A DNA stretch of 64,000 nucleotides. It comes from Pseudomonadota bacterium (GTDB lineage Bacteria; Pseudomonadota; Gammaproteobacteria; Burkholderiales; Rhodocyclaceae). Below are positions 1 through 64,000 of the stretch, one piece after another. Below the pieces are notes generated by a model. The model was not told where the DNA came from. It saw only the letters and a program-made list of their open reading frames with translations, and did no database searches. Both the position numbers and the translations under genes were made by a program. The stretch's first letter is position 1, and each line of letters starts with the position of its first letter. The stretch spans positions 1 to 64,000 of the forward strand of contig JAFEDI010000126.1 in NCBI GenBank assembly GCA_018241725.1, written 5' to 3'.

Positions 1-627
1 CAGCGAGTAGGCGTAGTCGGCACCCGGGCGGGCCTGCTTGTAGAGGCGCGGCACGGTTTCCAGATTGTGGTTCATGACGTCCGGCGTGGACTGGTCGAAG
101 ATGTCCAGCGCCACGTCCATGCGGCCGCGGAAATCTGGCACCAGCACTTCGATGGTGGTCTTGGGGCTGGCTTCGCGGGTGGAGCGGATGCACTCGACGA
201 AGTGCTGGGCGCCGCCGTCGCGCAGGTCGTCCCGGTCCACGCTGGTGATCACCACGTAGTTGAGGCGCATCGCGGCGATGGTTTTGGCCAGGTTGGCGGG
301 CTCGTTGACGTCCAGCGGCTCGGGGCGGCCGTGGCCGACGTCGCAGAAGGGGCAGCGGCGGGTGCAGATGTCACCCATGATCATGAAGGTGGCCGTGCCC
401 TTGCCGAAGCATTCGTGGATGTTGGGGCAGGAGGCTTCTTCGCAGACGGTGTGCAGCTTGTGCTCGCGCAGGGTGTCCTTGATCTCGTTGAAGCGTTCGG
501 CTTCGACGCCGGCACCGAGCTTGATGCGGATCCAGTCGGGCTTCTTGAGGCGCTCGGCGGGAACGATCTTGATGGGGATGCGGGCGGTTTTTTCGGCGCC
601 GCGTTGCTTGCGGCTCTCGGAATCCAT
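1..627 (-). CDS. lipA: Lipoyl synthase LipA (3' end outside window)
   Basis: Radical SAM enzyme that inserts two sulfurs into protein-bound octanoyl groups to make lipoyl cofactors of 2-oxoacid dehydrogenases and the glycine cleavage system. The first 209 residues are present; the C-terminus lies left of position 1. The auxiliary cluster cysteines C62, C67 and C73 (C-x4-C-x5-C) and the radical SAM motif CTRRCPFC (C88, C92, C95) are both visible. The ATG is at 625-627, 5 bp after the lipB stop, so lipB and lipA are co-oriented and almost certainly co-transcribed. Confidence 0.97.
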
Positions 628-632
628 TGAAT

Positions 633-1262
633 CTAATCCTTTGGTAAGGCGGTGGGCGGTACTTCGGGAAAATGCCGCTGGAGGTGGCCGAGAAGCCGTT
701 CGGCGACTTCGTCGGGGCCTTCAGTCACGCCGAAGTCCTTGAGTTGTATTGTCTTGAGCCCACTATAGCCGCAAGGGTTGATCCACGTAAACGGGGTTAA
801 ATCCATGTCGACGTTAAGGGAAAGGCCGTGATAGCTGCAGCCGTTGCGTACGCGCAGGCCTAGGGCGGCGACCTTCTCGCCGGCGATATACACGCCGGGG
901 GCGCCGTCCTTGCGCTCGGCAACGAGGCCGAAGTCGGCGATGCAGTCGATGATGGCCTGTTCGAGCAGGTTCACCATTTCGCGCACCTTGAGGTGGCGGC
1001 GGTGCAGGTCGAGCAGCAGGTAGGCGACCACCTGGCCGGGGCCGTGGTAGGTGATCTGGCCGCCGCGATCGATCTTGACCAGCGGGATTTCAGTGGCGTG
1101 CAGCAGGTGTTCGGGCTTGCCGGCCTGGCCGAGGGTATATACGGGTGGGTGCTGGACCAGCCACAACTCGTCCGGGGTGGTGTCGTTGCGGCTGGCGGTG
1201 AATTCCTGCATGGCCCGCCAGGTGGGCTCGTAGGGCACCAGGCCCAGGTGGCGGACGATCAC
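633..1262 (-). CDS. lipB: Octanoyl-[ACP]:protein N-octanoyltransferase LipB
   Basis: Transfers octanoate from acyl carrier protein to lipoyl domains, the step before LipA. 209 residues, the usual length. Family motifs are visible: the [12 protein letters not shown] block (residues 66-77) and the catalytic pair Lys130 (GEKVAALG) and Cys164 (INPCGYSGL). The start is GTG and overlaps the stop of the upstream DUF493 gene by 4 bp (GTGA), which indicates translational coupling. The order ybeD-lipB-lipA is the common proteobacterial one. Confidence 0.97.
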
Positions 1263-1528
1263 AGTACGACCTTGACCATGGGGTGGGCGGTCAGCGCCCG
1301 GTAGAGGTCGTCGAGCTGGGCCTGGGAAATGGCATTGACGGTACAGGTGATGGACAGGTAGTTGCCCTTGGCCGACGGGCGCATTTCCATCAATGTGCCG
1401 TCGAAATCCGGTGCGTGCACCGTCACCACTTCCAGCACTGCCTGGGCGAAGCCGTCGACCCGCGCGCCCATGATCTTGATCGGGAATTCACAGGGGAATT
1501 CGAGCAGGGTGGTGCGTTGTTCAGTCAT
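1259..1528 (-). CDS. ybeD: YbeD/DUF493 family protein
   Basis: Small (89 aa) cytoplasmic protein of the DUF493 family, typically found beside lipB; the fold resembles the ACT-like regulatory domain of D-3-phosphoglycerate dehydrogenase and the exact role is unknown. The start ATG at 1526-1528 is preceded by AGGAAC, while an upstream in-frame start would add 16 unconserved-looking residues. Recognisable sequence: LLEFPCEFPIKIMG near the N-terminus and GNYLSITCTVNA in the core. Overlaps lipB by 4 bp. Confidence 0.92.
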   Translation of the reverse strand: MTEQRTTLLEFPCEFPIKIMGARVDGFAQAVLEVVTVHAPDFDGTLMEMRPSAKGNYLSITCTVNAISQAQLDDLYRALTAHPMVKVVL

Positions 1529-1645
1529 GGCTGTTCCTGGTTGAGGGTGGGGCGTCGGGGCGCGTGCCGCTTTCATCTTCGTTAGATGCGGGCGCGGCCG
1601 CGCAACTTCAAGTCTCCCGACGCGCTACCTCGAGCCGCGCGGTGT

Positions 1646-2770
1646 TCAGAACTTCTTGAACCACAGGCGGATGGCGTCCCACAGGCGACCGAACCAGCCG
1701 GCTTCCTGCACCTCGTCGAGGGCGACCAGCGGGTATTCGCCGATGGTTTTGCCGTCGACGGACAGCTGTACGCTGGCGATCTTCTGGCCCTTGGCGATCG
1801 GGGCGATCAGGTCCGGCGGGGTGACAATGTTGGTCTTCACCTTCTGGGCATCGCCCTTCGGCAGGGACAGCACCAGGTCGCTCAGCACGCCGACCTTGAC
1901 GTTGTTCTCGGCACCCTTCCAGACGCGGAAATCGCTGACGGCCTGGTTGGCGGAATAGATCTTGGCGGAGTCGTAAGCCAGGTAGCCCCAGTTGAGCAGC
2001 TTCTGGGACTCTTGCGCACGCACGCTGTCGCTGGCGGTGCCGACCACCACCGAGATCAGGCGGCGGTCGTTGCGCTTGGCAGAGGAGATCAGGCAGTAGC
2101 CGGCGCTCTCGGTGTGGCCGGTCTTGAGGCCATCGACGGTGGGATCGAGGGACAGCAGGCGGTTGCGGTTGGGCTGGCGGATCTTGTTGTAGGTGTATTC
2201 CTTGATGGAATAGATCGGGTAGAAGTCCGGGAAGTCGCGGATGATCGCGGCGGACAGCGTGGCCAGGTCGCGCACCGAGGCCAAGTGGGTCGGGGCGGGC
2301 AGGCCGGTGGAGTTCTCGAAGTGGGTGTTCTTCAGGCCGAGGCGGGCGGCTTCCTTGTTCATCAGCTGCACGAAGTTCTCTTCGGAGCCGGCGATGGCTT
2401 CGGACAGCGCGATGCAGGCGTCGTTGCCGGACTGGATGATCATGCCGTGGATCAGTTCCTTCACGGTGACCGGCATGTTGGGCTCGATGAACATCTTGGA
2501 GCCGCTGATCTTCCAGGCCTTTTCAGACACCGGCACGATCTGGTCGAGGGTGATGGTCTTGTTCTTGATCGCCGCGAACGTGAGGTAAGCGGTCATCAGC
2601 TTGGTCAGCGAGGCCGGTTCGATGCGCTCGTCGGGGTTCTCGGACGTGAGCACCTGGCCGGAGCCGACATCGACAAGCAGCCATGCCCGTGCGGCGACGG
2701 TCGGCGGGACCATCTGGGAGAAGACGAGGGTGGGAATCAGCAGCAGGAGCAGGACGAAACGACGCAACAT
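1646..2770 (-). CDS. dacC: D-alanyl-D-alanine carboxypeptidase (PBP5/6 family)
   Basis: Penicillin-binding protein that trims the terminal D-Ala from peptidoglycan pentapeptides in the periplasm. 374 residues. It starts with a signal peptide (MLRRFVLLLLLIPTLVFS); the frame stays open 60 codons upstream, but that stretch is not protein-like. All three active-site motifs are present: SLTK (S54-K57), SGN (114-116) and KTG (216-218). The C-terminus ends in an amphipathic membrane-anchoring helix (WFGRLWDAIRLWFKKF), as in PBP5/PBP6. In many relatives a D-amino acid transaminase lies between this gene and ybeD; here it is absent. Confidence 0.95.
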   Translation of the reverse strand: MLRRFVLLLLLIPTLVFSQMVPPTVAARAWLLVDVGSGQVLTSENPDERIEPASLTKLMTAYLTFAAIKNKTITLDQIVPVSEKAWKISGSKMFIEPNMPVTVKELIHGMIIQSGNDACIALSEAIAGSEENFVQLMNKEAARLGLKNTHFENSTGLPAPTHLASVRDLATLSAAIIRDFPDFYPIYSIKEYTYNKIRQPNRNRLLSLDPTVDGLKTGHTESAGYCLISSAKRNDRRLISVVVGTASDSVRAQESQKLLNWGYLAYDSAKIYSANQAVSDFRVWKGAENNVKVGVLSDLVLSLPKGDAQKVKTNIVTPPDLIAPIAKGQKIASVQLSVDGKTIGEYPLVALDEVQEAGWFGRLWDAIRLWFKKF

Positions 2771-2897
2771 GGTGGGGTGGGGAGAAGCAAAAGCGCAATT
2801 ATAGACACCCCGTCCGGTGCCCGACGCCCGAGTTTGTAATGGTTTTTTTGCGCTGCTGCGGGAACTCCAGTAGTGTGTCCCTGTCTGGTTTGAAGCA

Positions 2898-3215
2898 ATG
2901 CAACTCATTCGCCGCGGTCTCTCCCTCGTGCTGGCCTGTCTCGTGCTCATATGGGCAGGGGCGGCCTTTGCCGACGATTGCGTCGATGCGGCGGAAGACC
3001 TGGCCGACTACATGCAGAGTGCGGAGCAGTTCCATCCGGAGGTCGAACCGCAGGTCCCCGATCTGCATGGCGCCGACCCACAGGACTGCCCGGCACTTTC
3101 AAGCGGCATTCCTCTCCCTGTCCTCCATCTCGTAGAAGTCCGCCCGGAAGCCATTCCGCCGGTGTGGCACTCCATCCTGCCGCAGCCCGCGGCGCCGCCT
3201 CCCAGACATTCCTGA
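2898..3215 (+). CDS. Small secreted protein at the head of the metal efflux operon
   Basis: I do not recognise a family. 105 residues with a clear signal peptide (MQLIRRGLSLVLACLVLIWAGAAFA, cleavage before DDC), two cysteines in the mature part, several histidines and a proline-rich tail (PQPAAPPPRHS). It lies 122 bp upstream of, and in the same direction as, an outer membrane factor gene of an RND metal pump. Small periplasmic proteins with scattered His/Cys near such pumps often bind or sense metal, but that is inference here. Could also be a poorly conserved leader ORF. Confidence 0.6.
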   Translation: MQLIRRGLSLVLACLVLIWAGAAFADDCVDAAEDLADYMQSAEQFHPEVEPQVPDLHGADPQDCPALSSGIPLPVLHLVEVRPEAIPPVWHSILPQPAAPPPRHS

Positions 3216-3337
3216 ACAGCCTGCCCCCCAAGGGGCCGGCTGCGCCTTCACGTCTTGTTCCGGACGGGCCTTGTGTCGCCTGTCGGTTGTCGCATAACAA
3301 AACGAGAGCAGCGCCCGCTGGGTGCTGAAGAATCCGC

Positions 3338-4564
3338 ATGTTCAGGAAGTCCTTTATGGCGGCCGCCCTTTTGCTGGCTGCCGCCCACGCCGTCGCTGAC
3401 GGTCCCGCCACCTATTCCCTGCAAGCCCTGCGCGACGCCGCGCGGGCTGCTCATCCCTCGCTGGCGGCCGCCCGCGCGGCTGTCGAGGCCGGACAGGCGC
3501 AGGTGACCAGTGCCGGCGCCTATCCCAATCCCGAGGTGGAGTTCCTCGCCGGACGCACGCGGGCCCGCTCGCCTGGCGCCACCACCGGGGCGGTACAGAG
3601 CCTTGAGATCACCCAGCGCGTCGACAACCCCTGGCAGCGGGACGCCCGCATCGATGCCGCCAGTTTCGCGCTGAATGCCCGCGAGGCCGAGCGGCGTAGT
3701 TTTGAGAACGATCTGCTGGCCCGCCTCGATCAGCGTTTCTATGAGCTCCTGCGCCGCGAGGCGGAAGTGCGCGCAGCCAAGGAGGATCTGGGCCTTGCCG
3801 AGCAGATCCGTGCCCGCGTGGCGGTGCGCGTGCAGACCGGCGAGTCGCCGCGTTATGAACTTATCAAGGCCGACACTGAACTGCTCAACGCGCAGAAGTC
3901 GGCCGAAGGGGCCGCGCTGCGGGTGTCCCAGGCACGGGCGGGCCTGCGCGCGCTGGTCAGCCCGGCGCTGCCGGCTGAGTTCGCGGTGGACGGTTCGCTG
4001 GCGAGCAGCCCGGTGGTGCCGTCCCTCGACAAGCTGCGTGCCGAGGTATTGGCCCGCAACCCGGAACTGGCGCGCAGCCAGGCCGAGGTGAAGCGTGCCG
4101 AGCGCCAGCTGGAGCTGGAGCGTCTGCGCCGTCATCCCGAGCTGGCCGTCAAGGTGACTGAGGAGCGCGACAGCGAGCTCCGTGATAGCCGCGTCGGCGT
4201 GATCCTCAGCGTGCCGCTGTGGGATCGCCGCCAGGGGCCGGTGGCCGAGGCCGGTGCGCTGCTGAGCAAGAGCCGCAGCGAGCAGGCCGGCCAGGAGCTG
4301 GCGCTGACCCAGGCGCTGGAAGGTGCCTACCGGCAGTACGAGATCGCCCGCACCCAGGTGAATGCCCTCGAGAACGGGATCATCCGCGAGGCGGAGGCCG
4401 CGCTGAAGGTGGCTGAAGCCGCCTACCGCTTCGGCGAGCGCGGCATCCTCGACTACCTGGATGCCCAGCGCGTCTTCCGTGCCGCCCGCAATGAACTCAT
4501 CGCCGCCCGCTACGAACTGCAGCTGGCCGTCATCGAAATCGAGCGCCTGCGCGCTGCTCAATGA
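3338..4564 (+). CDS. TolC-family outer membrane factor of an HME-RND pump (CzcC/CusC-like)
   Basis: Outer membrane channel that exports metal cations received from the RND pump and adaptor. 408 residues with an N-terminal signal peptide (MFRKSFMAAALLLAAAHAVA) followed by two long helical, alanine-rich OEP repeats typical of CzcC. There is no lipobox, unlike CusC. It ends ATGA-style, overlapping the adaptor gene by 4 bp, so the tripartite pump genes are translationally coupled. Substrate cannot be read from this protein. Confidence 0.9.
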   Translation: MFRKSFMAAALLLAAAHAVADGPATYSLQALRDAARAAHPSLAAARAAVEAGQAQVTSAGAYPNPEVEFLAGRTRARSPGATTGAVQSLEITQRVDNPWQRDARIDAASFALNAREAERRSFENDLLARLDQRFYELLRREAEVRAAKEDLGLAEQIRARVAVRVQTGESPRYELIKADTELLNAQKSAEGAALRVSQARAGLRALVSPALPAEFAVDGSLASSPVVPSLDKLRAEVLARNPELARSQAEVKRAERQLELERLRRHPELAVKVTEERDSELRDSRVGVILSVPLWDRRQGPVAEAGALLSKSRSEQAGQELALTQALEGAYRQYEIARTQVNALENGIIREAEAALKVAEAAYRFGERGILDYLDAQRVFRAARNELIAARYELQLAVIEIERLRAAQ

Positions 4565-5781
4565 TCCGGATCGCTCCCATGAAGCTTCGACCGACCACCC
4601 TGGCCACCCTGCTGGCCGCCCTCATGATTTCTGCGTGCAGCAAGGATGCTGCGCAAACCGCCGACAAACCGGCTGCCGACTCCAACGGCACGGCCGCCAT
4701 CGCCGAAGGCGGTGCGGTCAATGCAAAAGCGGTTCCAGCCGACCCGGCACTGGTCAGCGTGCCACCGGGTTTCGGCGCTGAACTGAAGGTGTCGCCGGCC
4801 GGGCAGAGCGCCGTTGCCGACACCCTGCGGGTGGCCGGCAAGGTGGACTTCGACGCTCAGCGGGTGACACGCATCGGCGCGACGGTGACTGGCCGCGTCA
4901 TCGACATCCAGGCCCATCTGGGCCAGGCGGTGAAGGTCGGCGACACGCTGGCGACGATCAACAGCACCGAGCTCAGCGCCGCCCAGCTCACCTACCTGAA
5001 AGCCCGCGCCCAGGCCGACCTGCAGGCGCGCAGCGTGGAGCGGGCGCGTCAGCTGTTCGCCGCCGACGTGATCGGCAAGGCCGAGTTGCAGCGCCGCGAG
5101 AGCGAGCTGGCCATCGCCTCCGCCGAACAGCGCGGCGCGGCCGACCAGTTGCGCGTGCTCGGCATGTCGTCGGCTGCCATCAACCGGCTGGGCAGCTCCG
5201 GCAGCATCAATTCCGTGACCTCGGTGGCGTCCACGATGGCCGGTGTGGTGGTCGAGCGGCCGGTAGCCCAGGGCCAGGTGGTGCAGCCCGCCGACGCGCT
5301 GTTCGTGGTGGCCGACTTGTCCCGCGTGTGGGTTACAGCCGAAGTGCCTGAGCAGCAGGCGGCGCTGGTCAAGGCCGGCCAGGCCGTGGATATCGAAGTG
5401 CCGGCCCTCGGCTCGCGCCTGACCGGCAAACTGATCTACGTGGCCGATACGGTCAATCCGGAAACCCGCACGATCGCCGTGCGCAGCGTGGTGGATAACG
5501 CGTCCCGCCAGCTCAAGCCGGCGATGCTGGCGACCATGCTGATCCAGGCCGCGCCGGTGGAGCGGGTGGTGGTGCCGTCCCAGGCCGTAGTACGCGACGG
5601 CGACGCGGACAACGTCTTCGTCGAGGTGGCGCCGCAGCAGTTCCGTCTGACCTCGGTGCGTCTCGGCCCCGACATGGATGGCCGTCGCGCGGTGCTGTCG
5701 GGCCTCAAGGCCGATCAGCGGATTCTCGTGTCGGGTGCTTTCCACCTGAACAACGAGCGCAAGCGCAAAGAGCTGGAATAA
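4561..5781 (+). CDS. RND periplasmic adaptor (CzcB/CusB-like), probable lipoprotein
   Basis: Membrane fusion protein linking the inner membrane RND pump to the outer membrane factor. 406 residues. The N-terminus carries a lipoprotein signal ending ISAC, then a low-complexity Ala/Asp linker, a lipoyl-like half motif (GATVTGRVIDIQAHLGQAV), an alpha-hairpin (about residues 135-190) and beta-barrel and membrane-proximal domains. Two starts are possible: ATG 4561, overlapping the previous stop, and ATG 4579. No His-rich metal-binding extension is seen. It lies 9 bp before the pump gene. Confidence 0.9.
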   Translation: MIRIAPMKLRPTTLATLLAALMISACSKDAAQTADKPAADSNGTAAIAEGGAVNAKAVPADPALVSVPPGFGAELKVSPAGQSAVADTLRVAGKVDFDAQRVTRIGATVTGRVIDIQAHLGQAVKVGDTLATINSTELSAAQLTYLKARAQADLQARSVERARQLFAADVIGKAELQRRESELAIASAEQRGAADQLRVLGMSSAAINRLGSSGSINSVTSVASTMAGVVVERPVAQGQVVQPADALFVVADLSRVWVTAEVPEQQAALVKAGQAVDIEVPALGSRLTGKLIYVADTVNPETRTIAVRSVVDNASRQLKPAMLATMLIQAAPVERVVVPSQAVVRDGDADNVFVEVAPQQFRLTSVRLGPDMDGRRAVLSGLKADQRILVSGAFHLNNERKRKELE

Positions 5782-5790
5782 GGACGGACC

Positions 5791-8700
5791 ATGATCGAAT
5801 CCCTTGTCCGTGCCGCGCTCCGCCAGCGCCTGGTGGTCGTGGTGGTGGCCGTGGTGCTGCTCGCCTTCGGCCTCAACGCGGCGCGCAAGCTGTCGGTGGA
5901 TGCCTTCCCCGACGTGACCAATGTGCAGGTGCAGATCGCCACCGAAGCCAAGGGGCGTTCCCCCGAGGAGGTGGAGCGCTTCGTCACCGTGCCGCTGGAA
6001 ATCTCCATGACCGGCCTGCCCGGCTTGGAGGAGATGCGTTCCCTCAACAAGCCCGGCCTGTCGCTGATCACCCTGGTGTTCACCGATGCGACCGACGTGT
6101 ATTTCGCCCGCCAGTTGGTGATGGAGCGTCTGCTCGAAGTGGGTAGCCGGATGCCGGAGGGCGTGGTGCCGGTGCTCGGCCCGGTGTCTACCGGCCTCGG
6201 CGAGGTGTACCAGTACACCCTCGACCGTCCCGACGACGGCAACCGGGAGCTGACCGAGAAGGAGCTGACCGAGAGGCGCATTGCGCAGGACTGGGTGGTG
6301 CGCCCGCTGCTGCGGTCGATCCCCGGCGTCGCTGAGATCAACTCCCAGGGCGGCTACGCGCGCCAGTACCAAGTGCTGGTGAACCCCGACCGCCTGCGCC
6401 ATTACAAGATCACCGTGCGCGACGTGTATGAGGCGGTGGCCCGCAACAACGCCAACTCTGGCGGCGGCGTGCTGCCCCAGTACGCCGAGCAGTACCTGAT
6501 CCGTGGCGTCGGTCTGGTGAAGAGCCTGTCCGACATCGGTGCCATCGTGCTGAAGGAGGTTGGCGGCACGCCGGTGTATGTGCGCGACGTGGCGGAGGTG
6601 ACCTTCGGCCACGAGGTGCGCCAGGGGGCGGTGGTGAAGAACGGCGTCACCGAGTCGGTGGGCGGTGTGGTGATGATGCTGCGCGGCGGCAACGCCAAGG
6701 AAGTGGTCAGCCGCATCAAGGCCCGCGTAGCGGAGATCAACGAGAAGGGTATGCTGCCCGACGGGCTGCAGATCGTGCCCTACTACGACCGCTCGGAGCT
6801 GGTGGACGCGGCGTTGCACACGGTGATCAAGGTGCTGCTGGAGGGCATCGCGCTGGTGGTGGTGGTGCTCTTCCTGTTCCTCGGCGACGTGCGTTCGAGC
6901 CTGATCGTGGTGGCCACCCTGGTGCTGACGCCGCTGCTGACCTTCCTGGCGATGAACCATTACGGCATCTCGGCCAACCTGATGTCCCTCGGTGGCCTGG
7001 CGATCGCAATAGGCCTGATGGTGGACGGCTCGGTGGTGGTGGTGGAGAACGCCTTCGCACGTCTCGGCCACGCTACCGAGCGCGGCGAGAGCAAGGTGCG
7101 CATCATCTTCGATGCGGTGCGCGAGGTGTCCACGCCGGTGATCTTCGGGGTCAGCATCATCATCCTGGTGTTCCTGCCGCTGATGACGCTGCAGGGCATG
7201 GAAGGCAAGATGTTCGCGCCGCTGGCCTATACCATCGCCATCGCGCTGGCGGTGTCCCTCTTCCTGTCCCTGACCCTCACCCCGGTGCTGTCGTCCTACC
7301 TGCTGAAGGGGGGCGCCGAGCACGACACCTGGCTGATCGCCAAGATCAAGGCGCCTTACCTGAAGCTGCTGCACTGGGCAGTGGCCAACAGCCGCAAGAC
7401 CGTCACCGGCGGGGTGGTCCTGCTGGTCGTCACGCTGGGCATGTTCCCCTTCCTCGGCACCGCCTTCATCCCCGAGATGAAGGAAGGTTCGGTGGTGCCC
7501 GGCATCAACCGGGTGCCGAACATCTCGCTGGACGAGTCCGTCAAGATGGAAATGGAGGCGATGCGGCTGGTGATGCAGGTGCCGGGCGTCAAATCGGCGA
7601 TCTCGGGTGTCGGCCGCGGCGAATCGCCAGCCGACCCACAGGGCCAGAACGAGTCGACTCCGATCGTCAGCCTCAAGCCGCGTGACGAGTGGCCGGCCGG
7701 ATGGACCCAGGACGACATCGCCACGGCGATGCGCGAGAAGCTGAAGGCCCTGCCCGGCGTGCAGGTGGTGATGGCCCAGCCGATCTCCGACCGGGTGGAC
7801 GAGATGGTTACCGGCGTGCGCTCCGACGTGGCGATCAAGGTCTTCGGCGACGACCTGGACGAACTGAAGAAGAAGGCCGAGGAGATCGCCCGCGTGGCGG
7901 GCGGTATCACCGGCTCCGAGGACATCCGCGTCGAGCGGGTCACCGGCCAGCAATACCTGTCCATCGAGATCGATCGCCAGGCCATCGCCCGCCATGGCCT
8001 CAACGTGTCGGATGTGAACGACACCATCGAGGCGGCCATCGGCGGCAAGCAGGCCACCGAGGTGTACGAGGGCGAGCGGCGCTTCGCGTCGGTGGTGCGT
8101 CTGCCGGAGAGTTTCCGCGACAACGTGGAGAAAATCGGCGACATCCTGATCAGCACGCCTGGCGGTGCCCAGGTGGCGCTGGAGAACCTGGCTTCGATCC
8201 GCGTCGCCGACGGTCCGGCGCAGATCTCCCGCGAGCTCGCCAAGCGCCGCATCGTGGTCGGTGTGAACGTGAAGGACCGGGACCTGGGCGGCTTCGTCGC
8301 CGAGCTGCAGAAGGCGGTGGATGCCAAAGTGCAGCTGAAGGAAGGCTATTACCTGGAGTGGGGCGGCCAGTTCCAGAACCTGGAGCGGGCCATGGGCCAC
8401 CTGACGATCATCATCCCGGTGACCGTCGGGGCGATCTTCTTCCTGCTGTTCCTGTTGTTCGGCTCCCTCAAGCTGGCCAGCCTGATCATCCTGGTGCTGC
8501 CTTTTGCCAGCGTTGGCGGAGTGATAGGCCTGTTGGTGACCGGCGAATACCTGTCGGTGCCGGCCTCGGTGGGCTTCATCGCGCTGTGGGGGATCGCCGT
8601 GCTCAACGGGGTGGTGCTGGTGAGCTACATCCGCAGCCTGCGCACCGAGGGGGTGCCGCTGGCCGAGGCGGTGGTGAAGGGGGCGACGCTGCGCTTCCGG

Positions 8701-8892
8701 CCGGTGATGATGACCGCGACGGTCGCCCTGCTGGCGCTGGTGCCTTTCCTGTTCGCCACGGGGCCGGGCTCGGAAGTGCAGCGTCCGCTGGCCATCGTGG
8801 TGATCGGCGGCCTGATCACCTCGACGCTGTTGACCCTGGTGGTGCTGCCGACCCTCTACAAGTGGTTCGACGACACCCCCTACGAAGCCTGA
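5791..8892 (+). CDS. Heavy-metal efflux RND pump (CzcA/CusA family)
   Basis: Inner membrane proton/metal antiporter of the HME-RND family, 1033 residues, the expected length. The N-terminal TM1 is followed by the usual VDAFPDVTNVQVQI block. TM4 carries an acidic proton-relay segment (AIAIGLMVDGSVVVVEN). The repeat architecture of two large periplasmic loops, each followed by six TM segments, is intact (second block from about residue 860). The TM4 motif is intermediate between Cu/Ag and divalent-cation pumps, so I do not assign the metal. The long frame on the opposite strand (4558-8400) is a codon-bias shadow. Confidence 0.95.
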   Translation: MIESLVRAALRQRLVVVVVAVVLLAFGLNAARKLSVDAFPDVTNVQVQIATEAKGRSPEEVERFVTVPLEISMTGLPGLEEMRSLNKPGLSLITLVFTDATDVYFARQLVMERLLEVGSRMPEGVVPVLGPVSTGLGEVYQYTLDRPDDGNRELTEKELTERRIAQDWVVRPLLRSIPGVAEINSQGGYARQYQVLVNPDRLRHYKITVRDVYEAVARNNANSGGGVLPQYAEQYLIRGVGLVKSLSDIGAIVLKEVGGTPVYVRDVAEVTFGHEVRQGAVVKNGVTESVGGVVMMLRGGNAKEVVSRIKARVAEINEKGMLPDGLQIVPYYDRSELVDAALHTVIKVLLEGIALVVVVLFLFLGDVRSSLIVVATLVLTPLLTFLAMNHYGISANLMSLGGLAIAIGLMVDGSVVVVENAFARLGHATERGESKVRIIFDAVREVSTPVIFGVSIIILVFLPLMTLQGMEGKMFAPLAYTIAIALAVSLFLSLTLTPVLSSYLLKGGAEHDTWLIAKIKAPYLKLLHWAVANSRKTVTGGVVLLVVTLGMFPFLGTAFIPEMKEGSVVPGINRVPNISLDESVKMEMEAMRLVMQVPGVKSAISGVGRGESPADPQGQNESTPIVSLKPRDEWPAGWTQDDIATAMREKLKALPGVQVVMAQPISDRVDEMVTGVRSDVAIKVFGDDLDELKKKAEEIARVAGGITGSEDIRVERVTGQQYLSIEIDRQAIARHGLNVSDVNDTIEAAIGGKQATEVYEGERRFASVVRLPESFRDNVEKIGDILISTPGGAQVALENLASIRVADGPAQISRELAKRRIVVGVNVKDRDLGGFVAELQKAVDAKVQLKEGYYLEWGGQFQNLERAMGHLTIIIPVTVGAIFFLLFLLFGSLKLASLIILVLPFASVGGVIGLLVTGEYLSVPASVGFIALWGIAVLNGVVLVSYIRSLRTEGVPLAEAVVKGATLRFRPVMMTATVALLALVPFLFATGPGSEVQRPLAIVVIGGLITSTLLTLVVLPTLYKWFDDTPYEA

Positions 8893-8905
8893 TCAAGACT
8901 TGAAA

Positions 8906-8927
8906 GGGCTGCCCTGCGGGGCAGCCC
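8906..8927 (+). other. Intercistronic hairpin between RND pump and PII-like gene
   Basis: Perfect 9-bp inverted repeat (GGGCTGCCC, loop TGCG, GGGCAGCCC) 13 bp after the pump stop and 22 bp before the PII-like start. It has no U-run, so it is more likely an mRNA-stabilising or partial attenuation hairpin than a full terminator. It could set a lower or different expression level for the downstream gene. Confidence 0.6.
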
Positions 8928-8949
8928 GCCGTAGTACGAAGGAGACATC

Positions 8950-9288
8950 ATGAAAGAGATACGAGCCGTCATCCGGCCCCAAAAACTGCCCCGCCTGCGC
9001 GAGGTACTGCGGGCCGTGCCGGGTTTTCCCGGGATGACCATCAGCAAGGCGGTGGGCTGCGGCGCCACAGTGCGTCACATACCGGCCACCATCAAGGACG
9101 AGCTGACGGATTTCAGCGACAAGGTACGGGTCGAGATCATCGCGCCCGATGAGCTGGTGGATGCGCTGGTCGAGCAGATCGTGCAGGTTGCCAGCACCGG
9201 TCAGACCGGTGATGGGTTGGTGTGGGTGGTCGATGTGGACCGCGCGGTGTTCATCCGCAAGACCGTCGACGGCGCTCCGCAGGCCTGA
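8950..9288 (+). CDS. PII-like protein of the metal-efflux-associated group (PII-NG type)
   Basis: 112-residue member of the GlnB/GlnK superfamily. The N-terminal beta strand (KEIRAVIRPQKLPRLREVL) and B-loop (TGQTGDGLVWVV, matching canonical TGRIGDGKIFV) are clear. The T-loop is short and lacks the uridylylated Tyr51 and its RGAEY-like context, so it cannot be controlled by GlnD in the usual way. A PII subgroup lacking the PROSITE signatures and linked to CusABC-type pumps has been described (PII-NG). A role as ligand or metal sensor acting on the pump is inference. Start: ATG after GAAGGAG. Confidence 0.85.
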   Translation: MKEIRAVIRPQKLPRLREVLRAVPGFPGMTISKAVGCGATVRHIPATIKDELTDFSDKVRVEIIAPDELVDALVEQIVQVASTGQTGDGLVWVVDVDRAVFIRKTVDGAPQA

Positions 9289-9300
9289 GGCGCCGGGCGC

Positions 9301-11328
9301 TCAGAGATCGATGGCGACGGACAGCCAGATCATGCTGGAGGCCGGATTCACCGGCCGGTCGGGGTGCAGGAACTGCTCCGAGCGGTCGGTAATCTCCTGG
9401 TGCGACGAGCCCAGGTTGATGCCGTTCAGTGCCACTTCCACCAGGCGTCCATCCATGCGGAAGTTGCGCGCGATGCGCAGGTCGAGGGTGGTGTAGGGCC
9501 GCGACACGTAGTCATAGCCCGCCACGTAGCCGTAGCCGCCGGCCAGCGGGCCCATGCGCAGCAGGCTGGCCGTGCTCTTCCAGCCGCTGCCGTAATCCTG
9601 CAGCCAGGTCAGGCTGGCCGAATAGGGCGAGGTGCGTTCGGCGATGGATCGATCATTGACGCGGCGATCGATCAGCGTGTGGCTGAACAGCACTTCGCCG
9701 CCGGTCCAGGGTTTGCTGCGGAGCTGGTATTCGATGCCGCGCAGCTCGACCGGGATGTCCACATTGACGAACTGGGAACTGGGCAGCGGTAGCGGCAGCG
9801 GGCCGGCCGGGGAGGGCACCGTCTGCCGGACGACGAAATCGGTGATGCGTTCGTTGAAGATGCGCACGTCCAGCGTGGCGTCGAGGGCCGGGAAGCGGCC
9901 GAGGTAGCCCACTTCGACGGTATCCACGTACGGCGTGCGCAGATTGGGATTGGACACGTAGGGCCAGGACACCAGGATGCCCGATTTGGGATCGTAGGCC
10001 CGCACATCGCCGTACAGGTCGAACAGGTTGCGCTGCTGCCAGGCCCGCGCGTAACCGGCCCGGAAGGTGTCGCGGGGGCTGGCCTGCCAGTTGAGGAAGG
10101 CGCGCGGGATGAACTGGCCGGCCATCCCGCTGTTCTTCTCCAGCAAGCCGCCGAGGTTGAGCTGCCACTCGGGGGTCAGGTGCCAGTCGAGATTGGCGAA
10201 TCCGCGGTACAGATCGAGTACCGGCGGTTTCTGGCCTGCGAACAGGAAGGATGCGTCCGTCGAGTCGCGGCGCGCTTCGAGACCCCACACCATGCGGGTC
10301 TGGGAGGTCAGCGCAAAGCGATGCTGGATCTCCGCGTTGGTGCGATCGCTGTCGCGGCTGCGGTTCAGCGGCACAGCCGGAAAGGCGGGGGGCGCCGAGG
10401 CCAGCCATTTCTCCGTGCCGGCTTCGTGGTTGCGGTAGAAGCTGACGAGCCATTCCTCGTTTTCGTCGAGCGTCCGGCGCCAGGTCAGGTGGATTGTTGA
10501 CGCTTCGGAGTCACTGTTTCGTTCCGCATTGTTGTCGAACAGGGAGTCGGGATAGCCGAGCCCCCGCTCGGCGCGGCTGTACCCGGCCCGTAGCGTCAGT
10601 TCGTCGCGGGCGTTCAGGCGATAGTCGCTGCGCAGGCTGAGGGTCTGGGTGTGGCGGGAGTCGTTGAGGGCGCTGAAGCCGTTGTCCCGCGTCTGGGCTG
10701 CGGACATGCGGACGCCCAGCCCGTCGCTACCGCCCGTCCAGCTCGCATACAGGTCGGCGATGCCGTGCTGGCCGACATTGACCTGGCCGGATGCGCCGTG
10801 CTCCTGATGGCTGTGGCGGGTGATGATGTTGATCACGCCCAGGAAGGCATTGGCACCGTAGGCGTTGGAGTTGGTGCCGCGGACGACCTCGATGCGTTCG
10901 ATTTCCTGCACGGTAAGCGGCAGCGCAGACCAGTCGACGCCACCGAAGGAACTCGGCGCATACACGGAGCGGCCGTCGATGAGGACCTGGATCTCGGTTG
11001 GGTAATCACTGCCGAGGCCGTGATAGGTCACCCACTGGGCGTGGCCGCGTTCCTGGCCGACCTGCATGCCGGGAACGAGACGCAGCAGGCGGGCGACATC
11101 CCGGTAGCCGGTGGCACGGATGAACTCGCGGTCGAGAATGGTCACTGCACCCGGTGCCTCGTTGAGGACCTGAGGCAGGCGGGATGCCGACAGAACTGTG
11201 GGCAACTCTTCGAAAAAAGGGGACTCCGCACTGTCAGTCCGGCTCTGCGCATGGGCATGGAGCGTGGGCAGACACAGTAAACCAGCCAGCGCAGCAGGTA
11301 GGGCCTGCCGAATAGTCAGCAAGGGCAT
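9301..11328 (-). CDS. TonB-dependent outer membrane receptor
   Basis: Energy-dependent outer membrane importer, 675 residues from the ATG preceding a signal peptide (MPLLTIRQALPAALAGLLCLP...HAHAQ); the frame extends 20 codons further up without support. The plug domain is typical (APGAVTILDREFIRATG, VLIDGRSVY, IERIEVVRGTNSNAYGANAF), then a 22-strand barrel. No extra N-terminal signalling domain, so no FecA-type sigma regulation. Closest in style to CirA/FepA or BtuB receptors; the ligand is unknown. The gene is tail-to-tail with the metal efflux operon (12 bp apart). I found no convincing Fur box upstream. Confidence 0.9.
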   Translation of the reverse strand: MPLLTIRQALPAALAGLLCLPTLHAHAQSRTDSAESPFFEELPTVLSASRLPQVLNEAPGAVTILDREFIRATGYRDVARLLRLVPGMQVGQERGHAQWVTYHGLGSDYPTEIQVLIDGRSVYAPSSFGGVDWSALPLTVQEIERIEVVRGTNSNAYGANAFLGVINIITRHSHQEHGASGQVNVGQHGIADLYASWTGGSDGLGVRMSAAQTRDNGFSALNDSRHTQTLSLRSDYRLNARDELTLRAGYSRAERGLGYPDSLFDNNAERNSDSEASTIHLTWRRTLDENEEWLVSFYRNHEAGTEKWLASAPPAFPAVPLNRSRDSDRTNAEIQHRFALTSQTRMVWGLEARRDSTDASFLFAGQKPPVLDLYRGFANLDWHLTPEWQLNLGGLLEKNSGMAGQFIPRAFLNWQASPRDTFRAGYARAWQQRNLFDLYGDVRAYDPKSGILVSWPYVSNPNLRTPYVDTVEVGYLGRFPALDATLDVRIFNERITDFVVRQTVPSPAGPLPLPLPSSQFVNVDIPVELRGIEYQLRSKPWTGGEVLFSHTLIDRRVNDRSIAERTSPYSASLTWLQDYGSGWKSTASLLRMGPLAGGYGYVAGYDYVSRPYTTLDLRIARNFRMDGRLVEVALNGINLGSSHQEITDRSEQFLHPDRPVNPASSMIWLSVAIDL

Positions 11329-11482
11329 TGAGCGATTTTTTATTGTGGTGGAAGTGGGGGTCTCCCTGACGTTCCACGTCGCCCCCATAATCTTCCAATT
11401 ATATCGACCCCGCCCTTGTCGGGTTGTGAATCATGTCATCCGATGTAAATGAGTTATCACACCAGTTTGGTGGCTCATACGG

Positions 11483-11512
11483 GCAGCCCCACACCGGCTG
11501 GTATGGGGCTGC
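11483..11512 (-). terminator. Possible terminator of the HtrA-type gene
   Basis: 9-bp perfect inverted repeat (GCAGCCCCA / TGGGGCTGC, 12-nt loop) beginning 10 bp downstream of the protease stop. No clear U-run follows, so termination efficiency is uncertain. Confidence 0.45.
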
Positions 11513-11521
11513 TTGTCGGGC

Positions 11522-13027
11522 TCAGGACAGACGCACGGCCACGAAGATCCGGCTGCTGCCGCGCTGAACCAGCAGCGCGAAGCGGTTGCCGGCCGCGTCG
11601 AGGAGCTTGCGGAACTGCTCTGCAGTGGTGATCGGCTGGTTGTTGATCCCAAGGATCACATCGCCGGCCTGCAGTCCGGCCTTGGCGGCGGGGCCCGTGG
11701 CGTCTTCGATCAGCAGGCCGCCGGATACGCCGAGGCGGGAGGCTTCCTGGGTGGTCAGCGCACGGCCGGTCAGGCCCAGCTTGCTGCTGGCTGCTTCGGA
11801 CTTGTGCTCCGGGGTGGAGGCGAGGCTGCGTTCGGCGACCTGTTCGCCAAGGGTGACGTTGAGCTCCCGGGCCTTGCGGTCGCGCCAGATCGACAGGCGC
11901 ACTACCGAGCCGGGTTTCAACTCGCCGATGATGCGCGGCAGATCGGCGGAGCTGTCCACCTTCTGGCCATTGACGCCGAGGACCACGTCACCCGCCTGTA
12001 GTCCGGCCTTCTCTGCCGGCGAGCCCGCTTCGACGTTGGCGACCAGCGCGCCGGCCGGCTTGTCGAGACCGAAGTTCTGGGCCAGGTCGGCGTCGAGGCC
12101 CTGGATGGCCACACCGAGGCGACCACGGGACACCTTGCCGTACTTCTGCAGCTGATCCTTGACCTTCAGCGCCACGTCGATGGGGATCGCGAAGGAGATG
12201 CCCATGAAGCCGCCGGAGCGGGAGTAGATCTGCGAGTTGATGCCGATCACTTCGCCGGCCAGGTTGAACAGAGGCCCGCCGGAGTTGCCCGGGTTGATCG
12301 CCACGTCGGTCTGGATGAAGGGCACGTAAGTCTCGTCCGGCAGGCGGCGCGCCTTGGCGCTGATGATGCCGGCGGTCACGGTGTTCTCGAAGCCGAAGGG
12401 CGAGCCCATCGCGACGACCCACTCGCCGACCTTGCTGCGTTCGGCGTCGCCGGTCTTCACGTAGGGCAGGCCGCTGGCGTTGATCTTCAGCAGCGCCACG
12501 TCGGTGCGCTTGTCGGAACCGATCACCTTGGCCTTGAACTCGCGCTTGTCGGTCAGCTTGACGGTGACCTCGGTAGCGCCATCCACCACGTGGGCGTTGG
12601 TCAGCACGTAGCCGTCGGTGCTGACGATGAAGCCAGAGCCGACGCCCCGCTGGATTTGCTCGGGCATCCGGCCACCGCGTCCGCCACCGTTGCCTGGAGC
12701 TCCGGGCACGGGGATGCCGAAGCGGCGCAGGAAGTCGTAGAAGGGGTCGTCCGCGAATGGGTCGTCGCCGGAGGTGGCATCGCCGCGGCTGACCTTCTGG
12801 GTGACGCTGATATTGACGACTGCCGGCCCTACCTGTTCGACCAATCCCGAGAAATCCGGCAGTCCGTAGCGGGTGGCCGCAGCGGCGGACGGGGCCGCAG
12901 GGGCGACCGCCGGTGGCGTGCCGACGGCGTGGGACGGGGAAATGGCGCCGCCCTCCTGTAGGCAGCCCGTGAGGGCCAGGACGATGGCAGAAAAGGTGAG
13001 GCTGGAACGAAGCACGGCAGATTTCAT
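11522..13027 (-). CDS. degQ: DegQ/MucD-type periplasmic serine endoprotease, lipoprotein
   Basis: HtrA-family protease/chaperone for envelope protein quality control, 501 residues. ATG at 13025-13027 follows AGGAG with 6-nt spacing; a TTG two codons up is less likely. Signal peptide ends in a lipobox (LTGC, Cys22), so the protein should be membrane-tethered. Catalytic triad: His146 (TNAHVVDG), Asp176 (KRTDVALL), Ser249 (NPGNSGGP). Two PDZ domains follow (about residues 290-390 and 410-500). A Gly-rich insert near residues 112-120 corresponds to the LA loop region. Confidence 0.94.
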   Translation of the reverse strand: MKSAVLRSSLTFSAIVLALTGCLQEGGAISPSHAVGTPPAVAPAAPSAAAATRYGLPDFSGLVEQVGPAVVNISVTQKVSRGDATSGDDPFADDPFYDFLRRFGIPVPGAPGNGGGRGGRMPEQIQRGVGSGFIVSTDGYVLTNAHVVDGATEVTVKLTDKREFKAKVIGSDKRTDVALLKINASGLPYVKTGDAERSKVGEWVVAMGSPFGFENTVTAGIISAKARRLPDETYVPFIQTDVAINPGNSGGPLFNLAGEVIGINSQIYSRSGGFMGISFAIPIDVALKVKDQLQKYGKVSRGRLGVAIQGLDADLAQNFGLDKPAGALVANVEAGSPAEKAGLQAGDVVLGVNGQKVDSSADLPRIIGELKPGSVVRLSIWRDRKARELNVTLGEQVAERSLASTPEHKSEAASSKLGLTGRALTTQEASRLGVSGGLLIEDATGPAAKAGLQAGDVILGINNQPITTAEQFRKLLDAAGNRFALLVQRGSSRIFVAVRLS

Positions 13028-13229
13028 GCGCAACTCCTGTAGTTTTTATCCGGATTTATGGACGCCGCGCCGCGGCGTCGTGTTCCCTGCTACAACAATC
13101 GCTTACAAAAGTGGGGTTGATCGGACAGACTGCAAGAGGGCTGCGTTACTGTCGTCTTGCATACACAAATGCTGCTTTTTGGTGCGGGCGTTGTATAGTT
13201 AATCTCTATCACCATTGCAGGTGTGTTCC

Positions 13230-14147
13230 ATGACGTTGACCGATCTCCGCTATCTCGTTGCGCTGGCCCGCGAGCGTCATTTCGGGCATGCCGCCGAACG
13301 TTGTAATGTCAGCCAGCCGACCCTGTCGGTGGCGATCAAAAAGCTCGAGGAAGAGCTGGCCGTGACGCTCTTCGAGCGCAGCGCCGCCGATGTGAAGATC
13401 ACCGACATCGGCGCCCGCATCGTCGCCCAGGCCGAAAAGGTGCTGCTCGAGGCGGGCCAGATCAAGGAGCTCGCCACTGCCGGCCGCGACCCCCTGTCCG
13501 GTCCGCTGAAGGTCGGCGTGATCTACACCATCGGGCCCTACCTGTTGCCGCACCTGATCCCGCGTGTGCATGAGGCGGCACCGTCGATGCCGCTGCTGAT
13601 CCAGGAAAACTATACCGCCCGGCTGGCCGAATCCCTCAAGCGCGGCGACCTGGACGTGATCGTCGTGGCCCTGCCGTTCGAGGAGCCCGGTATCGTTACC
13701 CAGGCCGTCTATGACGAACCTTTCCGCGTGCTGATGCCGGCCGGCCACGCGTGGGAGAAGGAGAAGGCCATCGCCGCCTCCAGTCTGGCCGAGGCGCCAT
13801 TGCTGCTGCTCGGGGCCGGCAACTGCTTCAGAGACCAGGTGCTGGAAGTGTGTCCGATGTGCCGCAGCGGCGAAGGCCTGCAGCGCACGCTGGAAGGTAG
13901 CTCGCTGGAGACCATCCGCCACATGGTGGCCACCGGCGCCGGCATCACGGTGTTGCCGAGCAGTGCAGCCGACCCGCTGCCGGACGGCAATGCGCTGCTC
14001 AGCGTGCGTCCCTTCGTGGCGCCGGAGCCGTTCCGTCGCGTCGCACTGGCCTGGCGGGTCACCTATCCGCGTAGCGGCGCCATCGATGTGATCCGCTCGG
14101 CCATCCTGGCTAGCCCGCTGGCAGGCGTGCGGCCGGTCAATCGCTAA
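13230..14147 (+). CDS. oxyR: Hydrogen-peroxide sensing LysR regulator OxyR
   Basis: Redox-switched transcription factor for peroxide defence. 305 residues from ATG 13230; an upstream in-frame start would add five residues. N-terminal LysR HTH (FGHAAERCNVSQPTLSVAIK). The peroxidatic cysteine motif GNCFRDQVLEVC places Cys199 and Cys208 at exactly the E. coli OxyR positions, so the regulator should form the activating disulfide. The 3' end overlaps the convergent 5-FCL gene by 11 bp. It diverges from the HtrA-type gene across about 200 bp. Confidence 0.95.
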   Translation: MTLTDLRYLVALARERHFGHAAERCNVSQPTLSVAIKKLEEELAVTLFERSAADVKITDIGARIVAQAEKVLLEAGQIKELATAGRDPLSGPLKVGVIYTIGPYLLPHLIPRVHEAAPSMPLLIQENYTARLAESLKRGDLDVIVVALPFEEPGIVTQAVYDEPFRVLMPAGHAWEKEKAIAASSLAEAPLLLLGAGNCFRDQVLEVCPMCRSGEGLQRTLEGSSLETIRHMVATGAGITVLPSSAADPLPDGNALLSVRPFVAPEPFRRVALAWRVTYPRSGAIDVIRSAILASPLAGVRPVNR

Positions 14148-14775
14148 CGGCCCGGAAAGCCCCGGCCTCGGTAACGATCCAGTCCATCGGCTGATCGTGG
14201 ATCTGGGGAAAGGTGTCGTCCACCCGCGCCAGCTCGAAGGCCACGCCGACGCATAGCGGCGCCGGTTGCAGGGCCGCCAGCGTGCGGTCGAAATAGCCAC
14301 CCCCGTAGCCGAGCCGGTAGCCGGCCGCGTCGAAGACGTTGAGGGGTATCAGGATCAGGTCGGGCTGCAGGCTTTCCGTGCCAGCGGGAATCGGGATGCC
14401 GTGGTGATCCGTTTCCATCGGCACCTCCGGATGCCAGTGCAGGAAGACCATCGGCGCGCCCGGTGTCCGGACCACCGGCAGCGCCATCTGTCGCGTCGTA
14501 TCGGCGGCCAGCCAGCGTTGCGCCCATGGCACCAGATCCACTTCTCCGCGCCACGGCCAGCAAAAGGCTGCGGTTTTCGGCGTGAGCTCGTCCAGCAGGC
14601 GGTCCAGATGATCCTCTATGCGGCGCGTAAGGGCTGCGCGTTCGGCGGCAGGGAGTTGTTCCCGTGCGGCGATCCGGGTTTTTCTTAAATTTTGTCGCAG
14701 CGCGGCAACGGTAGCGTCCGGATCCGCGCTTGGGCGGGGGAGGGGAGGGGTCACTGTGCTATTCTCCGATGGCAT
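14137..14775 (-). CDS. 5-formyltetrahydrofolate cyclo-ligase
   Basis: Converts 5-formyl-THF to 5,10-methenyl-THF with ATP (YgfA/Fau family). 212 residues from ATG 14773-14775. Family signature GYGGGYFDRTLA is present near the C-terminus, and the substrate-binding basic segment LRKTRIAAREQL near the N-terminus. The start codon is only about 20 bp from the divergent slt start, so at least one of the two promoters must lie inside coding sequence. Confidence 0.92.
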   Translation of the reverse strand: MPSENSTVTPPLPRPSADPDATVAALRQNLRKTRIAAREQLPAAERAALTRRIEDHLDRLLDELTPKTAAFCWPWRGEVDLVPWAQRWLAADTTRQMALPVVRTPGAPMVFLHWHPEVPMETDHHGIPIPAGTESLQPDLILIPLNVFDAAGYRLGYGGGYFDRTLAALQPAPLCVGVAFELARVDDTFPQIHDQPMDWIVTEAGAFRAVSD

Positions 14776-14795
14776 CGATGCAGGACGTAAAAGCA

Positions 14796-16760
14796 ATGAA
14801 GAATAGCGTGTGGGCCGTGCTGGCGGCAGTGTTGTGGATGGCCTTGCCGGCCGGTGGCGATCCTGGTGACGAGAGGATACTGCTCGCCAGGGATGCTGCG
14901 CGCAGCGGCGACCGTAACCGCCTCGTCCAGCTTGCGCCTCCCACGGGACACGTCCTCGATCCCTATCCCGAATACTGGGCGCTGTCCAATCAGGTCGCCC
15001 GGTCCGCCGACGTGGATGCAGCGCGTATCCAGGATTTCCTGCAGCGCTATTCCGGCAGTTGGCTGGCCGAGAAGCTGCGCGGTGAATGGCTGCGCAACCT
15101 CGGCAAGCGCGGTGACTGGGTCCAGCTGGCCGGAGAGTTCCCGAACATGGAGCAGCCGGAGCAGGACCTGAAGTGCTACCAGTTCCAGGCTCGCCTGCAG
15201 AACGGTGACCGGACAGCGCTAGAAGACGCCCGTCCGCTGTGGTTCCTGCTGGTGGATACGCCCGACAGCTGCGTACCGGTGCTGCAGGCCTTGGTCCGCG
15301 AAGCCCTGGTTAGCCCGGACGACATGTGGTTCCGCATCCGTCGCCTGATGGAGGCCAAGCGCATTACAGGCGCGCGTGCCGTGGCAAGCTGGTTGCCGGC
15401 CGACCAGCAGCCCGCCCCGTCTGATCTCGACAGGGCCAGCACCAATCCGGCGACCTACTTCGACCGTCTGCCCATCAATTTCTCGGCGTCCCGCCAGGGG
15501 CGCGAGCTGGCGCTGATTGCCCTGGCCCGCATTGCCCGTGATGATCCTCCGGCCGCCTATGTGCGCTATGCGCGCATCGACGAGCGTTTGTCGAGCAGCG
15601 ACCGCGCCTATGCGCTGGGGCAGATCGGCTGGCAGGCGGCGGCGCGCCTGCTGCCGGACGCCAACGCTTGGTTCAAGGCCGCCGGCGATACTCCTATGTC
15701 CGACGAGCAGGCTGCCTGGCGCGTGCGCGCGGCGCTGCGTGCAGCGGACTGGCGTGCGGTACGCAGTGCCGTCGAGGCCATGCCGCCGTCCCTGCGCGAG
15801 CAGCCGGACTGGGGCTACTGGCTCGGCCGCGCCCAGCAGGCCCTCGGTAACCGCGAGGCTGCCCGCAAGGAGTTCGCGCGCATCGCCGGCCATCCGACCT
15901 TCTACAGCATCCTGGCCGGCGAAGAGCTCGGCCAGACCTTCATGCTGCCGGCCAAGGCGCGCGCCACCAGCGCCGACGAGGCCGAGCTGGCGCGCCAGAC
16001 GCCGGGCCTGCAGCGGGCCATCGCGCTGTTCCGCCTGGACCTGCGCACCGAAGGCACCCGTGAGTGGAACTGGACGCTGCGCAACAAGGACGACCGCTTC
16101 CTGCTCGCCGCCGCCCAGATGGCTCAGCAGCTCGGCATCTACGACCGGGCCATCAACGCGGCGGATCGCACCCGCAACGAGCACGACTACAGCCTGCGCT
16201 ACCTGGCGCCTTTCCGTGACCGCATCGAGCCCAACGCGAAGAGCCGCGATCTGGACACCGGTTGGGTCTATGGCCTGATGCGCCAGGAGAGCCGCTTCGT
16301 CACTGCCGCCCGCTCCGGCGTCGGCGCCCAGGGGCTGATGCAGATCATGCCGGCTACCGGCCAGTGGGTCGCCGGCAAGCTCGGCATGAAGGGCTTCAAC
16401 GTGGGGTGGTTGCAGGACCCGGACACCAACGTGATGCTCGGGACCACCTACATGCGCATGGTTCTGGCTGGTCTCGACAACCACCCGGTGCTGGCTTCCG
16501 CCGCCTATAACGCCGGCCCTGGCCGGGCCAAGAAGTGGAAGGACAGCAAGCCCCTCGAAGGCGCGGTGTATGCGGAAACCATTCCCTTCAACGAAACCCG
16601 CGACTACGTGAAGAAGGTGATGGCCAACAGCGTCATCTATTCCGCGCTGCTCGAAGGGCGGGCGCCGTCCCTGAAGGGCCGCCTGGGCACCATCTCGGCC
16701 AGCGATGGCAGTGGCGGCAGCGACCTGGGCAGCCCGGCGCCTGGTGCCGGGCTGGAATGA
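14796..16760 (+). CDS. slt: Soluble lytic murein transglycosylase (Slt70 family)
   Basis: Periplasmic enzyme cleaving the MurNAc-GlcNAc bond with formation of 1,6-anhydroMurNAc. 654 residues from the ATG beginning the signal peptide (MKNSVWAVLAAVLWMALPAGG). The long alpha-helical superhelix precedes a C-terminal SLT domain with catalytic Glu498 (MRQESRF), GAQGLMQIMPAT and AAYNAGPGR motifs. Earlier in-frame ATGs (14769, 14778) would put a hydrophilic stretch before the signal peptide. The tail after the SLT domain is Gly/Ser-rich. Confidence 0.94.
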   Translation: MKNSVWAVLAAVLWMALPAGGDPGDERILLARDAARSGDRNRLVQLAPPTGHVLDPYPEYWALSNQVARSADVDAARIQDFLQRYSGSWLAEKLRGEWLRNLGKRGDWVQLAGEFPNMEQPEQDLKCYQFQARLQNGDRTALEDARPLWFLLVDTPDSCVPVLQALVREALVSPDDMWFRIRRLMEAKRITGARAVASWLPADQQPAPSDLDRASTNPATYFDRLPINFSASRQGRELALIALARIARDDPPAAYVRYARIDERLSSSDRAYALGQIGWQAAARLLPDANAWFKAAGDTPMSDEQAAWRVRAALRAADWRAVRSAVEAMPPSLREQPDWGYWLGRAQQALGNREAARKEFARIAGHPTFYSILAGEELGQTFMLPAKARATSADEAELARQTPGLQRAIALFRLDLRTEGTREWNWTLRNKDDRFLLAAAQMAQQLGIYDRAINAADRTRNEHDYSLRYLAPFRDRIEPNAKSRDLDTGWVYGLMRQESRFVTAARSGVGAQGLMQIMPATGQWVAGKLGMKGFNVGWLQDPDTNVMLGTTYMRMVLAGLDNHPVLASAAYNAGPGRAKKWKDSKPLEGAVYAETIPFNETRDYVKKVMANSVIYSALLEGRAPSLKGRLGTISASDGSGGSDLGSPAPGAGLE

Positions 16761-16830
16761 GCGTTGCGGAGGGAATTCTTTTGCGGCGTGGCGATCTGTA
16801 GAGCAGTCGCATCGCTCGGGAGTCGTCACC

Positions 16831-17784
16831 ATGTCCATCCGCACAGTCCTCCTCATCGGTGGTAGCGGTTTCGTCGGTACCGCGGTTGCCGCCCGACTGG
16901 CCGCATCCGGCAAGACGCTGCTGATCCCCACGCGCCACCGCGAGCGGGTGCGCCACCTGCTGGCCCTGCCGACCGCGGACGTGGTCGAGGCGGACGTGGG
17001 TGACCCGGCAGAACTGGCGGTGCTGATGACCGGCGTCGATGCGGTGGTGAATTTGGTTGGCGTGCTGCATTCCGGCTCCGGCCATCCGTATGGCCCCGCT
17101 TTCGCCCACGCGCATGTGGAGATCCCCAAATGCATCGTGACGGCAGCCCGCGAGGCCGGCGTGCAGCGCATCGTGCATATCAGCGCCCTTGGCGCGGCGG
17201 CGGACGGACCGTCCGAATACCTGCGCTCGAAGGCCGACGGTGAGGCGGCGATCCGCGCTGCGGTGCCCGACATCGGCTGGACCATCCTGCGCCCGTCGGT
17301 GATCTTCGGGCCCGGCGACAGTTTCCTGAACCTCTTTGCCGGTCTGCTCCGGTGTTTCCCGGTGCTGCCCCTCGGCGGCGCGAAAGCGCGCTTTCAGCCG
17401 GTTTATGTGGGTGACGTGGCGGAGGTGGTGGCCGAGGCCCTCGAACGGCCGGATGCCGCGGGCCAGACCTTCGAACTGGCCGGTCCGCGGCCGTATAGCC
17501 TGCAGGAGCTCGTCGAATACGTCGGCTTCATTACTGGCCACCCGCGTCCGGTGATTCCGCTGCCGGAAGGCCTGGCCATGCTGCAGGCGGCGCTGCTCGA
17601 ATGCCTGCCCGGGCCGTTGATGAGCCGCGACAACGTGCGTTCGATGCGCGTTTCCAACGTTGCCAGCGGGGCGCCCCTGCCCTGGGGCCGCCATCCGACG
17701 GCCCTTGAGGCGGTGGCGCCGTGTTACCTCGGATCCCTCAACAAGCGCGGACGCTACACCGCCTTCCAGCTCCATCGCCCATGA
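16831..17784 (+). CDS. NAD(P)-binding SDR, complex I NDUFA9-like
   Basis: Atypical short-chain dehydrogenase/epimerase family protein, 317 residues. N-terminal Rossmann motif GGSGFVG directly after a beta strand. The LVGVLHSG, HISALGA and ILRPSVIFGPGDSFLN blocks match the NDUFA9/YfcH-like subgroup related to complex I assembly subunits and quinone-linked proteins. The catalytic YxxxK is degraded, as in that subgroup, so a redox reaction is uncertain. ATG 16831 was chosen because the Rossmann strand begins at once. The stop overlaps the cca start by 4 bp. Confidence 0.85.
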   Translation: MSIRTVLLIGGSGFVGTAVAARLAASGKTLLIPTRHRERVRHLLALPTADVVEADVGDPAELAVLMTGVDAVVNLVGVLHSGSGHPYGPAFAHAHVEIPKCIVTAAREAGVQRIVHISALGAAADGPSEYLRSKADGEAAIRAAVPDIGWTILRPSVIFGPGDSFLNLFAGLLRCFPVLPLGGAKARFQPVYVGDVAEVVAEALERPDAAGQTFELAGPRPYSLQELVEYVGFITGHPRPVIPLPEGLAMLQAALLECLPGPLMSRDNVRSMRVSNVASGAPLPWGRHPTALEAVAPCYLGSLNKRGRYTAFQLHRP

Positions 17785-19064
17785 AAATCTACTGTGTCGG
17801 CGGCGCTATCCGCGACGAGCTGCTCGGCCTGCCGGTCAAGGACCGGGACTGGGTGGTCGTCGGCGCCACCCCCGAAACCCTGCTGGCCCAGGGCTATACG
17901 CCGGTCGGCAAGGACTTCCCGGTCTTCCTCCATCCCCGCAGCCACGAGGAGTACGCACTCGCACGCACCGAGCGCAAGACTGCGCCCGGCTACGCCGGCT
18001 TCGTCTTCCACACTGCAGCGGATGTCACGCTGGAAGAGGATCTGGCCCGCCGCGACCTGACCATCAACGCGATTGCGCGTGACGACGACGGCATGCTGGT
18101 GGATCCCTACGGTGGGCGCCGCGACCTGGAAAGCCGGGTGTTTCGCCATGTCAGTCCGGCCTTTGCCGAGGACCCGGTGCGCATCCTGCGACTGGCGCGT
18201 TTTGCTGCCCGCTTCGCCGATTTCACGGTGGCGCCGGAAACCCTCGAACTCATGCGCGCGATGGTCGCCGCTGGGGAGGTGGATGCGCTGGTGCCGGAGC
18301 GGGTCTGGCAGGAGCTCGCCCGTGGCCTGATGGAGGCGCGGCCGGCGCGGATGATCCAGGTCCTGCGCGACTGCGGCGCACTGGCCCGGCTGCTGCCGGA
18401 GGTGGATCGCCTGTTCGGCGTGCCGCAGCCACTGCAATATCACCCGGAAGGTGACACCGGCGTTCATATGCTGATGGTCCTCGACTGCGCCGCTGCTGAC
18501 GGCTTGGCCCTGCCCGGGCGACTGGCCTGCCTGTTGCACGATCTGGGCAAGGGTGTCACGCCGGCGGATGTGCTGCCTCATCACTACGGTCACGAGGCGG
18601 CCAGCGAGAAACTGGCGCGAGATGTCTGCCAGCGCCTCAAGTGCCCGGTCGACTGCCGCGACCTGGCGCTGATGATGGCTCGTGAGCATGGCATCGTGCA
18701 CCAGGGCCAGGTCCTGCGTGCCGAGACCGTGGTCAAACTCATCGAGCGCTGCGACGGCCTGCGCCGGCCCGAGCGCTTCGTCGCACTGCTCGACGCCTGT
18801 GCCTGCGACTACAGGGGGCGAAGCACATACGAGGCGCGACCCTATCCCCAGCGCGAGCGCCTGCTCGCGGCGCTGGCCGCGGTGCGCGGCGTCGATGCGG
18901 GCGCCATCGCCCGCGGCGTGGCGGACAAGGCGCGTATCCCGGTCGAGGTCCATGTGGCACGGGTGGCGGCGGTGCGTCAGCTGGAAGGCCGCGGAGTGAG
19001 CGAGGGAGATGCCGTCGGAGATGCAGGCGAGGGGCGGGGCGTCTGTCCGGAGGAAACTCGTTAG
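17781..19064 (+). CDS. cca: CCA tRNA nucleotidyltransferase with HD domain
   Basis: Adds or repairs the 3'-CCA end of tRNAs. 427 residues. Nucleotidyltransferase motifs: GGAIRDELLG, DRDWVVVG (two metal-binding Asp) and RRDLTINAIA. The C-terminal HD phosphohydrolase domain is intact (LLHDLGKG and a following His/Asp set), as in the long E. coli-type enzyme with phosphatase and phosphodiesterase activities. Starts with ATGA overlapping the previous gene. Confidence 0.96.
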   Translation: MKIYCVGGAIRDELLGLPVKDRDWVVVGATPETLLAQGYTPVGKDFPVFLHPRSHEEYALARTERKTAPGYAGFVFHTAADVTLEEDLARRDLTINAIARDDDGMLVDPYGGRRDLESRVFRHVSPAFAEDPVRILRLARFAARFADFTVAPETLELMRAMVAAGEVDALVPERVWQELARGLMEARPARMIQVLRDCGALARLLPEVDRLFGVPQPLQYHPEGDTGVHMLMVLDCAAADGLALPGRLACLLHDLGKGVTPADVLPHHYGHEAASEKLARDVCQRLKCPVDCRDLALMMAREHGIVHQGQVLRAETVVKLIERCDGLRRPERFVALLDACACDYRGRSTYEARPYPQRERLLAALAAVRGVDAGAIARGVADKARIPVEVHVARVAAVRQLEGRGVSEGDAVGDAGEGRGVCPEETR

Positions 19065-19113
19065 CCATTCCACGCACGCCGCCGTCATTGCAACCTACAA
19101 TGCGCGCACTTCC

Positions 19114-21144
19114 ATGCGCTCGCTCATCGATTTGCCTGTCGCGTCCTATCTGGTCCGGCGAATAGCCCTGCTGGCTTGCGGCCTGGGTCTGGCCGTTTCT
19201 GCCGTCGCAATGCAGCCGATCCCGGCCTTTTCCGAGGTCAAGGCCGGCGCCGTGCCGTCGGTGGGTGTCCTGCTCGCCCGGGATGGAACACCATTGGCCG
19301 AGAGGCGCCTCAATCCCCATGTGCGCCGCCTGGAATGGGTGGGGTTGCACAGCCTGTCCCCATCGTTGAAGGAAGCCCTGCTGGCAGCGGAGGACAAGCG
19401 GTTTTTCGAGCATTCCGGCGTCGACTGGAAGGCTTTTGCCGGCTCCCTATGGCATAACCTGTGGTACGACCGCAAGCGCGGCGCCTCGACCTTGTCGATG
19501 CAGGTGGCGGGTTTGCTCGACCCAGAACTGGCGCTCGGCCGCGATGGCATGCCGCGGCGCAGCCTGGGCCAGAAGTGGGACCAGGCGCTGGCTGCGCAGG
19601 CGCTGGAAGCCCGATGGACGAAGGAGCAGATCCTTGAGGCTTATCTCAACTTGGCGCCCTTCCGTGGTGACCTGCAGGGCGTCCATGCAGCGGCGCGCGC
19701 GCTGTTCGGTAAGTCGCCGACCGAGCTGGGGCGCCCCGAGGCGCTGATCCTGTCCGTTCTCCTGCGTGGTCCCAATGCCAAGCCCGACGTGGTGGCCCAC
19801 CGGGCCTGCGTGCTGGCGGAGCGCCTTAATGCACCATCGGCTTGTACCGCAGCCCAGCGCCTGGCTGCCAACAATCTGGATCGCCAGCATACCGGGCCGC
19901 GCTGGGAGCTGGCTTCCCAGGCCGGACGGCTGCTCCTCCAGCATCCCGGCGAACGCCTCACGACCACGCTGGATGCGGACATCCAGCGTGGCGTGACGTC
20001 GGTGCTGCATCGCCTAGGTACGCTGGAGGCAGCTGCCGTCGTGCTCGACAATCCTACCGGCGAGGTGCTGGCCTATGTCGGGGCGCCCGATTACGCGGCG
20101 CCCGACCACGCGCTCACGCCACGCAATCCGGGCAGTCTGTTGTCTCCCTTTGCTTACGGCCTGGCGCTGGAGCGTCGGTTGATCACGGCGGCCAGCCTGA
20201 TGGAGGAGTCGCTGGCCAATCACGCTCCGACGCTGCCCGACGAGCGCATGTGGGTCAGCGTGCGGCGGGCGCTGGTGGAGGGCATGAGCGATCCTGCCCA
20301 GGCCGTGGGCCGGTTGGTGGCGGATGGCCTGCCGGATCGTCTGCGCCAGGCCGACGTGGATGTGCGCGGTGGTAGCACCGAGCTTGCCTTGCTACCGCTG
20401 GCAGCCCTCTATCGCAGCCTGGCGGTCGGTGGACAATGGCAAGCGCCGCGCTTCCTTGCCGCCTCGGAGCGTCCGTCACGCCGTGTGTTGCGCCCGGAGG
20501 CCAGCTTCATCGTGGCCGACATGCTGGCCGTGCCGGATGCCGACGGCAATCCACAGCCTTTCGCCTTTCGGCAGTACGCCGCGGACAGCCGCGAGACGCT
20601 GACGGTGGGCTTCTCCGAGCGCTTTACTATCGTTCTGTGGGTCGCCGGTTTACGCAACGCTCCGCAGGTCAGTGGCCAAGCCTGGCACGATATCCTGCGC
20701 GGCCTGTTGCGGGGCCAGACGCCGTCTCGACCGTTGCCGCCACCGGGGGTAGTGTCGAGTCTGGTGGTGTTCGAGCCGCCGGTCGAGAGTCCGCGACGGG
20801 AGTGGTTCATCCGCGGCACCGAGGTGGAACGGGTTGCGGTACCGCGACTGCTGCCGCGCATCGCTCAACCTCTTAATGGCGTACTGGTGGATGCCATGGC
20901 GCTGATGCGTGACGAGGGTTTCAAGGTGTATTTCGAGGCTACTCACATGCCGGAAGGGGCTAGGTGGCGTCTCAATGGTGAGGACCTCGGGAGCGGCGAG
21001 CGGATCGCCTGGCGGCCGGTGGCCGGTCGGCACGTGCTGGAGCTGATGTCAGCTGACGGCCAGGTGCTCGATAGCGTGATCTTTGCCGTGCGGGCACCTC
21101 TTGAGCCGCTACAGCGCCCGGATCAGCAGCCAGACAGCCAGTGA
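19114..21144 (+). CDS. PBP1C-like peptidoglycan glycosyltransferase with degenerate transpeptidase domain
   Basis: Related to PbpC: N-terminal membrane anchor, GT51 glycosyltransferase, transpeptidase-like region and C-terminal BiPBP_C-like domain, 676 residues from ATG 19114. The GT51 motifs are intact (EDKRFFEHSGVD, GASTLSMQV, EAYLNLAPFRGDLQGVHAAA). In the transpeptidase part the catalytic SxxK is SLLS (Ser at 20134-20136, Ser instead of Lys at 20143-20145), the SxN motif reads SDP, and no KTG motif is found before VGFSERFTIVLWVAG. The frame is continuous, so this is divergence, not a frameshift. Predicted to polymerise glycan but not crosslink. Confidence 0.85.
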   Translation: MRSLIDLPVASYLVRRIALLACGLGLAVSAVAMQPIPAFSEVKAGAVPSVGVLLARDGTPLAERRLNPHVRRLEWVGLHSLSPSLKEALLAAEDKRFFEHSGVDWKAFAGSLWHNLWYDRKRGASTLSMQVAGLLDPELALGRDGMPRRSLGQKWDQALAAQALEARWTKEQILEAYLNLAPFRGDLQGVHAAARALFGKSPTELGRPEALILSVLLRGPNAKPDVVAHRACVLAERLNAPSACTAAQRLAANNLDRQHTGPRWELASQAGRLLLQHPGERLTTTLDADIQRGVTSVLHRLGTLEAAAVVLDNPTGEVLAYVGAPDYAAPDHALTPRNPGSLLSPFAYGLALERRLITAASLMEESLANHAPTLPDERMWVSVRRALVEGMSDPAQAVGRLVADGLPDRLRQADVDVRGGSTELALLPLAALYRSLAVGGQWQAPRFLAASERPSRRVLRPEASFIVADMLAVPDADGNPQPFAFRQYAADSRETLTVGFSERFTIVLWVAGLRNAPQVSGQAWHDILRGLLRGQTPSRPLPPPGVVSSLVVFEPPVESPRREWFIRGTEVERVAVPRLLPRIAQPLNGVLVDAMALMRDEGFKVYFEATHMPEGARWRLNGEDLGSGERIAWRPVAGRHVLELMSADGQVLDSVIFAVRAPLEPLQRPDQQPDSQ

Positions 21145-21306
21145 CATCAGCAGGGTGCTGGTGAGTGGGATGTGGATGTGCCGCCCGAAGAGGTCGAAAT
21201 GCAGGTCGCCAGGCAGGTGCCCGATGCGCCAGCGCCGCAGCGGCAGGCTGGAGCCGAGTCCGGAAACCACGGCCACCACCACGATGGCCAGCAGCCATTT
21301 GAGCAT
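21109..21306 (-). CDS. DUF2905 family small membrane protein
   Basis: 65 residues with two predicted TM helices (WLLAIVVVAVVSGL and STLLMSLAVWLLIRA) flanking the family signature RIGHLPGDLHFD. The function of DUF2905 is unknown. The start ATG (21304-21306) gives the family's usual length. Its 3' end overlaps the convergent PBP1C-like gene by 36 bp. Confidence 0.85.
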   Translation of the reverse strand: MLKWLLAIVVVAVVSGLGSSLPLRRWRIGHLPGDLHFDLFGRHIHIPLTSTLLMSLAVWLLIRAL

Positions 21307-21496
21307 TGCCCGTCGCCTTCCGTCATTCAAAGTCCCGATTTAACCGCAGTTTTCTGCGCAGCAACATGTTTTCTGCTTTCGCCCCGCCCGTGTGTGCTGT
21401 AAGTTCTGGACCTACAACAATACATATTCATGTCCACCCCATGACGCCGATCTCCCGCCTGCCATTTCCAACCGTTTCTCTTCAGAGGGCGTGTGC

Positions 21497-22300
21497 ATGA
21501 ACCGCTCCCGTTTCGGTGATCTGGAAGTCCTCTGCCGTGCGCCGGCCGGCGCAGCCCACGAAACGCCCCTGCTGTTCGTCCATGGTGCCTACACGGCCGC
21601 CTGGTGTTGGGATGAGTTCTTCCTGTCTTGGTTTGCCGAGCAGGGCTACACGGCGTATGCCATATCCCTGTCGGGGCATGGGAAGAGCCGCGGGAGGGCC
21701 TACCTGGACAGCTTTTCCATCGCCGACTACGTGGCCGACGTGGCCGAGGTGGCGGCCGCGCTGCCGGCGCCGCCGGTGCTGGTCGGGCACTCGATGGGCG
21801 GTATGGTGGTGCAGAAATTCCTCGAGAACCACTCGGCGCCCGGCGTGGTGCTGATGTCCTCGGTACCGCCGCAGGGTTTGCTCGGCTCGGCTTTCGGCCT
21901 GGCGTTCGCGCGGCCGCACCTGCTCGGCGATCTCAACCGCCTGATGGGCGGCGGCCAGCCGCAGATGGAAACCCTGCGGGACGCGCTGTTCCACGAGGCG
22001 ATCGAACTGGACCGTCTGCAGCGCTATTACCACCTGTGTCAGCCGGAATCCCACCGGGCGATATGGGATATGTCGCTGTTCGACCTGCCCTTCCTGACGC
22101 GTATGCAGATTCCGCCAATGCTCGTGCTCGGTGGCGAGTACGACGTGCTGATCCCGCCGGACCAGGTGCGCATGACGGCGGCCCGCTACGGGGTCAAGGC
22201 GCAGATCCTGCCGGGCCTCGGGCATGGTCTGATGATGGAGTCGGACTGGCGCCTGGCGGCCGAGCCGATTGTGCGCTGGATGAAGGAAAAAGGCCTGTAA
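21497..22300 (+). CDS. Alpha/beta hydrolase
   Basis: 267-residue cytoplasmic hydrolase of the alpha/beta fold. HGAYTAAW oxyanion region, nucleophile elbow GHSMGG (Ser99), acid residue in GGEYDVLIPPD and catalytic His in GLGHGLMME are all present. The substrate (ester, lactone or amide) cannot be told. ATG 21497 was preferred; the frame continues upstream through a Cys/Pro-rich stretch that does not look conserved. Confidence 0.88.
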   Translation: MNRSRFGDLEVLCRAPAGAAHETPLLFVHGAYTAAWCWDEFFLSWFAEQGYTAYAISLSGHGKSRGRAYLDSFSIADYVADVAEVAAALPAPPVLVGHSMGGMVVQKFLENHSAPGVVLMSSVPPQGLLGSAFGLAFARPHLLGDLNRLMGGGQPQMETLRDALFHEAIELDRLQRYYHLCQPESHRAIWDMSLFDLPFLTRMQIPPMLVLGGEYDVLIPPDQVRMTAARYGVKAQILPGLGHGLMMESDWRLAAEPIVRWMKEKGL

Positions 22301-22401
22301 AGGCACCGAACGGGCCGTGTCTCGCCCGTGCTGTGAAGTCTGTCATGGCGGTGCGCCGTGCCGTCGACCATGCTGAAACCGTGAACGAGAGGGTGCGGAG
22401 G

Positions 22402-22454
22402 CGGCTGCAGGGGTTCCGTACCGATTTTCCTTCAACCTTTGGAGGCTGCAGCCG
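22402..22454 (+). other. Long-range hairpin in the leader of the 72-aa gene
   Basis: Perfect 9-bp inverted repeat CGGCTGCAG (22402-22410) / CTGCAGCCG (22446-22454) with a 35-nt loop, in the 206-bp gap before the 72-codon ORF. The loop's 3' side holds TTTGGAGG, a Shine-Dalgarno look-alike next to the stem. It may be a structured 5' leader or a small RNA. I recognise no riboswitch class. Confidence 0.4.
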
Positions 22455-22506
22455 TTAGATACATCAGCGGGCCTGATTTTTTCCCTTACCCGCAACGGAG
22501 GCCGAT

Positions 22507-22725
22507 ATGGTGATCAGCATGGATATGGAAAGTGGTACTCGGATCTACGGCGAGCCGGTCGAAGAGGTCGGCATGGCGTACGGGGATGAGGTGCTGAATG
22601 CCAACCCCTTGCCTCCCGAACTGGCGCTGGGGCTGCAGGAGGTGGCGAGCGTCGGGCGCGGGCAGCATGCCGTGCCCACTGACGTGGAGGCCTTCCTGGC
22701 TGCGGTCTATCGCTACCAGGAGTAG
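22507..22725 (+). CDS. Small hypothetical protein (72 aa) with strong RBS
   Basis: No recognised family. Acidic, soluble protein with no signal peptide or TM segment; sequence begins MVISMDMESGTRIYGEPVEE and ends VPTDVEAFLAAVYRYQE. Support for expression: a near-perfect Shine-Dalgarno (GGAGG, 5 nt before ATG), its own long leader, and a strong rho-independent terminator 18 bp after the stop, so it forms a monocistronic unit. Confidence 0.65.
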   Translation: MVISMDMESGTRIYGEPVEEVGMAYGDEVLNANPLPPELALGLQEVASVGRGQHAVPTDVEAFLAAVYRYQE

Positions 22726-22742
22726 GGCTCGTGGTTTCCGTC

Positions 22743-22777
22743 AGGCCTGCCGGCTCATCGAGCCCGCAGGCCTTTTT
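22743..22777 (+). terminator. Rho-independent terminator after the 72-aa gene
   Basis: Stem AGGCCTGC / GCAGGCCT with a nested GGCTC/GAGCC hairpin, followed by TTTTT at 22773-22777. Ends the monocistronic 72-aa unit and abuts the 3' end of the convergent methyltransferase gene. Confidence 0.85.
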
Positions 22778-22782
22778 ACCTT

Positions 22783-23943
22783 TTAGAGCGCGTGGAGGCG
22801 GTCGCCGCGGAGGAAACCGAGAAGCGGTTGGGTGATGTCCTTGCCGAGCGCGATAACCTTGAACAACTCGCCCATTTCGTGGGGGCCGGTGAGGCGTTGT
22901 ACGGCCTTGGAGGCGCGGATGTAATCCACACTGTCTTCCGGTCCTCGGCGGGCCAGGCAGTCCAGCACGCCGCAATTGAACAGCAGCGTGGCTTGGTTTG
23001 TGTAGCCGAGCACGTCGAGCCCGGCCTCGAAGCCGGCTTCGGCTATGGCGGTGAAATCCACGAAGGCGGTGATGTCGTTGAGCCCCGGCCACAGGAAGGG
23101 ATCGCCGTGGGCGTGATGGCGGAAGTAGCACAGCAGGGTGCCGGTGGCACGGCTGTCGAGGTAGTACTCGGCCCGCGGATAGCCATAGTCCACCAGCAGC
23201 ATGGCCCCGCGCTCCAGGCGTGCCGCCCATTCGGCGATCCACGCCCGCCCGGCGAGGTTGATCTCGCTGACGTATTCCCCTTCTTCGGGCAGCGGCACGT
23301 CGAGGGCGGCGGCGGCCTCGGCGATCTTGCCGCTTGCCGGCTTGTCGGCCCATACGAAACTGCCGTCGGCGCCGAGGGCCACGCCCCGCTCGAAGATGCC
23401 GTCGGGCCGCCAGGCGACGAGATGTACCGGCATCACGTCGAGCACTTCGTTGGCGACCAGCACACCGGAGAAGCGCTCCGGCAGGCTGTCCAGCCAGCGG
23501 ACGCGGGATGCCAGGTGGGGCGCCTTGGCGGCGAGGGTGTCGAACTGGCGTTCGCGTAGCTCACCGGATACTTCGAGGATGCCGTAGCTGTCCGGCAACG
23601 TGCCGCGGTGCTCCAGTTCCAGCAGCAGGTCGGCGGCCAGCAGGCCGGTGCCGGCACCGGCCTCGATGATGTGCGGTGTCGACAATCCCATGACCTGCTG
23701 GACCTGGGCTGCCAGGGCCTGCCCGAACAAAGGGGTGAGTTCTGGTGCGGTGATGAAGTCGCCGCCCGGCCCGAACTTGTGGGCACCGCCGCTGTAGTAG
23801 CCGAGACCAGGCGTATATAGGGCTTCGGCCATGTAGGTGGCGAAGGAGATCCAGCCGTCCTGGGCCTCGATCAGGTTGCGCAGGCGGGAAACGAGGCGCG
23901 CGCTCTGTTCGAGGGCGTCGGGCGAGGGCTGGGGCAGGTTCAT
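22783..23943 (-). CDS. Class I SAM-dependent methyltransferase, MidA/NDUFAF7 family
   Basis: 386-residue protein of the DUF185/MidA family, whose mitochondrial member methylates an arginine of complex I subunit NDUFS2. Motif I is IIEAGAGTGLLAADLL. The N-terminal family block (YMAEALYTPGLGYYSGG, FGPGGDFITAPELTPLFGQ) and EVLDVMPVHL are clear. A role in complex I assembly is known for the mitochondrial protein and only inferred here; note the NDUFA9-like gene at 16831. Confidence 0.9.
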   Translation of the reverse strand: MNLPQPSPDALEQSARLVSRLRNLIEAQDGWISFATYMAEALYTPGLGYYSGGAHKFGPGGDFITAPELTPLFGQALAAQVQQVMGLSTPHIIEAGAGTGLLAADLLLELEHRGTLPDSYGILEVSGELRERQFDTLAAKAPHLASRVRWLDSLPERFSGVLVANEVLDVMPVHLVAWRPDGIFERGVALGADGSFVWADKPASGKIAEAAAALDVPLPEEGEYVSEINLAGRAWIAEWAARLERGAMLLVDYGYPRAEYYLDSRATGTLLCYFRHHAHGDPFLWPGLNDITAFVDFTAIAEAGFEAGLDVLGYTNQATLLFNCGVLDCLARRGPEDSVDYIRASKAVQRLTGPHEMGELFKVIALGKDITQPLLGFLRGDRLHAL

Positions 23944-24057
23944 GGCAGCGGTGGATAGGGGAAAATCCCCATTTTACCCGTTCGTTGCAGTGCACCGTCG
24001 AGGGGGCGGGCACCGTATGATTACGCCCTTCGCTTGAATTCGCTCCCCTTGGTAGTC

Positions 24058-24807
24058 ATGATTGAAGATCCGATCGCCCCGGTTGTGCTAGTGACGGGCG
24101 GTGCGCGGCGCGTCGGCGCCGAACTAGTGCGATGCATCCACGCGGCTGGTGCGCGGGTGGCCGTGCATTATCGCCACTCCCGCAGCGAGGCCGAGGCCTT
24201 GGTCGCCGCGCTGGAACACGCGCGTCCGGGCTCGGCGGTAGCACTGCAGGCGGACCTGCTGGACTGCTCGTGCTTGCCCGGCTTGGTCGAGTCCGCCGTG
24301 GCGCATTTCGGGCGACTCGATGGGCTGGTCAACAATGCGTCGAGTTTCTTCCCGACCGCGCTCGGCGAGATCGACGAAACGGCATGGATCGATCTGATCG
24401 GTTCCAATCTGAAAGCGCCGCTGTTCCTGGCCCAGGCTGCGGCACCACATCTCATGGCGAGTGGTGGCGCGATCGTGAACATCATCGACATCCATGCCGA
24501 ACGGCCGTTGAAGGGCTACCCTTTGTACTGTGCCGCAAAAGCTGGCCTGTTGGGGTTGACCCGTGCGTTGGCGCAGGAACTGGCGCCTCGTGTACGAGTA
24601 AACGGCGTGGCACCGGGGGCGATCGAATGGCCTGACGATGGACAGTTTCCACCACTGGAGCGGGAGCGCATCGTCGCCCATACCTTGCTGGGGCGGGTCG
24701 GCTCGCCGTCCGACATCGCGCGCACTGTGCGCTTTCTGCTGTTCGACGCACCATACGTTACAGGGCAGATTTTATCGGTGGATGGTGGGCGAAGCGCCCA
24801 TTTATAA
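24058..24807 (+). CDS. folM: Pteridine reductase, FolM-like SDR
   Basis: 249-residue short-chain dehydrogenase. The cofactor motif TGGARRVG with the double Arg is typical of NADPH-dependent pteridine reductases (FolM/PTR1). Active-site region: [33 protein letters not shown] with Tyr and Lys, and the C-terminal [11 protein letters not shown]. Probably reduces dihydromonapterin or dihydrofolate. ATG 24058 was chosen; a TTG eight codons upstream is the only alternative. Lies 67 bp before ttcA in the same direction. Confidence 0.85.
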
Positions 24808-24874
24808 GCCATTTAACATTTATGCCGATCGGCAATTGTGTGATCGGACTATAATCTTCGGAAATTTGATTGAC

Positions 24875-25810
24875 ATGGAACAAGTAGTGCCAGCCCTCGC
24901 CAGCCCCGCCGCCGAGCAACCCGAAACGGAAGGTCGCCACTCCAATACGCTTCTGCGCCTGAAGAAATTCCTGATGCGCAAGGTCGGCGAGGCAATCGGC
25001 GATTACAGGATGATCGAGGACGGCGACGTGGTCATGGTCTGCCTGTCGGGCGGGAAGGACTCGTTCACACTGCTGAGCCTGCTGATGGAAATGCGGGAGC
25101 GCGCTCCGATCGACTTCCGTATCGTCGCGATGAACCTCGACCAGAAGCAGCCCGGCTTTCCGGATCACGTGTTGCCGGCGTACTTCGAATCGGTGGGCGT
25201 GGAATACCGGATCGTTACCGAAGACACTTATACAATTGTCAAGGACAAGATTCCTGAAGGTAAGACGACCTGCTCACTGTGTTCGCGCCTGCGACGAGGC
25301 ATCATTTACCGCACGGCAAAGGAACTCGGCGCAACCAAGATTGCCCTCGGCCATCATCGCGATGACATGATCGAAACCATGTTCCTGAATATGTTTTTCG
25401 GAGGCAAGATGAAGGGAATGCCGCCGAAGCTGGTCAGCGACGACGGGCAGAATGTGGTGATCCGGCCGCTGGCTTACTGTTCTGAGAAGGACATCGAGCG
25501 TTTCGCCCGTGGCATGGAGTACCCGATCATTCCGTGCAACCTGTGCGGTAGCCAGGAGAATGCGCAGCGCAAGCAGATCAAGGCCATGCTGCGTGACTGG
25601 GACGAGCGTTTTCCGGGGCGTATTGTGTCGATTGCCACCGCCATGAAGAACGTCGTGCCATCCCACATGGCGGATGCCGAATTGTTCGACTTCCGTAACG
25701 TGTCGCGAGACACGCAGGTCGAGCAGGGCGACATCGTTTTCGACAAACCGGAATTGCCGGTCCATCCGGAGGGGGCTGCAGCCATCCCGATCGGAATCTG
25801 GAAGAGCTGA
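24875..25810 (+). CDS. ttcA: tRNA 2-thiocytidine biosynthesis protein TtcA
   Basis: ATP-dependent thiolase placing s2C at position 32 of tRNAs. 311 residues. PP-loop SGGKDS (58-63); conserved Cys pairs CSLC (C133, C136) and CNLC (C221, C224), which hold the [4Fe-4S] cluster. ATG 24875 gives the usual length; the open frame upstream overlaps the reductase gene. Confidence 0.96.
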
Positions 25811-25899
25811 TGTCATGAACCTTTGCACCGCTCTGGCCGAAGGCCGTGCGATCCGGGCCAACTTTCTTCCGCCTAGTGCGGATTACGGAGTCGTTCAGC

Positions 25900-26763
25900 A
25901 TGCCTGATCGCGCCAAGGCGCCCTGCCTCCTCCTTGCCGAAATTGCCGGCGGTATTCTCCTTGCCGAAAAGCTGGGTGAGGCCGAGGCGGCCTATGCGGT
26001 CGAACGCAGTCTGAATCGTATGTCGCGCTGCGCCGAGGCCTATCAGGCCATCGGCTTCGCGGTCAAGAAGGCATCGCTGGTGGCGCACTTTATGGATGCG
26101 GATGCAGCCCTGCTGGCCGCGCGGGAGATGCGTGAGCGGGTGCGGGCCCTGCCGCCGATGAGCGGTATCAAGCTGATGCTGAAAGCTGGGGTGGTGCTGG
26201 AAACGGAAGCCGATGGGCTGGGGCTGGAAGCTGAAAAGCTGGCCGTGCTGCTGGTCGAGAGTCATGCCCCTGACAGTATCGCGGTATCGGAAAACCTGGG
26301 ACGGGTATTAGCGCCGTCGCTGCGTCGCATGCTGGGACAGGCAGGGGATGGAGCAGGCGAAATGCCCATTCCCGTTCTCGAACTGGGGGATGCTCCACCG
26401 CCCACGCCTGCCGAACTCCGCCATGAGGCACTGCAGGCTCATAAACACATGCGAATCAGTTATCGCGGGCGCAGTTGGGTGATCAATGTGGCCCGCCCGG
26501 CCCTGCTGTTCGGGCGTGATACCGGTAACGATATTGTGATCACCGATCCGCGTGTATCGCGTCAGCATGCCCGTCTCGAGCTTCGTAATGGGTTGTTCTA
26601 TCTGGCCGATTCGAGCACCAACGGCACCTTCCTGCTCGAGGAGGGAAGCCCCGAACACTGCGTCAAGCGCGAGGAGTTCATCCTCGGCGAGAAGGGGCAC
26701 ATCGGCTGCGGCTTTTCCGTCGGCGACAACATGTCGGACGTGGTGGCGTTCGCCCTTGGATGA
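25900..26763 (+). CDS. FHA-domain protein with degenerate nucleotidyl-cyclase-like N-terminus
   Basis: 287 residues. The C-terminal FHA domain (about residues 185-280) is complete: FGRDTGNDIVI, VSRQHARLEL and DSSTNGTFL, so it should bind phosphothreonine peptides. The N-terminal 150 residues look like a class III cyclase fold (LLLAEIAGGILLAEKLG, then a long helix and KLMLKAGVVLETEADGLG), but the metal-binding aspartates are missing, so it is probably non-catalytic. Start ATG follows GGAG. It is 89 bp downstream of ttcA and isolated from any kinase or phosphatase gene. Confidence 0.8.
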   Translation: MPDRAKAPCLLLAEIAGGILLAEKLGEAEAAYAVERSLNRMSRCAEAYQAIGFAVKKASLVAHFMDADAALLAAREMRERVRALPPMSGIKLMLKAGVVLETEADGLGLEAEKLAVLLVESHAPDSIAVSENLGRVLAPSLRRMLGQAGDGAGEMPIPVLELGDAPPPTPAELRHEALQAHKHMRISYRGRSWVINVARPALLFGRDTGNDIVITDPRVSRQHARLELRNGLFYLADSSTNGTFLLEEGSPEHCVKREEFILGEKGHIGCGFSVGDNMSDVVAFALG

Positions 26764-26791
26764 TGTTGCTGGAGGCGTGTTGGATCAAATG

Positions 26792-26819
26792 ACAGAGGGC
26801 CGCAATTGCGGCCCTCTGT
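26792..26819. terminator. Bidirectional hairpin terminator
   Basis: Perfect palindromic stem of 12 bp (ACAGAGGGCCGC / GCGGCCCTCTGT) with an AATT loop, between the convergent FHA and PsiF-like genes, followed by only short T-rich tracts on either strand. Position and symmetry suggest it terminates both. Confidence 0.8.
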
Positions 26820-26844
26820 TCATGTATGAAGCCTGTGCGGCAAT

Positions 26845-27012
26845 TCAGACTTTCAAGCTGCCGCTCATGACCTTTTTGTGTTCGTCGCCCTTCTGTGCCT
26901 CCTCGTCGGCTTCCTTGTTACAGGACTTCATCTCGTTCTGCTGGCCTGTCGCGGCAAAGGCTGCGGGGGCCAGGCCGGCAGCAAACAGATAAATGACGAC
27001 GCTCAACATCAT
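26845..27012 (-). CDS. PsiF-repeat-like small secreted protein
   Basis: 55 residues. Signal peptide MMLSVVIYLFAAGLAPAAFA, then one PsiF-type repeat: EMKSCNKEADEEAQKGDEHK followed by KVMSGSLKV. Family PsiF repeats have the pattern M-x-x-C-N-x-x-A...KGDxRxxFMSxCL; here the second Cys is Ser and only one repeat is present, whereas E. coli PsiF has two. In E. coli psiF is induced by phosphate starvation. Two adjacent ATGs (27012, 27009) are possible starts. A longer open frame extends upstream but overlaps hprK and is not protein-like. Confidence 0.65.
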   Translation of the reverse strand: MMLSVVIYLFAAGLAPAAFAATGQQNEMKSCNKEADEEAQKGDEHKKVMSGSLKV

Positions 27013-27148
27013 TTTCTCATCATGCGACTCTTCTCGTATGGACGGTTTGTCGGCATTGCGCACGGATCGCAGACGTACAGTGAGACCCGCAATTGACGGT
27101 GGAGAGGTGCGTCGATGCGTCGCTTGCGACGAATTGTGGCAGCGGCGG

Positions 27149-28084
27149 CTAGAAGCCGCTTTCTTCCATCGCGCGACGCTGGCGGTCGACGAATTCCTGC
27201 GTGGAGTCGATTCCGCGCAACAGCAGGATCGTCGAGCGCACGGCGGCCTCCAGCAGCACGGCGAGGTTGCGGCCGGCCGCAACCGGCAAGACGACACGGC
27301 GCACCGGTACGCCTAAAATGGGTTGCTGTTCGCCGTCGAGGGTCAGGCGCAGCGGGTCTTCCTGGCCCGGTTGGCGGCGTTGCAGATGGACCACCAACTT
27401 GAGCTTCATCTTCCGCCGGCAGGCGGTTTCGCCAAATATCGTGCGGATATTGAGGATGCCGAGACCGCGCACCTCTATGACGTCCTGCAGCAATTCGGGG
27501 CAGCGTCCTTCCAGTACGGTCGGGGCAATGCGCGAGAACTCGACGATGTCGTCGGCCACCAGGCCGTGGCCGCGGGAAATCAGTTCCAGCGCCAGTTCCG
27601 ACTTGCCGGCACCTGAGTCGCCGGTAATGAACACGCCGAGGCCCAGCACGTCCATCAGCACCCCGTGCAGCGCGACCCTTTCGGCTAACTGTCGCGACAG
27701 GTAGCTGCGCAGCAGGTCGATGACGTTGGCGGACGGCAGCGGGCTGGCGAAGAGGGCGATGTCCTCGTTCGCGCACAGCGTGCGGATGATGCTCGGGATC
27801 TCCTCATCGTCGGCGACGATGAGCGCCGGCGGGGCGTAGGAGAGAATCTCCCGGACGTGGTGGATGACCTTCTCGCGGGTTTGGCGGCGGGCCCAGGCCA
27901 TCTCGGAGGCGCCGAGGATCTGCAGGCGGTCCGGGTGGATCAGGTTGAGGTGGCCGACCATGTCGGCGGGCCAGATACGGTCTTCGGAGACCGAAATGCG
28001 GGTCGCCAGGCTGCCGCATATGTGGCGCAGCCGGAGGCGCTCCAGATTGTCGTCAAACAGCCGGCTGACCGTCGTCTGGCGCAT
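27149..28084 (-). CDS. hprK: HPr kinase/phosphorylase
   Basis: 311 residues. Phosphorylates and dephosphorylates HPr on Ser46 in the betaproteobacterial PTS-Ntr system. Walker A GDSGAGKS and the HprK/P signature ILNIRTIFGE are present. ATG 28084 fits the family N-terminus (MRQTTVSRLFDDNLERLRL) and gives a 32-bp overlap with ptsN; a start at 28126 would add 14 residues. Proteobacterial hprK next to ptsN and rpoN is the normal arrangement. Confidence 0.94.
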   Translation of the reverse strand: MRQTTVSRLFDDNLERLRLRHICGSLATRISVSEDRIWPADMVGHLNLIHPDRLQILGASEMAWARRQTREKVIHHVREILSYAPPALIVADDEEIPSIIRTLCANEDIALFASPLPSANVIDLLRSYLSRQLAERVALHGVLMDVLGLGVFITGDSGAGKSELALELISRGHGLVADDIVEFSRIAPTVLEGRCPELLQDVIEVRGLGILNIRTIFGETACRRKMKLKLVVHLQRRQPGQEDPLRLTLDGEQQPILGVPVRRVVLPVAAGRNLAVLLEAAVRSTILLLRGIDSTQEFVDRQRRAMEESGF

Positions 28085-28538
28085 GGCTGCCCCATTGGGC
28101 GAAAAGGGTATGGGCGGCCTGGGCATCGGGCGCGCTCATCAATTGTTCTCGGAAGCTGCGGTCGCTGAACATCTGAGCCAGTTCGGACAGCAGTTGAAGG
28201 TGGTGCTCGTTGGCCTGCTCGGGTACCAGCAGCACGAACAGCATCGATACGGGACGCCCGTCGGGGGCGTCGAAGGGAACCGGGTCGGCGAGGCGGATGA
28301 ACGCACCCAGCGCCTCCTTGAGGCCCTTGATACGGCCGTGAGGAATGGCGATGCCCTGGCCGAGGCCGGTCGAGCCGAGCTTCTCGCGGGCAAACAGGCT
28401 GTCGAAGACGGTGCTGCGGCCGATGCCGTGGTTGTTCTCGAACAGCAGTCCGGCTTGCTCGAAAGCGCGCTTCTTGCTGCTCGCCTCGAGTCCGACGACT
28501 ACATTGGTCGGCGGCAGAAGTTTGGCGATGAGGTTCAT
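28053..28538 (-). CDS. ptsN: PTS IIA-like nitrogen regulatory protein PtsN (EIIA-Ntr)
   Basis: 161 residues. Phosphorylatable regulator linking nitrogen, carbon and potassium physiology. Active-site His in GQGIAIPHGRIKGLKEAL; typical start MNLIAKLLPPTNVVVGLEAS. Sits between hpf (159 bp upstream) and hprK (overlapping). Cytoplasmic. Confidence 0.95.
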   Translation of the reverse strand: MNLIAKLLPPTNVVVGLEASSKKRAFEQAGLLFENNHGIGRSTVFDSLFAREKLGSTGLGQGIAIPHGRIKGLKEALGAFIRLADPVPFDAPDGRPVSMLFVLLVPEQANEHHLQLLSELAQMFSDRSFREQLMSAPDAQAAHTLFAQWGSHAPDDGQPAV

Positions 28539-28697
28539 GCGAGGACTCTCCCGTGTGCGGAACGGGCCGACACAGGTTGCCGGTGAAAGGCGATTCAGGA
28601 AGATCCGGAGGCGGAGGCCGCCGGGGCCGTTGTGTCAATTGGGGCGCATTATAGCCACAACGGTCCCGGGGAAAAGGGTATTACTCGACGCCGGGAA

Positions 28698-29021
28698 TCA
28701 GGACTCGGCGAGGTGCTGCTTCAGGGAGTCGTGACCGTGGTCGCTGGTCTTGTCCTTGTACTTCAGGACCTGACGATCAAGCTTGTCGATCAGCCCGTCG
28801 ATGGCTGCGTACATGTCGGCATCTTCGTTCTCGACGTAGATGTCCTTGCCGCGCACGTGCACGGTGACTTCGGCCTTCTGACGCAGCTTTTCCACCGAGA
28901 GGATCACGCCGACGCTGGTGACGTTGTCGAAGTGACGGATCACGCGGTCGAGCTTGGTCGTGACGTACTCGCGGATGGCCGGAGTAACTTCGACGTGATG
29001 CCCCGTGATGTTGAGGTTCAT
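28698..29021 (-). CDS. hpf: Ribosome hibernation promoting factor
   Basis: 107 residues, short HPF type. Binds the 30S subunit in stationary phase to form inactive 100S ribosomes. Family sequence MNLNITGHHVEVTPAIREYV and YAAIDGLIDKLDRQVLKYK. The ATG at 29019-29021 follows AAGGTAGC; upstream frame rejected because it overlaps rpoN. Located 16 bp after rpoN, as in most proteobacteria. Confidence 0.95.
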   Translation of the reverse strand: MNLNITGHHVEVTPAIREYVTTKLDRVIRHFDNVTSVGVILSVEKLRQKAEVTVHVRGKDIYVENEDADMYAAIDGLIDKLDRQVLKYKDKTSDHGHDSLKQHLAES

Positions 29022-29037
29022 GGTTGCTACCTTTCTG

Positions 29038-30498
29038 TCAGATGGTTTTGCGCAGACTGACCGGCGGAATATCGAGGGACTCGCGGTACTTTGCAATCGT
29101 CCGACGCGCCACGACGATACCCTGCTGGCCCAACAACTCGGCAATCTTTGCGTCGGACAAGGGCTTCTTCTTGTCTTCCGCCCCCACGAGCTGGCGAATC
29201 AGCGCCCGAATCGCCGTCGAGGAAGCAGCCCCACCGCTGTCGGTGGCAACGTGACTGCCGAAAAAATACTTGAATTCGAAAATGCCCCGCGGTGTGGCCA
29301 TGTACTTTTGGGTGGTCACCCGCGAAACGGTGGATTCGTGTAGATCCAGTTGCTCGGCAATTTCCCGCAGGGTAAGCGGACGCATTGCCACATCGCCATA
29401 ATCGAAGAACTGGCGCTGGCGGTCAACGATCGCTTGCGAAACGCGCTGGATGGTGTCGAAGCGCTGCTGCACATTCTTGATCAGCCAGCGCGCTTCCTGC
29501 AGGTGGCTGGACAGGGAGCCGCTGGCGCCACGGTTGTCGCGCAGGATCTGGGCATACAGCTGATTGATGCGCAAACGCGGCATCGCATCCGGGTTGAGGC
29601 TGACGACCCAGTTGCTGCGCTGTTTGCGGACCACCACGTCGGGCACCACGTAGCGGGTGTCGGCCTGGGAGAACTGGGCACCGGGGCGCGGGTTGAGGCC
29701 GAGGATCAGGGCGTGGGCCTCGCGCAGGGTGTCGTCGTTGCAACGCAGGGCGCGCTTGATCTTCAGGAAGTCGCGGGCGGCGAGCAGTTCGAGATGCTCG
29801 CTGACGATTGCGATGGCCAGTTCGCGGGCCTCGCTGGGGGGCAGGGTGTGCAACTGCAGGGCCAGACACTGGCCCACGTCCTGGGCTCCGATGCCGGCTG
29901 GGTCGAGGCTCTGGATCTGGCGCAGGGCGATCTTGAGGTCGTCGAGTTCGATTTCCAGTTCGGGTGGCAGCAGCGGCAGCAGATCGGCCAGATCCTGGCT
30001 GAGGTAGCCGTCGTCGTCGAGAGCCTCGATGAGGAAGCGCACCAGCGCCCGGTCCCGGTCGGACAGCGGCGTCAGCGCAACCTGGGCGTCCAGGTGGTCG
30101 CGCAGGGACGGCACGGCGGCCTGGAACTCCTGGAAGTCGGTCTCGTCATCGTCGTCGCGTTGCCCACCGCTACCCGCTGCAGCCCATTCACCGGCTTCGC
30201 CGCTGCTGTCGAAATCGTGGTCCGGTTCGCGCTCGCGTTCCGACTCCCGGGATTGCTCCTGCTCGCGCTCGTGCGCGGCTTCGCTGCCTGCCGGCGCCAC
30301 GGGGCCGGGGGCCTCGACGCGGCTCGAGCCAAGGTCGCCCTCGGGCTCTTCCCGCTCGAGCATGGGGTTTTCCAGGAGGATCTTCTCGATCTCCTGATTG
30401 AGTTCGAGGGTCGACAACTGCAGCAGCTTGATGGACTGCTGCAGCTGGGGCGTCAGCGCGAGATGCTGGGAGAGTTTTAGCTGGAGGCTGGGCTTCAT
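29038..30498 (-). CDS. rpoN: RNA polymerase sigma-54 factor
   Basis: 486 residues. N-terminal activator-interacting region (KLSQHLALTPQLQQSIKLLQ), an acidic, low-complexity region II (about residues 55-125), core-binding domain, HTH and the C-terminal RpoN box ARRTIAKYRE that reads the -24 element. Directly relevant to this window: an NtrC-type activator at 55700 and a -24/-12 promoter at 55574. Confidence 0.97.
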   Translation of the reverse strand: MKPSLQLKLSQHLALTPQLQQSIKLLQLSTLELNQEIEKILLENPMLEREEPEGDLGSSRVEAPGPVAPAGSEAAHEREQEQSRESEREREPDHDFDSSGEAGEWAAAGSGGQRDDDDETDFQEFQAAVPSLRDHLDAQVALTPLSDRDRALVRFLIEALDDDGYLSQDLADLLPLLPPELEIELDDLKIALRQIQSLDPAGIGAQDVGQCLALQLHTLPPSEARELAIAIVSEHLELLAARDFLKIKRALRCNDDTLREAHALILGLNPRPGAQFSQADTRYVVPDVVVRKQRSNWVVSLNPDAMPRLRINQLYAQILRDNRGASGSLSSHLQEARWLIKNVQQRFDTIQRVSQAIVDRQRQFFDYGDVAMRPLTLREIAEQLDLHESTVSRVTTQKYMATPRGIFEFKYFFGSHVATDSGGAASSTAIRALIRQLVGAEDKKKPLSDAKIAELLGQQGIVVARRTIAKYRESLDIPPVSLRKTI

Positions 30499-30513
30499 GA
30501 GTCGTATCGGGCC

Positions 30514-31222
<709 letters not shown>

Positions 31223-31236
<14 letters not shown>

Positions 31237-31672
31237 CGCCGGGGTGTTCTTTCAGGACTCTACGAATGATTTCGGTGGAAAAGCCGCGACCTTGAAGGAA
31301 TCTCGCCTGCCGTGCCCATTCTCGCGCGTCTGCGGGTGGTGTGGTGAATTTTCGGCGGTGGATGTCGCGGGCACGTTCGAGTTCGCTTTCGCCGGCGTTT
31401 TCGTCGATCGCGTCGCCGATCAGTTCGGAGGATACGCCACGGCGGCTCAGTTCCAGTTTCAGGCGGGCAGCGCCGAAGCGGCTGGCCTTGGCGCGCACGT
31501 AGGCGTCGGCGAAACGGGCGTCGGACAGCAGGCCGAGGTCCGCGAGGCGGTCGAGCTCGGCATCGACTTCCTCTGGGCTGCCGAGCGCGCCGAGCTTGCG
31601 CGCCAGCTCCGCGCGGGAGTGTTCCCGCTGGGCCAGGCAGCGCAGGGCGCGTTCATGCAGGCTTGCGACCAT
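31223..31672 (-). CDS. recX: Regulatory protein RecX
   Basis: 149 residues, three-helix-repeat protein that modulates RecA filaments. Recognisable sequence: [42 protein letters not shown]. Lies 25 bp downstream of recA, the canonical position, and overlaps lptB. Confidence 0.93.
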
Positions 31673-31697
31673 CGGCGTAGCGTCCTCGTCCGCGTCG

Positions 31698-32729
<1,032 letters not shown>

Positions 32730-32835
32730 TTGTCTTGATCCTTGTGATAAGGGTTTTGGAGATTATGGCACAGAGTTTGCGTAGGAGTGGACGCAGGTGC
32801 CGCAGCAAATTTTCGCCACGAGGTATGTGGCGATG

Positions 32836-32851
32836 CTGGTATTTTATACAG
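32836..32851 (-). promoter_or_regulatory. LexA (SOS) box upstream of recA
   Basis: CTG-N10-CAG element, reading CTGTATAAAATACCAG on the recA strand, against the gammaproteobacterial/betaproteobacterial consensus CTGT-(AT-rich)-ACAG. The TATAAA inside it could be the -10 of the recA promoter, so LexA binding would block polymerase. It leaves a recA leader of about 100 nt. Confidence 0.85.
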
Positions 32852-32945
32852 TCATGGGCGGGCGTCCAGCGAAATTGCTGAGCATTATTGCAAACAGCAT
32901 GCCAGGCGACTTTTTTGATGCCGAGCGTGCCGGCGTCAGAGATCT

Positions 32946-33431
32946 TCAGCGGTAGCGGCGGAGCAGTTCTTCGAGGGCAAAGACGACGGCCTGGCGGCGC
33001 ACAGCCTCCCGGTCGCCGTCGAAGTGGCAGGTGGCGGTTTGGGCTGCCTCGCCGCTGCGGATCCAGCCGAAGCAGACGGTGCCGACGGGTTTTTCCGGGG
33101 AACCGCCGGTGGGGCCGGCGATGCCCGAGATCGACAGGGCCAGGTCGGCCTCGGCGCGTTCCAGCGTGCCGCTGGCCATCGCCGCGGTGGTCTGTTCGCT
33201 GACCGCGCCGTAACGCGCCAGCGTCATCGGTGAGACGCCGAGCAGTGCGCACTTGGCGTCGTTGGAGTAGGTGATGAAGCCGCAGTCGAACCAGGCCGAA
33301 CTGCCGGCCGTGGCGGTGACCACTTCGGCAACCCAGCCGCCGGTGCATGATTCGGCGCTGGCGAGCCGCCAGCCCTTGGCCTGCAGATGCTCGCCGACGA
33401 GGTGGGACAGGGTTTCCAGTTGTGCGTCCAT
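32946..33431 (-). CDS. pncC: Nicotinamide-nucleotide amidase (CinA C-terminal family, PncC)
   Basis: 161 residues, only the CinA C-terminal domain. Deamidates NMN to NaMN in the pyridine nucleotide cycle. Signature AESCTGGWVAEVVTATAGSS and SISGIAGPTGGS. The true start is the ATG at 33429-33431, sharing one base with the pgpA stop; the longer frame runs back through pgpA and thiL in the wrong frame. Confidence 0.93.
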   Translation of the reverse strand: MDAQLETLSHLVGEHLQAKGWRLASAESCTGGWVAEVVTATAGSSAWFDCGFITYSNDAKCALLGVSPMTLARYGAVSEQTTAAMASGTLERAEADLALSISGIAGPTGGSPEKPVGTVCFGWIRSGEAAQTATCHFDGDREAVRRQAVVFALEELLRRYR

Positions 33432-33910
33432 CAGCCGATGATCCTCTTCAGGATGGCCAGCACCAGCAGGGAATAGCCGGCGGCCAGCAGGTCGTCGAGC
33501 ATCACGCCGAAGCCGCCGCGGGTGCGTTCGTCCACCCAGCGGATCGGTGGCGGTTTGACGATGTCGAAAAAGCGGAAGGTCACGAAGGCGGCGGCCTGCC
33601 AGGCCAGCGTGGTCGGGGTCAGCCACAGCACCAGCCAGATCGCGACGATCTCGTCCCACACGATGCTGCCGTGGTCGGCCACGCCTAGGGCCCGGCCAGT
33701 GCGTTCGCAGGCCAGCACGCCGAACAGGAAGCAGGCCACCAGCAGCGCGGCAAACATCGCGTCGGACAGCGGCGCCGACACGAAGGGGAACAGCGCCCAC
33801 CCGGCCAGCGTGCCGAAGGTGCCGGGAGCCTTCGGTGCCAGGCCGGAGCCGAAGCCGAGGGCCACGAAATGGGCCGGATCGGAAACCAGGAAGCGCGGAG
33901 TGGGCTTCAT
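33431..33910 (-). CDS. pgpA: Phosphatidylglycerophosphatase A
   Basis: 159 residues, inner membrane enzyme that dephosphorylates PGP to phosphatidylglycerol. Family residues in GLAPKAPGTFGTLAG, DEIVAIW and FDIVKPPPIRWVDERTRGGFGVMLDD; about four TM helices. Overlaps thiL by 4 bp. Confidence 0.94.
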   Translation of the reverse strand: MKPTPRFLVSDPAHFVALGFGSGLAPKAPGTFGTLAGWALFPFVSAPLSDAMFAALLVACFLFGVLACERTGRALGVADHGSIVWDEIVAIWLVLWLTPTTLAWQAAAFVTFRFFDIVKPPPIRWVDERTRGGFGVMLDDLLAAGYSLLVLAILKRIIG

Positions 33911-34875
33911 GCGCTGCGGCCGAAGTGGTCGTAGCCGCTGGCCCGCGCCAGTCGCAACTGGCCGTCGCGAGTGCGTAGCGAGAGTTGTTCCGTCTGCGCC
34001 GTGATGTGGCCGATGCGGTGCAGTGGCAACTCCAGACTTTGCGAGATAGCCTCGATGCCGCCACGACGGTCGGCCGGCGCGGTGAACAGCAGTTCGTAGT
34101 CGTCACCGCCGGCGCTACAGGCGGTGAAGGCCCGCGCTGCGTCGCCGCAGGCGTCGGTCAGTGCGGCCAAGGGCAGCGCGGCTTCGTCGATTTCCGCGCC
34201 GACGCGGGACAGTTCGAGGATGTGGCTCAGGTCGCCGAAGAGGCCGTCGGAGACGTCCAGCATTGCGCTGGCGAGCCCGCGCAGGGCCAGGCCGAGGGCG
34301 ACCCGCGGCTGCGGCCGTTGCAGGGCCGCCAGGCAGTCGTCGCGGCAGGCCTTGGCCAGGCGGATCTCGCCGCGCAGGTCGGCGAGGCCGAGGGCTGCAC
34401 GTCCCGGTGCGCCGGACACCCACAGGTCGTCGTCCGGACGGGCGCCGGAGCGGGTGATCGCGGTGCCGGTGGGGACCTCACCGAAGATCGTCGGACACAG
34501 GTTGAGGGGCCCGCGCGTGGTGTCGCCACCGATCGCGTCGATGCCGAAGGCCTCGCAGCAGGCGAAGAAGCCCCGTGCGAAGGCTTCTATCCATGCTTCG
34601 TCGGCGTTCGGCAGGCTGGCCGCAAGGACTACCCAGCGCGGTTCGGCTCCCATCGCGGCGATGTCGGAGACGTTCACCGCGAGGGTCTTCCAGCCGAGGT
34701 CTTCCGGATCGGTGTCGGCGAAGAAATGCGTGCCGGCCACCAGCATGTCGGTGGAGATGGCCAGCTGCATGCCGGCCCGGGGTCGGACCAGCGCCGCGTC
34801 GTCGCCCACCGCCAGGTCGGTGTGGCGGGCGGGACGCGTGAAGTGCCGGCGGATCAGGGCGAATTCGGAGGGCAT
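33907..34875 (-). CDS. thiL: Thiamine-monophosphate kinase
   Basis: 322 residues, phosphorylates thiamine monophosphate to the diphosphate. Motifs VGDDAALV (metal/phosphate binding), STDMLVAGTHF, GGDTTRGP, LDVSDGLFGD and GGDDYELLFTA. Start MPSEFALIRRHF at 34875; 31 bp after nusB. Confidence 0.95.
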   Translation of the reverse strand: MPSEFALIRRHFTRPARHTDLAVGDDAALVRPRAGMQLAISTDMLVAGTHFFADTDPEDLGWKTLAVNVSDIAAMGAEPRWVVLAASLPNADEAWIEAFARGFFACCEAFGIDAIGGDTTRGPLNLCPTIFGEVPTGTAITRSGARPDDDLWVSGAPGRAALGLADLRGEIRLAKACRDDCLAALQRPQPRVALGLALRGLASAMLDVSDGLFGDLSHILELSRVGAEIDEAALPLAALTDACGDAARAFTACSAGGDDYELLFTAPADRRGGIEAISQSLELPLHRIGHITAQTEQLSLRTRDGQLRLARASGYDHFGRSA

Positions 34876-34906
34876 CGCGCAGGGACTGTCCGGCGGCGGG
34901 GCCGGA

Positions 34907-35386
34907 TCAGTTCGAATTGCCGTTGTTGCGGGGGGCGCGACGCTGCTGGGCGTTGGCTTCCACCTCGTCGGCCCGCACGCGGGCAGCGAGCTTGTCGAGC
35001 ACCCCATTGACGAACTTGTGGCCGTCGGTGCCGCCGTAACCCTTGGCCAGCTCGATGGCCTCGTTGATGATCACGCGGTACGGCGTTTCCGGGCGATGCA
35101 CCAGCTCGAAGGTGGCCATCAGCAGGATGCCGCGCTCGATCGGCGACAGCTCGTTGAGGGGACGCTCGATATAGGGAGCAAAGGCCACCTGCAGGTCCGG
35201 CGCATTGCCAATGGTGCCGCGAAGCAGGCCGAGGAAGAGGTCGCGATCGCACTTGTCGAAACCGCCCACTTCGCCCATCTGACTTTCAATGGAGGTCAGC
35301 GAGGACTGGCTCAGCAGCCACTGGTAGATGCCCTGCAGCGCGAATTCGCGGGCGCGGCGGCGGGGAGACTTGTTCGGCGTGCTCAT
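34907..35386 (-). CDS. nusB: Transcription antitermination factor NusB
   Basis: 159 residues. All-helical factor that with NusE/S10 binds boxA RNA in rRNA antitermination. Sequence [19 protein letters not shown] and [20 protein letters not shown] typical. Overlaps the ribH stop by 4 bp; the ribH-nusB pair is conserved in proteobacteria. Confidence 0.95.
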
Positions 35387-35853
35387 GCCAGTGCCTTCAG
35401 CAGCCGGGCCATCTCGACAGCGGCCTGGGCGCAGTCGGCACCCTTCACCTGCATGCGGGCCAGGGCCTGGTCATCGTCCTCGGTGGTGAGAATGCCGTTG
35501 GCGATGGGCACGCCGGTGTCCAGGGTGACGCTGGTGATGCCGGCGCCCTGCTCGTTGGAGACCAGCTCGAAGTGGTAGGTCTCGCCGCGGATCACCGCGC
35601 CGAGGGCCACCAGTGCGTCGTAGCGACCGCTCTTGGCCATGACCTGCAGGGTCAGCGGGGCTTCGAGGGCGCCGGGCACGGTGGCAATGGTGATCGCGTC
35701 GGGGGCAACGCCGAGGCGCAGCAACTCGGCGGTACAGGAAGACAGCAGGCCTTCGCAGACGTCGATGTTGAAGCGGCACATGACGATGCCGACGCGGAGG
35801 CCCTGACCGTCGAGGTTCGGGGCGATTTCGGGGATGTTGTCGTAACGGGGCAT
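35383..35853 (-). CDS. ribH: 6,7-dimethyl-8-ribityllumazine synthase
   Basis: 156 residues. Condenses the ribitylaminouracil with dihydroxybutanone phosphate in riboflavin synthesis. Substrate-binding GALEAPL and active-site [14 protein letters not shown] (catalytic His) are present. 36 bp after the ribB gene. Confidence 0.96.
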
Positions 35854-35889
35854 GGGTTTACCTGAAAGGAGGATTCGTGGGCCGGTGGC

Positions 35890-36990
35890 TCAGGCTTCGG
35901 GCGCGACGTGGCCGACGACGGTCAGGCCGAAACCGGCCATGCTCGGGATCTTGCGCGGGCTGGCCAACAGCTTCATCTTGCCGACCTTGAGCTCGCGCAG
36001 GATCTGGGCGCCGATGCCGAACAGGCGCGGATCCCACTTCTGGGCCGGCTTGGCGGCGGCGGGATCGCCGGACAGCTGGGCGAGCAGGTCCTGGCCGCTC
36101 TGCGGGCGGTACAGCAGCACCATTACGCCGTTGCCGTGCTCGGTGATGCGCTTGAGGGCGGCGTCCACCGGGAAGCTGTGGCGGCCGCTGGTGGTGTCGA
36201 GGAAGTCCAGTACCGACACCGGCTCATGGACGCGGACGAGGGTTTCCACGTCCGCGTTGATGTCGCCATACACCATCGCCAGATGGACGTCGCCGGAGGT
36301 CTTGTCCTCGAAGGCGCACAGGCGGAAGGGGCCGTGGGCGGTGCCTACGGTCTTCTCGCTGACCTTCTCGACCAGCTTCTCGGTGCGCGCGCGGTATTCG
36401 ATGAGATCGCGGATTGCACCGATCTTGAGGCCGTGTTCCTTGGCGAACTCGATCAGTTCGGGCAGGCGGGCCATCGTGCCGTCGTCGTTCATGATCTCGC
36501 AGATCACCGACGCGGGCTCCAGTCCGGCGATGGCGGCCAGGTCGCAGCCGGCTTCGGTGTGGCCGGCGCGGATAAGTACGCCGCCCGGCTTGGCCATGAT
36601 CGGGAAGATGTGGCCCGGCTGCACGATGTCGCTGGGCTTGGCGTGGCGGGCCACGGCGGCCTGCACGGTGCGCGCCCGGTCGGCAGCGGAGATGCCGGTG
36701 GTGACGCCCTCGGCGGCCTCGATCGACACCGTGAAGGCAGTGCTGAACTGGCTGCGGTTGTCCCGCGCCATGTGGTTGATGCCGAGCTGGCGGCAGCGTG
36801 CTTCGGTCAGCGTCAGGCAGATCAGGCCGCGCGCATGCTTGGCCATGAAGTTGATGGCTTCCGGCGTGATGTACTCGGCGGCGATGACGATGTCGCCTTC
36901 GTTCTCCCGGTCTTCCTCGTCCACGAGGATGACCATCTTGCCGGCCTTGATGTCGGCGATGATGTCCTGGATCGGGGCCAGTGCGCTCAT
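35890..36990 (-). CDS. ribB: 3,4-dihydroxy-2-butanone-4-phosphate synthase with degenerate RibA half (RibBX type)
   Basis: 366 residues. The N-terminal RibB half is intact: DEEDRENEGDIVIAAE, MAKHARGLICL, RAGHTEAGCDL. The C-terminal half aligns in outline with GTP cyclohydrolase II (LVRVHEP..., GIGAQILRELKVGKMKLL), but the zinc-binding Cys cluster (C-x-GD...C-x-C) is absent and the RQEGRG motif reads YRPQSGQDL. It should therefore lack GTP cyclohydrolase II activity, matching proteins called RibBX in the literature. A functional ribA must lie elsewhere. Coupled to ribE by a 4-bp overlap. Confidence 0.9.
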   Translation of the reverse strand: MSALAPIQDIIADIKAGKMVILVDEEDRENEGDIVIAAEYITPEAINFMAKHARGLICLTLTEARCRQLGINHMARDNRSQFSTAFTVSIEAAEGVTTGISAADRARTVQAAVARHAKPSDIVQPGHIFPIMAKPGGVLIRAGHTEAGCDLAAIAGLEPASVICEIMNDDGTMARLPELIEFAKEHGLKIGAIRDLIEYRARTEKLVEKVSEKTVGTAHGPFRLCAFEDKTSGDVHLAMVYGDINADVETLVRVHEPVSVLDFLDTTSGRHSFPVDAALKRITEHGNGVMVLLYRPQSGQDLLAQLSGDPAAAKPAQKWDPRLFGIGAQILRELKVGKMKLLASPRKIPSMAGFGLTVVGHVAPEA

Positions 36991-37598
36991 GCGGAAGCTC
37001 CTTCGTCGCTGTTGCGCCAGGCCTGCATGCGCTCCACGTAGCGGGCGATGAGGTCGATCTCCAGGTTCACGGTGCTGCCGGCGGCGAGGCGCTTGAGGGT
37101 GGTGACCTGAACGGTATGGGGGATCAGGTTGATCGAGAACTCGCGGCCGTCGACGCGATTGACTGTCAGGCTCACGCCGTCGATCGTCACCGAGCCCTTT
37201 TTGGCGATGTAGCCGGCGAGCGCGGCCGGGGCGCGGATGACCAGTTCGTGGCTCTCGCCGATCGGCGCGAACTTGACCACTTCGCCGATGCCATCCACGT
37301 GGCCGGTGACCAGGTGGCCGCCGAGGCGGTCGGCCAGGCGCAGGGCCTTCTCAAGGTTTACTTCGCCGGGCTCGGCGAGGCCGACCGTGCAGTTGAGGGT
37401 TTCGCGGGACACGTCGAAGTGGACGGTCTTGCCTTCGCGGGCAATCACCGTGAGGCACACGCCGTTGTTGGCGATGCTGTCGCCGAGCTGGACGTCGTCC
37501 AGGTCGAGGGTGCCGACGTCCACGGCGAGACGTACGCCGTCTTCAAGGGGCGACACGCTCAGGATGCGGCCGGTAGCGGCAACGATTCCGGAGAACAT
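36987..37598 (-). CDS. ribE: Riboflavin synthase alpha subunit
   Basis: 203 residues, two lumazine-binding repeats (each with a G-x-V-x-T-G-H-like motif: LGDSIANNGVCLTV and GGHLVTGHVDGIG). N-terminal MFSGIV is the family hallmark. First gene of the ribE-ribB-ribH-nusB-thiL-pgpA-pncC string. No FMN riboswitch consensus was seen upstream. Confidence 0.95.
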   Translation of the reverse strand: MFSGIVAATGRILSVSPLEDGVRLAVDVGTLDLDDVQLGDSIANNGVCLTVIAREGKTVHFDVSRETLNCTVGLAEPGEVNLEKALRLADRLGGHLVTGHVDGIGEVVKFAPIGESHELVIRAPAALAGYIAKKGSVTIDGVSLTVNRVDGREFSINLIPHTVQVTTLKRLAAGSTVNLEIDLIARYVERMQAWRNSDEGASA

Positions 37599-37768
37599 GG
37601 GATTGGGGGCTTGGAAAGGGGAAAACGCGATTCTAGGCGATTTCCGCGCGGGGCTGGCGCTTTGTGCGGACGGCGAAGTGTCCGGTTTCCATCCGCGGAC
37701 AACGCTTCATTCGTCCCGAAACTCTGTTCGAGTGCGCGTCTGCAGGGCGTGAGGCCCGACAAGAACAG

Positions 37769-37800
37769 GCCCTGCCAGGGGCGCCAATCCCTGGCAGGGC
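37769..37800 (-). terminator. Hairpin downstream of the CBS-domain gene
   Basis: Perfect 12-bp stem GCCCTGCCAGGG / CCCTGGCAGGGC with an 8-nt loop, starting 15 bp after the stop of the CBS gene. No clear U-run on the minus strand, but the position fits a transcription end for that gene. Confidence 0.65.
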
Positions 37801-37815
37801 CCGATCGTCAGGGTC

Positions 37816-38250
37816 TTAAAGAATTTCGGCGATGTGGTCGCGTTCCTTCAGTTCCTCCTCGAACTGGCAGATTTCGAGGCCTAGCGCATTGCGCGCCGAC
37901 ACCATCCCGACCGGCCGGCCGTTGTCGACTACCGGTACGTGGCGGAATCCGCCCTCGAACATCATGTGCAGCGCGTGGTCGAGCAGCTTGTCCGGGCTGG
38001 CGGTCTGCAGGTTCACCGACATCACGTCGGCGAGGGGTGTCTTGTCCGGGTCGAGGCCCCTGGCCACCACCCGGTTGAGCACGTCGCGTTCGGTGAACAG
38101 GCCGGTCAGCAGGCCTTCGTCGTCTACCACCAGAATCGCGCCGACCTTGGCATTGGCCATGGCGACTGCCGCGGCACGGACGCTGGTTTCGGCGATGGCG
38201 CAGGTGATGGACTGGCCATTGATGACGTCACGCAGGGTTCTATTCGGCAT
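37816..38250 (-). CDS. CBS-domain pair protein
   Basis: 144 residues made of two CBS domains (about 7-65 and 75-130), a Bateman module that typically binds adenosine nucleotides. Sequence VGAILVVDDEGLLTGLFTERDVLNRVVARG and GFRHVPVVDNGRPVGMVSARN is classical. Start ATG follows GGAGAC. No fused output domain, so it is a stand-alone energy-sensing or ligand-binding protein. Confidence 0.9.
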   Translation of the reverse strand: MPNRTLRDVINGQSITCAIAETSVRAAAVAMANAKVGAILVVDDEGLLTGLFTERDVLNRVVARGLDPDKTPLADVMSVNLQTASPDKLLDHALHMMFEGGFRHVPVVDNGRPVGMVSARNALGLEICQFEEELKERDHIAEIL

Positions 38251-38343
38251 CGTTGTCTCCTTTATAGGTGTGTGTTGAAGATGCGGACAGGAAAGCGCGA
38301 AGGCGGGGTGCATGGGCGCCCAGCCGGGAATCCGGAATGCGGC

Positions 38344-38478
38344 TCAGGCTCCTGCCGGAGGCTGGGCCGGTTTGCTTATGTCGGGCTTGGTGTGCTTGCC
38401 GCTGGAGGTGCTGCAGGCCTGCGCTGCGGAGATGCATCCCAGGGCCAGTGCGAGGAGTGGGGCGACGGAGCGGGTCAT
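38344..38478 (-). CDS. Small putative lipoprotein (44 aa)
   Basis: A 44-codon frame with a signal-like N-terminus (MTRSVAPLLALALGC) and a possible lipobox at LALGC or AQAC, followed by a short Lys/Pro-rich mature part. A GAGGAGC Shine-Dalgarno lies 7 nt before the ATG. No family recognised. It diverges from the large CheR-kinase gene. Confidence 0.5.
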   Translation of the reverse strand: MTRSVAPLLALALGCISAAQACSTSSGKHTKPDISKPAQPPAGA

Positions 38479-38581
38479 GGGGGCTGCTCCTCGTGGAGGG
38501 ATTCGATGATTAATCATGGAACGTTCGTGACACTTTCGCAAGCTGCGGAAAAGTACCGCCATACCTGTGTTGGGTAGCGTG

Positions 38582-38595
38582 GTACGGGCCCGTAC
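38582..38595. promoter_or_regulatory. Palindrome upstream of the CheR-kinase gene
   Basis: Perfect 14-bp palindrome GTACGGGCCCGTAC in the divergent intergenic region, with related half-sites (AAGTACCGCCATACC at 38550 and TACTTAGGCATACC just downstream). Candidate operator; no regulator can be named. Confidence 0.35.
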
Positions 38596-38675
38596 TTAGG
38601 CATACCATCATCCGGTGGTGGATAGCGTGTAGCTGTCCGGACTCCGATGCGTATACGACGGGCAATGCAAGAACA

Positions 38676-42587
<3,912 letters not shown>

Positions 42588-42603
42588 CCGCCGCAGGGGC
42601 GCC

Positions 42604-43620
42604 TCAGGCGAATCCCTCCAGCACCACCTTGCCGAGGGCCGTGCCGCTCTCCAGCAGGGCGTGGGCTTTGCGCAGGTTGGTGGCGTTGATGGTGCCCAGG
42701 TGCAACTGCGCAGTGCTGCGTACGGCGCCCTGGTCCACCAGCCCGGCCAGTGCGTCGAGCAGGCGGTGCTGGGCCACCATGTCCGGCGTGTGGAACAGGC
42801 TGCGGGTGAACATCAGCTCCCAGTGCAGGCTCAGGCTCTTGCGCTTGAGCAGGCGCACGTCGATCGGTTCCGGATCATCGATCAGCGCCAGCTTGCCCTG
42901 GGGCGCCAGTACCTCCACCAACTGCGGGAAGTGGGTGTCGGTGTGGGTCAGGCTGATCGCCTGGTCCACCGGTGGCAGGTTCAGCGCCGCCAGTTGTGCC
43001 GCGAAGGGCCGGTGGTGGTCGATGACGTGGTGCGCGCCGAGGCCCGTGACCCAGGCGCGGGTTTCGGGGCGGGACGCCGTTGCCACCACCGTCAGGTCGG
43101 TGCGCTGGCGGGCCAGCTGGATCAGCACCGAGCCGACCCCGCCCGCCGCACCGACGATCAGCAGCGTGCTTGGCTTGCCGCTGCCGGCCAGCGGCACCTG
43201 CAGGCGGTCGAAGAGCAGCTCCCAGGCGGTGATGCCGGTCAATGGTAGGGCTGCCGCATCGGCCGCCGACAGGGTCTTCGGTTTGTGCCCAACCAGGCGC
43301 TCGTCCACCAGCTGGAACTCCGCGTTGCTGCCGGCGCGGTCGATGGCGCCGGCGTACCACACCGCGTCGCCGGGGCGGAACAGGCTGACCTCCGGCCCCA
43401 CCTCGCGTACCACGCCGACCGCATCGTAGCCGAGCACCTTGTATTCCCCGTCCGCTGGCGCTGCGCTGCGGCGCACCTTGGTATCGACGGGATTCACCGA
43501 GATCGCCTGTACCTCCACCAGCAGGTCGTGGCCAGTGGGCTGTGGGCGCGGTAGTTCGATGTCGATCAGCGCGTCGTCCCGCTCGATGGGGCCGGGGTGC
43601 CGGTAGCCGATGGCTTTCAT
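42604..43620 (-). CDS. Zinc-type alcohol dehydrogenase-like / quinone oxidoreductase
   Basis: 338-residue MDR-superfamily protein of the ZADH2/qor-like subgroup that lacks the structural zinc cysteines. GroES-like N-terminal domain (VQAISVNPVDTKVR, LGYDAVGVV) and Rossmann motif GAAGGVGSVLIQLA. Probably NADPH-dependent reduction of quinones or enones. Overlaps the OYE gene start/stop by 4 bp, so the two reductases form an operon under the divergent LysR gene. Confidence 0.88.
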   Translation of the reverse strand: MKAIGYRHPGPIERDDALIDIELPRPQPTGHDLLVEVQAISVNPVDTKVRRSAAPADGEYKVLGYDAVGVVREVGPEVSLFRPGDAVWYAGAIDRAGSNAEFQLVDERLVGHKPKTLSAADAAALPLTGITAWELLFDRLQVPLAGSGKPSTLLIVGAAGGVGSVLIQLARQRTDLTVVATASRPETRAWVTGLGAHHVIDHHRPFAAQLAALNLPPVDQAISLTHTDTHFPQLVEVLAPQGKLALIDDPEPIDVRLLKRKSLSLHWELMFTRSLFHTPDMVAQHRLLDALAGLVDQGAVRSTAQLHLGTINATNLRKAHALLESGTALGKVVLEGFA

Positions 43621-44732
43621 GCGGGGCTCTCCTCGGTGATCGCGGCGTGGAAGGGATAGCTGGTGTAGCCGTGGGCGTTGCCGCCGAAGAAGGTGGTGGC
43701 GTCCGGGGTGTTGAGGGGCCAGCCGTGCTGCAGGCGGGCCGGCAGGTCCGGGTTGGCGATGAATGGCCGGCCGAAGGCCACCAGGTCGGCGTGCCCCTTG
43801 GCCAGCACCGCCTCGGCGCGGGCCAGCGTGTAGCCTCCGGCGACGATGATCGGGCGCGGAAAGGCCGCGCGCAGCTCGGCATGGAAGGCTTCCGCCGCCG
43901 GGTTGGGTTCGGGCTCTTCCGGCTCGTTGGTGTGCAGGTAGGCCACCCCGCGCTCGGCCAGGAAGGCCGCCGCGGCGAGGGCGGTCGGCAGACTGTCGGG
44001 GCAGTCCATGCCGCGCGCCTGGTTGCGCGGCGACAGGCGCACGCCGGTACGTTCGGCACCGATCGCGCCGATCACCGCGTCCACGACCTCGTGCAGGAAG
44101 CGCAGGCGGTTGTCGCGGCTGCCACCGTAATCGTCGTCACGGTGGTTGGAGGTGGTGCGCAGGAACTGGTCGATCAGGTAGCTGTTGGCGGCGTGGATCT
44201 CGACGCCGTCGAAGCCGGCCTCGATGGCGTTCAGCGCCGCCTGGCGGAAGGACGCGACGATGGGCGCGATCTCCGCCCGGTCGAGGGCGCGGGGTACCGG
44301 GCAATCCACCATGCCGCCCTTGCCGTCCGGCCGGGCCAGCCAGATCTGGCCCGGGAAGGCGACCGCCGACGGCGCCACCGGCGTCGCACCGCCGCGCAGG
44401 TCCGGGTGGGACATGCGGCCGCAGTGCCAGATCTGCAGGAAGATGCGCCCGCCCGCCGCATGCACGGCGTCGGTGACGAGGCGCCAGCCGGCGATCTGCT
44501 CGGTGCTGTGCACGCCCGGCGTCAGCGAATAGCCCTTGGCGTCCGCCGAAATATCGGTGGCCTCGGCGATGATCAGCCCGGCCGAGGCGCGCTGGGCGTA
44601 GTACTCGGCGTTCATCGCGGTCGGTACGTTGCCGGGCTGGCCGGCGCGGGCGCGGGTCAGCGGCGGCATCACGACGCGGTTCGGTAGCGTCAGGGCGCCG
44701 AGGGAGAAGGGCTGGAAGAGGGGAGAGTTCAT
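43617..44732 (-). CDS. nemA: Old Yellow Enzyme family alkene reductase (NemA-like)
   Basis: 371 residues, FMN-dependent ene-reductase acting on electrophiles such as N-ethylmaleimide, nitroesters and enones. Start LFQPFSLGALTLPNRVVMPPLTRARA; active-site HAANSYLIDQFL; FMN site VAGGYTLARAEAVL and VAFGRPFIANPDLP. In E. coli nemA is controlled by an electrophile sensor (NemR); here control is probably by the divergent LysR protein. Confidence 0.93.
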   Translation of the reverse strand: MNSPLFQPFSLGALTLPNRVVMPPLTRARAGQPGNVPTAMNAEYYAQRASAGLIIAEATDISADAKGYSLTPGVHSTEQIAGWRLVTDAVHAAGGRIFLQIWHCGRMSHPDLRGGATPVAPSAVAFPGQIWLARPDGKGGMVDCPVPRALDRAEIAPIVASFRQAALNAIEAGFDGVEIHAANSYLIDQFLRTTSNHRDDDYGGSRDNRLRFLHEVVDAVIGAIGAERTGVRLSPRNQARGMDCPDSLPTALAAAAFLAERGVAYLHTNEPEEPEPNPAAEAFHAELRAAFPRPIIVAGGYTLARAEAVLAKGHADLVAFGRPFIANPDLPARLQHGWPLNTPDATTFFGGNAHGYTSYPFHAAITEESPA

Positions 44733-44816
44733 GATGACGGCCTGAAGGAAGTGGAGACGGAGCCAGTCTAGGCAAGGGTCTGTCGTTTGATAATTGGGCT
44801 AGGATTTGATGCATTC

Positions 44817-44831
44817 TCAAACGAGGTTTGA
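44817..44831. promoter_or_regulatory. Putative LysR operator between nemA and lysR
   Basis: Perfect inverted repeat TCAAAC-GAG-GTTTGA lying 2 bp upstream of the lysR ATG, with a further GTTTGA copy at 44785-44790 making a second inverted pair across the 101-bp divergent region. Position over the lysR RBS suggests autorepression and control of nemA. Confidence 0.5.
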
Positions 44832-44833
44832 AA

Positions 44834-45739
44834 ATGATTCACCTGGCCGACGTTCAGCTCTTCATCCGCGTTAGCGAACTGGGCAACATCAGCGCCGCCG
44901 GGCGGGCCCTCGGCCTCAGTGCCGCCGCCGCCAGCGCCGCCATCAAGCGCCTGGAACAGCGCGTGGATAGTCAGCTCTTCGAGCGCTCCACCCGCTCGCT
45001 ACGCCTCACCCAGGCCGGCGAGAACTTCCTCGCCTACTGCAGCCAGTCCCAGCAACTCCTCGAGGAAGGCCTCGCCGCCCTGCGCGAAGGGCGCGAACAA
45101 CTCAGCGGCGACATCCACCTGGGTGCCTCGTCCGACCTGGGCCGCGGCCGCCTCGACGCGCTGCTCGAAGTCTTCCGCCTGCGTCACCCGCAGGTCCGGC
45201 TGGTGATGCACCTGTCGGACAGCCTCACCGACCTCTACCGTCACCCGGTGGACCTGGTGCTGCGCTATGGCCTGTCGGCGGACTCCAGCCTCATCGGCCG
45301 CAAGCTCGCCGACAATTGCCGTGTGCTGGTTGCCGCGCCGGCCTACCTGGCCCGCCACGGCAGGCCGTCCACCATCGAGGAGCTGGTCGGTCGCAACTGC
45401 ATCTGCTTCTACCGCAATGGGGAGCTGTTCGACCGCTGGAGCCTGTTCCACCAAGGCCAGCAGAGGGAGATTGAAGTGCGCGGCGACCGCGCCGCCGACG
45501 ACGGCGCGTTGGTGCGTCAGTGGGCCGTGCAGGGCCACGGCATCGCCTACAAGTCGCGCCTGGATGTGGAGGACGACCTCGCTGCAGGCCGCTTGGTAGA
45601 ACTCTTCCCCGACGCCCGCGGCGAGCCTTCGCCGCTGTACGTGGCCTATCCGAGCCGGCGCTATCAGCCGGCGCGCATCAAGGCCTTGCTGGGCTATCTG
45701 GAGGAAGCCTTCCGCGGTGCTGTGCCGGTTGCGCCGTGA
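44834..45739 (+). CDS. LysR family transcriptional regulator
   Basis: 301 residues. N-terminal winged HTH (GNISAAGRALGLSAAAASAAIKRLEQ) and a substrate-binding domain. ATG 44834 is preferred over an in-frame TTG two codons up. Divergent from the nemA-oxidoreductase operon, which it most likely regulates; the effector is unknown. Confidence 0.9.
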   Translation: MIHLADVQLFIRVSELGNISAAGRALGLSAAAASAAIKRLEQRVDSQLFERSTRSLRLTQAGENFLAYCSQSQQLLEEGLAALREGREQLSGDIHLGASSDLGRGRLDALLEVFRLRHPQVRLVMHLSDSLTDLYRHPVDLVLRYGLSADSSLIGRKLADNCRVLVAAPAYLARHGRPSTIEELVGRNCICFYRNGELFDRWSLFHQGQQREIEVRGDRAADDGALVRQWAVQGHGIAYKSRLDVEDDLAAGRLVELFPDARGEPSPLYVAYPSRRYQPARIKALLGYLEEAFRGAVPVAP

Positions 45740-45741
45740 GC

Positions 45742-46182
45742 TCAGTGCTCAAGTTTCTTGAGCAGACCGCGCTTGATCGCCGTGGTGGTCGGCCGGTTGA
45801 ATTTTTCGGGCAGGCTGCTGCGCTTGAACCAGCGGAAGTTGGAATGCTCGCGGTTCAGGCGCGGAGCGATTTCCTGGCTGACGCGCAGCAGGTAGTAGTG
45901 CATGTCCCGGTCGGCCACGTTGCCGCTGATGGACGATACGCGGCCGAGCTTGATCAGCTGCTTTTCCTTCACGCGCAGGCCGGTTTCCTCCACCAGCTCG
46001 CGCATCAGCGCCTTGCGCGGTGCCTCGCCGCGATCGACACGACCCCCGAAGAAATTCCACAGTCCGGAGTTGTTGACGACTTCGGAACGCTTGCCGAGCA
46101 GGAACTTGCCAGTCTCGATGCACTGGATGATGGCCCAGGCGCCGGTTTTGGCGGGCGAGGGCTTCACGCGGTCTTTTGCCAT
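45742..46182 (-). CDS. NUDIX hydrolase
   Basis: 146 residues. Complete Nudix box: GGRVDRGEAPRKALMRELVEETGL (G-x5-E-x7-REUxEExGU). Probable house-cleaning nucleoside diphosphate-X hydrolase; substrate not assignable. Only 2 bp separate its stop from the convergent LysR stop. Confidence 0.9.
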   Translation of the reverse strand: MAKDRVKPSPAKTGAWAIIQCIETGKFLLGKRSEVVNNSGLWNFFGGRVDRGEAPRKALMRELVEETGLRVKEKQLIKLGRVSSISGNVADRDMHYYLLRVSQEIAPRLNREHSNFRWFKRSSLPEKFNRPTTTAIKRGLLKKLEH

Positions 46183-46452
46183 GACTGTCGGGGCTTCGCT
46201 GATGGATCCGGGATGATACGAATATCTTATAACGAAGTAGGGTTTCTTTAATGTGACGGTTTTGCGTCACCGCGTTGCAATGCTCACGCTGGGGCCGATA
46301 TTAGCCTGCAAATTTCCTGTCACCAAAGTGGGTTAGCCTTGATTGTCCATGGATAGCCAACCCGTTGAGGCCCGATCAGGCCCTGTCAGCGTCCGCCAGC
46401 AGCGCGCTGCGCCCCGCGCCATCTCCCTCCTTGTCTTATCGCGTCGTTCATC

Positions 46453-47718
46453 GTGGCCAATAAAAGCGCTTATTCCGGCAAAGCGTTCCCCGTGCAGGAT
46501 GGGGACACACTGGCGTGTACCGCGGCTGACCTGTGCCATGCAGTGCGTTTCATCGATGCGGGCACCCGCAATTCGGAAGTCTTCGAGATCTTCGAGGCCG
46601 CGCCGCAGATCCAGTGCCTGCCGGTGCTGGCCGACGGTCTCCTCGTCGGGCTGATCAACCGGCAGAGCTTCATGGTGCAGATCGCCGGCCGTTTCCACTG
46701 GGAGGTTTACGGCAAGAAACGCTGTACCAAGGTCATGGACGACGCACCGGTGCGCATCGACGCCGCGATGCGGATCCACGAGATCGCCGACCGCCTGGTC
46801 GGTGACGTGCCGGGCGGCCTGCCGGAGAGCTTCGTCATCGTCTGCGACGGCAAACTGCAGGGCGTCGGCTTCACCAGCGACGTCCTTGCCGCGCTGCGCC
46901 AGCACGAGCGCCGCGCCGCCGATGAGCTGCGGCAACACCGCGACCGCCTGTTCGCGATGATCGAGGAGCGGACCCGCGACCTGCGGCTGGCCAAGCAGGA
47001 GGCCGAGCGCGCAAACCGGGCCAAGAGCGATTTCCTGACACGGATGTCCCATGAGCTGCGCACGCCGCTGCACGCCATCATGGCCTTCTCCCAGTTGGGT
47101 ACCCAGCGGCATTCCGATGCCGACCGGCCCAGGCTCGGTAGCTTCTTCGCCCGTATCCATGAAAGCACGGTCAAGCTGTCGCTGCTCGTGGACGACCTGC
47201 TCAGCCTGTCCCGGCTCGATACCGGGCGCATCGTGCTGGATCTTGGCTACACCGATCTCGGCGAGTTGCTGGCTACTGTCCGGGACACTTTTGCCGACAC
47301 GGCAGGGCACCGCAACATCGTTGTCCGTGTCGACCGGCCCGAGGCTCCGACCCCGTTGCGCGCCGATCCCCAGCGCATCGGCCAAGTGCTCACCAATGTG
47401 CTGGGCAATGCGCTGAAGTTCTCGCCACTCAACTCGGAAATCGTCCTCCGTCTGGCCGTCGAGTACAGCGGCACCGCGGAGCCTGCGGTCGGCTATCGCC
47501 TCGACGTCATCGACCAGGGGCCGGGGATTCCCGACGACGAGATGGAGAGCATCTTCGAGAGTTTCAACCTGTCGAGCCGGACGCAGACCGGGGCAGGGGG
47601 CGTCGGTCTCGGGCTGTCCATCTCCCGCGAGATCATGAACCTGCACGGCGGCAGCATTACGGCCCGCAACCTGCCGGCGGGCGGGGCGTGTTTCTCGCTC
47701 CATTTTCCCCGCGCCTGA
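46453..47718 (+). CDS. Sensor histidine kinase with N-terminal CBS-like module
   Basis: 421 residues, no TM segments. Residues 1-155 resemble the CBS-pair input found in some GGDEF proteins (LPVLADGLLVGLINRQSFM, YGKKRCTKVMDD), a short coiled coil follows, then HisKA with His200 (TRMSHELRTPL) and HATPase_c (GPGIPDDE, GVGLGLSIS). No receiver domain and no adjacent response regulator (orphan). The best start is GTG 46453 although its Shine-Dalgarno is weak. ppk2 begins 84 bp downstream on the same strand. Confidence 0.85.
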   Translation: MANKSAYSGKAFPVQDGDTLACTAADLCHAVRFIDAGTRNSEVFEIFEAAPQIQCLPVLADGLLVGLINRQSFMVQIAGRFHWEVYGKKRCTKVMDDAPVRIDAAMRIHEIADRLVGDVPGGLPESFVIVCDGKLQGVGFTSDVLAALRQHERRAADELRQHRDRLFAMIEERTRDLRLAKQEAERANRAKSDFLTRMSHELRTPLHAIMAFSQLGTQRHSDADRPRLGSFFARIHESTVKLSLLVDDLLSLSRLDTGRIVLDLGYTDLGELLATVRDTFADTAGHRNIVVRVDRPEAPTPLRADPQRIGQVLTNVLGNALKFSPLNSEIVLRLAVEYSGTAEPAVGYRLDVIDQGPGIPDDEMESIFESFNLSSRTQTGAGGVGLGLSISREIMNLHGGSITARNLPAGGACFSLHFPRA

Positions 47719-47802
47719 AATACCTGCCGGCCCCTTGCTGTAACACGCGTGCTGCACGCTTCCGCTCGAATTTGCATCGACAACCAGACAGAGAGAGCAC
47801 CC

Positions 47803-48726
47803 ATGGACAACGACGACATCCGCGATCTTCATCGCCGCCTCGAGCGGGAATTGCTGGACAGCTACGACGAGGAACTGGAACTCGAAATGGACGACGCCCG
47901 CTTCGACGCCATCGGGGCGGGGGAGAGCCGGCCGGCGTCCGACGAGGACAAGCTGCGGCGCCAGCGCTACTTCAAGGAACTGCTCCGCCTGCAGGGCGAG
48001 CTCGTCAAGCTGCAGGACTGGGTGGCGACCAACAAGCGGCGGGTGGTGATCCTCTTCGAAGGCCGCGATGCGGCCGGCAAGGGCGGTGTCATCAAGCGCA
48101 TCACCCAGCGCCTCAACCCCCGCGTGTGCCGCGTGGTGGCCCTGCCGGCACCGAACGACCGGGAGCGCACCCAGTGGTATTTCCAGCGCTACGTGCACCA
48201 CCTGCCGGCGGCTGGTGAGATGGTCCTCTTCGACCGCAGCTGGTACAACCGGGCCGGCGTGGAGCGTGTGATGGGTTTCTGTTCCGACGACGAGTACGAA
48301 GAGTTCTTCCGCTCGGTGCCGGAATTCGAGCGGATGCTGGTGCGTTCGGGCATCCAGCTCATCAAGTACTGGTTCTCCATCACCGACGAGGAGCAGCACT
48401 TCCGCTTCCTGTCACGCATTCATGACCCCCTCAAACAGTGGAAGCTCAGCCCGATGGACCTGGAGTCCCGCGCCCGCTGGGAGAAATACACCGAGGCCAA
48501 GGAAGTGATGCTGGAGCGCACCCACATTCCCGAAGCCCCCTGGTGGATCGTCCACGCCGACGACAAGAAGGCCGCCCGCCTCAACTGCATCCAGCACCTG
48601 CTCGACCAGATGCCCTACGAGGAAGTGATCCGCCCACCCGTCGATCTGCCGGCGCGGGTGCGCCACCCGGACTACGTCCGCCATGCGGTGTCCGACGACA
48701 TGATGGTGCCCGATTACTTCGGCTGA
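47803..48726 (+). CDS. ppk2: Polyphosphate kinase 2 family protein
   Basis: 307 residues. Uses polyphosphate to phosphorylate nucleoside mono- or diphosphates (or the reverse). Walker A EGRDAAGKGG, Walker B/lid region LFDRSWYNRAGVERVMGF. Length and N-terminal extension fit the single-domain class that prefers diphosphates. ATG 47803 chosen over an upstream frame start. Followed by the phosphate transporter gene (157 bp), suggesting a phosphate/polyphosphate unit. Confidence 0.93.
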   Translation: MDNDDIRDLHRRLERELLDSYDEELELEMDDARFDAIGAGESRPASDEDKLRRQRYFKELLRLQGELVKLQDWVATNKRRVVILFEGRDAAGKGGVIKRITQRLNPRVCRVVALPAPNDRERTQWYFQRYVHHLPAAGEMVLFDRSWYNRAGVERVMGFCSDDEYEEFFRSVPEFERMLVRSGIQLIKYWFSITDEEQHFRFLSRIHDPLKQWKLSPMDLESRARWEKYTEAKEVMLERTHIPEAPWWIVHADDKKAARLNCIQHLLDQMPYEEVIRPPVDLPARVRHPDYVRHAVSDDMMVPDYFG

Positions 48727-48883
48727 GTGCCGCTTACCCACGGGCAGCCCGTTGCGGGGCTGGGGGCGCCGGGCCGGTTTGCCATTTGTTGCAATCGGCA
48801 CCATGACATGCCATGCGCGCATCATTGAACCGTCATGGGCGGCGATGACAATGCGGCGACCCCCATCAACAGGTAATAACCGC

Positions 48884-50503
48884 ATGAACCCCAGCACTGA
48901 CATGGCCGCTACGCCCGATGCGTTGCGTGCCGCATCCAAACCCAACCTGGACCGCGGCAGCGGGCCGCGCAGCCGCGCGCTGTTCCTGGTCTTCATCTTC
49001 GGCGGCCTGCTGTTCACCGGTTACAGCGTCTTCGCCGACATCGCCGAGTCGAGCACGCCGATGGGCTCCATGCTGCCCTACCTGCTGCTCGGCGTCGCGC
49101 TGTTGATCGCCCTCGGTTTCGAGTTCGTCAATGGCTTCCACGACACCGCCAACGCGGTGGCCACCGTCATCTACACCCACTCGCTGCCGCCCCATTTCGC
49201 GGTAGTGTGGTCCGGCGTCTTCAATTTTCTCGGCGTGCTGGTGTCCAGCGGCACGGTGGCCTTCGGCATCATCTCCCTGCTGCCGGTCGAACTGATCCTG
49301 CAGGTCGGCTCCAGCGCCGGCTTCGCGATGGTCTTCGCGCTGCTCATTGCCGCCATCATCTGGAACCTCGGCACCTGGTGGTTCGGCCTGCCGGCTTCGT
49401 CCTCCCACACCCTGATCGGCTCGATCATCGGCGTCGGCGTGGCCAACGCATTGATGCACGGCCGCGACGGCACCAGCGGCGTCGACTGGGCCCAGGCCAC
49501 CAAGGTCGGCTATTCCCTGCTGCTCTCCCCGCTGGTCGGCTTCTGCTGCGCGGCGATCCTGCTGCTGGTGCTGCGCAGCCTCGTCAAGAACCGCGAACTG
49601 TACGACGAGCCGAAGGGCGAAACCCCGCCGCCCTGGTGGATCCGCGGCATCCTGATCCTCACCTGCACCGGCGTCTCGTTTGCCCACGGCTCCAACGACG
49701 GCCAGAAGGGCATGGGCCTGATCATGCTGATCCTGGTCGGCACCGTGCCATTGTCCTACGCACTGAACCGTGCCATGCCGGCCAGCGAGGTCACCCAGTT
49801 CGCCGCAGTCGCCCACGTCACCCAGGAAGCCCTGGTCAAGGCTGCCCCGATGGCACCGCCGGCCGCCCCCCGCGACGTGCTGTCGGACTACATCCGCAGC
49901 AAGAACCTCACGCCCGAGGTGCTGCCGGCCCTGGCCGCGCTGAGCGGCGCCATCGAGGAACAGGTGAAGCAGTCCGACTCCCTCGCCAAGCTGCCGGCCG
50001 ACTCCGTGGCCAACGTGCGCAACGACATGTACCTGGCCTCCGAAGCGATCCGCTTCATCGAGAAGAGCGAGGCGGTCAAGCTTGACGACGACACGCGCAC
50101 CAACCTGAAGGCGTTCAAGAAGGAGCTCGACGCGGCCACCAAGTTCATCCCCCTGTGGGTCAAGGTGGCGGTGGCCATCGCCCTCGGCCTGGGCACCATG
50201 ATCGGCTGGAAGCGCATCGTCGTGACCGTCGGCGAGAAGATCGGCAAGACCCACCTCACCTACGCCCAGGGCGCGTCCGCCGAACTGGTGGCCATGGGCA
50301 CCATCGGCGCCGCCGACATGTTCGGCCTGCCGGTATCCACCACCCACGTTCTCTCTTCCGGCGTGGCCGGCTCGATGGCGGCCAACCGCTCCGGCCTGCA
50401 GATGTCCACCGTCCGCAACCTGCTGATGGCCTGGGTCCTCACGCTGCCGGCGGCGATCATCCTGTCGGGCAGTCTGTACTGGCTGTTCGTACAGATCTTC
50501 TGA
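48884..50503 (+). CDS. pit: PiT-family inorganic phosphate transporter
   Basis: 539 residues, inner membrane. Two PiT signature halves: GFEFVNGFHDTANAVAT and the inverted repeat near the C-terminus (AMGTIGAADMFGLPVSTTHVLSS). A central hydrophilic insert (about residues 330-440) separates the halves, as in longer PitA-like proteins. ATG 48884 follows AGGTAA. Takes up metal-phosphate complexes with protons. Ends in a strong terminator. Confidence 0.94.
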   Translation: MNPSTDMAATPDALRAASKPNLDRGSGPRSRALFLVFIFGGLLFTGYSVFADIAESSTPMGSMLPYLLLGVALLIALGFEFVNGFHDTANAVATVIYTHSLPPHFAVVWSGVFNFLGVLVSSGTVAFGIISLLPVELILQVGSSAGFAMVFALLIAAIIWNLGTWWFGLPASSSHTLIGSIIGVGVANALMHGRDGTSGVDWAQATKVGYSLLLSPLVGFCCAAILLLVLRSLVKNRELYDEPKGETPPPWWIRGILILTCTGVSFAHGSNDGQKGMGLIMLILVGTVPLSYALNRAMPASEVTQFAAVAHVTQEALVKAAPMAPPAAPRDVLSDYIRSKNLTPEVLPALAALSGAIEEQVKQSDSLAKLPADSVANVRNDMYLASEAIRFIEKSEAVKLDDDTRTNLKAFKKELDAATKFIPLWVKVAVAIALGLGTMIGWKRIVVTVGEKIGKTHLTYAQGASAELVAMGTIGAADMFGLPVSTTHVLSSGVAGSMAANRSGLQMSTVRNLLMAWVLTLPAAIILSGSLYWLFVQIF

Positions 50504-50531
50504 AGCGCACTGGTTTCTTGCGTTGCGTTGT

Positions 50532-50566
50532 CCCTGCCCGGGCCTTTCGGCCGGGCAGGGTTTTTT
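50532..50566 (+). terminator. Rho-independent terminator after pit
   Basis: GC-rich stem (CCCTGCCCGGGCC / GGCCGGGCAGGG, one bulge) with a TTTC loop and TTTTTT at 50561-50566, 28 bp after the pit stop and before the convergent MCP stop. Confidence 0.92.
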
Positions 50567-50582
50567 CGTCGGTGAGGGGCTT

Positions 50583-52160
50583 TCAGACCCGGAAGCGCGC
50601 CACTTCGGCCTGCAGATCGTGGGCCAGCCGCTCCAGTTGCGCGGCCGACGAGGACACGTCCGACGCCGATGCGCGGCTGGCGTCGGTCATCTGGGCGATG
50701 CGCTCCACGTTCCTGGCGATCTCCGCGCCGGCGATGCGCTGTTCCCGCAGCGCCGTCGAAATGTCGGTGACCGCCCCCAGCACGCCCGCCGAACCGTCGC
50801 TGATCTGCTGCATCGACGAGCCCGCCGCCTCGATCTGGCGCACGCTGTCGGTCACCGACTCGTTGCCCGTCTGCATTACCGCCGATGCCGAGCCCGTGCT
50901 GTGCTGCACGGACGCCACCTTGGCGGTGATGTCCTGGGCCGAGCTGGCCGTCCGCTCCGCCAGCTTGCGCACCTCGTCGGCCACGACGGCGAAGCCGCGC
51001 CCCTGCTCGCCCGCGCGGGCCGCCTCGATGGCGGCGTTGAGCGCCAGCAGGTTGGTCTGGTCCGCCACCTCCTTGATCACCTGCACGATGCTGCTGATGT
51101 CCTGCGCTTGCTGCCCGAGGGCCTGCATCTGGCTGGTGGCGTCGTTCACCACCTGAGCGACCCGCTGGATATCGGCGACGGCCTTGAGGACGTCCTCGCC
51201 GCCCTGGCGCGACAGCGCCCCCGCCTGCTGGGCCCGCTGTTCGGCCTGGCTGGCGTTGTCCGCCACCTGGTCGATGCTCACCGAGAATTCCTCCACCGAC
51301 GCGGCCACCGACGAGGTGGCGTCGTTCTGCTGGCTGGTGGCCTGCAGAACGCCGTTGGCGGCCGAAGTCAAGTGCTCCGCCGCACCGGAAAGCTGCTGCG
51401 AACGGTCCCGCGTGCGCTGCACGATGGACTGCAGCTCGGCGACGAAGGCATTGACCTTTTCCGCCACCTCGTCCAGTTCGTCCTGGCCCTTGTTGGGCAG
51501 GCGCTGCGTCAGGTCGCCCTGGCTCAGCGGCACCAACTGTTGCAGCATCCCCTTCAAGCTGGACTGCAGCGACATGGACACGGCGAGAATCGCCAGCGTG
51601 GTGAGCGTGATGCCAACCGCCAGCAAGCCGACGATGATCCAGAACACCTCGGACGACACCGTCCGCGCCGCTGCCACGCCCTGGGCCGATTCCTCCCGCC
51701 GCTGGGCGATGAAGCCGTCCAGCTCAGTCTGGAAAGGCTTGAACTGCTGGTTGTAGATCCGCACGAGCGTCTCGTTGGCGGCCTTCGGATCGTTTGCCGC
51801 CGTGGCGAGCAGCGTGAGCGAGCTGTCCCGATATAGCTCCCAGTGTTTCAGGATCCCGGCTAAAGCCTCGCGGACCTCGGCCCGGCGGATGGCGGTCACC
51901 GCGCGCTGGCCGTTCCGTTCGATGCTCTGTGCCGAGGCAGCGAAGATCTCTTTCGCCTCAGGCTGTGCCGGATCGAGCATGACCGTCATTGCCGCACTGG
52001 ACTTCACTTCAAGCAGGTCGGCCACGTAGCTCTCGCGCCGGTGGGCCGTGTCCTCGACGCTCCGGATGGCGTTCAGCCCCCAGACGGTGGCCGCGGCAAT
52101 GATGAGCAGGCCGGTTGCCGTGACAGCACCAAGGGCTCTGAGTTTGTTCCGTATGTTCAT
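50583..52160 (-). CDS. Methyl-accepting chemotaxis protein
   Basis: 525 residues. TM1 (about 8-30), periplasmic four-helix-type sensor (about 31-185), TM2 (about 186-210), HAMP and a cytoplasmic signalling domain with hairpin tip [35 protein letters not shown]. No C-terminal NWETF-like pentapeptide. Start ATG follows GGGAGG; the open frame upstream is not protein-like. Ligand unknown; no other che or fla genes nearby. Confidence 0.94.
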
Positions 52161-52306
52161 GAATAGCCTCCCTGAAGCAAGGAAAGAGGAAACGATCGTC
52201 AGGAATGTTAAGTGAGTATGGACCCAATCCGGGGAGGGTGGCCCGAAGGTTGGCAAACGGCGTCCTTCCTTACCGAACCCGTCCCGTGCCAACCGGCAGC
52301 GTGCGT

Positions 52307-53002
52307 TCAGAACAGTCTGTCGGGGGTGTAGCGGATGCCGAAGGACAGCCAGTGGCTCTTGGCGGGGCCGGCCAGCTGCTGTCCGGCAGTGGCATCGACC
52401 TGGAACAGATCGGGAATCACCGAATAGCGGACCCCCAGCTGTCCGTAAGACATGCCATGGTTGTCGCCATAGGTCTCGGCGATCCCGAGCAGCCTGGTGC
52501 GCAGGCTGAATTCGCCTCCAATGCCCCACGACGCGCTGTTCCGTCCGGAGGCCCGATCCTTCAGCCAGCCCAGGTTGGTATGGACGACGAGCTGGTCGTC
52601 ATTGAGGGAAATGGATACCGGGATATAGGCGTAGGTGTTGCCGAGCAGGTTCGGGCCGGGGGCGATTTCCGGATGCCGGATGGTGCCCGCCGCCAGGCCC
52701 CAGCCCCAGTCGTTGGTTTCCAGCGGGCGGAACAAGGTCTTGGCCTGGAAGACGTAGTCGCGCGTCGCCGATTCGCCGTCGTATCTGGCCCGCCCGCCGC
52801 CAAAGGTGAATTCCAAATTGCCGGTCGGATTGCAGGCCGGCAGCGCCCAGACCTCCCGGCTGTGCTGATAGACGCGCGTCCAGCTCTCGCACTGGCAACT
52901 GCCGCCGGTCGTCAAGCGCGCATCGTCCGTGACGAACGGACGGGCGGCGAAGACGCAGGATGGAAGGATCAAGGCCACCAAGGCCCAGGCACCGGATTTC
53001 AT
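52307..53002 (-). CDS. Putative outer membrane beta-barrel protein
   Basis: 231 residues with a signal peptide ([20 protein letters not shown]). After [21 protein letters not shown] come alternating hydrophobic strands with aromatic ends, ending [12 protein letters not shown] (terminal Phe), typical of outer membrane barrels. The N-terminal motif resembles the MetA-pathway/transporter-type outer membrane proteins, whose functions are mostly unknown. Three cysteines in the mature part are unusual for a barrel. Confidence 0.7.
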
Positions 53003-53188
53003 CGGGCCATTCTATTGGGCAGACATGGCGTCGATATTTCTCGATTTCCCCTGATCTCCGGGTCGATGTTCGCGCCCTGCACCTGCATCAATCCGTCGTG
53101 GTGACGATCATTGGCCGCCGCGACCAGGGCACCGGGCCGCTCCCGCGGCTCACGCCGTCGCTGCTGCTCTGCATCGGTAGGGCGCTGG

Positions 53189-54472
53189 TTACGGTTTCTC
53201 GACCTCTTCGAGCAAAGCGTCCCCGGGCCCTGCAAAGAGGCTTTCCAGATTCTCCGGATGCACTTTGGAAAGAATGCCGAAGAGATAGATGAGCAGCCCG
53301 GTTGCGGCAACGATGCCCAGGACGACGAAGGCCGCGCTATAGCCGAAACGATGTGCGATCCAGCCCGCGAGTGCCGGACTCATGGCTGCGCCCGCGCCCT
53401 GGATTGCCATCACGGCGCCGAGCCCGGCATTGACGCTCCCGGTGCCCTGCAGGATGGAAGCAACAAGTCCAGGCAAGGCGACCCCCAGCAGACCAGCTCC
53501 GATTCCGTCGAGGGCCTGAACCGGAATCAGTGCCCACGGGGATTCCCAGCAACCGGCGATCAGTCCCCGAAAGGTCAAAGCCAGCAGGGCGGTAATGATC
53601 AGCGTCCGGTATCCGCGCCGGCTGGCATGCCATCCGGCCCAAAGGGCCGCAGGAATCATGACCAGTTGGGCCACGATGACGGTCGATGCCGTGAAAATAC
53701 TGGGCTCCGCCAGCCCACGCGTGACCACCGATTGCGCAAACAAGGGCAGCATCGCGGCATTACCCAGGTGGAACAGCAGCATGGTGATTGCGAGAAGGCC
53801 CAGTTCGTGCGAGTCCGTCAGTACCCACCGGAAGGACGGCGGGGCGCTGCAATCTTGAGTTGGCGGGCTGGGTGCCGGATCACCGCCACGAGCACGCTCG
53901 TGATCGATGTCCTGCGGACGGATCATCCACAAGCAGGCAAGCGCCGCGCAGGCCATCACCAGCATCAGAACGAATACGGCCGACAGCCCCCAGCGGTAGC
54001 CTGCCAGCCCGGCCAAACCGGCTGCGACCAGGTTGCCGCCATGGTTCCAGGCCTCGTTGATGCCCAACTGCCGGGACAGATCCCGTCGATCAACGATGCC
54101 CAGGGTGATGCCCGTGATGGCGGCCCCCATCAAGGCGCCCACGGCACCGGTCACCGCCTGGGATGCGGCCGCGACCTCGAACGACGGCGCCGTCCATAGC
54201 GCCGCGGTGGCGAGCGTGAGCACGATGGCGCCACTCGCCAGCAGAAGCCGCTTGTGGCGCGACGCATCGACCCAGGCTCCCATCGGCGTGGTCGCCACCA
54301 TGCCTGCGACGCCGCCTATGGCCATCACATAGCCAATCTCATCGGCCCGCCAGCCCTGGCTGGCCAGAAGCACACCGAGAAAAGGCCCCAGGCCGTCACG
54401 GACGTCGGCCAGGAAGAAGTTCAGCCCGCAAAGCCAGTTTCGCGAACTGGCGTGCGTCGAGAGCATGGCCAT
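53189..54472 (-). CDS. MFS transporter
   Basis: 427 residues, 12 predicted TM helices. The loop 2-3 motif is degraded (TTPMGAWVDASRHKRLLL, close to GxxxDRxGRR). Resembles drug- or metabolite-efflux MFS proteins; no substrate assignable. Possible starts are GTG 54475, ATG 54472 and ATG 54466. Only 9 bp after the DUF486 gene, so likely the last gene of the sigma-54-driven operon starting at 55533. Confidence 0.85.
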   Translation of the reverse strand: MAMLSTHASSRNWLCGLNFFLADVRDGLGPFLGVLLASQGWRADEIGYVMAIGGVAGMVATTPMGAWVDASRHKRLLLASGAIVLTLATAALWTAPSFEVAAASQAVTGAVGALMGAAITGITLGIVDRRDLSRQLGINEAWNHGGNLVAAGLAGLAGYRWGLSAVFVLMLVMACAALACLWMIRPQDIDHERARGGDPAPSPPTQDCSAPPSFRWVLTDSHELGLLAITMLLFHLGNAAMLPLFAQSVVTRGLAEPSIFTASTVIVAQLVMIPAALWAGWHASRRGYRTLIITALLALTFRGLIAGCWESPWALIPVQALDGIGAGLLGVALPGLVASILQGTGSVNAGLGAVMAIQGAGAAMSPALAGWIAHRFGYSAAFVVLGIVAATGLLIYLFGILSKVHPENLESLFAGPGDALLEEVEKP

Positions 54473-54481
54473 CACCGGTTC

Positions 54482-54829
54482 CTAGTTCAACGGGCCTTTG
54501 AAGACGAAGAAAGCGCCCAGGCAGATGAAACCAAAGCCCACCAGATGGTTGAGCGTGAGCCGCTCGCCGAGATAGACGACGGAAAAGACCGCAAAAACAA
54601 CCAGCGTGATGACCTCCTGCATCGTCTTGAGCTCTGCGGCGCTGTAGATGGCGTGACCGATCCGGTTGGCGGGAACCGCGAAGCAGTATTCCGCCAGGGC
54701 GATCAGCCAGCTCACCAGGATCACCAGGTAAAGAGGGCGTTCTCCGAATTTCAGGTGGCCGTACCACGCAAACGTCATGAAGGCGTTGGAGACGAGAAGA
54801 AGGGCGATGGGTAAGACCTTGGGGGACAT
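54482..54829 (-). CDS. DUF486 (DMT-like) small membrane protein
   Basis: 115 residues with four TM helices; family sequence FMTFAWYGHLKF, WLIALAEYCFAVPANRIGH and LGAFFVFKG. DUF486 proteins are distant relatives of small multidrug resistance/DMT transporters; function unknown. 17 bp downstream of the tandem-repeat secreted protein gene and 9 bp upstream of the MFS gene. Confidence 0.9.
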   Translation of the reverse strand: MSPKVLPIALLLVSNAFMTFAWYGHLKFGERPLYLVILVSWLIALAEYCFAVPANRIGHAIYSAAELKTMQEVITLVVFAVFSVVYLGERLTLNHLVGFGFICLGAFFVFKGPLN

Positions 54830-54846
54830 CGGGGGGATTCCAGTAT

Positions 54847-55533
54847 TTACGGTGCGCGGTCGTAGAGCGCTTGTAGAGCGGACAGCGTGGTGCCCATGCT
54901 TACGGCTTCCAGGGATGTGCCAAACGCATTGCGCGTGCCGAGTCCGGACGCCGCGAACGGCGCACCCGCCCGCACCGAAAGATGCAGGCTTTCAGGCGGA
55001 AAGCGGACGATGCTGCCGTCGCTCAGAATGACGCCGTTGGCCTCTCCCCGCGGCCCGGTGAGCACCGTCTCCACGCGGCCCTCCACCTGCTGGGGCTGCA
55101 GCCGCTGGGCGCGCAGGTGTGGCGGCAGGGCCCGGCCTGCGCCAACCGGCGGTGGCTGGTCGTACAGGGCACGCCCGCTGCCGGTGTGGACAATGGCGTC
55201 GGCCCTGACCGTGCCTCCCGCTTCCGCCCGTCCAATGATCCGGACGACGTCTCCAACCTTGACCGTCGCCGTGAGCGCATCGGCCAGGTGCGGCGGGAAT
55301 CTGGCAATCGTCCCGTCGCTCAGACGCAGTCCGTCAACCTCACCATAGGGATTGATGAGCATCCGCTGGACCTGGCCTTCCACGGCGTACTGGCCTGCCG
55401 GAGCAGGGGCCTCGAGCCGCTGATGCGGTGGTGGAGGCAGATCGGGGGCCGGGCCGGGCGGCACGGCATGTGCGCTCGGGTTGCACAGGCCCAATGCCAG
55501 CGCGACGGACGTGGCGGTGAAATGTGCGGACAT
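54847..55533 (-). CDS. Secreted protein with two tandem OB-like repeats
   Basis: 228 residues. Signal peptide MSAHFTATSVALALGLCNPSAHA, a Pro-rich linker, then two copies of one module. Repeat 1 (about 48-115): VEGQVQRMLINPYGEVDGLR then LSDGTIARFPPHLADAL. Repeat 2 (about 147-185): VEGRVETVLTGPRGEANGVI then LSDGSIVRFPPESLHLS. Between them is VKVGDVVRIIGRAEAGGTVRAD, like a small nucleic-acid or ligand-binding beta barrel. I do not recognise a named family. ATG 55533 follows AGGAG. It is the first gene behind the sigma-54 promoter at 55574. Confidence 0.8.
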   Translation of the reverse strand: MSAHFTATSVALALGLCNPSAHAVPPGPAPDLPPPPHQRLEAPAPAGQYAVEGQVQRMLINPYGEVDGLRLSDGTIARFPPHLADALTATVKVGDVVRIIGRAEAGGTVRADAIVHTGSGRALYDQPPPVGAGRALPPHLRAQRLQPQQVEGRVETVLTGPRGEANGVILSDGSIVRFPPESLHLSVRAGAPFAASGLGTRNAFGTSLEAVSMGTTLSALQALYDRAP

Positions 55534-55573
55534 GGAGAAGCTCCTTGGATTGGGGAAAGCACCTAACCCGTAG

Positions 55574-55589
55574 CGCAAACACCATGCCA
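55574..55589 (-). promoter_or_regulatory. Sigma-54 (-24/-12) promoter
   Basis: On the minus strand TGGCATGGTGTTTGCG, against the consensus TGGCACG-N4-TTGCW: both invariant pairs (GG at -24, GC at -12) are present with exact spacing. Predicted transcription start near 55563, 30 bp before the ATG of the tandem-repeat secreted protein. Confidence 0.8.
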
Positions 55590-55638
55590 AAGAGAGTCTT
55601 AATTAAATCAAAGGTTTGAAATCGCGCGATGGCATCCG

Positions 55639-55680
55639 GTGTCCGCTCCGGCGACATCGGGGTGTCACTGGAGCGGACAC
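55639..55680. promoter_or_regulatory. Tandem enhancer sites for the NtrC-type regulator
   Basis: Two dyads of form GTGTC-N9-GACAY at 55639-55657 and 55662-55680. Centres (55648, 55671) are 23 bp apart, about two helical turns, and lie roughly 85 and 108 bp upstream of the predicted sigma-54 start. The outer halves also form a perfect 15-bp inverted repeat (55635-55649 / 55670-55684). This geometry is typical of enhancers for NtrC-family dimers. As a hairpin the same sequence could also terminate the regulator gene. Confidence 0.65.
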
Positions 55681-55699
55681 CGGACTCCGTGCGGCGGAT

Positions 55700-57033
<1,334 letters not shown>

Positions 57034-57049
<16 letters not shown>

Positions 57050-58368
57050 GGCAGCTCCATTTCAATGCGTGTTCCCCTGGCCGACTCGGCGAGCGCAACC
57101 TTGCCGCCATGGCCCTGTACGATCTCGCGCACCAGCGCCAGCCCCAGGCCGGTGCCGCCCGCACGGGACGTGGCAAAAGGCTCGAACAGCGTATCGCGCA
57201 GCTCGGCCGGTATGCCACAACCATCGTCGGCCACCCACAGCAGCAGGGCGCCGCGGTACGTGCGACTGGCGCCGAGCTCGATCTCACCGCCTTCGCCCGT
57301 GTGCGCCAGCGCGTTGAGCAGCAGGTTGTCGAAGACGCGGGCCATTTGTACCGGATCGAACAGTGCGAGTCCTTTTGCGCGGGCGGCCAGTTCCGGCTCA
57401 AGCGCCAGCGTGATCCGTACGCCATGCCTTTGCGCAGCCTCGGAGTGGGCGCTGCGCCGCGCCTCCAGCCAGCCCTGCAGATCGACGGCCTGACGCTCGG
57501 CGCGGAATGGTTGCGTCAATGCCAGCAGGCTCGACACCAGCGTCTCCAGGCGCGCCGTCTGGGACAGCACGGCATCCAGCGCACCCTCCACGCGCGCCTC
57601 CCGCAACTCCGCCGGAGCCGCCAGCGCGTTCTCCACCTTCATGCGCATCGTGCCCAACGGGTTGCGGATCTCGTGCGCCAGTCCGGCGGAGACGCGTCCC
57701 AGCGTAGCCAGGCGTTCGGACTGGGCCAGCTGCCTACGCAGATCGCTCGACTGACGCTGCCAGCGCGAAATCATCCAGCCCAGCCACGCACCCGAGACCA
57801 CGACCAGTGCCAGCAGCAGGCTCACCGCCAGGATCAGGGCGTTGACCGTGTCTGCCGCCAGCAGCGGCACGCGCATCAGCGTCCACGCCACCAGGCGCCG
57901 GTCATCGGTTTCCACGGGGCATGCCGCAAAGGCCACCGCCTCGCGCAGGCCCGGCCGCACATCCGCCACGAGGCTTGCGGAATCCTGCGCACGCTGCGCG
58001 GTGGCGGCAATGCGCTCCAGTTCGGCGCTCGGTGGATCGCGCTTGATTCCCGTACCGTCATAGGTTGGAAAGGCGTAGGCCACCACCCCCGCATCCGCGC
58101 GCCAGAAGCCGCCCTCCATGCCCGGCTGGTCGCGTAGCGCCAGATCGAGCACCGCCTGCGCCGCGGCTGGGGCCATGGGACGGGACCGACCGTTTGCCGG
58201 CGGAAACTGCTGACGCATGCGCGCCGCACCCGCCTGCAGCGCCTGGCAACTGGTCGAGGTAAGCTGGCGCGCCCGCGCAATCTGGGGGCCGGCGCTCTGG
58301 CGGCCGATCAACAGCAGCAACCACCCCAGCACAAGCGCAACCGCAGCGATGGAAAGCCAGAGGATCAA
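57034..58368 (-). CDS. Membrane sensor histidine kinase partner of the NtrC-type regulator
   Basis: 444 residues. TM1 at about 2-22, a periplasmic sensor of about 150 residues, TM2 at about 178-198, HisKA (SAGLAHEIRNPLGTMRMKV) and HATPase_c (GTGLGLALV). The periplasmic domain is unlike common CACHE or PAS consensus; it contains a Cys (STSCQALQAG) just after TM1 and another in AFAACPVE. Architecture resembles ZraS/AtoS-type kinases that pair with sigma-54 activators. Signal unknown. Confidence 0.92.
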
Positions 58369-58572
58369 CAGATCGCGTCGGACGGAGGGTTGCTGCGACA
58401 GATCAGGTTTCCTTGAAGTGAAGCTCCGGCGGAGAGCCGGAGATCATTCTGATGATGAACACCACCTTGCCAGAACGGACATTGCCACGCAAGAAACGGC
58501 CGGTTCGCTGGGGGCTTCAAGACCAAAGCGCCAATTGCAGACCGGACAAGCAGACGTTCGGGAGCGTTTGAA

Positions 58573-58863
58573 TCAAGGCACGACAAGATCGGCAAGGTGC
58601 CCGGCCGACATGGACGGCAGGAACTCGACGATCTCGTAGCTGGCGATCTTTTCCCGGTGAAATGGGTCGTTCTGGATAATCCGCTCGACTTCCGCACGGG
58701 ATCCTGCCGTCGCAAGGATGACGCCACCCGTACGCGGCTCCTTGCGCCCGGAGAGCAGGAAATGCCCCGCCGCGTAATGGCGCTCCAGGAACTGGCGATG
58801 TTCTCCAACGAAACGATCGACTTCGGATAAGGGCTTAACGTAGTTCAGCAGCACGACGAACAT
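58573..58863 (-). CDS. YciI family protein
   Basis: 96 residues, ferredoxin-like fold protein related to muconolactone isomerases. Family blocks MFVVLLNYVKPL, HRQFLERHYAAGHFLLSGRK and NDPFHREKIASYEIVEF with the conserved His/Asp pair. Function of this family is unclear. Single gene, not in an operon. Confidence 0.9.
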   Translation of the reverse strand: MFVVLLNYVKPLSEVDRFVGEHRQFLERHYAAGHFLLSGRKEPRTGGVILATAGSRAEVERIIQNDPFHREKIASYEIVEFLPSMSAGHLADLVVP

Positions 58864-58927
58864 GGACGATGACTCCGAGGGTGTGTGTCGGTGGGAGCGT
58901 ACACGGGGCTGGGGGTGAGCGCATCAA

Positions 58928-58965
58928 GGGTGCATAGGCGGACCCTTGGGGCCGCCTATGCACCC
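58928..58965. terminator. Long perfect hairpin
   Basis: 14-bp perfect inverted repeat GGGTGCATAGGCGG / CCGCCTATGCACCC with a 10-nt loop that itself contains CCC-TT-GGG. Lies 70 bp after the stop of the 86-aa ORF on the minus strand and before yciI. Probably a terminator for the small-gene cassette at 59036-59421. Confidence 0.6.
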
Positions 58966-59035
58966 ACGAGTGGAATCGAGTTTGCAGACTACCTTCCGAG
59001 AAAGAGATCGGGGAGCAGGAAAGCCGGCGCCGCGC

Positions 59036-59296
59036 TCATTCTGGCCGTGCCTGCAGTGCCTCGATCAGATCCCGCGCCTCCGCCGCGATCATGGCGCAGG
59101 CCCACAGATAGTTCTCCTGCTGGCTCGGCGCCTGCTGCCGGAAAACCTCCCACGCATCCCCGCAGGTCATTGCCAGCAGCGCATGCAACTGCTGCTGGCG
59201 CGCCGACAACTGGTCGAACAAGGCCATGCGCCCCACGTCGTCGGCCAGTCGGTACAGGCCCTCGCCGGGCGCCGGAAAACTCAGTGCGTGACTCAT
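59036..59296 (-). CDS. Small hypothetical protein (86 aa), second gene of the C4-linked cassette
   Basis: Helical, soluble protein with no signal peptide; starts MSHALSFPAPGEGLYRLADD and ends AEARDLIEALQARPE. The layout (N-terminal PG motif, central helices, C-terminal alanine-rich helix ending in an acidic-leucine run) is reminiscent of small DUF3077/XAC0095-like proteins, but that resemblance is weak and from memory. Its ATG overlaps the stop of the 42-codon ORF by 4 bp. Same strand as, and downstream of, the antisense RNA at 59581. Confidence 0.65.
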   Translation of the reverse strand: MSHALSFPAPGEGLYRLADDVGRMALFDQLSARQQQLHALLAMTCGDAWEVFRQQAPSQQENYLWACAMIAAEARDLIEALQARPE

Positions 59297-59421
59297 GCCG
59301 GCGCCCTCCCGTTCAACAGGAAATGCCGACCCAGCGTGGTCGGGAGGTCGGGGAAATGCTGCAGGGGAGGGGGCGAAGCGGATGCGTGCGGACGTGCGCA
59401 CGCCAGGGCGGGAAATGCCAT
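59293..59421 (-). CDS. Very short ORF (42 aa), first gene of the C4-linked cassette
   Basis: Starts MAFPALACARPHASASPPPL and ends GRHFLLNGRAPA. Support: AGGAG Shine-Dalgarno 9 nt before the ATG, and a 4-bp overlap with the next small gene. In P1/P7/P4-type systems the first small ORF after the C4/CI target is the translationally controlled one (icd/kil-like). Longer in-frame starts at 59556 would translate the structured leader and were rejected. Confidence 0.55.
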   Translation of the reverse strand: MAFPALACARPHASASPPPLQHFPDLPTTLGRHFLLNGRAPA

Positions 59422-59461
59422 GGTGTGATGCTCCTCGGTTTGCTGGACAGTTCCACCCCTC

Positions 59462-59517
59462 GCTTCCAAACGGGGGGCGGGCCAAAGCGAGGTTGGAAGA
59501 CCGGAACCAAGGGACCG
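59462..59517 (-). promoter_or_regulatory. Antisense-RNA target and alternative pairing region
   Basis: 59491-59517 is complementary to the small RNA over two blocks: one matches the RNA loop GTTGGAAG (target CTTCCAACC) and the other the following single-stranded AACCAAGG...GACCG segment. A second GTTTGGAAG at 59462-59470, nearer the RBS, can also pair with CTTCCAACC and makes a stem with CCTCGCTT. Pairing with the small RNA and pairing with the local strand are mutually exclusive, as in C4-controlled leaders. Confidence 0.65.
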
Positions 59518-59580
59518 GCAGGCCGAAGCCTCCCCGCCCGGCCCACCATTGATCAAGGCGCACCACGGGCGTGACGGACG

Positions 59581-59657
59581 AAAAAATAGCCGCGGCGCGG
59601 CTAATCGGTCCGCCTTGGTTCTCGGGCTTCCAACCCCGATCGTCTCTGTTTCGACGA
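59581..59657 (-). ncRNA. C4/CI-type antisense RNA
   Basis: About 77 nt from the predicted start near 59657 to the end of a T-run. Features in order: hairpin CGTC...GACG; hairpin TCGGG-GTTGGAAG-CCCGA whose 8-nt loop is antisense; single-stranded AACCAAGGCGGACCG, also antisense; and an intrinsic terminator (TAGCCGC-GCC-GCGGCTA followed by TTTTTT at 59581-59586). Size, two hairpins plus terminator, and a downstream complementary leader match the C4 antisense RNA family of phages P1/P7 and CI RNA of P4. No prophage structural genes are visible here. Confidence 0.75.
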
Positions 59658-59663
59658 CGCGGG

Positions 59664-59693
59664 AGTATCGACCGGGGGGCGGGGGGAGGTCAA
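59664..59693 (-). promoter_or_regulatory. Sigma-70-type promoter of the antisense RNA
   Basis: On the minus strand -35 TTGACC (59688-59693) and -10 GATACT (59664-59669) with 18-bp spacing, placing the start near 59657. The GC-rich spacer and good hexamers fit a strong housekeeping promoter. Confidence 0.6.
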
Positions 59694-59712
59694 GAAGGGT
59701 AGGGATTGCTAA

Positions 59713-60288
59713 TCAGTTTGATGCAGCCTCGAATTTGCCGGAATAGCGGAAAATTTGCCCAAACAACGGATGAGTGAGGCGGAAGTCCATGACGAAATGG
59801 CTTTCATCCATCGCTTCCTCGACGATAGTGGTGTGGCCCAGCACCATCCATTCGGGGATCGGCAACAGGATCGGTCCCAGCTTCACGACGAACCGGACGC
59901 CGCGATAATGCAGTCGGTTTCCTGTCACGTACGGGGCCATCTGTAGTCCGAGCACAGGATTGACGAATTCGATCACCTGGCCGTGGCCAGCCGATATCCA
60001 GAAGCTGTCGAAATGGATCACCTTCCCGTCCGGGTAGGTGATTGTGCGCCGCCAATGCTGGCGCTCGCCTGCGACGCTCTTTTCAACCACCGTTGGCACC
60101 TGCTGCCCACGGCGATTGACCAGCGCCCCGAATACCCTCAGCACACTCAGAAACGGCTGCATGAACCGAGGATACTCAATATCCATCCGGCCAGTGTCAG
60201 TCGTCGTACCGAACCGGTAATGGGCCTGGAGGGCCGGCGGCAGCTTGTCCCAGTCGGAGCCGAGCGCCTGTTGCATCAAGCTTTTCAT
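59713..60288 (-). CDS. DUF4166 domain protein
   Basis: 191 residues. Family blocks: LGSDWDKLPPALQAHYRFG, FWISAGHGQVIEFVNPVLGL and RFVVKLGPILLPIPEWMVLG. DUF4166 has no known function; it often accompanies DUF2269 and SDR proteins, as here. The open frame upstream of ATG 60288 belongs to the previous gene in another frame. 4-bp overlap with DUF2269. Confidence 0.88.
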   Translation of the reverse strand: MKSLMQQALGSDWDKLPPALQAHYRFGTTTDTGRMDIEYPRFMQPFLSVLRVFGALVNRRGQQVPTVVEKSVAGERQHWRRTITYPDGKVIHFDSFWISAGHGQVIEFVNPVLGLQMAPYVTGNRLHYRGVRFVVKLGPILLPIPEWMVLGHTTIVEEAMDESHFVMDFRLTHPLFGQIFRYSGKFEAASN

Positions 60289-60764
60289 GATCCAATTCCT
60301 GGAATGTATTTGAAGACCATCAGCGCGACTACAGCGACCATTGCCGTAAAGGCGGGTACGCCAAGCCAGAACCACCAGCGTGCCATCCGCCAGTAAAGCG
60401 CCGGTAAATCTGATCCTTCGGCTGCTGCATCGGCAGAGATTTTCTGCATGCGAATCTGCAGCCAGACCACGGGGAGCCAGCAAGCGCCAGCGAAGAAGAA
60501 GAGGGAAAGGCTGGCCGCAATCCATGGTGTCGTCAGCGGCACATCGAGCAGATGAACCATCCACAGGCCGCTGATGGGCTGCAGGATGACGGTCGGCGTG
60601 GTGAAGATCCAGTCGGCCAATACGACATGGCGGTTGGTGACCGCGATATGGGCAAGGTTGCCGCTGCGGTCGGCCATCCACTTGTAGAACGCACTGCCAA
60701 GACCGGTGCCGAAGAGAAGCACGAGGCTGAGAATATGAAGCGTTTTGAGAACGGTGAAGGTCAT
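60285..60764 (-). CDS. DUF2269 family integral membrane protein
   Basis: 159 residues, four TM helices; typical start LKTLHILSLVLLFGTGLGSAFYKW with conserved His, and MVFKYIPGIGS at the end. Function unknown. Overlaps the SDR gene and the DUF4166 gene by 4 bp each. Confidence 0.88.
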   Translation of the reverse strand: MTFTVLKTLHILSLVLLFGTGLGSAFYKWMADRSGNLAHIAVTNRHVVLADWIFTTPTVILQPISGLWMVHLLDVPLTTPWIAASLSLFFFAGACWLPVVWLQIRMQKISADAAAEGSDLPALYWRMARWWFWLGVPAFTAMVAVVALMVFKYIPGIGS

Positions 60765-61627
60765 GACGCCCCCCTTGTGGGTACGCCTTCGGAGAAAAAC
60801 AGGCTGGGCTTGGTGGTCAGGGGCGGGCGTCCCAAGAACTGCACCAGTGGTCGGAAATCAGCCCGGTAACCGGTCTTCAGCATGCGCAAATTCTCCGGCT
60901 GCAGCATCGGGTTGAAGTACCGTCCGACCTGGGCAATCGCCATCGCCACCCGGAATGGGATGGGAATAAGCCGGGCACGGGGCAACCCCAGCGCCTGGCG
61001 CATCGTTTGCAGCCACTCGGCGAAAGTGATTATTTCTGTGCCTACAATGTCCAGCGTCTGCATCGTCTTGGGCGACGTGAGGCCTTGCATGACGGTGGCC
61101 ACTACGTCGCTGATATGGACGGGCTGCAGTTCTTGTTGCCCGTTATCGATGACCGGGATCCGCGGCAGCGCCGCCAGGCGCATGAACAGGTCTGCACTCT
61201 TGCCTCCGAGGCCGTAAATCAACGAAGGGCGCAGCACGAACCAGTCGAGATCGAGGCTGCGCAGGCAGTCGTCGGCAGCTCGCTTGCTCAGGTGGTAGGC
61301 AGAAAACGCCGCTTTGTCGGCTCCCAACGCCGAGATCTGCAACACCCGCCGGACTCCGGCCTGGGCGCAGGCGCGAAACAATGCCGACGGAGCGAGGGTG
61401 TGCAGGGGTTCAAAACGCTGGGAGCCGCTTTCCCCGATGATGCCAACGCTGTTGATAACGGCGTCGACGCCTTCGAGCTGTGGCAGCCAGTCCGCCGCCG
61501 ACAGCATCCGGCTGAAGTCGATTCCCTCGCTACGGCATACCGGCTTGATGCGGTGTCCGGCAGCGGTCAGTTCAGCGACGAGATTGTGGCCAATGAAGCC
61601 GCTCGCCCCGGTCAGCAGGATGTTCAT
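60761..61627 (-). CDS. NAD(P)-dependent SDR/epimerase-like protein
   Basis: 288 residues. N-terminal Rossmann motif GASGFIGHNLVAEL; VINSVGIIGE and VLRPSLIYGLGG similar to the NDUFA9-like gene at 16831, so atypical/extended SDR. YHLSKRAAD retains a YxxxK-like motif. In this cluster it may modify a lipid or quinone-linked substrate; that is inference. Overlaps both neighbours by 4 bp. Confidence 0.87.
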   Translation of the reverse strand: MNILLTGASGFIGHNLVAELTAAGHRIKPVCRSEGIDFSRMLSAADWLPQLEGVDAVINSVGIIGESGSQRFEPLHTLAPSALFRACAQAGVRRVLQISALGADKAAFSAYHLSKRAADDCLRSLDLDWFVLRPSLIYGLGGKSADLFMRLAALPRIPVIDNGQQELQPVHISDVVATVMQGLTSPKTMQTLDIVGTEIITFAEWLQTMRQALGLPRARLIPIPFRVAMAIAQVGRYFNPMLQPENLRMLKTGYRADFRPLVQFLGRPPLTTKPSLFFSEGVPTRGAS

Positions 61628-61968
61628 GATGCGCTCCCCGGCTGCCGCGGTACCGTAATGAACTGGCCCAGACGCTTGCCGATCGAGCGAAGGCCGATCA
61701 GCAACCCGACTAAGGCCGCCACCAAGGCTAGACGGAAGCTGTCTATCGGGTTGCTGAAGTGCGAGAACATATCGACCATCAGTACCAGCAGCAGCGGGGC
61801 GATCATCAGCATCACCTTCGTGTAGCTCAACCAGAAGGAAGCAGCCTGCTCATCGGGGCAGACCCGGTTAAGGACATTCACGAGGGGACAGGACAGCACG
61901 TGGAGAACCGCGAGGCTCGCGGCTACGCAGATGAGAGATTCAGCAAACAGCAGAACGTAAGGATTCAT
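61624..61968 (-). CDS. Small integral membrane protein, first gene of the SDR-DUF2269-DUF4166 operon
   Basis: 114 residues, three TM helices (about 5-27, 50-70, 80-97), with conserved-looking Cys in CPDEQAASFW. Not recognised. The ATG follows GGGAGCC. Four-gene operon with continuous 4-bp overlaps; preceded by the membrane AraC-type regulator. Confidence 0.75.
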   Translation of the reverse strand: MNPYVLLFAESLICVAASLAVLHVLSCPLVNVLNRVCPDEQAASFWLSYTKVMLMIAPLLLVLMVDMFSHFSNPIDSFRLALVAALVGLLIGLRSIGKRLGQFITVPRQPGSAS

Positions 61969-62057
61969 GAAAGGCTCCCGATTGGTTACTGGAGCCCCCA
62001 GTTTGGAGATCAGACCCCCTGAATTCTTCCGTTCTTATCGAAACGGAACATTTTTCG

Positions 62058-62081
62058 GCTCCGGAAAGATCATTCCGGAGC
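62058..62081. promoter_or_regulatory. Inverted repeat between the AraC-type gene and the membrane operon
   Basis: GCTCCGGAA-N6-TTCCGGAGC, perfect 9-bp arms, 14 bp after the AraC-type stop. No U-run on the minus strand. Either a terminator of the regulator or an operator for the operon; a second small repeat CCGTT...AACGG lies at about 62031-62047. Confidence 0.45.
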
Positions 62082-62094
62082 TTCGGTCAGCCAA

Positions 62095-63126
62095 TCACGG
62101 CGATCTGGATGGCCCGCTCTTGGCGTGGAGCTTGCGGAACTGACCGGGGGTCATGCCCTCGATCTCGCGGAAGGCCTCGTAGAAATTCGACTGCGAGGTA
62201 AACCCCACGCTGAGTCCAACGGACAGGACAGAGGCGGACGGTTCATCGCACAACATGGCTTTGGCGGCTGCCACGCGCAGTTCACGCAAGTAGCGGGAGA
62301 AACCCTTCCCCAGCCGGGCATTCATCAGCTCCGAAAGTTGGTGGGTGTTAAGTCCGAGACGTTCAGCCAGTCCGGGAAGGTTCAGGTCTGGATCCACATA
62401 GGTTCGGTCAGCGGTCATAAGGGTGTTCAGCTTCGATAGAGCCGCATCGCAATCCACATTGGTCAGCGTGGAACTGACATAGGCAGTCTGTACGGTTTCC
62501 TTGACCTCGACGGATAGTTCTGGCCTGAGGCCGAGCGTGGTTTGCACCAGGAAAAAGGCGGCACCGATCGAGGTCGCGTACAGACTGAAAAACAGTTTGC
62601 CGGGCAGCGACGCCTGGGCCAGCCCGAGCACCGAGACGCCGATAGCTATACCGAATACGCTGCCCAGCAGAATCATCTCCCGGTGGAAGTTCGCCCGCTC
62701 GCTGCGCAAGGCGTAGAGACTGCGCGCCAGCCACAGCAAGTAGCCGGCGCCAACGCTGAAAGCCAGCGGCAAGGCCAGATCGTCAGGCAGGAAGGGGGAA
62801 ATCCCGATTGGCAGCGCGTGACCGAGAAGCGCAGGCCTAATCAGAGGGGGCGCCTTGGGGTTCAGCAAGGGCTGGCTGAACAGGAAGAAAGATGGCGCCA
62901 CGGCAAACAGGGTCATGCGGTACGGCAGCGTTGCCACCCATTCCTGATCGAGGTGCAGCCACACGAAGTGCGCGATCTGCAGATTGCTCAATGCCATCAG
63001 CAGGACAAGTCCCATCAAGCGCGACATCGGCTGGTCTTGGTATTGGTCGCCGCGGAAATGCGTCAGGGCAAGGCTGATTGCGCTGAATATCGAGAAGCCG
63101 GTGAGAAGAATGGCGAGAGAGGTCAC
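62095..63126 (-). CDS. Membrane-bound AraC-family regulator
   Basis: 343 residues. The N-terminal about 205 residues contain six to seven TM helices; the C-terminal 110 are an AraC/XylS double HTH (LPGLAERLGLNTHQLSELMN, SVLSVGLSVGFTSQSNFYEAFRE). Such one-component regulators sense membrane or extracellular cues directly. Its position upstream of, and in line with, the four-gene membrane operon suggests it controls it. Confidence 0.87.
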   Translation of the reverse strand: MTSLAILLTGFSIFSAISLALTHFRGDQYQDQPMSRLMGLVLLMALSNLQIAHFVWLHLDQEWVATLPYRMTLFAVAPSFFLFSQPLLNPKAPPLIRPALLGHALPIGISPFLPDDLALPLAFSVGAGYLLWLARSLYALRSERANFHREMILLGSVFGIAIGVSVLGLAQASLPGKLFFSLYATSIGAAFFLVQTTLGLRPELSVEVKETVQTAYVSSTLTNVDCDAALSKLNTLMTADRTYVDPDLNLPGLAERLGLNTHQLSELMNARLGKGFSRYLRELRVAAAKAMLCDEPSASVLSVGLSVGFTSQSNFYEAFREIEGMTPGQFRKLHAKSGPSRSP

Positions 63127-63295
63127 TGCGGGTGAAAAACGATATTGTTAAATGCAATAAATGGAAATGTATGCTGGCAATGCGAAATCAGCCTCTGTTT
63201 CCAGTATTTTCTTTCAAGCTGGACCTCGGTTAGTAAGAGTCTGCCGCGCTTGCGAGACATCTCTGCGATCGAGGGAAACGAGGCTGAGCACGGGT

Positions 63296-63733
63296 TCAGC
63301 GAAATGGTGTGTAGTCAATGGTGACCCCTCCTGATTTCGGCTCCGTGCGAATTAGATGCGCAAGATGGTGGTGCTGGATCTCGAGGTGCTCGTCATCCCT
63401 CCAAGTGACGCGAACCTCTGGGCCGCCGCCTTTCCCGGTCGGTGCTTGACCACGGTTTGCATCGGCGACAAAGAAACTTTGGGGCAGAGAATCCTTCTTG
63501 GAGGTGTCGGTGTCAGCGGGCACGATAGAAACATGGCTGTTGAAGCTGGTTGTGGCCCCACAATCTATTTGAAATACAACAGCTTTCAATTTCCCGCTGG
63601 GTGACGGGAACTGGTCGGTTATTGTTTCTGCGCACATATCCGTGCCAAGGCGCGCTAACAATGCAGCGCAGCCACCAAACATTACTAGGGGGGTACCGAT
63701 AGCCCAAAGGAGTACTTTTTTCCAGGTGGTCAT
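63296..63733 (-). CDS. Hypothetical lipoprotein-like or membrane-anchored protein
   Basis: 145 residues. Hydrophobic N-terminus MTTWKKVLLWAIGTPLVMFGGCAALL with a possible lipobox (FGGC). The rest is a small beta-rich domain: SPSGKLKAVVFQIDCGATTSFN, then SHVSIVPADT and VRVTWRDDEHLEIQ, a pattern I have seen in uncharacterised accessory proteins. Function unknown. Base usage looks less GC-rich than the core genes, which suggests recent acquisition. Confidence 0.7.
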   Translation of the reverse strand: MTTWKKVLLWAIGTPLVMFGGCAALLARLGTDMCAETITDQFPSPSGKLKAVVFQIDCGATTSFNSHVSIVPADTDTSKKDSLPQSFFVADANRGQAPTGKGGGPEVRVTWRDDEHLEIQHHHLAHLIRTEPKSGGVTIDYTPFR

Positions 63734-64000
63734 GTGCTATTGCTAACAGTCTTTACACGAACGCCGGGGCTCGCATGACAGATGATCCCGGAGGCGCCCG
63801 GATGGTTGTACTTTGCTCATGAAATTCAGATATTTCGAGTTTACGTTTGCAGCATGAGTGTTCAAGTGTGTCAGACAACTTAATGGGAGCGATGTCCGCT
63901 TGGCGTTAGAGTATCTGAGGGGCCGCGATTGGTCGTATTGCACCACTTCATCGTCATGACTGCCATGCTCCCATGTGCTGCCAAGCGCTTCAGTTGAGTA
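63734..64000. other. Right-hand 267 bp without a supported gene
   Basis: Lower GC than the rest of the window. A 67-codon frame on the minus strand (63743-63946) has no family resemblance, signal or RBS and was not accepted. A GCGTTAGAG at about 63904 resembles an integron attC end, but no paired core site at a plausible distance was found. Confidence 0.4.

What the first reader, a model, noticed from the sequence alone, without database searches (positions are those of the whole stretch)
59460..59693. Promoter, C4/CI-type antisense RNA, terminator and complementary leader outside any visible prophage
Minus strand, in order: -35/-10 (TTGACC-18-GATACT), hairpin CGTC/GACG, hairpin TCGGG-GTTGGAAG-CCCGA, single-stranded AACCAAGG..GACCG, then TAGCCGC/GCGGCTA plus six U. 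About 90 nt further on, 59491-59517 is complementary to both the loop and the single-stranded segment, with only two small gaps. A third element, GTTTGGAAG, close to the RBS can compete for the same target. This is the logic of P1/P7 C4 and P4 CI RNAs (established), here placed before two tiny genes in a chromosomal region with no phage genes (seen). Whether it is a relic or a domesticated switch is open.
Basis: partly seen in the sequence, partly recalled or inferred. Interest (0 to 1): 0.75.

Follow-up and report, generated by a model that had tools for sequence, protein, structure and literature searches.

The report
Multi-copy C4-type RNA switch, own codes
A piece of phage-style RNA machinery, in which a short RNA can pair with and probably block the start of its own message, sits in 15 stand-alone copies in this bacterium's genome, each with a different pairing code and each placed in front of a copy of the same unknown small protein.

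Summary
C4 segments a' and b' can pair with the leader (a1, b1), with the RNA just after C4 (b2) and with the Shine-Dalgarno (a2). ORF1 (42 aa) overlaps ORF2 (86 aa) by ATGA.

The locus is one of 18 C4 copies in a Zoogloea genome. Fifteen precede full-length ORF2 paralogues (pooled dN/dS 0.14). All 18 codes differ. Cognate pairing beats all 10,000 permutations at each of four contacts; in four cassettes with shared flanks the b code has switched between species with b1, b' and b2 changed together. Distant ORF2 relatives lie in viral contigs, one with the whole leader-C4-ORF2 unit.

Verdict: new variant of a known kind. The pairing logic is well supported by sequence; the sign of the leader contact and ORF2's function are open.

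The parts
59664..59693 (-). sigma-70-type promoter: -35 TTGACC (59693-59688), 18-nt spacer, -10 GATACT (59669-59664)
   Evidence: sequence; a match to TTGA[CT]-N16-20-NATA[CT]T within 200 nt upstream of C4 in 14 of 15 own ORF2 cassettes and 48 of 85 copies
59583..59658 (-).
   Evidence: Rfam isrK 39.8 bits (cut-off 50), E 6.5e-7 in 1 kb; c4-a1b1 19.8 bits (cut-off 46.7, E 0.024) at 59619-59668. Own genome: 17 isrK matches at E <= 0.001, 4 over the cut-off, each directly upstream of a C4 copy
59627..59636 (-). b1: GGGTTGGAAG, complement of b'
59613..59620 (-). a1: AACCAAGG, complement of a'
59581..59603 (-). intrinsic terminator TAGCCGC/GCGGCTA + TTTTTT between leader and C4
   Evidence: sequence; Rfam isrK alignment
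59470..59553 (-). C4 antisense RNA (Rfam RF01695)
   Evidence: 62.7 bits, cut-off 45, model positions 1-87 of 87
59505..59514 (-). a' loop of C4 (UCCCUUGGUU), specificity segment
59490..59500 (-). b' single-stranded segment of C4 (UCUUCCAACCU), specificity segment
59463..59469 (-). b2: TTGGAAG directly after C4, second complement of b'
59433..59440 (-). a2: AACCGAGG, overlapping the Shine-Dalgarno of ORF1; second complement of a' (one G.U pair)
59293..59421 (-). ORF1, 42 aa, probable coupling leader ORF; its stop overlaps the ORF2 start (ATGA, 59296-59293)
   Evidence: dN/dS pooled 0.80, window copy 0.84
59036..59296 (-). ORF2, 86 aa, predicted three-helix protein of unknown function, the gene thought to be controlled
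   Evidence: 15 full-length copies in the genome, each next to a C4; dN/dS pooled 0.14, window copy 0.12; model mean pLDDT 84.7

Best explanation
A stand-alone C4-type RNA switch, probably of phage or phage-satellite origin, that keeps a small protein (ORF2) off by default. Inferred working: the promoter makes a leader that often ends at the terminator (a short IsrK-like RNA). Read-through makes the C4 RNA and the ORF1-ORF2 message. C4, freed by processing or acting within the message, pairs by b' and a' with b2 and with a2 at the Shine-Dalgarno, so that ORF1 and, through the ATGA overlap, ORF2 are not translated. The same a' and b' can also pair with the leader: either C4 binds nascent leader and favours termination (as P4 CI RNA does) or free leader RNA titrates C4 and turns translation on (as IsrK does); the sequence does not decide which. 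Each copy has its own a'/b' code, so copies should act largely on themselves. Shown by sequence: the parts, the four possible contacts, their covariation, selection on ORF2. Inferred: transcripts, processing, repression, sign of the leader contact. Unknown: what ORF2 does.
For: Rfam C4 over the cut-off. 18 of 18 own C4 matches over the cut-off, an isrK-like element directly upstream of 17 of 18 (4 of these 17 over the isrK cut-off). In the 18 own copies cognate pairing beats 10,000 permutations at each contact. By strict 6-mers a1 is found in 76, b1 in 81, a2 in 75 and b2 in 83 of 84 copies, all four in 68; shuffled partners give all four in 1.7 on average, at most 7. Code switches with b1, b' and b2 all changed to match, at sites with shared flanks on one or both sides: C42, C4:64662, C128:98451 and C9. 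Less certain: C47 (right flank shared, but ORF2 dS 0.86-0.96, so it may be a replacement), C140 (its flank matches a neighbouring G016 copy), C110 against G021 (an a switch, no flank comparison). ATGA overlap of ORF1 and ORF2 in 33 of 43 by script, ORF2 directly behind the a2 Shine-Dalgarno in four others. ORF2 dN/dS 0.14 (19 pairs), ORF1 0.80 (15 pairs): the protein is kept, the leader peptide seems kept mainly for its frame. A viral contig (L133) has integrase, leader, C4, ORF2 relative, CHC2 zinc-finger gene, capsid, protease and portal. Experimental precedent for the layout: IsrK-orf45-anrP (PMC4825925, abstract and sections 6, 12, 13, 21 read).
Against: No transcript data. The window's leader is below the isrK and c4-a1b1 cut-offs. 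The window's a2 contact has a G.U pair and fails the strict 6-mer test; on its RBS side the cognate C4 scores 35.5 against 35.0 for the best other C4 of the genome. Leader-C4 pairing (-19.4 kcal/mol gained on cofolding) is far stronger than C4-RBS pairing (-2.8), so in cis the leader may win. In other multi-copy genomes the RBS side is weak: in G333 cognate pairing stands out upstream (0 of 10,000 permutations) but hardly downstream (417), and in G425 neither side does. Two ORF2 relatives without a C4 match: G020:C49:12396 and G016:C196:56532; in some relatives other genes lie between C4 and ORF2 (G004 C65, G018 C14 and C49, G020 C65).
Confidence: 0.75

Rival explanations
1. IsrK-type activation is the main function (a variant of the best explanation, not exclusive of it): the message is silent because the leader is paired with C4 in cis, and the short terminated leader RNA acts in trans as activator. 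This comes close to the first reader's naming of the upstream RNA as the regulator.
For: Leader isrK-like in 17 of 18 copies; leader-C4 pairing energetically dominant in the window; measured activation in IsrK (PMC4825925, sections 6, 12, 13, 21). The window's a1 match is perfect while a2 has a G.U pair.
Against: In the own genome the RBS-side contacts a2/b2 covary with C4 as strongly as the leader contacts, which is not needed if the leader alone held the message silent.
Confidence: 0.35
2. Antitoxin-like module: ORF2 is harmful when made and C4 is its RNA antitoxin; distinct codes keep paralogous pairs from silencing each other.
For: Codes all distinct in each of the three richest genomes: 18 of 18, 15 of 15, 17 of 17; ORF2 maintained; P1 Icd, at the ORF1 position, inhibits host cell division (PMC8198154, passages).
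Against: ORF2 matches no Pfam, PHROG, NCBIfam or PADLOC family convincingly and no structure at E <= 0.001. ORF1 is near neutral, so ORF1 is an unlikely toxin.
Confidence: 0.2
3. Domesticated superinfection immunity: the copies are kept because each C4 RNA silences incoming satellites or prophages of the same code.
For: C4 and an ORF2 relative occur together in a viral contig; the code core of L133 (CCTTTGTC / TTCGCCAACCCC) equals that of the own cassette C4:22231.
Against: It does not explain purifying selection on ORF2. No viral contig carries the window's C4 core exactly and none fits a broader pattern. One shared code can be chance.
Confidence: 0.2
4. Decaying remnants of phages or satellites with no present function.
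For: Four ORF2 fragments without C4 in the genome; G020 C23:3068 has a truncated leader and broken ORF2.
Against: 15 full-length ORF2, dN/dS 0.14, compensated code switches.
Confidence: 0.06

Closest known systems
C4 antisense RNA / immI operon of phages P1 and P7 (Rfam RF01695; target motif c4-a1b1, RF03163)
   Same: C4 fold and length; a' and b' segments; target around a ribosome-binding site (PMC5320573 and PMC12197685, passages) and, by the Rfam name c4-a1b1 and recall, an upstream target; a short ORF (icd) then the effector gene (ant).
   Different: No phage around it; 15 stand-alone copies with different codes; the effector is ORF2 and not an Ant antirepressor.
IsrK-orf45-anrP of Salmonella prophage Gifsy-1 (Rfam RF01394)
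   Same: Leader RNA with terminator, a downstream RNA complementary to it (STnc1160), a short ORF translationally coupled to the next gene (PMC4825925).
   Different: The window's leader scores below the isrK cut-off; C4 here passes the C4 model; the effector differs; not in a visible prophage; many copies.
P4 immunity: CI RNA with seqA and seqC
   Same: A processed RNA with complementary sequences before and after it on one transcript (as described in PMC4825925, section 21).
   Different: Here the downstream target includes the Shine-Dalgarno and the loci are dispersed in the genome; an effect on termination is not shown.
Group 1 sRNAs of Acinetobacter baumannii (21 similar, C4-like)
   Same: Many C4-like RNAs in one genome with variable a' loop, apparently processed from longer transcripts (PMC5320573, abstract, passages and section 16).
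   Different: The parts read report two further sRNAs antisense to them but no matched leader and RBS partners per copy and no common downstream gene; here partners and the downstream gene are identified and the partners covary.

Membership tests
C4 antisense RNA (RF01695) | Covariance-model score over the curated cut-off | tested here: met
   62.7 bits against 45, positions 1-87 of 87
C4 antisense RNA (RF01695) | a' and b' complementary to a target overlapping a ribosome-binding site | tested here: met
   b2 perfect; a2 at the Shine-Dalgarno with one G.U pair, failing only the strict 6-mer test
C4 antisense RNA (RF01695) | Released from a longer transcript by RNase P | not testable with these tools
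   AUGGUGGG at the 5' side fits the GGW motif described in PMC5320573; no RNA data
P1/P7-type immI operon | Antirepressor gene downstream, in a phage genome | tested here: not met
   ORF2 has no convincing family match; no phage gene seen nearby. In the relative G004 a C4 copy does precede a Bro-N protein (one scanned)
isrK (RF01394) | Score over the curated cut-off | tested here: not met
   39.8 against 50 in the window; 4 of 17 own matches pass
isrK (RF01394) | Short RNA activates translation of its own read-through message | not testable with these tools
   needs expression data
c4-a1b1 (RF03163) | Score over the curated cut-off | tested here: not met
   19.8 against 46.7
P4 CI / seqA / seqC | RNA-induced premature termination of the leader | not testable with these tools
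   terminator present at 59581-59603; effect unknown

The most novel reading that the evidence does not exclude
The genome carries an RNA-coded repertoire: a family of phage- or satellite-derived switches, dispersed in the genome and shared between species, each selected to differ in its two-part pairing code from all others in the same genome, so that each small ORF2 protein is controlled on its own and, at the same time, the set of C4 RNAs may recognise incoming satellites or phages by code. Code and protein evolve separately: orthologous cassettes can swap code while ORF2 stays the same.
Probability: 0.25. Interest if true: 0.85.

Novelty: new variant of a known kind. Interest (0 to 1): 0.62.

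Why it matters
C4, CI and IsrK have been studied experimentally in a few phages. Here a natural set of 67 different a'/b' codes in 85 copies, mostly with matched upstream and downstream partners and with several code switches between related cassettes, makes the specificity rules of this RNA family directly testable and offers candidate sets of mutually insulated RNA regulators. It also suggests that phage immunity parts have become long-lived gene control in a bacterium, with an unknown, conserved protein family as the output.

Tried and rejected
Upstream hairpin RNA as the C4 antisense RNA: rejected, the C4 model hits the downstream element. Transposon-like mobility of the window copy: no clean empty site found; upstream and downstream blocks are conserved in different relatives and rearranged. 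ORF2 as DUF3077: ORF2 has no DUF3077 match and profile comparison is weak (probability 4.85), although two proteins behind C4 copies of relatives do match DUF3077. ORF2 in phage and plasmid records: none by tblastn with one query, E <= 0.01. Viral contigs with the window's C4 core, or a broader C4 pattern: none. Structure search with the ORF2 model: 0 matches at E <= 0.001 in PDB and BFVD; a three-helix bundle is too simple to name. Cognate pairing in G425 by a crude whole-core test: not significant (3,992 upstream and 5,789 downstream of 10,000 permutations reach it); G320 41 and 1,705; G333 0 and 417. Selection for distinct codes: within genomes 0 of 237 ORF2 pairs share both segments, but unrelated pairs between genomes rarely do either (3 of 616 below 75% identity; 12 of 27 at 90% or more), so selection for distinctness is only suggested.

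Full report
What was checked. On the minus strand the window holds, in order, a promoter (59693-59664), a leader with a hairpin whose loop is GTTGGAAG and a following AACCAAGG, an intrinsic terminator (59603-59581), an 84-nt element (59553-59470) and two short ORFs. The Rfam scan at curated cut-offs gives one match in the 64 kb: C4 antisense RNA at 59470-59553 (-), 62.7 bits, cut-off 45. A permissive scan of 59000-60000 adds isrK at 59583-59658 (39.8 bits, cut-off 50, E 6.5e-7) and c4-a1b1, the target motif of C4, at 59619-59668 (19.8 bits, cut-off 46.7, E 0.024); a fourth match, MIR9677, is chance.

Where it is. The window is contig 29 of a 5.93-Mb genome in 151 contigs. A scan of named genomes with the ORF2 alignment gives 38 loci: 18 in records named Zoogloea, 17 in two MAGs named only 'Proteobacteria bacterium' (SZAS-77, SZAS-78), 3 elsewhere. 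Contig lengths identify G016 as Zoogloea sp. LCSB751, G009 as Z. ramigera, G018 as Z. oleivorans, G004 as isolate STD2_9, G020 as SZAS-77 and G021 as SZAS-78.

Copies. The genome has 18 C4 matches, all over the cut-off. isrK matches number 17 at E <= 0.001, 4 over the cut-off, each directly upstream of a C4 copy; only C128:44628 lacks one. The ORF2 profile finds 15 full-length copies and 4 fragments. All 15 lie behind a C4; the other three C4 copies (C128:44628, C51, C127) have no ORF2, and integrases lie 6 kb and 11 kb from the first two. Of the 15 cassettes only C128:98451 shares a contig with an integrase match, 60 kb away; some cassettes lie near contig ends (C91, C140, C120), where one side cannot be seen. 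In 60 genomes, own included, 23 have C4 and 9 have ORF2. In a class-wide draw 24 of 369, own included, have C4; only 11 candidates were scored per genome, so copy numbers there are lower bounds.

Pairing. I parsed 85 copies (18 own, 67 of relatives; one further match of 32 bits in G042 was left out). Complements of a' and b' are found upstream at about -64 and -78, just before the terminator, and downstream at about +26 to +36 (the Shine-Dalgarno) and +0 to +3. Cognate score against non-cognate mean in the 18 own copies: a'-a1 19.25 and 11.68, b'-b1 17.5 and 13.08, a'-a2 20.03 and 11.32, b'-b2 17.61 and 13.3; none of 10,000 permutations reaches the observed value at any contact. With strict 6-mers, one copy without pairing (G020 C71:186276) dropped, a1 is found in 76, b1 in 81, a2 in 75 and b2 in 83 of 84 copies, all four in 68; 200 shuffles of partners give 1.7 on average and 7 at most. 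The window copy is among the 16 that fail, because of the G.U pair in a2.

Codes. There are 67 different a'/b' pairs in the 85 copies. In each of the 11 genomes with more than one parsed copy all codes differ: G000 18 of 18, G016 15 of 15, G020 17 of 17, G004 6 of 6, G018 4 of 4 and six with 2 or 3. With a and b scores added, the cognate leader is strictly the best target of 15 of 15 own ORF2-cassette C4s and the cognate RBS side of 14 of 15; in G016 15 and 15 of 15, in G020 13 and 16 of 16. Some related cassettes differ in code with all partners changed. With flanks shared on one or both sides: C42 against G016 C11 and G020 C49, C4:64662 against G016 C706 and G020 C71, C128:98451 against G016 C536, C9 against G020 C23:2065. 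Less certain are C47 (ORF2 dS 0.86-0.96), C140 (flank fits a neighbouring G016 copy) and C110 against G021 C45 (an a switch; no flank match). The neighbours C4:22231 and C4:24311 have 98% identical ORF2 but different codes with matching partners. Related copies are not independent, so permutation counts are not strict probabilities; the code switches are the stronger evidence.

The genes. A script found ORF2 close behind C4 in 43 of the 85 copies; copies cut by contig ends or with genes between are missed. ORF1 (31-50 codons in these cassettes) ends in an ATGA overlap with ORF2 in 33 of 43 by script; by coordinates the two C4-contig copies also do, and by reading C120 has a 16-codon ORF1 with the same overlap; four have ORF2 directly behind the a2 Shine-Dalgarno. 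dN/dS is 0.14 for ORF2 (19 pairs) and 0.80 for ORF1 (15 pairs); some pairs share a member, and site orthology was not shown for all. ORF2 is predicted as three helices (mean pLDDT 84.7). No family or solved structure matches convincingly.

Origin. Four viral contigs hold distant ORF2 relatives (36-44% identity); of these only L133 has a C4 match (73.5 bits). L131, L133 and L134 carry Phage_capsid genes, L131 and L133 an integrase. L133 has the whole unit: leader, terminator, C4, b2, a2 Shine-Dalgarno, ORF2 relative, then a gene with a CHC2 zinc finger. This suggests descent from phages or phage satellites; 'satellite' is my label, and the contigs are short.

How it likely works. The layout resembles P1/P7 immI (roles of C4, icd and ant from passages of PMC8198154 and PMC8546580; details recalled) and IsrK-orf45-anrP (PMC4825925: abstract and sections 6, 12, 13, 21 read). 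In the latter, short IsrK activates translation of its own read-through message through a coupled short ORF, and the paper names SeqA of P4-like phages as a structural homologue. I infer repression of ORF1-ORF2 by C4 at the Shine-Dalgarno, plus a leader contact that either promotes termination or titrates C4. Folding of the window favours the leader-C4 contact over the RBS contact, which leaves the IsrK-type reading open.

Other multi-copy genomes. G333 (10 copies), G425 (6) and G320 (6), of other families, also have all-different C4 cores. G425 repeats a leader-C4-short ORF-~90-aa protein layout with a different-looking protein. By a crude test cognate pairing is clear upstream in G333 (0 of 10,000) and G320 (41), weak downstream (417 and 1,705) and absent in G425.

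Novelty. Multi-copy C4-like RNAs are known in A. baumannii (21 sequences, PMC5320573: abstract, passages and section 16). I found no report of stand-alone C4 cassettes with matched leader and RBS partners in front of a common protein family in the searches; the library lacks most subscription papers and no supplements were read. A table in PMC12189769 (passage) lists isrK next to C4 in Xylella. Weinberg et al. (PMC2864571, passages) list c4 and c4-a1b1.

Noticed in passing
L155 (G320:C9, units at 1700, 2055, 2653 and 3007 of the contig), L156, L157: A 1.5-Mb genome of another family has four C4 units within 1.4 kb; a' is the same in five of six copies while b' differs in all six, by eye each with matching b1 and b2. 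A protein that by eye resembles Bro-N antirepressors (not scanned) follows in L157.
   Followed up: partly
L150-L154 (G425): Six leader-C4 units, each followed by a 27-32-codon ORF and an 89-92-aa protein; in four the RBS segment is constant and by eye no longer fits a'.
   Followed up: partly
L141-L149 (G333): Several C4 copies with unusually long a' loops that fit the leader but, by eye, not the RBS.
   Followed up: partly
L139 7904-8096 (G020:C13): The counterpart of the window cassette is preceded by a second, partial copy of the YCII-like gene that also follows it, as if a segment had been duplicated.
   Followed up: no
G020:C49:12396 (L115) and G016:C196:56532: ORF2 relatives without a C4 match.
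   Followed up: partly
L133 2480-2680: The viral contig has the same a'/b' code core as the own cassette at C4:22231.
   Followed up: partly
several C4 loci of relatives, e.g. G003 C20:2984, G004 C51:47123: Another recurrent first ORF of about 47 codons (MATxALxCxRxHA...YRALR..VGPVLAWR.AFAWR); the one scanned has no Pfam match.
   Followed up: no
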